Virus record (IMG/VR): IMGVR_UViG_3300028829_001468
Coordinates: 1 to 20,223 of that record
Reading direction: 5' to 3' (one strand)
Source: a virus
DNA: 20,223 bases
Shown: piece after piece, positions 1 through 20,223 of the stretch
Layout of the letters: each line of letters begins with the position of its first letter
How positions within the stretch are numbered: the first letter of the stretch is position 1
Translations under genes and position numbers: made by a program
The notes under the pieces: generated by a model
The model's input: the letters and a program-made list of their open reading frames with translations, nothing else
The model's database searches: none
Told to the model about the DNA's origin: nothing

Positions 1-366
1 ATATCCCGTAAAAACACTATTCGTTCCTCTTTCGTGAGCGGCTTCCCCATGAGTCATGCTACGAATAAGGGTCAATTTATCCATAACCTTTGCGGTTTCC
101 GGCAGTCTTTCGTTGATTTGAATACCTTCAACATTTGTATTGATAGCCTTCATAGAGCCACGATACTCTAATGGTGCTACTGTCTTAGGGTCAAAAGACT
201 CTTGAGCAGAAATACCTCCGGGAAGGTAGATAAAAATAGTGCTTTTCGCAGTGCCTTCAATGCTCTCGTAATGCTTCTGTTCACCAAAAGCAAACTGTGT
301 ACCAGCAGCAGCAAACATGCTGGTTTGTAAAAACGCCCTACGACCAATATGAACATGATTAAACAT
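1..366 (-). CDS. DUF1501 family exported protein, N-terminal part (runs off window)
   Basis: The reading frame is open from an ATG at 366 to the window edge (122 codons, C-terminus missing). It begins with a twin-arginine-type signal: a short polar start, GRRAFLQ at residues 8-14, then an alanine-rich stretch to about residue 28. After this come IFIYLPGGISAQESFDP, an EYRG motif, 'NTNVEGIQINERLP' and 'MDKLTLIRSMTHGEAAHERG'. This is the standard N-terminal order of the DUF1501 family, which is related to sulfatases and alkaline phosphatases. Most members read GGxSxxDTFD at the metal/nucleophile region; here it is GGISAQESFD, so the acid is Glu and the hydroxyl residue Ser. The ATG shares one base with the stop codon of the Cas4-like nuclease gene upstream (TAATG), so it is translated as part of the phage operon. 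Substrate is unknown. The family call is strong; export by Tat is inferred from the signal. Confidence 0.85.
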   Translation of the reverse strand, partial: MFNHVHIGRRAFLQTSMFAAAGTQFAFGEQKHYESIEGTAKSTIFIYLPGGISAQESFDPKTVAPLEYRGSMKAINTNVEGIQINERLPETAKVMDKLTLIRSMTHGEAAHERGTNSVFTGY

Positions 367-1403
367 TATCCCGGTGCCTCATAATAACCTATTGAAAATC
401 CCTTGTTAGTACAATCTTTGATGGTTTGATCCATCCCGTCTTTTTTTAACTTCTTCTCTATAAATATACACATTTTTTCGTCAGTTCCGGGCCAGTTGTT
501 TTTATAAAAGTGGCACAACTTTTGACATTTAAACGTATTCCTGTCTGACCTTATCGGTTTAGGTAGTACATTGTCACGTATGTCTTCAAACCGTTTCTTT
601 AACATTTCTAAAAATCTTTTCTCGTCTTCTGGTCCAAGACATATACTAAATGGCATAGGGTCAACCTTGCCGTCTTTATCTTTGTAAAAGAAGATGCTCA
701 TAATTCTGTTAGGAAAATCTTTATATATTTTTGATATAGCATAGAAATACAATAGTAACTGAGGGTCGTTTTCTAACTTTTTGTAATCTTTCACTTCGCC
801 TGTAGTCCAATCCATCCTACGACCACTTTTCCAGTCAACAACTTCGATTGTATCATCTGAAATAAGCGTTGTCAAGTCAATAGTACCCTTGATTGCTAAT
901 TGCCCTTTTACGGTTTCTCCGTCTATCTCGTATTCAAACTTAGCCCAATCTTCTTCAATCGGTATATCAAACTGAGCTTCTGGGTGATAAATATTTCTTT
1001 GTCTAGGATCGAAAAGGCCATCTGAATGATTTAAGAAAGTAAATACGGTATTTCTAACAACCTTTCTGTCTGCTGGATAAAATTTATGAATTGATCCTTT
1101 TGCATAATCTGTAACCGCTAGTTCACACATTCTCTCTACAAAATCATCTGTGTACAATTCATCTTTGGTTATTCTAATTTTACCGCACTTGTCATCTTCA
1201 ATAACTAGATATTTTCTCTTAGGGTTGTCCTGTTGGAATTTTTTAAGACCAGCAAGTATTTCCATAACTTTGTGCGCCATAGTTCCTAGATCTGCTTTTT
1301 TATTACTATCAGACCTATGCCCTAAAACATAAGTTAGAAAATATTGCATTTGACAGAAATCGTAGTTATTGTAACTAGACGATCTTATGTAGGTCACTAT
1401 CAT
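366..1403 (-). CDS. Cas4/RecB-like PD-(D/E)XK nuclease with likely Fe-S cluster
   Basis: This 345-residue protein has the layout of RecB-family exonucleases of the Cas4/AddB type. The N-terminus has SSSYNNYDFC with Cys17, followed by H44 in a GTMAHKVME context. The catalytic core is GTID (D176), then VVDWKSG (D190, K192), and a QLLLY motif (Q215, Y219). Near the C-terminus are C293, C297, C312 and C331; with C17 these can supply four cysteine ligands for a 4Fe-4S cluster, as in Cas4. It would act on DNA ends during phage replication, recombination or host DNA breakdown. Its ATG shares a base with the stop of the dNMP kinase gene (TAATG), and its own stop overlaps the DUF1501 start. No cas1, cas2 or repeat array is present, so a CRISPR role is unlikely. 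Confidence 0.85.
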   Translation of the reverse strand: MIVTYIRSSSYNNYDFCQMQYFLTYVLGHRSDSNKKADLGTMAHKVMEILAGLKKFQQDNPKRKYLVIEDDKCGKIRITKDELYTDDFVERMCELAVTDYAKGSIHKFYPADRKVVRNTVFTFLNHSDGLFDPRQRNIYHPEAQFDIPIEEDWAKFEYEIDGETVKGQLAIKGTIDLTTLISDDTIEVVDWKSGRRMDWTTGEVKDYKKLENDPQLLLYFYAISKIYKDFPNRIMSIFFYKDKDGKVDPMPFSICLGPEDEKRFLEMLKKRFEDIRDNVLPKPIRSDRNTFKCQKLCHFYKNNWPGTDEKMCIFIEKKLKKDGMDQTIKDCTNKGFSIGYYEAPG

Positions 1404-2188
1404 TAAATTTGCTCCAATAGAGAGTTAACTTCAGTTATCGTTTCTCCGATACCAATCTCTCTATTGTCAAACACATGCCAAAAATTACTATGATTGTAAT
1501 TATCTACATCTAGCGCAGTTTCGCTATCGTGGTCATCCTCATGAATATTTCTTTCTAATCTCAATACTTTGCCACCAGCTTTTTTGATGGCTTCAACCTC
1601 ATTAGGAAATCTAACATCTGCTATAATAGCAAGATCACTACCTTCTTTTGTGATTTTATTAACACAAGCGTTTGCCCAAACGTCTTTGTGAATCTTGCGC
1701 ATGATATCAGTTCCAAAGAATTGCATAAACTCACGCGCTGTCATTTCTCCCTCACGCCAATCCCAGCTCTTTCTAGCATCAATAGGCATCTTTACCATGA
1801 GATTCATGTTTTGAAATCGTGGCATATCCTCCCAACGAGTGTCTGGAAGAGTCTGGTTCTTTTGTTCATCTGTTCCGTATGCCTGATCGTATGTGAACCC
1901 AAACAAATTAATGCACATATCTTTCAGCGAGTCAGCAAAATTATATAGTTTTACATGAGGCCACATATTGTAGTGGGCATATTCCATAAACTGTTCATCT
2001 TTGCGCTCTATATCAAATTCACCCCACCCTTCTTGACCTTGAGCGTTTGTTGTCTTAATAAGCAGTTTGCCATTTTCACTGATGTTGTAATCTTTAATTA
2101 ATTCATTATTAAGTAAAATATTTCCATGAATTATGTTAGCAACCGTTGTTTTTCCTGCTTGCTTTTTACCAGAAATCCCTAAAATCAT
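1403..2188 (-). CDS. Deoxynucleoside monophosphate kinase
   Basis: This 261-residue cytoplasmic enzyme would phosphorylate dNMPs released from host DNA to dNDPs for phage DNA synthesis. A P-loop lies at the extreme N-terminus (ISGKKQAGKTTVA). Further on are the features of phage dNMP kinases: FADSLKDMCINLFGF, 'AREFMQFFGTDIMRKIHKDVWAN' split around the FGTD core, and IADVRFPNEVEAIKKAGG near residues 190-207, which is the DVRFPNE signature. The ATG overlaps the primase stop codon by one base (TGATG), so translation is probably coupled. The length is close to that of T4 gp1 (241 residues) with some insertion after the P-loop. The family assignment is good; nucleotide specificity cannot be read from the sequence. 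Confidence 0.85.
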   Translation of the reverse strand: MILGISGKKQAGKTTVANIIHGNILLNNELIKDYNISENGKLLIKTTNAQGQEGWGEFDIERKDEQFMEYAHYNMWPHVKLYNFADSLKDMCINLFGFTYDQAYGTDEQKNQTLPDTRWEDMPRFQNMNLMVKMPIDARKSWDWREGEMTAREFMQFFGTDIMRKIHKDVWANACVNKITKEGSDLAIIADVRFPNEVEAIKKAGGKVLRLERNIHEDDHDSETALDVDNYNHSNFWHVFDNREIGIGETITEVNSLLEQI

Positions 2189-3207
2189 CAGTACATACCC
2201 TTTAAATCTGAAAGAATGCTATTTTGTATAGCTTCTATTGACATGTCACCAATATCTTTATCCCTAAACTTTGGGAACTTTAAATTGAATGACCTAAATA
2301 ATTCTCTTTGTATCTTTATTTTTGACTCTCTGCCAGCTTGGTCGTTGTCTGTCAATATAACAAGCTTTGTCGCACCGCTTTTTAAGAGTAGTTCTTTTTG
2401 TTTATTAGATATATCTTTACCAAAAAGTCCAACACAATTGGTAACTCCAGCTTCGTACATTTTCCAAACATCTCCTTGTCCTTCTACAAGAAAAAGAGTA
2501 GCGGTTTCTACAGACCTAACTAATGCTTTGTCGTAATTATATAAATAGTTTGTTTTCTTAAAGCCGTCTGAAAACAAATACTTTGGCGACTGCCAAGGCT
2601 TAGTAGCTCTAGCTATAAAACCGACTTTCTCTTCCTTGTAAAAGACAGGGATGATAGCCCTATCCTTCATTGCCGATCCTCTTTGTAAACACTCTTCGAC
2701 ACCAAAATATCTAAGAGTATTGGTATAGAAACCTCTGGATTCAAAGTAGGGCGAGTTCCCACAGGTTTGTATGTCCTCTACTGTTATAGGGTTCAGTGTG
2801 ACTTTATCCTTAAAGATTTCCACAATTTCGCTAAAATCTTTGTAGGGGTCTTCTATTTTCTCCTGTTTATTTTCTGTGTCTCTAATTTTATATAGTTTAC
2901 ATACATATCTTAATACATCAGAAAAAGAAGCCTCTTGACCTCTTTCTGTAAATATAGATTGTATAAAACCAAATATGTTTGTATTATTATCTTCGTGACA
3001 ACTTCTTGTCCAACATCGCCAGTTTTTATGTGTTAATGATATAGATAAACCGTTGTCATTATCTCCATGATGTATAGGACATCTCATAAACACATTGTTG
3101 TTTTTATTTTGATAGTCTAGCTCAAGGTCGTTCAGCAGCAAGAACAAATCCTTGAAGATAATATCTCTAACTTCGTTTAAATTAAGTTTTTGTTTTGTTG
3201 TACTCAT
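2188..3207 (-). CDS. DnaG-type DNA primase (zinc finger plus Toprim)
   Basis: The gene encodes a primase that lays down RNA primers for lagging-strand synthesis and would work with the DnaB-type helicase two genes upstream. The start is placed at the ATG at 3207 (MSTTKQKLN, 339 residues). The frame extends to an ATG at 3258, but that extension lies inside a well-supported small membrane gene (3182-3340). With the 3207 start, a CHC2-type zinc finger covers about residues 43-71 (CPIHHGD, then CWTRSCH). The Toprim core lies at about 235-300: LFLVEGQGDVWK, with the catalytic-type Glu, then LVILTDNDQAGRES, the DxDxxG-like metal site. There is no helicase domain, so it is a stand-alone primase rather than a T7-type fusion. 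The stop overlaps the kinase start. Confidence 0.88.
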   Translation of the reverse strand: MSTTKQKLNLNEVRDIIFKDLFLLLNDLELDYQNKNNNVFMRCPIHHGDNDNGLSISLTHKNWRCWTRSCHEDNNTNIFGFIQSIFTERGQEASFSDVLRYVCKLYKIRDTENKQEKIEDPYKDFSEIVEIFKDKVTLNPITVEDIQTCGNSPYFESRGFYTNTLRYFGVEECLQRGSAMKDRAIIPVFYKEEKVGFIARATKPWQSPKYLFSDGFKKTNYLYNYDKALVRSVETATLFLVEGQGDVWKMYEAGVTNCVGLFGKDISNKQKELLLKSGATKLVILTDNDQAGRESKIKIQRELFRSFNLKFPKFRDKDIGDMSIEAIQNSILSDLKGMY

Positions 3208-3340
3208 ACCAAAGTAATCCAAAGTTAGCGACAGAGTAAGCAAACCACACAAGCGCATGGGGGTAATCTTTCTGTTTTAAATTACTGATTGCTGTAACTA
3301 TGTAGCACAGCGTAGCAATAATTAAAGCGTATACACTCAT
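3182..3340 (-). CDS. Small two-segment membrane protein (52 aa)
   Basis: A short frame from the ATG at 3340 encodes 52 residues: a hydrophobic stretch YALIIATLCYIVTAIS at 4-19, a polar loop NLKQKDYPHA, and a second stretch LVWFAYSVANFGLLWYE at 30-46, then a basic tail. The frame fills the only space between its neighbours. Its start overlaps the stop of the 73-residue gene upstream by four bases (ATGA), and its end overlaps the primase start by 26 bases, a typical phage junction. Small proteins of this pattern (a DYPH loop between two helices) recur in aquatic phage replication regions, but the function is not known to me. It probably sits in the host inner membrane. Confidence 0.7.
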   Translation of the reverse strand: MSVYALIIATLCYIVTAISNLKQKDYPHALVWFAYSVANFGLLWYEYNKTKT

Positions 3341-3558
3341 CTTTTTCTTTCAAACGGAGTCGGGTCACATCCATCAAATCTTTCTTCATCTAAGGTGTAA
3401 TATAGATTATCGCCTTCTTGTTTTATTAAATTATATTTGCATTTAGTTCTAAATCCACTTACATCATACACTTTTGTCATTTTGTATATTTTAGATGCGT
3501 TTGGAATTGTTATAACTTGATCGTGGTTTGGCCCACCCTTAAAGTGTGCTTTATACAT
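3337..3558 (-). CDS. Hypothetical protein, 73 aa
   Basis: This is a small soluble-looking protein with no family that I recognise. It begins MYKAHFKGGPNHDQ and contains several basic and aromatic residues, ending TPFERKR. Two ATGs are possible, at 3564 and 3558. The one at 3558 is preferred because AGAGG lies six bases before it, whereas the same bases directly abut the ATG at 3564. The chosen start overlaps the helicase stop codon by eight bases, and the stop overlaps the next small membrane gene by four. GGPNHDQ followed by beta-strand-like segments suggests a small single-domain beta protein. A role tied to the helicase/primase pair is only suggested by position. Confidence 0.7.
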   Translation of the reverse strand: MYKAHFKGGPNHDQVITIPNASKIYKMTKVYDVSGFRTKCKYNLIKQEGDNLYYTLDEERFDGCDPTPFERKR

Positions 3559-4996
3559 TGTCATCCTCTTGAAATGGTAGTTCTGCTCCCTCGATAGCGT
3601 CTTGACCTCCGGTTGCTAAAAGTTCATCTCTAGTTCTCAACTCTGTTAATAAGGCGTGTTGCCCACTCATATTTAAATTAATGTAATTTCCATCTTGCAT
3701 ACCGGGACCGTGGCGTGAAACAATAGGTACGAGTTTTCTATTACCTGCCCTTGGGCCGTCTTCTGCCGTTTCCTCTGCTGACTTCTCTTTAAAAATAGAG
3801 AATGATGTACACAACCAAATAAGCCTATCAGAACCGCTTACAGCGTCTGTAGATTCTTTGGTGATACCATCTCTATTTAACTGTACAAAGGACAGACAGG
3901 CAAAGTCATACTTAACTGCAAGATTATGAAGGTTAGTAATTTGAAAACCAAGAGCTTGATATTCTTGTATATTGTTTGTAATAGAGGTAGACGACATAAG
4001 TTTTAGATAGTCATAAACAACCAAACACTCATTTGTTCTACCGTTTTCATCTGTGCCAACTTCCTGTAAAACCCATCTCTTAATTACATTTAGGATAGAT
4101 TCAAATGGCATACCAGCTACTGTAGCGTAAGTATATGGTATACTTTTTATTTCTTCTACTGCGTTTTGAACAGCAATATGCTGCTCTTCGTTGTGTTCAA
4201 ATGCGCCAGTGGAAATGTCATTAATTGGTACTTTACTTATGCTTGCTATAATTCTATTAATGTGATCTTCTTTGCTCATCTCTGTATCAAGCATCAGAAC
4301 TGGCACTCCAGTCTTAGCTACGTTAACGGCTACATTGTCGCCAAATACAGACTTACCAACTTTTGGTCTAGCAGAGATTAGATCTACACATTTGCGACGA
4401 AGGCCGCCACCAATAGCGGCATCGTATCTATCAAAGCCAGTTGGTAAACCCAATTGATCACACTTGTTTTCAAGCAGAAACTCAATATACTCATCTACTC
4501 CATCACCTATCTTCTCTGGTTTTTTATTATTATCATCTTCTTTTAGAAAATCTACGATTGGATTCTCAACGATAGATACAATCTCATCAATATCTTCATC
4601 GCCGGTTATCTGTTCTGCATCAAATGATATTTGTTTAGCTAGTCTTTGTATCTTTCTAGCTAGTTCAAACTTTTTAATCTGCGCAGAAAAATGTAATATA
4701 TTATCTTTCTTGACGGGAAAATCCATCAACGATTTAATATATTTTAATTCTCTGGTATCCTGAAATATTTCGGAATACCCTAGACGTTCTGCGGAAGATA
4801 TAATAGAAGCTATGTCAACTTCTGCTTCACTGGTGAATATTTTCTCAAGACATTTATAAATAATCTGATTGTTATGCGCAGCAAAGCTGGTGTGATCTAG
4901 AATGTCAGAAACTTCAATGTAAGACTCTAGACCGTGAGCGAAAAGGCCAGCGAGAACTGCTCTTTCTGCTCCGAGATCCTGCAATATTTTGGTCAT
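3551..4996 (-). CDS. Replicative DNA helicase, DnaB family
   Basis: This 481-residue protein is a hexameric helicase that unwinds the phage fork and recruits primase. Residues 1-110 form the DnaB N-terminal domain (ERAVLAGLF, then DHTSFAAHNNQIIYKC). A linker follows, and the RecA-like motor begins at LPTGFDRYDAAIGGGLRR. Walker A is ARPKVGKS at 209-216. It is followed by VLMLDTEMSKED, the Walker-B-like strand CLVVYDYLKLM, and the SFVQLNRDG and SGSDRLIW motifs of the superfamily 4 helicases. Length and order match DnaB/T4 gp41-type helicases. The ATG lies two bases after the stop of the zinc-ribbon gene upstream. The C-terminus is acidic (FQEDDNV). Confidence 0.92.
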   Translation of the reverse strand: MTKILQDLGAERAVLAGLFAHGLESYIEVSDILDHTSFAAHNNQIIYKCLEKIFTSEAEVDIASIISSAERLGYSEIFQDTRELKYIKSLMDFPVKKDNILHFSAQIKKFELARKIQRLAKQISFDAEQITGDEDIDEIVSIVENPIVDFLKEDDNNKKPEKIGDGVDEYIEFLLENKCDQLGLPTGFDRYDAAIGGGLRRKCVDLISARPKVGKSVFGDNVAVNVAKTGVPVLMLDTEMSKEDHINRIIASISKVPINDISTGAFEHNEEQHIAVQNAVEEIKSIPYTYATVAGMPFESILNVIKRWVLQEVGTDENGRTNECLVVYDYLKLMSSTSITNNIQEYQALGFQITNLHNLAVKYDFACLSFVQLNRDGITKESTDAVSGSDRLIWLCTSFSIFKEKSAEETAEDGPRAGNRKLVPIVSRHGPGMQDGNYINLNMSGQHALLTELRTRDELLATGGQDAIEGAELPFQEDDNV

Positions 4997-4998
4997 TT

Positions 4999-5418
4999 TT
5001 ACTTACCGCCGCATCGGTTACACCTGTGATATTCACCATAAACTAAATTTGAATTCATCTTAAAAGCTTTTCCACAAACGTGACACTCCACTTCAGCCAC
5101 ATTTGCTTTCTTTCTATTTCTAGGTGTTCTTTTAATTTTAGGGGTATCTATCTCAGAAAACTCAGTACCGTCATCTTCCCAAGTGTTCTTTTTGAATTTC
5201 ACAATTTCTCTCCTACCTTTTGGTTTAGAATTATTTTTATTCATAGTAAAATCATTTTTATCATTGTCTGTAGTTTCAGTAGGCTCTTCTACAGCAACCT
5301 CTTCTTGTTTTATCTCGACACCCATTGAATTACCAATAGTTTTAAAAACTTTTTCAAAAGCTTCTTTTTGTTCTCCGTTTAAAGATTCAATAAATTTAGC
5401 TACATCTTCTGGGTTCAT
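4999..5418 (-). CDS. Zinc-ribbon protein of unknown function, 139 aa
   Basis: I do not recognise a named family. The N-terminal 35 residues are helix-like and acidic (NPEDVAKFIESLNGEQKEAF). A charged low-complexity linker rich in Lys, Asn and Arg follows. The C-terminus is a clear zinc ribbon, with C112 and C115 (CHVCG) and C133 and C136 (CNRCGG). The start overlaps the stop of the UvsY-like gene by four bases (ATGA), and the stop lies just before the helicase start. Lying between a recombination mediator candidate and the helicase, it could be a helicase-loading or single-strand-binding accessory factor, but nothing in the sequence proves that. Confidence 0.75.
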   Translation of the reverse strand: MNPEDVAKFIESLNGEQKEAFEKVFKTIGNSMGVEIKQEEVAVEEPTETTDNDKNDFTMNKNNSKPKGRREIVKFKKNTWEDDGTEFSEIDTPKIKRTPRNRKKANVAEVECHVCGKAFKMNSNLVYGEYHRCNRCGGK

Positions 5419-5879
5419 TTTCTTTTACCTTTTTCAAATAGTATGTCAGCTTTCCTTCTAATGTTATACTCTCTAGTCTTGATATTTTCAAGCCTTCCTT
5501 GAGCAGTTAATTTCCATTCGTTGATTTTATGTGCTAAGTCGTCATTTCTAAGAATTGTTGCGACTTTAGTTTCATGTTTTGCATATGTGTCCCACACGCC
5601 GCTAGACAATTGTTCTGATATAATACTTTGTAGTGAATTTTCACACCAGCGAATTACATTTTCACATTGGGCGCGTTCTGTAGCAACGTGATCTACATAC
5701 TGCATAAGCTGATACGCATAGCCGAAACATTCATCCTGCGTTAGCCTTTCCATACCTTCTAAAGATAGTGTTTCCGCCATCGCGAACTCTGGATTAAACT
5801 TTGTAGGCGTTATGTTTTTACCAGAAATATATCTATCAATAGCATCTAAAAATTCTTTGAGTCTTTCAGCGGCTGTCAA
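5415..5879 (-). CDS. Possible UvsY-like recombination mediator, 154 aa
   Basis: The protein is almost entirely helix-forming and highly charged. Its C-terminal half reads YAKHETKVATILRNDD, then INEWKLTAQGRLENIKTREY and IRRKADIL. By eye this follows the pattern of T4 UvsY (137 residues), where YEKSEMKTVLSADKD is followed by a helix ending in ALDAIKSRGFAIK. UvsY loads the UvsX recombinase onto single-stranded DNA, and here a RecA/UvsX gene lies one gene upstream, which fits. The match is from remembered pattern only, not an alignment, so the call is tentative. The start overlaps the nuclease gene upstream by 14 bases and the stop overlaps the zinc-ribbon gene by four. Confidence 0.45.
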   Translation of the reverse strand: MTAAERLKEFLDAIDRYISGKNITPTKFNPEFAMAETLSLEGMERLTQDECFGYAYQLMQYVDHVATERAQCENVIRWCENSLQSIISEQLSSGVWDTYAKHETKVATILRNDDLAHKINEWKLTAQGRLENIKTREYNIRRKADILFEKGKRK

Positions 5880-6288
5880 TTTGTTTTCTCCAATCTTCTA
5901 TGCTGTCTGAGTATTTGAAAACCACAAGTTCTATTCCGTTTAGTTCGCACCAGTCTTCTTTTATAAAGTCTCTTTTCTTAGATGTCAAAAATCCAGCTTT
6001 TGTTTTATGAAAAAATTGTACAAATTCATAGTGTTGCTGCCCATGAACTTCTATACCTAAATATAAACTGGGTATAAAGAAGTCTAAGAACAGTGCCGAT
6101 TTTTTACTTGGACAACGAGAACCCGGAAGTTTAACTTCTTCCAAAACTGTATAACCTTTAAACATTTCTGCTAAGAGTTCTCTCGCTGTTATATGATACT
6201 TCGATTTAACGGTTTTGTCATTATTTCTTATAATATATTTTTTTAAGTTTATATTATACTGGCGACCGTTTAATCCTACTACTTTCAT
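5866..6288 (-). CDS. Vsr/DUF559-like PD-(D/E)XK endonuclease, 140 aa
   Basis: A single-domain nuclease is indicated. After an N-terminal helix with RELLAEMFKGY come the core strands FLDFFIPSLYLGIEVHGQQHYE (D69, E80, H82, Q84). This D...ExHGxQHYE pattern is shared by Vsr-type and DUF559-type nucleases. It is followed by KKRDFIKEDWCELNGIELVVFKYSD, the usual helix and strand that close this fold. The protein may be a free-standing homing or repair endonuclease, or a recombination nuclease serving the RecA/UvsX gene directly upstream. The ATG overlaps the recA-like stop by four bases. The position within a compact operon without flanking non-coding DNA favours a resident gene over a recent insertion. 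Confidence 0.7.
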   Translation of the reverse strand: MKVVGLNGRQYNINLKKYIIRNNDKTVKSKYHITARELLAEMFKGYTVLEEVKLPGSRCPSKKSALFLDFFIPSLYLGIEVHGQQHYEFVQFFHKTKAGFLTSKKRDFIKEDWCELNGIELVVFKYSDSIEDWRKQIDSR

Positions 6289-7394
6289 AATACATTTCTT
6301 ATTTCTTCATACAAAAATTCTTGAACCTCTACGTTTTGTTCTATGAAGTCACCAAGTTTTGACATGCCTTGGAACTTAAAGAACTTTTCTACTGCCTCTG
6401 GGCTGTCTACGTCCACGTCATTTTTCTTTAATAGCGCTTGTATTGCTGGATCTTTCTGGTTGTCTATAGCAGTAGTTATCGTATACCAAGCACCAGCTTG
6501 TTTAATAAAAGTTAGCTCATTTGCAATTTCGCAAAGTTCTCTAACCTCGTCAATTCCAGTTCCATACCTGATATAAGACACAGCATTAGAGTTTGGCTTA
6601 CCTCCAGCCGCCGTGGTTTTAACAAGCCAGTTGGCAACCTGACCGACATCATGCCCATTATCGTCTGTCTCTTCCCACTTTCCACGGTGAGTGATAACCA
6701 TATTGGTTCCCGCTTGATACTGAAGCATATTTCCAGCATCAGCCATCTTAGCTGGCGACCAGCGTGATCCACCTGTATTGGCAATATTGTGGGTGATAAA
6801 AATTAATATCGCTTTAGTTCTTGCTACATCATTACTAATTCGTTTAAAAAACATAGACAATAAACGTGGAAGCTGCGCTCTAACTCCTGTACGAACCTCA
6901 CCGTCTAGTTCGTCTTGCGGAACCATATTTGATACAGAGTCAATAATAGCAACAAAGTCTGGTTGATTTTTAACATATAACTCTAATGAGTTTAAGAACT
7001 CTTCAGCAGAGACTACAGTCTTATTGTCGGTAGCTTGAATGATTTTAATTTTATCTGGATCAAGACCTTTAATGCCTATAAAGTTTTCTTTAGTTAACCT
7101 ACCCTCTGTATTAAAGTATACAACATTTTTACCAGCAGCTTGAGCCTTTGCTGCAAAATAAAGAGATGTTGTCGTCTTGCCAGTTTTTGGATCTCCTGTC
7201 ATTACAACTACACTGCCTTCTCTAAGACCTCCACCAAGCGCCAAGTCTAAAGCTGGTGAAATACCTATAGTCTTAAAGTTCTGTAAGTCTGATAAAACTT
7301 TAGTTCCCTGTTCTACAATATCGCCGTACTTTGCAATAACTTGATTGCTAACAATATCGTCGTCAAATTTATTCTTCGCTTTCTTTTTTGCCAT
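6285..7394 (-). CDS. RecA/UvsX-like recombinase
   Basis: This 369-residue strand-exchange protein drives recombination-dependent replication and repair. Walker A is GDPKTGKTT at 67-75 after the typical ALDLALGGGLREG. The Glu that activates ATP hydrolysis lies in YFNTEGRL, and Walker B is DFVAIIDSVS around 146-155. The loop-2-like region contains ILIFITHNIANTGG. The C-terminal part (about 290-369) is a helical domain unlike that of bacterial RecA. Length fits phage UvsX/RecA proteins (about 350-390). The start overlaps the preceding gene by 26 bases and a basic N-terminus (MAKKKAKNK) follows it. Confidence 0.92.
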   Translation of the reverse strand: MAKKKAKNKFDDDIVSNQVIAKYGDIVEQGTKVLSDLQNFKTIGISPALDLALGGGLREGSVVVMTGDPKTGKTTTSLYFAAKAQAAGKNVVYFNTEGRLTKENFIGIKGLDPDKIKIIQATDNKTVVSAEEFLNSLELYVKNQPDFVAIIDSVSNMVPQDELDGEVRTGVRAQLPRLLSMFFKRISNDVARTKAILIFITHNIANTGGSRWSPAKMADAGNMLQYQAGTNMVITHRGKWEETDDNGHDVGQVANWLVKTTAAGGKPNSNAVSYIRYGTGIDEVRELCEIANELTFIKQAGAWYTITTAIDNQKDPAIQALLKKNDVDVDSPEAVEKFFKFQGMSKLGDFIEQNVEVQEFLYEEIRNVL

Positions 7395-7824
7395 TTAATC
7401 CTCTTAGCTTATTTAATTTAGATTTCTTTCTGTATGCTTTTTTTCTAGTCTTTGGTTCTTCTTTTATATCTAGCTCTTGCTTCTTGTTTTCATTTTCTTT
7501 TATTAGTTTAAGTTGCTTAACTATTTCTGGTACAACTCTTTTATTTTTTAACGAGAATACTTTTGATAGGTAAGGAGAGTTGACCGCTTTTACAACGGCC
7601 ACTTCTCCATACTTTTTAACAAGAGTATTAGCTGTAAATAATTGCTGCTTAAAAGTCCAGTCCCAAGGCTTCTTGTTCCAGAACTTGTAGCCTAGTTTAC
7701 CTTCATTCTTGTGTTCTGCAAGTCTTAAACACATTAGTTCTGCAAGATAAGAAGCGCACGTACAATAATCACCAGTAGATTGATGCTTGTACTTGCTTTT
7801 TTCAGTTCTTTTTCTTTTGGTCAT
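7369..7824 (-). CDS. Conserved phage-type hypothetical protein, basic, 151 aa
   Basis: The product is lysine-rich. Near the N-terminus are KSKYKHQSTGDYCTCASYLAE, then GYKFWNKKPWDWTFKQQL and a helix NTLVKKYGEVAVVKAV; the C-terminal 40 residues are a very basic tail. I recall similar proteins (KSKYKH...CAxYxAE...FWNKKPWDW) near recA in phages, but no function. The frame is open to an ATG at 7881; the ATG at 7824 (MTKRKRTEK) is preferred because it overlaps the upstream gene by 23 bases rather than 80, although neither start has a strong ribosome binding site. The basic character suggests nucleic-acid binding. Confidence 0.65.
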   Translation of the reverse strand: MTKRKRTEKSKYKHQSTGDYCTCASYLAELMCLRLAEHKNEGKLGYKFWNKKPWDWTFKQQLFTANTLVKKYGEVAVVKAVNSPYLSKVFSLKNKRVVPEIVKQLKLIKENENKKQELDIKEEPKTRKKAYRKKSKLNKLRGLNGKKESEE

Positions 7825-8236
7825 AAATAATTGATTCTTCAAAACATCCTGACTCATAATCTTCAAACTCTCTTTCAACAATTAATTCTGGTATTAACCA
7901 TAATGTTTTATATACAACGTCGTTTTTTATTTTACCAATAGTGTATGTCTGTTTACTTTCTGCTCCAAGCATACCAACAACAGACTTAGCAAAATATATA
8001 CCATCAATATCTGTAATGTCAATCCTTTCTCTATGAGATTTGAACTGAATGGATAATTTACTTAAAAAGACATTGTTATTATCGCAGTATCTTTTTAGTT
8101 CGTGCCAGCGATCAGTATTGTCAATGAAGTATTCAGTGCCGTCTTTTAATGTTACAATCAACCATGTAGCTCTAACGTTTGTTCTGAATACTTCTAGCCA
8201 TTTATTTTTGTTGGCTATTTGATGTTCGTCGTGCAT
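7802..8236 (-). CDS. Hypothetical protein, 144 aa
   Basis: No family recognised. The sequence alternates short beta-strand-like and helical segments (TWLIVTLKDGTEYFIDN, then RWHELKRYCD and RIDITDIDGIYFAKSVVG) and ends in an acidic patch and KKKN. There is no membrane segment or metal motif. The start overlaps the small HTH gene upstream by 22 bases and the stop overlaps the basic protein downstream, so it is embedded in the early replication operon. Confidence 0.65.
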   Translation of the reverse strand: MHDEHQIANKNKWLEVFRTNVRATWLIVTLKDGTEYFIDNTDRWHELKRYCDNNNVFLSKLSIQFKSHRERIDITDIDGIYFAKSVVGMLGAESKQTYTIGKIKNDVVYKTLWLIPELIVEREFEDYESGCFEESIIYDQKKKN

Positions 8237-8511
8237 CTTGCGCTCGTTTTTCGTTCCCTGTTTTGTTTCCTGATTTCATCACCAAGTTCTGAAGCAGCTT
8301 GCGTCATAACGGTCGAACCCTTGTGAGACGCAAACAAATTTTCTTTTTCTTGCTGTTTATGAATTGTTTCTTTTTTTGCTTTCTCTAAATGTTTTTCTAT
8401 TGTAGCTTTGGGTCTGTTTAATTTTTTTGCTAACTGCTCTACGGTGAAATCTTGATATTTATTTTCAAGGTAAAATTTTTCCACGTCTCCTAAAGGTCCG
8501 GTTTTAGCCAT
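8215..8511 (-). CDS. Small helix-turn-helix protein, 98 aa
   Basis: An AGGAG lies eight bases before the ATG at 8511, which fixes the start. Residues 14-44 form a likely helix-turn-helix: ENKYQDFTVEQLAKKLNR followed by PKATIEKHLEKAKKE, the pattern of sigma region 4 or transposase-type HTHs. The rest (SHKGSTVMTQAASELGDEIRK) is polar. It probably binds DNA and may regulate phage transcription or assist the recombination genes downstream. It overlaps the genes on both sides. Confidence 0.65.
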   Translation of the reverse strand: MAKTGPLGDVEKFYLENKYQDFTVEQLAKKLNRPKATIEKHLEKAKKETIHKQQEKENLFASHKGSTVMTQAASELGDEIRKQNRERKTSARCTTNIK

Positions 8512-8818
8512 TCTGAAAACTCCTATTGGTTCTAGTTAAGTAAATAGAATTGTTAGTTTGTAAGTAAGTAATGTAAAAATCAAAGGTTTTCTTCGAGACC
8601 TTTGTCATTTTTGTTTCAAGGTATGCTTGTCTTTTTTGATACCTGCCCATTGGGTCTAACGGAGAGTTTTGGTATGTGACAATATAGTGCGTCTCTCGTT
8701 CATTCTCAATTAGGACTTGCGCATACACTTTGTCTATATCGTTTAGTATTACTTTTCCGTTTTTATTTATATAGACATGTTCTCTTGTTTGCTGTTTTCC
8801 AGTTATTGTGAAATCCAT
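8504..8818 (-). CDS. Hypothetical protein, 104 aa
   Basis: No family recognised. The first 60 residues look like a beta-rich domain (DFTITGKQQTREHVYINKNG, then VYAQVLIENERETHYIVTYQN), followed by a basic, tyrosine-rich second half. The ATG shares a base with the stop of the FmdB-like gene (TAATG) and the stop overlaps the HTH gene by eight bases. Confidence 0.62.
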   Translation of the reverse strand: MDFTITGKQQTREHVYINKNGKVILNDIDKVYAQVLIENERETHYIVTYQNSPLDPMGRYQKRQAYLETKMTKVSKKTFDFYITYLQTNNSIYLTRTNRSFQNG

Positions 8819-9171
8819 TAGTCTCCTCCCATTATATATTTAGCTTTTTGTTTGTCGTTCATTTTATTTATATCCTTCATAGATTTACTACCCTGAGTTT
8901 GATACCAAGGTTTCTCTTCTTTGGGTTGCGATTCTCTTTTTTTAGCTTCCATTTCATTTATCTGATTTTTATTAGCTTTTGTGTTTCTGTCCGCAACGCT
9001 TCCTATTGTATCGCTTCCAGCCATGAAGCTGTGGAGTCCACCAGTAACCAGTCTAAACAGTCCTTCTTCGTTACAAAGAGGGCAAGTGGTTAATTCTGGA
9101 TCTGTGACCTTTTGAAATACATCACTGACTTCCGCTCCACAGTCTCTACATTCATAATCGTATAACGGCAT
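8818..9171 (-). CDS. FmdB-type zinc-ribbon protein, 117 aa
   Basis: The N-terminus MPLYDYECRDCG with C8 and C11, followed by TTCPLCNEEG with C31 and C34, is the FmdB/CxxC_CxxC_SSSS family signature. The conserved core is about 45 residues; the remainder is a lysine-rich polar tail ending KYIMGGD. FmdB proteins are called regulatory because of the fmdB gene of formamidase operons, but their biochemical role is unclear; phage members are common. The start immediately follows the phoH stop with no gap. Confidence 0.78.
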   Translation of the reverse strand: MPLYDYECRDCGAEVSDVFQKVTDPELTTCPLCNEEGLFRLVTGGLHSFMAGSDTIGSVADRNTKANKNQINEMEAKKRESQPKEEKPWYQTQGSKSMKDINKMNDKQKAKYIMGGD

Positions 9172-9840
9172 TTAATTCTCCAGCGCGTTAAGAATTTTTC
9201 CTAATATCCCATTTCTTTGGATGTCACTATATCCTAATCTACATATACCAACACCATCTATTTCTCCAATCTTATCTATAATTTCTTCAAGACCACTCCT
9301 TGACCTTAAATCTGTCTGACGAATATCGCCATTGATAATAACTTTACTTCCTTGTCCCATTCGTGTTATAAACATTTTAATTTGCTCCCATGTGCAGTTT
9401 TGTGCCTCGTCTAATATCATATAGGAATTATGAAATGTAGACCCGCGCATAACTTCTAGAGGTGCGTATCTAATCTTCCCCTCATTATAATAGTGTCCAT
9501 AGTACGCTCTTCCAAGGAAAAACTTGAAATTTTCTTGCATTGGTAAAAGATAGGGCGCTATCTTGTCAAGTAGCTCTCCGGGTAGCGACCCTATCTCTTT
9601 ACCAGTACATACCAGCGGGCGCGTTACAATTACTTGATCTATGTCTCCTCTATGAAGATGTTCTGCGGCGATACCAGAAGCTATGTATGACTTACCGCAC
9701 CCAGAGGGGCCGGTACAAAACACAACATCGTTTTCTATAATTCCTCTTATATACTCTCTTTGCCTGTCGGTTTTAGCTTCTACTGATTTGACTTTTTGTG
9801 GAGAATTTTCTAGATCTTTTCTGGTTCTCTTTTTGGACAT
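9172..9840 (-). CDS. phoH: PhoH-like ATPase
   Basis: This 222-residue P-loop ATPase has RQREYIRGIIENDVVFCTG, Walker A GPSGCGKS at 44-51, the family motif VTRPLVCTGKEIGSLPG, and Walker B YMILDEAQN followed by TRMGQGSKVIINGD. These are the diagnostic PhoH features. The family links to a predicted RNA helicase/ATPase activity, and phage copies are widespread in marine viruses; host phoH can be phosphate-regulated, but no Pho box is seen here. The short N-terminus and complete core indicate an intact gene. AAGG lies about eight bases before the ATG. Confidence 0.9.
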   Translation of the reverse strand: MSKKRTRKDLENSPQKVKSVEAKTDRQREYIRGIIENDVVFCTGPSGCGKSYIASGIAAEHLHRGDIDQVIVTRPLVCTGKEIGSLPGELLDKIAPYLLPMQENFKFFLGRAYYGHYYNEGKIRYAPLEVMRGSTFHNSYMILDEAQNCTWEQIKMFITRMGQGSKVIINGDIRQTDLRSRSGLEEIIDKIGEIDGVGICRLGYSDIQRNGILGKILNALEN

Positions 9841-9861
9841 GCAGTATACCTTATGTTAGTG

Positions 9862-10434
9862 TTATTTACCAGTGCTGCCGAATCCCTCCTGCCCTCTTTG
9901 GCTGTCGTCTAAGTCTTCTACTTCTATTAAATCAAAATTATCTACTTTTTGAAATAATATTTGTGCTATTCTATCTCCTTTTCTGACTTGATAGCTACTG
10001 TCCGTGCGCGAGTTATAAAGTATAACGCCAACATCACCTCTATATCCAGCATCAATAACTCCTGCAAAAACGTCTAGTCCATTTTTGTAAGCCAGTCCAG
10101 ATCGGGGCCAAATCAAACCTGCAAATCCAGCGGGTATTGCCATTGAAATTCCGGTCTTTACTAACTTGTGATTGTTTACTCCAACTTGAGTGTCTTCAAG
10201 TGCGTACAGGTCATAGCCAGCATCATTTAAATTAGCCCTTGTTGGAATTGTTGCTTCTGGGTCTAATTTTTTTATTTTTAATTCTGGCCCAGTGTATGGT
10301 TTCATGTTTGGTGGTAAATTAGAATTTTTTGGGGTAGCACGACAAGATTTTTTCCACACAGGAAAAGGTGGGGATTTAGATATACTTTCTTCTAACATTT
10401 TTTCTCTAGCTTTTTCATCTGGGTGGTTTTCCAT
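9862..10434 (-). CDS. dut: dUTP pyrophosphatase with N-terminal extension
   Basis: This trimeric-type enzyme hydrolyses dUTP to dUMP, limits uracil in phage DNA and feeds dTMP synthesis. All five motifs are present: NDAGYDLYA, PRSGLAYKNG, GVIDAGYRGDVGV, RKGDRIAQILFQ and the C-terminal RGQEGFGSTGK. The core begins near residue 50, so there is an unusual N-terminal tail of about 42 residues (acidic/basic helix, then PPFPVWKKSC). The longer start is supported by an AGGAG six bases before the ATG at 10434. An internal ATG at 10308 would give a standard-length protein, but no such site was noted for it. It lies between the RNR and phoH genes, consistent with a nucleotide-metabolism unit. Confidence 0.92.
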   Translation of the reverse strand: MENHPDEKAREKMLEESISKSPPFPVWKKSCRATPKNSNLPPNMKPYTGPELKIKKLDPEATIPTRANLNDAGYDLYALEDTQVGVNNHKLVKTGISMAIPAGFAGLIWPRSGLAYKNGLDVFAGVIDAGYRGDVGVILYNSRTDSSYQVRKGDRIAQILFQKVDNFDLIEVEDLDDSQRGQEGFGSTGK

Positions 10435-10503
10435 AATTTTCTCCTATGCTTAGATTAGCTTTTTTAAGGCTGATAACTATAAATGTTTTGTAGTTTTAAC
10501 TCC
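10435..10503 (-). other. Short intergenic region before dUTPase, possible weak promoter
   Basis: This 69-base AT-rich gap is one of the larger ones in the block. On the minus strand it contains TTATAGT followed by a weak, interrupted AGC/GCT hairpin and then the strong AGGAG of the dUTPase gene. There is no U-tract, so it is not a convincing terminator. A -10-like TATAGT is possible, but no matching -35 is evident. Confidence 0.3.
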
Positions 10504-12711
10504 CTAAATTATGTCGCACTTACCGCCAGCACAAGCTATTTCCTGTACCGGATTTACATTGTTAGTTTCTTCAACGACTTTTGTAAAATCTACATCTTGG
10601 TATTCTCTGTTAAGATCAACCCACTCCTTCCAATTATACACATCCTTCATGCAGTATGTAAGCTGTTTTACATCTCCATTAAAGTATTTTGAAGCAAATT
10701 TCTCGCACCTTTCTCTCCATGCGCGTTTTCCGTTGCCTTTTATCTTTTCTCCAAACCCAAGCAGACTGTCACAAGCCGCCCAGAGATTGTCTTCCCAAAG
10801 GGTTAGCGCAACCTCAATCAGACCGCTCACAAACAAAGAGGCATCACCATAGTGGGCGACCTGCTCGCTTGGAAGATAAACTGTAGTAAATGGAGCCTGT
10901 GGGAAATCTTTATCGCCAGAGATAGGTAAAAGAGAAATGCCACAGAAGTACTTTTTATTTCTGTAAATATATTTTTCTACCTCGTCCCATTCTTCTGGTT
11001 TAACATTGATAGTATTACTAACATTATGTGTTAACCAAGGTTGAGTGCATAAATCTTTATTGGTGCCATTCAACACCCAGTTTTGTTGTGTAGATTTCAC
11101 ATAGTCTAATAACTGTAATGCGCTTACTTGATTTTTAGTCTTGCCGCCATCCTTAACTTCTACACAGAAAGACACAACATCATCACTATCATTGTTGCTC
11201 CAAACACTTTCTTCACACGCTCTTGGGTTTTGTGTTCTGTAATAATTATAAATAGGTTCCATCTTATTAGCTTGGACACGACGGATATACCTCTTGGCAT
11301 GATGAGGATGAATGCCGCTGGACGTACCCAGAATACAGCTAGAAGTTCCCTCTGGTTTTATACAGGTAGTTCTCGCCGCCTGACGAACACCTATCAACTC
11401 CGCTATTCTAGCGTTCGTTTTCTTTACGATGTTAGCGCCGCGCTTCTGGGATAAAGGATCAAGACATACGTCAGCGTTTTCCATCATGCCAGTCATGCTA
11501 ACACCTAACAGCGCCTCTCTAGAGATAATTCTTTCTGATGCGCCACCAAGGTATTCAAACTCCGAAAAGCCCGCTTGTAGTGTACCAATAATTGTGGCGG
11601 CACGACAAGCATCAAAGAAGTCTTGTTCTGTTTTTATTTTTGAGCAGTTGATAGTTGACAGATTACACGCCTGCCATCCAGACTCGCCGGTTTCTTCACA
11701 TACGGGCCACATCCCAATCTCAACGCATGGATTAACAAGAAGCTCCGTACTGTCCGCCCAAACAAATCCCGGTTCACCAAACTCTTTAACAGAGTTCATC
11801 AATTCTGAAAATTGTTCTTTTGTTGTTCCGTTTCGCAGAAGTAAGGCAGAATTGTTTGATCTGCCTCTCTGGGGGTTGTCGATAAACCAAGTCCCTGTCT
11901 TAGCCGTTGCCATCTCATTATCGTCAGGGCTAAATACGCAAATGGTAGCAGAGCGGCGAACCCCGCCAGAAATAACAGCGTCAGCGGTGTGCATAACAAT
12001 ATCGTAAGCTTGGATTGGCTTGAGCTTGGTTTGTCCATCTTTTAATGCCTTGTCTAAGATTTTTCTAATATTTCCCAATGCTTTTTTTAGCGGCTCTGGT
12101 CCGGGAGCTTTTCCGCCACTAGACTTTAGGTAAGATCCCGCCGCACGAATTTCACTATAGTCAAAATTTATATTTTTACCAGCATACTCTCCAAAAACTT
12201 CTTCTTCTAGAAATTGATCAAAGTAACTAGAAACAAGAACGCCAACAGCATCACTCCAACCCTCAATAGTATCTGGTATTGTATATTTTTTACTACCGGT
12301 TTTTGCTGGTAGTAGTTCTGGTAGTTTTTCAATGTGGTGCTTTTGAACGCTAAAACCAGTACCGCAACCACAGAGAAGAAGATACATACACTCTTGAAAG
12401 AACCTAGTTCTGTCACAGAAAGATACAATGCAGTTGTACATTCTTGCGTTGTGTTTTCTTATGGGCGATCCTCCAAATTGTAGTGCGCGTTGGCTACCAA
12501 GAACTTTCTTCTTGCGCATTTGCTCATATGCCCATTCAATTTCTTTCTGGATATCTTTATTGTTTTCTAGATCTCCGTAAACATATTTGTCAAGCATCAT
12601 TTCCTTGACTCTATCTACTGCCTCGTTCCAAGTTTCTCGTCTTTTCTTTTCAGGAATCCAACGTGCATACTTACTAACAAATGTATAATCCATTAAAGAC
12701 TTCAAAGACAT
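10504..12711 (-). CDS. nrdJ: Adenosylcobalamin-dependent ribonucleotide reductase (class II, monomeric RTPR type)
   Basis: This 735-residue enzyme reduces ribonucleotides to deoxyribonucleotides. The length matches the monomeric Lactobacillus leichmannii RTPR (739). Visible catalytic features are MYNC (C94), NPCVE at 327-331 holding the thiyl Cys and the Glu, a second cysteine near QACNLS (C349), TTCIKPEGTSSCILGTSSG in the nucleotide-site region, and the C-terminal redox pair C727 and C732 (CAGGKC) that passes electrons from thioredoxin. There is no separate small subunit, as expected for class II. GAGGAA precedes the ATG. Activity needs host or imported vitamin B12. The large plus-strand frames inside this gene are shadows. 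Confidence 0.93.
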   Translation of the reverse strand: MSLKSLMDYTFVSKYARWIPEKKRRETWNEAVDRVKEMMLDKYVYGDLENNKDIQKEIEWAYEQMRKKKVLGSQRALQFGGSPIRKHNARMYNCIVSFCDRTRFFQECMYLLLCGCGTGFSVQKHHIEKLPELLPAKTGSKKYTIPDTIEGWSDAVGVLVSSYFDQFLEEEVFGEYAGKNINFDYSEIRAAGSYLKSSGGKAPGPEPLKKALGNIRKILDKALKDGQTKLKPIQAYDIVMHTADAVISGGVRRSATICVFSPDDNEMATAKTGTWFIDNPQRGRSNNSALLLRNGTTKEQFSELMNSVKEFGEPGFVWADSTELLVNPCVEIGMWPVCEETGESGWQACNLSTINCSKIKTEQDFFDACRAATIIGTLQAGFSEFEYLGGASERIISREALLGVSMTGMMENADVCLDPLSQKRGANIVKKTNARIAELIGVRQAARTTCIKPEGTSSCILGTSSGIHPHHAKRYIRRVQANKMEPIYNYYRTQNPRACEESVWSNNDSDDVVSFCVEVKDGGKTKNQVSALQLLDYVKSTQQNWVLNGTNKDLCTQPWLTHNVSNTINVKPEEWDEVEKYIYRNKKYFCGISLLPISGDKDFPQAPFTTVYLPSEQVAHYGDASLFVSGLIEVALTLWEDNLWAACDSLLGFGEKIKGNGKRAWRERCEKFASKYFNGDVKQLTYCMKDVYNWKEWVDLNREYQDVDFTKVVEETNNVNPVQEIACAGGKCDII

Positions 12712-12745
12712 TAAATATTCCTCATTGTTGTAAAATTAAATTGAT

Positions 12746-12928
12746 TTATTTTTCTTCTTTTTGAACGATAGAAAGCTCTATACCTTCACCTATACTGATA
12801 ACCATTACATCTTTACCATCTCTTTTAGTAAAGGTAACTTTATCTAACATTTTCTTGACCTTATCAACATCTTCTTTTTCAATGTCGTATTTTTCAAGAA
12901 GAACGTCTAATATTTTATTGATAATCAC
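12746..12928 (-). CDS. Small hypothetical protein, 60 aa
   Basis: The product is an acidic-basic helical protein (KILDVLLEKYDIEKEDVDKV) followed by a small beta segment. The start is set at the GTG at 12928: it overlaps the stop of the upstream gene by four bases (GTGA) and has GGAG nine bases before it. An in-frame TTG at 12943 would overlap more and lose that site. It precedes the RNR gene by 34 bases. Function unknown. Confidence 0.6.
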   Translation of the reverse strand: MIINKILDVLLEKYDIEKEDVDKVKKMLDKVTFTKRDGKDVMVISIGEGIELSIVQKEEK

Positions 12929-13392
12929 TTGCTTACACTCCAAGCAATTGCGTTTAATATTTCAGATAGGTCTTCTCTTTTGTCTTTATCCATAGCTACA
13001 TTTTGTTTTCCAATCGCGTCTGCAATAGCTGAGTCTATTTTTTCACCTAGATTTTCATACTTACCCAACAACGACGTATTGAAATGGAGAACGCCAGCAA
13101 AAGTGTTTAAGTTTCTAAACTGTTCTGTATACTCTATTATAGTGTCATCTTTGAGAATTACATCAGATAATTCCAAATAAAACGAAGAAATTAATTCAGC
13201 ATCTTGTGGCTCTATATTTATTTCTGTAATTGGTTTAACAAGTTCTCTGTTTTCTAAAGACGGTTCACCGACCGTATATGTAACATCATCGACAATTTCT
13301 ACATTATCCTTAACAAGCTGTACAAATTTTTCTCCAAAAAGACCGACCAATAAGACTGCGGTAGCCAAGATTAACCTAGTGTTTTCATTCAT
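12925..13392 (-). CDS. Membrane-anchored hypothetical protein, 155 aa
   Basis: The N-terminus MNENTRLILATAVLLVGLFGEKFVQL is a single hydrophobic segment (about 6-20) with few charges before it, so it is probably a membrane anchor. The rest is acidic and helical with no recognisable motif (DAELISSFYLELSDVILKDD, then DSAIADAIGKQNVAMDKDKRED). It is coupled to its neighbours by four-base overlaps on both sides. Together with the following small membrane proteins it may form an envelope-associated complex; this is inferred from position only. Confidence 0.65.
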   Translation of the reverse strand: MNENTRLILATAVLLVGLFGEKFVQLVKDNVEIVDDVTYTVGEPSLENRELVKPITEINIEPQDAELISSFYLELSDVILKDDTIIEYTEQFRNLNTFAGVLHFNTSLLGKYENLGEKIDSAIADAIGKQNVAMDKDKREDLSEILNAIAWSVSK

Positions 13393-13664
13393 AGTGTATC
13401 CTTTGATTTTGCGAACAGTGGAAATACTTTGTGTACTTCTTCTGCTGCTTCCGTCAAACCCTTTGCTTCACAGCAGCTTTTTAAATGTTCCCAGCATTTT
13501 ATAACGTCTATCAAGCTTTCGCAGTCGTGCTTTGGTGGCGATTCTACTTCTGGTTTAGATGTCCATGATTTAAACTTATCCCAAACCATTGGCGAGACAA
13601 TTAAAGCCGCGAAAGTTATCATAGCCCATTGAAATATAGTTAATCCTGCAAGTATTCCACTCAT
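13389..13664 (-). CDS. Small membrane protein with cysteine-rich tail, 91 aa
   Basis: One transmembrane segment is visible at about residues 9-28 (TIFQWAMITFAALIVSPMVW), followed by a soluble region containing CESLIDVIKCWEHLKSCCEAKG, with four cysteines on helical turns. The start shares one base with the upstream stop (TAATG) and is preceded by GGAG. No family recognised. The cysteines could form disulfides or bind metal, depending on which side of the membrane they face. Confidence 0.65.
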   Translation of the reverse strand: MSGILAGLTIFQWAMITFAALIVSPMVWDKFKSWTSKPEVESPPKHDCESLIDVIKCWEHLKSCCEAKGLTEAAEEVHKVFPLFAKSKDTL

Positions 13665-13999
13665 TACTGATCTCCAATTTGTTTAATAATATCGTCAATT
13701 TCTTCATCTGTTAATGTCGGGGCAACATCTATAAATGCGCCATAAAGACTTGTTCTGCTTTGTCTGTCTGCCTGCTTTCTGATTTCTCTTCTTAGTAGCA
13801 GTTTAAATATCCAAGACGGATTATGAAGTTCAGATCTTATACTTTCTTTACTTTTGTCAAATTTACATGCCCACCATAGTTTTACTAGGTTTGTCATGAT
13901 TGTAATTATAATACCAATAGTGACAGGGTCAATACCATATTCACCTTCTTCTGTTGCTTTGTTTGATATTTTTTGCGCTAATGCTTCTAGACTATTCAT
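13664..13999 (-). CDS. Small membrane protein, 111 aa
   Basis: A hydrophobic segment at about residues 24-44 (IDPVTIGIIITIMTNLVKLWW) is followed by a basic, arginine-rich region (LLLRREIRKQADRQSR) and an acidic C-terminus (TDEEIDDIIKQIGD). The segment pattern suggests a single-pass inner-membrane protein with a cytoplasmic basic tail. The start overlaps the lipoprotein stop by four bases. No named family; a role in lysis or virion assembly is possible. Confidence 0.65.
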   Translation of the reverse strand: MNSLEALAQKISNKATEEGEYGIDPVTIGIIITIMTNLVKLWWACKFDKSKESIRSELHNPSWIFKLLLRREIRKQADRQSRTSLYGAFIDVAPTLTDEEIDDIIKQIGDQ

Positions 14000-14391
14000 C
14001 TTTTTTTCCTATTAAAAATTTTACTCAACGGTCTTTTAATTTTAGTCTTTGTTTGATTTATTGTCTTTGGTTTTGTCTCTGATGGAAGATTAATTTCTTC
14101 TATTGTTTCTTCTGCTATTTCTTCTGCTATTTCTTCTGTGACTTCTTTTTCGCACGACTCACATCCCGGACATTCTGTTCTGTGACCATCACCTTGGGTT
14201 ATCCAGCCAGAGCCATCACATTGCTCTTCTACTACTATTTCATCTGTTAGTATGTCGTACTCTATGATTGCGTCTGCGAGCCTTGTAGAGATATAAGCTC
14301 TGTACTTAGGGTTGCTTTTCCAATTAGAATTTTCTATTTCTGAGCAGCCAGTCACAACTGTAATCAATATTAACAATACAAATTTTTTCAT
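13996..14391 (-). CDS. Lipoprotein with DnaJ-like half zinc motif, 131 aa
   Basis: A short signal peptide MKKFVLLILITVVTGC ends in a lipobox with C16, so the protein is probably lipid-anchored after export. The mature part contains CDGSG (C58) and, after GDGHRTE, CPGC (C74, C77) with a further C80: one half of a DnaJ-type zinc-binding repeat. An acidic stretch with EEIAEE repeats and then a strongly basic tail (NQTKTKIKRPLSKIFNRKKR) follow. AGGA lies six bases before the ATG. A small exported lipoprotein beside holin-like and peptidase genes recalls a spanin subunit, but the zinc motif is unusual for one. Confidence 0.75.
   Translation of the reverse strand: MKKFVLLILITVVTGCSEIENSNWKSNPKYRAYISTRLADAIIEYDILTDEIVVEEQCDGSGWITQGDGHRTECPGCESCEKEVTEEIAEEIAEETIEEINLPSETKPKTINQTKTKIKRPLSKIFNRKKR
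14108..14137. repeat. Short tandem repeat encoding EEIAEE
   Basis: A 12-base unit close to TTCTTCTGCTAT (plus strand) is repeated about two and a half times inside the lipoprotein gene. It encodes the alternating Glu/Ile/Ala stretch before the basic tail. The unit is a multiple of three, so copy-number change would keep the frame. Confidence 0.6.
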
Positions 14392-14400
14392 CTTTCTATC

Positions 14401-15324
14401 CTATAAAAATTTTGTAGTTCCGTAATTAGGTAGTTCTCTTGCTGGAAATCCATCTACATCACTAAATACCCACGCTCCTTTTTGGGCTAACATTCCCCTT
14501 GCATCCTTTTCTCTAACCCAAAAGCTGCCGTCTGGTTGACCGTGAATTTTTGGGCCACTATTCCACTTACCCCAACTATTTTGTATTAGGAATAGAGTTT
14601 CTTTGTGTCTTTCTCTTGTGTCGTCGCAAGCGATCCAAGACATTGCATGGCTCCAGCTCTTTGATCTAGCCGCGACCCCTTTATTATCTCTTCTACTAGA
14701 GAATCCATAGTTAGAACAAACAGAGATACCGTAACCGTTAGCTAGTGCATCGCGAGCCTCTTCTACAGTAGTAATAAGAGAAATAGTTTTAACCTGATGT
14801 TTCCTAGATTCTTTTGTATAAATGTCAAAAGGTATTTTATGTTTTGCTCCAAGAGTAGAGTTGTATTTAGATAAGTCTACAATACCATAATCTTTTCGCA
14901 ATAGAATTCCACCGTTTTTATGAACATATTTTGCTGCGGTAGAACATCTCATACCTTGTTTCTTATGATCTCTACTTTGATATATCGCCTCCGTTGCGCC
15001 TCTGGCGATAAATTCTTCCGCATCTCCTTTTATATCTATCTCTACGCTTCTGGTGATGTCTATAGCATTTCTGGTAGAATGAGAAACACAATCTCCAGTT
15101 GTCTGCCTTTCAGATGGGCCAAAACTGGGATCGAATTTTAGTAGAGATTTGAATGGTAGAGATAGTTTTCCTTCACCATCCCCCCATAAAATATAAGCAG
15201 CAGCGCCAAACAAAGGATTTTTTAATTCACCAAGAAGTTTAGCTACCTCTTTTTTATCGCACTCAGCGCCTTTAAATCCTTCACGGTAAGCGTTGAGTAG
15301 CTCGCGAGGTGTTTTATAATCCAT
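14401..15324 (-). CDS. Papain-like (C1 family) cysteine peptidase
   Basis: The catalytic set of papain-fold peptidases can be read directly: Q74 for the oxyanion hole, C79 in TGDCVSHSTRN, H226 in SWSHAMSW, and N249 in FLIQNSWGKW. The spacing fits a single C1 domain of about 230 residues after a 70-residue N-terminal segment with no cleavable signal. It might process virion proteins, act as a lysis enzyme on envelope proteins, or travel in the virion; the sequence does not decide. It lies between the holin-like gene (15-base gap) and the lipoprotein gene. AGGA precedes the ATG by seven bases. Confidence 0.8.
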   Translation of the reverse strand: MDYKTPRELLNAYREGFKGAECDKKEVAKLLGELKNPLFGAAAYILWGDGEGKLSLPFKSLLKFDPSFGPSERQTTGDCVSHSTRNAIDITRSVEIDIKGDAEEFIARGATEAIYQSRDHKKQGMRCSTAAKYVHKNGGILLRKDYGIVDLSKYNSTLGAKHKIPFDIYTKESRKHQVKTISLITTVEEARDALANGYGISVCSNYGFSSRRDNKGVAARSKSWSHAMSWIACDDTRERHKETLFLIQNSWGKWNSGPKIHGQPDGSFWVREKDARGMLAQKGAWVFSDVDGFPARELPNYGTTKFL

Positions 15325-15339
15325 AGCTTGGTCCTATTC

Positions 15340-15552
15340 TTATTCTTGTTCTGCGTTATCCTTCATCCATTTTATAGCTGTATCAAGACCCACAGCAATA
15401 ATTGGAACAAAAAGCGGAGTATAAAGACCAATGTCAACAACTTGCAAATTTTCTGCAAGAACAGTTAACGCTGCCGCACCACCGATAAGAGCGGCGTTCT
15501 TAGCGACACCGACTAGATCTCCCCAGTTTAGCTTAAATTTTGCTGAACCCAT
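15340..15552 (-). CDS. Holin-like small membrane protein, 70 aa
   Basis: Two hydrophobic segments are visible: about 17-36 (AKNAALIGGAAALTVLAENL) and 44-62 (TPLFVPIIAVGLDTAIKWM), with a short charged C-terminus (KDNAEQE). Size and two-segment layout resemble class II holins, which make pores in the inner membrane at lysis. The AGGAG is placed seven bases before the ATG and overlaps the end of the PAS gene. The neighbouring cysteine peptidase and lipoprotein fit a lysis cassette, but no classical endolysin is in view, so the call is tentative. Confidence 0.55.
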   Translation of the reverse strand: MGSAKFKLNWGDLVGVAKNAALIGGAAALTVLAENLQVVDIGLYTPLFVPIIAVGLDTAIKWMKDNAEQE

Positions 15553-15553
15553 A

Positions 15554-16114
15554 TCATTTCTCCTGTTTTAAGAAAATTAAAAACCCGTAATTTTTACTTC
15601 CATCCCTATATGGAAAACCAGAAATAGTTATTTTCTGATTGTTTGTTGCATGGGTAGAGAATTTTAGCTCTCGATTATTTTTTGAACATGAGTTAAACTC
15701 TCTAATGAAAGGTTCTCGCTCAGGTTCATCAATATAAGCAATCCAGTCTAAGCCTGTTATATTCTTGTTACCCATGAGTTCATGAAAATTGTGGTTAGCC
15801 CACAAAACATTCCCATTTTCGTCTACTTCAAGTATTACATCTTCAACGTTGTAAAATATTGCTTTTGATCTTTTGTCGATAATAACTTGTCGTCTGTCAA
15901 TCCTATTGACTGTATCTTTTATTGACGACCCTCCGTTAGTTGTCAACTCTTTTTTTATGTCTTCAACACAGTGTATTAACTGTTCATTATTTTTGTAAAA
16001 TTTTATTGATGGCTTTATTATATATTTATACAGACCGATAATCAATGCGTAGGCAGCGCCAAAAGCGCCGACAATAATACCAAAAACATCTAGGTGACTT
16101 ATTATTTGATCCAT
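15554..16114 (-). CDS. Membrane-anchored PAS-domain protein, 186 aa
   Basis: The start is the ATG at 16114 preceded by GGGGGT; the longer open frame to 16159 runs back through the terminator hairpin and is rejected. Residues 8-35 form a membrane segment (LDVFGIIVGAFGAAYALIIG). A helical linker follows with a TNGGSSIKDTVNRI motif that I associate with phage PAS proteins. The C-terminal 110 residues are a PAS fold: VILEVDENGNVLWANHNFHE, then GLDWIAYIDEPEREPF and ISGFPYRDGSKNYGFLIFL. No kinase, cyclase or other output domain is attached, so it may sense or bind a ligand or partner at the membrane. It is the first gene after the terminator and leads into the holin-like gene. Confidence 0.8.
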   Translation of the reverse strand: MDQIISHLDVFGIIVGAFGAAYALIIGLYKYIIKPSIKFYKNNEQLIHCVEDIKKELTTNGGSSIKDTVNRIDRRQVIIDKRSKAIFYNVEDVILEVDENGNVLWANHNFHELMGNKNITGLDWIAYIDEPEREPFIREFNSCSKNNRELKFSTHATNNQKITISGFPYRDGSKNYGFLIFLKQEK

Positions 16115-16127
16115 TTTACCCCCAGAG

Positions 16128-16154
16128 AAAAAAACCCTCCTCCGAAGAGGAGGG
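16128..16154 (-). terminator. Strong intrinsic terminator
   Basis: On the minus strand an eight-base-pair perfect stem, CCCTCCTC with GAGGAGGG, closes a TTCG tetraloop and is followed directly by seven T residues. It lies 27 bases after the stop of the repeat-containing structural-type gene and 14 bases before the PAS gene start. It would end most transcripts of the upstream unit; no promoter fits between it and the PAS gene. Confidence 0.93.
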
Positions 16155-16180
16155 TACAATTAAACTAAAATGAATCTCTT

Positions 16181-16819
16181 TTATTCAGCGACGTTCTTAG
16201 CTTTATATTCGTCGGTTGTAGCCGCAGCTAATTCACCGAAGAAGTAAGTAAGTTCGCCCGGAACGGCTTGGCTAGGAGCAATTTCGCTTGCAACAGCAGC
16301 AGTTCCATCGGCTGGGTTGACCATTGTAGATACATTTCCAGCATTGCTACCCTTGGTTCTACCCGGAACAATATCCGAACTAGGTCTTGCGAGCATATCG
16401 AAGGCTTCATCAGCTTTCGATCCAATAAGTCTATCGCTAATCTTAGTTCTCGCAACTTCTGTAGCGAAGTCATTCAAATCGCCAGTATCTCTAGCTGGAC
16501 TTGCAAGGATTGAGTTTGAAACACCACCAAGAGTTGATGCTACATTTCCACCTTTAACGACCCACTCGGTAGCGCCAGCTTGGTAAGCTAGGGTTCCACC
16601 GCTAACCGCTTTAGCAACACCGGCTTTATCGCCACTGTCAGCTTGAGCTACAATTTTAGAACCAAAAGAAGTTCCAAAATCATCAGCCAAAGTATTGAGA
16701 CCAAGACTGTTTGTCATTGGGCTGTCACTTGCTACATTGCCACCTTTGACGACTGATCCGCCATCATTTTTTACGCTGGCAGCGCTATAAGCACCACCAA
16801 CAGCATTTCTTAGAGCCAT
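16181..16819 (-). CDS. Repeat-containing, probably structural phage protein, 212 aa
   Basis: The product is rich in Ala, Gly, Ser, Thr and Val, has no cysteine and few aromatics, and lacks a signal or membrane segment. VVKGGNVAS occurs twice, at residues 23-31 and 87-95, with a weaker copy at 155-164 (TKGSNAGNVS), suggesting repeats of about 64-68 residues. The gene is visibly more GC-rich than its neighbours. It stands alone: a promoter-like 80-base gap precedes it, AGAGGG lies before the ATG, and a perfect terminator follows. These are signs of a highly expressed virion component such as a decoration, fibre or scaffold-like protein, but I do not recognise a family. Confidence 0.7.
   Translation of the reverse strand: MALRNAVGGAYSAASVKNDGGSVVKGGNVASDSPMTNSLGLNTLADDFGTSFGSKIVAQADSGDKAGVAKAVSGGTLAYQAGATEWVVKGGNVASTLGGVSNSILASPARDTGDLNDFATEVARTKISDRLIGSKADEAFDMLARPSSDIVPGRTKGSNAGNVSTMVNPADGTAAVASEIAPSQAVPGELTYFFGELAAATTDEYKAKNVAE
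16539..16752. repeat. Diverged direct repeat inside the structural-type gene
   Basis: Two copies of about 23 bases, close to GCTACATTTCCACCTTTAAC on the plus strand, start near 16539 and 16731. They differ at a few positions and encode the two VVKGGNVAS motifs 64 residues apart. This points to internal duplication of a protein module followed by drift. Confidence 0.65.
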
Positions 16820-16852
16820 AATACCCTCTTAAAATAAAACATTAATATTTTA

Positions 16853-16894
16853 TCCTACTTTTTCCTTTAAGATCCTAATCTTCCTACTATAATA
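16853..16894 (-). promoter_or_regulatory. Candidate promoter region for the structural-type gene
   Basis: The gap 16820-16899 lies between the sigma-like gene and the structural-type gene. On the minus strand it has TATTATAGT (-10-like hexamer at 16889-16894), then two copies of AGTAGGA (16882-16888 and 16853-16859) spaced 29 bases. No TTGACA-like -35 lies at the right distance. An isolated, terminated gene needs its own promoter, possibly read by the phage sigma factor; this is inference. Confidence 0.4.
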
Positions 16895-16899
16895 TACAC

Positions 16900-17391
16900 T
16901 TAACTGATTCTCTTTTTTATGATTTGAAGATTTTTCTTTATCTTATTTCTGATTGTTTCATAAGATGTATTTTTCTTTTTAGCGATCTCTGTGAGGGTCA
17001 TGTTTTTGTAGTATCTATCATATAAAATGTCGGGATCTTCACAGTTTTCGATCTCGTCTTTCAATTCAAACTTTAAATCTTGAGAGTATGCCTGATTTTT
17101 TAAATTTGAATTAAATTTACTAAAGACAGAATCTTCATAATAATTTGTAGTTTTATACCTTTTATTAAAATTTAATCGTTTTTGGCACTGTAGTCTTACG
17201 CCTCTGTGTAGAAATGTACTAAACTTAGCGCCTTTTGACTCGTCAAATTTATCTAAAGCGTTCCAAACTGCGTTATAAATACAGTTTTGAATTTCATCCT
17301 TACTTAAAGCAATGTTGTACCCACTAGCTGCACAGTTTGCTATATTCATTGTTTCCTTGTCTTCAAGAACTTTCTTCAATTGAGTTTCCAA
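16900..17391 (-). CDS. Phage sigma-70-like RNA polymerase sigma factor
   Basis: The protein (up to 163 residues) has a region-2-like segment, IYNAVWNALDKFDESKGAKFSTFLHRGVR split across a helix pair, with the FxxxxGxxFSTFLxxxVR pattern. A charged linker follows, and a C-terminal region-4 helix-turn-helix (MTLTEIAKKKNTSYETIRNKI) lies near residues 130-150. This is the layout of small two-domain sigma factors, as in phage late-transcription sigmas. The long start is a TTG at 17391 with AGGAG six bases upstream; an ATG at 17349 with AAGGAA before it is an equally reasonable start and begins 13 bases after the previous stop. It would redirect host polymerase to phage promoters. Confidence 0.8.
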   Translation of the reverse strand: METQLKKVLEDKETMNIANCAASGYNIALSKDEIQNCIYNAVWNALDKFDESKGAKFSTFLHRGVRLQCQKRLNFNKRYKTTNYYEDSVFSKFNSNLKNQAYSQDLKFELKDEIENCEDPDILYDRYYKNMTLTEIAKKKNTSYETIRNKIKKNLQIIKKRIS

Positions 17392-17782
17392 GAGTTTCTC
17401 CTATCGAGGTAATAGCTTCTTCAATGTTTTTCCTTACGTCGGAAAAGTTAAACATTTTTCCAATTCCAATAAAAAATCTGTATCGACTGTTTACATTTAA
17501 TACTTCAATTCCGTCAACCTCGTTTAGTTTGTTTTTTACAGAGGTTGTAATATTAAAATTAGTATGACCAATCCAGCAGTCAAACCTACTCATCAAAGAA
17601 ATTGTTTCATAAAAGTTTTTTGGCAAGAAAAAAGCTTCTTGCTCTGGAGTTTCATGCTTCTCTTCGTATTCATCTTCATCAACTTCAGAAGCCAAATCGT
17701 CAAACAGAATGTTCGCCATTGGGCTATGCATCTCACTTTGTATAACGTCTTCATATTTTTGCCATCCAATCTTTCTATTCAT
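17363..17782 (-). CDS. Conserved phage hypothetical protein, 139 aa
   Basis: An acidic stretch (VDEDEYEEKHETPEQEAF) at about 32-50 is followed by a compact domain: RFDCWIGHTNFNITTSVKNK, then EVDGIEVLNVNSRYRFFIGIG and FSDVRKNIEEAI. The second part (GHTNF...GIE...SRYRFFIGIGKMF) resembles a conserved hypothetical of T4-like cyanophages as I remember it; no function is known. GGAG lies seven bases before the ATG, which overlaps the upstream stop by eight bases. The stop overlaps the long version of the sigma gene. Confidence 0.7.
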   Translation of the reverse strand: MNRKIGWQKYEDVIQSEMHSPMANILFDDLASEVDEDEYEEKHETPEQEAFFLPKNFYETISLMSRFDCWIGHTNFNITTSVKNKLNEVDGIEVLNVNSRYRFFIGIGKMFNFSDVRKNIEEAITSIGETLGNSIEESS

Positions 17783-18131
17783 TAAACATCTCCGAAGGTT
17801 TTATGTACTCATCGTCTGCGGTTATTTGGCCCTCATTTTCCTCTATAATTCTATCACATTCTTTAGCGGCAATCAACATCATATCTATATATTTTTCTTC
17901 GTCTATCTGCATAAACAATTCTTTGGTTAATTCTATTGTATATCCAGATAAACTAAGAGTTGTGACTCTAGCAAATAATCTAGCAAATTTTTCTATAGAG
18001 TCATCGTCTAGGTCTCTAAGATTGATTTTGACTTCAATCTCTCCAGTGTCTAAAAGATTATAGGATATATATCCTAAGTTGTCATCTTGTTCTTTATCTT
18101 TTTTGAAAAGATTTTTTAGTTTTGTAAACAT
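17775..18131 (-). CDS. Hypothetical protein, 118 aa
   Basis: No family recognised. A basic N-terminus (MFTKLKNLFKKDKEQ) precedes an acidic alpha/beta region (GYISYNLLDTGEIEVKINL, then FARLFARVTTLSLSGYTIEL) and an acidic tail. The ATG at 18131 is chosen because AGAGA lies upstream and the overlap with the glycosyltransferase gene is 16 bases; an ATG at 18161 would overlap by 46. It belongs to the same run of overlapping genes as its neighbours. Confidence 0.65.
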   Translation of the reverse strand: MFTKLKNLFKKDKEQDDNLGYISYNLLDTGEIEVKINLRDLDDDSIEKFARLFARVTTLSLSGYTIELTKELFMQIDEEKYIDMMLIAAKECDRIIEENEGQITADDEYIKPSEMFNE

Positions 18132-19171
18132 TTTATAATCTCTTTTGCTGTATTTTGCCAAGAGAACTTTTTGGCGGTTTCTATTCCTGCTTTATTTACC
18201 TTGCCTTTGCTTAGTTTTATAAATCTTTGCATAAGCTTAGTGAGCATCTCAACTTCTGCGTCGTCTATTTTTGCCCAGTTGCCTTGTCCGAAGAACCATT
18301 TGTTATCAAACGCTGGCTCTGTATCACTTATCGGTAAAAGATAGCTGTTTTCTTCAGTGCAAAACTCGGTATGCGCAGAATACTCTGTCGCTACAACGTG
18401 CTTTCCTGCCGCCATCATCTCTAGTAGTTCTAGATTCCAGCCTTCTCCGCGAGAAGGAAATACGCCGCAATCTACTTGGGACATTATATTATACACTTCT
18501 GCTTGTGTCTCAGCCCTTGGAATTAGTTTAACCTTGGGGTGATTGTATAGCTGATGCCATTTTGCATCTTCGTCGGGCGAGTTAAATGGATTGGTACACA
18601 TCATCCATAATTCAGCATTTTCTCCGTGTTCAAGCACCTTTTCAAAGGCATTAATGAGAATATCATGACCCTTGCGGATTTCCCACTTACCACAGTTGAA
18701 GAAGATTGTTTTGTCGTCCTGCCTTACTGGTGCTGGCGGGAACAGTTCTGCGTCTACACCAAGAGGCACAACGTGAACCCTGTGTTCGCCAAACCTTGTT
18801 TGATCTAAGCATATCTCCTTTGCCCATTTTGAGCATACAAACAGATGGTCACAACTATTTAAATGGTGTTTCTCTAAGTCATTAAACGTATCCAACTCAA
18901 AGATAGGAAATCCAATAAACTTACCTGACCCTATACGTTCTGCCATCTGGTTCTGATGCCAGATTTTTACACACGGTGCTTGTGGGTCAAACGTCTGAGC
19001 TAATCTCATCCCTCTTCTGACCGCATAGGCATCTTCCTCGTTTGTGAGTTGAGGTTGACCAATGGGAAAGAGCGAAACCTCTACACCCTCTGAGTAAAGT
19101 GCTTTGAGGATGTTTATTCCTGCGACTCCGTATCCAAGTTGATTGATTGGTGCTTGTAGATTTAGTCTCAT
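18116..19171 (-). CDS. Glycosyltransferase, GT4-like (GT-B fold)
   Basis: This 351-residue enzyme has the two-domain GT-B layout. The N-terminal domain includes GYGVAGINILKAL (residues 13-25), and the C-terminal domain opens with NCGKWEIRKGHDILINAFEKV (159-179). The nucleotide-sugar site shows the EX7E motif (E243, E251) in RGEGWNLELLEMMAAG, then VVATEYSAH. The donor and acceptor are not readable. In phages such enzymes modify phage DNA, virion proteins or host surface sugars. No base-hydroxymethylase gene is in the window, so DNA glucosylation is unsupported here. The ATG overlaps the upstream stop by four bases. Confidence 0.85.
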   Translation of the reverse strand: MRLNLQAPINQLGYGVAGINILKALYSEGVEVSLFPIGQPQLTNEEDAYAVRRGMRLAQTFDPQAPCVKIWHQNQMAERIGSGKFIGFPIFELDTFNDLEKHHLNSCDHLFVCSKWAKEICLDQTRFGEHRVHVVPLGVDAELFPPAPVRQDDKTIFFNCGKWEIRKGHDILINAFEKVLEHGENAELWMMCTNPFNSPDEDAKWHQLYNHPKVKLIPRAETQAEVYNIMSQVDCGVFPSRGEGWNLELLEMMAAGKHVVATEYSAHTEFCTEENSYLLPISDTEPAFDNKWFFGQGNWAKIDDAEVEMLTKLMQRFIKLSKGKVNKAGIETAKKFSWQNTAKEIIKCLQN

Positions 19172-19617
19172 CGCTTTCCATACTCCGTAATAAATTCTTG
19201 GACAGTTTTAATGTTTGGGTTTTTGTCAAAAATAATTTGAGCTTCTGCTTTTGCCTTTCTCGCTGGCGTTCCTAATCCAACCAGTGCGCTCACACAGTCA
19301 TCAAAGATAGCTGGTTTGCTTGGTTTTGACTTTACTGCGGGTTTTCTTGGTGGTTTAGGATTGTTGATTTCGGTTAGCTGTTTTTTTAGTTTTGCAATCT
19401 TAACCTGTCTTTCTAAATCTTTTAACTCGTCGTATTCGTCTACAACTTGAACATACGAAGGCGACATCGGTAATGTATCTTCTATGTATCCCAATTCAAA
19501 CTTATCTGTAAATGGCTTTATACCATCTCTTTTATAACAACCTATAGAAAAAGATATTGCCATAACAAATATCATAAACATAGCGATGTAGTGAGCGATT
19601 TGACTGTCTGTAACCAT
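19168..19617 (-). CDS. Membrane-anchored protein with RuvA C-terminal-like domain, 149 aa
   Basis: Residues 8-26 form a hydrophobic segment (HYIAMFMIFVMAISFSIGC), probably an N-terminal anchor. A charged helical linker follows (DELKDLERQVKIAKLKKQL) and then a proline/lysine-rich stretch. The last 45 residues (FDDCVSALVGLGTPARKAKAEAQIIF) match the small three-helix RuvA C-terminal pattern, ALxxLGxxxxxAxxA, which mediates protein contact in the RuvAB complex. A lipobox is unlikely because the charge pattern is wrong. Function unknown; it overlaps the glycosyltransferase start. Confidence 0.7.
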   Translation of the reverse strand: MVTDSQIAHYIAMFMIFVMAISFSIGCYKRDGIKPFTDKFELGYIEDTLPMSPSYVQVVDEYDELKDLERQVKIAKLKKQLTEINNPKPPRKPAVKSKPSKPAIFDDCVSALVGLGTPARKAKAEAQIIFDKNPNIKTVQEFITEYGKR

Positions 19618-19620
19618 TGT

Positions 19621-19827
19621 TTACTCTGGCATTGGCGTGTTAAGTGGTTCTATTTCATCCTTTACAAGTCTAACATCCTGAACTGATTCTGTCAAGTATT
19701 TATTATACTCAGAAATTTTCTTTTCAATCTCTTCTTTACTTGTCTGTAATTTATGAAGTTCATTTTTAACATTAAGTAAGTGTGCCTCTGCCATTTGAAT
19801 TACAGAGTCTAGCCTTTCATTATCCAT
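19621..19827 (-). CDS. Small coiled-coil protein, 68 aa
   Basis: The sequence is nearly all heptad-like helix (LDSVIQMAEAHLLNVKNELH, then LQTSKEEIEKKISEYNKYL) with a short proline-containing tail (EPLNTPMPE). It is the first gene after the non-coding region at the right end. AGGAG lies six bases before the ATG, fixing the start. No family recognised; it probably oligomerises. Confidence 0.7.
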   Translation of the reverse strand: MDNERLDSVIQMAEAHLLNVKNELHKLQTSKEEIEKKISEYNKYLTESVQDVRLVKDEIEPLNTPMPE

Positions 19828-19859
19828 TTCAATCTCCTATATATAAACCACGGGTTATT

Positions 19860-20204
19860 AGGGTGAAATAGTCACCCTCACGTTAGAGCTTTAGTTAGTA
19901 TCCAGATAGTTAATTAATAAATTTTTACATTTTCACCCACCAAGTTACTCCACAGTAGAGCTTGGTTTTCTCTATTAACTTTTCTATCTATCGGCAAAGG
20001 CTGTGAGCCTATCAGGGTAAAACTATTTTCATAGTCGTCATGCAAGTTTGGTTACTTGCTGGCCTAGATACGAGGTCACATGCTTCTTAGCTGCGCAACC
20101 TATTGAACCTTTAGTAATGCATCGTCGCTGGGAAAGGTGCAACCCTGACTATATATCTCTAGCCCGTACCCTTTTCACAATTCAACACTACGAGTATTCT
20201 CACT
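19860..20204 (-). ncRNA. Candidate structured RNA or long operon leader, unknown family
   Basis: This stretch of about 345 bases has no credible gene. Read on the minus strand it forms many stems: GAGT/ACTC at 20192-20205; GGgCTAGA (20158-20165) with TCTAGgCC (20061-20068), enclosing about 90 bases; GCAAG/CTTGC (20042-20059); ACTAT-GAAA-ATAGT (20022-20035); AGGCT/AGCCT (19998-20010). A composite arm pairs 19984-19988 with 19905-19909, 19973-19978 with 19914-19919 and 19961-19965 with 19940-19944. A final seven-pair hairpin spans 19860-19878. It does not match the conserved cores of tmRNA, RNase P RNA, SRP RNA or group I introns that I can recall. It could be a stand-alone RNA or a regulatory 5' leader. 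Confidence 0.5.
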
Positions 20205-20208
20205 CTCG

Positions 20209-20219
20209 ATTATATTATA
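20209..20219 (-). promoter_or_regulatory. TATAAT -10 box upstream of the structured region
   Basis: On the minus strand TATAAT occurs twice in an overlapping series (20219-20214 and 20214-20209). Transcription would begin near 20200-20203, just at the first hairpin. The -35 element would lie outside the window, so the promoter cannot be confirmed. Confidence 0.45.
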
Positions 20220-20223
20220 GATA

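Follow-up and report, generated by a model that had tools for sequence, protein, structure and literature searches.

Host-derived DUF1501 genes form a multi-paralogue cassette of putatively exported proteins in uncultured phages

The DNA analysed here (the window) is an entire public IMG/VR contig of 20,223 bases, and it belongs to a phage. The gene truncated at its left end almost certainly heads a cassette of phage genes for DUF1501 proteins of host origin. In related contigs, the genes of this cassette are intact, host-derived and located in true phage genomes. Because they carry one to four planctomycete-derived genes for enzyme-like proteins with predicted export, these phages may change or add to the outer layers of their hosts during infection.

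Phages are known to carry auxiliary metabolic genes of host origin, such as cyanophage psbA or phoA. The DUF1501 genes resemble these in being host-derived, intact, under purifying selection and apparently gained more than once. Unlike psbA or phoA, however, they occur as up to four paralogues of the same family per phage, encode a Tat-type signal and have no assigned function even in the host. The multi-paralogue, putatively exported cassette appears to be new, whereas host-derived accessory genes in phages and one BFVD phage protein named DUF1501 were already known. Neither the window fragment nor the second paralogue (see below) had a relative in a tblastn search against 50,697 phage records. 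With another copy of subfamily A, to which the window gene belongs, the search gave one weak local match (37% across 26% of the query length), which lies in a 6.9-kb 'Bacteriophage sp.' record of faecal origin that carries no annotation. PHROGs contains no DUF1501-type family, and no cultured phage with a close DUF1501 relative was found. Within the portions of the literature that a search on DUF1501 covered, we found no description of such a phage cassette, and the one phage-genome paper among them names the family as a weak match of a 61-amino-acid protein. A literature search for planctomycete phages or viruses found no paper. The DUF1501 domain itself is without any biochemical characterization (PMC4452313).

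The DUF1501 gene and the phage cassette

The truncated ORF of 122 amino acids matches the Pfam DUF1501 profile with 61 bits against a cut-off of 27 (E = 1.3e-16) and covers profile positions 1-84; a separate search gave 62 bits. Its N-terminus (MFNHVHIGRRAFLQTSMFAAAG) contains a twin-arginine-like motif, GRRAFLQ. These matches support the original prediction of a genuine phage DUF1501 protein with a twin-arginine signal. Its ATG overlaps the stop codon of the Cas4-like gene by a single base, as had been noted, and the gene follows a series of DNA-metabolism genes that lie upstream of the Cas4-like ORF in the same direction (dNMP kinase, primase, helicase, RecA/UvsX, PhoH, dUTPase and RNR; Table 1).

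Table 1. Features of the window around and upstream of the DUF1501 gene
Feature	Position	Strand	Basis or remark
DUF1501 gene, subfamily A, 5' part	1..366	-	122 aa, cut by contig end; ~424 aa in relatives
Tat-type signal region, residues 1-30, MFNHVHIGRRAFLQTSMFAAAGTQFAFGEQ	277..366	-	Sequence; RR invariant in aligned viral and cellular relatives
Twin-arginine codons R9 R10	337..342	-	Sequence
DUF1501 motif LPGGISAQESFDPK, residues 48-61	184..225	-	Sequence
THGEAAH motif, residues 105-111	34..54	-	Family-invariant H111; region expected to hold the nucleophile
Cas4-like PD-(D/E)XK nuclease	366..1403	-	PDDEXK_1, E 6e-19; stop overlaps DUF1501 start by one base
Deoxynucleoside monophosphate kinase	1403..2188	-	Pfam/PHROGs search
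DNA primase (Toprim)	2188..3258	-	Pfam/PHROGs search
DnaB-like replicative helicase	3551..4996	-	Pfam/PHROGs search
RecA/UvsX-like recombinase	6285..7394	-	Pfam/PHROGs search
PhoH-like protein	9172..9840	-	Pfam/PHROGs search
dUTPase	9862..10434	-	Pfam/PHROGs search
Class II (B12-type) ribonucleotide reductase	10504..12711	-	Pfam search

Because the window is the whole contig, the gene cannot be extended leftward. Relatives are encoded in at least 140 IMG/VR stretches when the 122-amino-acid fragment is used as the query, and in 169 when an alignment of full-length copies is used. Near-identical genes on other contigs run unbroken to 424 amino acids, which answers the worry that the frame might be broken beyond the window edge, and the full-length copy in locus L006 matches the entire DUF1501 profile (1-390) with 382 bits. 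The DNA around the Cas4 stop and the DUF1501 start is identical in L002 and L005, which come from two other metagenomes. Because other metagenomes share this junction, the Cas4/DUF1501 join is no chimera. The truncation at the contig edge and the bacterial affinity of the close relatives might suggest an assembly chimera or host contamination at the contig end, but this idea can practically be dismissed in view of the shared junction, the presence of DUF1501 after the Cas4-like gene in 27/50 phage loci with enough downstream sequence, and the well-supported clades that the viral groups form on their own in the tree described below. A chimera or a broken frame at the edge was thus ruled out by the identical junctions together with the intact 424-amino-acid relatives.

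The 50 Cas4-like loci in this count each had at least 2.5 kb of downstream sequence. A DUF1501 gene usually follows when the Cas4-like protein is at least 71% identical to that of the window (26 of 28 loci), and rarely when the identity is 65-71% (1 of 22). L089 was scored as having no downstream DUF1501 gene, yet it possesses one with a start called within the Cas4 gene. In L083, a DUF1501 gene of another subfamily directly adjoins the same Cas4 end, so that the site after Cas4 behaves as a slot for DUF1501 genes. In L004 and L009, the cassette is positioned after other genes. Of the coupling to DNA-metabolism genes that had been proposed, the recurrent Cas4 junction holds, whereas the coupling to Cas4 is variable rather than fixed.

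A second DUF1501 gene, encoding 410 amino acids, comes next with a 4-base overlap in the closest relatives (among them L002, L006, L007, L009 and L010), and it scores 294 bits, above the Pfam cut-off. A profile search of 158 fetched viral loci detected DUF1501 genes in 121, with one copy in 28, two in 58, three in 23 and four in 12; these numbers are lower bounds because the loci are cut, and some contigs occur in both locus sets. All four DUF1501 genes of L050 exceed the Pfam cut-off. The paralogues are interspersed with genes for small secreted proteins and for a soluble PAP2-type phosphatase. The PAP2-superfamily phosphatase adjoins the cassette at L006:12866-13534, L037:6568-7236 and L159:13339-14004, and no membrane segment is predicted in the two copies checked. 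The L159 contig (152,655 bases) also encodes RIIA-like and tail-spike-like proteins.

Two further arrangements of A-type genes were observed. L011 and L019 are parts of one 32-kb contig (IMGVR_UViG_3300030330_003793) with two A-type genes, one near either end, which share 89% and 84% identity with the window fragment. L074:9998-11278 is a lone A-type gene on a viral contig of 319,857 bases. Because its gene setting is different, the A-type gene is not limited to one phage lineage.

Planctomycete ancestry and putative hosts

The phages repeatedly use four DUF1501 subfamilies. Identities between the viral proteins and their cellular planctomycete relatives are 60-67% for A, 40-43% for B, 60-63% for C and about 49-55% for D; the top row among the cellular relatives of A is L159, itself a phage contig inside a SAR202 metagenome-assembled genome (MAG). 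In a tree of 334 full-length proteins, every viral paralogue group adjoins its own cellular group from Planctomycetota. B forms one viral group (55 sequences), C one (12), D two (16 and 29) and A five small ones (22, 14, 7, 17 and 1), the grouping within A having shifted when sequences were added. We claim at least two acquisitions of subfamily A by phages, and the total number of transfers is only a rough estimate as the cellular sample consisted of best hits. Planctomycete genomes contain 25 to 98 DUF1501 genes each (four genomes, counted under a scoring limit), but only four subfamilies are reused by phages, which suggests selection for particular functions.

The GGISAQESFD site of the window protein had been regarded as a departure from the family motif. 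This view does not hold for its nearest planctomycete subfamily, in which LPGG(M/A/C)AHQE(S/T)(F/W)DPKP is usual; planctomycete subfamily A proteins have LPGGMAHQESFDPKPY or a near variant at this site. In B-type paralogues (e.g. L050:7112-8368), a highly conserved residue is altered: position 59, which is Asp in 98% of the cellular sequences, is His in 80% of the viral B copies (QFETFHAP).

On the host side, the genes around DUF1501 are recurrent. Cellular subfamily A loci contain a PPC-domain gene in 76 of 79 cases and a PSCyt2-PSD1 gene in 66 of 79. A PSCyt2-PSD1 (DUF1549/DUF1553) neighbour is present in every one of the 25 loci that the D search retrieved and in 4 of 25 subfamily C loci, the flanks of which are short. 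This gene neighbourhood points to a partnership of DUF1501 with PSCyt2-PSD1, although the usual absence of the neighbour in subfamily C speaks against it. Homologues of PPC or PSCyt2-PSD1 were not found in the viral loci at E values up to 1e-3. The subfamily A proteins of Planctomycetota (PF07394) share 60-67% full-length identity, the signal, the motifs and the putative metal ligands with the phage A proteins, but they are encoded together with PPC and PSCyt2-PSD1, whereas the phage copies lie in a DUF1501-only cassette within the replication region. As judged from the sequences, the phages carry the DUF1501 half of the host modules alone.

The ancestry of these genes suggests planctomycete hosts for an uncultured aquatic phage group that is present in many metagenomes, and Planctomycetota are accordingly the putative host phylum. 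Next to the cassette, a small secreted phage protein is encoded (L075:12496-12873) that matches the C-terminal portion of large proteins (e.g. L341); these occur in 122 of the 147 genomes from one planctomycete order, and this similarity appears to be a second trace of a planctomycete gene source. A search for CRISPR spacer-type matches with one 20-kb query and 297 planctomycete genomes gave none that was convincing, the matches being short or due to coding homology.

Two different phage contigs with DUF1501 cassettes, L159 and L334, are binned in the SAR202 MAG OSU_TB57 (contigs 7 and 13). Beyond these two contigs, no close relatives were present in 151 genomes of the phylum of this MAG, and SAR202 was rejected as the gene source. 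Because close relatives are missing elsewhere in the phylum, mis-binning is likelier than a SAR202 origin of the genes. The MAG's own DUF1501 gene (contig C16) is of a different type and lies near a DUF1800-like ORF, an identity read from the sequence.

Conservation and predicted fold

The twin arginines are 100% conserved in all nine viral groups and are also invariant in the aligned cellular relatives. As in Tat substrates, a hydrophobic stretch comes after them close to the N-terminus. In an alignment of 84 sequences, D288, H290, E331, R334, D345, H346 and H111 (L006 numbering) are kept in every viral group. All of these except R334 are putative metal ligands, and their correspondence to the Asp/His set of the alkaline phosphatase superfamily is proposed from sequence. 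Median pairwise dN/dS values in eight viral groups are 0.034-0.074, and the full phage copies are under strong purifying selection. The phage genes are in use, and export is probably required. The strong selection on up to four specific subfamilies in the phages singles out the paralogues of importance during infection and opens their function to tests.

An AlphaFold model built from 84 diverse sequences has a pLDDT of 92.6. In VIA-align comparisons, it gave Z scores of 18-20 to NPP phosphodiesterases, ENPP and PafA alkaline phosphatase, and of about 17-18 to sulfatases; according to the model, DUF1501 has the fold of the alkaline phosphatase superfamily. NPP and PafA share this fold over about 245-280 aligned residues, but the identity is 11-14% and the nucleophile region of the phage proteins has no Thr/Ser/Cys that is conserved across the paralogues. 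The best viral structure match, A0A6J5M742 (BFVD, uncultured Caudovirales phage, 'DUF1501 domain-containing protein'), bears the same Pfam name but is 12% identical over the structural alignment. A sequence search of the PDB gave no closely related solved structure.

The stretch expected to hold the nucleophile reads THGEAAH in A, VGSDGxH in C, SH(G/K)DSSH in most B and STREADH in most D proteins. Its last His is invariant across the paralogues and a further residue is mostly acidic, while the position expected for the nucleophile varies between them (T/V/S/A, H/G/T, A/G/S) and no Ser, Thr or Cys is conserved. In a weak profile alignment, E331 is aligned with the Asp of the sulfatase D-H-G motif. 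The kinship to sulfatases and alkaline phosphatases that had been proposed is thus retained at the level of the modelled superfamily fold, with no conserved nucleophile seen in the aligned sequences. For this reason, we do not call the phage proteins sulfatases or phosphatases, and DUF1501 may not be a conventional hydrolase at all.

Proposed role in infection

Because the host A and D genes lie beside PSCyt2-PSD1 and no such partner was found in the phages, the most likely role of the phage proteins would be to provide, or substitute for, the DUF1501 part of the host's envelope modules in the course of infection, a proposal to which we give even chances. In an infected planctomycete, we infer, the phage DUF1501 proteins would fold in the cytoplasm and then be exported by the Tat system of the host. 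Once in the periplasm or at the cell surface, they would work as esterase-like, metal-dependent members of the alkaline phosphatase superfamily, together with PPC and PSCyt2-PSD1 proteins of the host. A host function in the envelope or in nutrition would thereby be maintained or redirected during infection, as with cyanophage psbA. More tentatively, a planctomycete-phage lineage may have repeatedly captured, from several subfamilies, the DUF1501 half of the envelope modules characteristic of the host and may run a dedicated multi-enzyme programme on the host envelope in infection. If this is true, the repeated capture would point to the function of DUF1501 in bacteria.

In the main alternative, the export signal and the several paralogues with different substrate regions would belong to enzymes that remodel the surface for the phage. 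These would strip or modify surface glycans or the receptor, so that superinfection is prevented or progeny can escape from the host matrix. The small secreted proteins and the PAP2 phosphatase beside the cassette, as well as the glycosyltransferase in the window, are consistent with such a role. We nevertheless consider it rather unlikely: the genes are grouped with replication, not with lysis or virion genes, each paralogue has stayed near a single host subfamily, and no link to a receptor is known.

Nutrient scavenging, the role that had been suggested at first, appears improbable; exported phosphatases or sulfatases would here draw on organic matter to provide phosphate or sulfate for the synthesis of phage. 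The superfamily fold and the nearby PhoH-like gene would agree with it, but the nucleophile position is not conserved, up to four divergent paralogues exceed the need of simple scavenging, and PhoH is common in phages and hence not specific evidence. Slightly less probable still are non-catalytic exported proteins, which would serve as decoys or binders and titrate or block either surface defences or the DUF1501/PSCyt partners in the host. Such proteins would account for the lack of a conserved nucleophile and for the absence of the host partners from the phages; the putative metal ligands, however, are invariant in every viral group, and dN/dS is low along the whole gene.

Several other genes of the window were noted. 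The glycosyltransferase gene has similar-looking counterparts among the ORFs of related genomes. The 307-amino-acid protein encoded at 14401-15324 (-) has no match in Pfam or PHROGs, and its GDCVSHS, SHAMSW and QNSWG motifs resemble those of papain-type cysteine proteases. The protein at 15554-16159 (-) combines an N-terminal membrane-like segment with a PAS-like domain (E = 2.6e-4, under the Pfam cut-off), which is unusual for a phage. A small sigma-70-like protein is encoded at 16900-17391 (-), with regions 2 and 4 marginally above the Pfam cut-offs, and is possibly a late-gene sigma factor.
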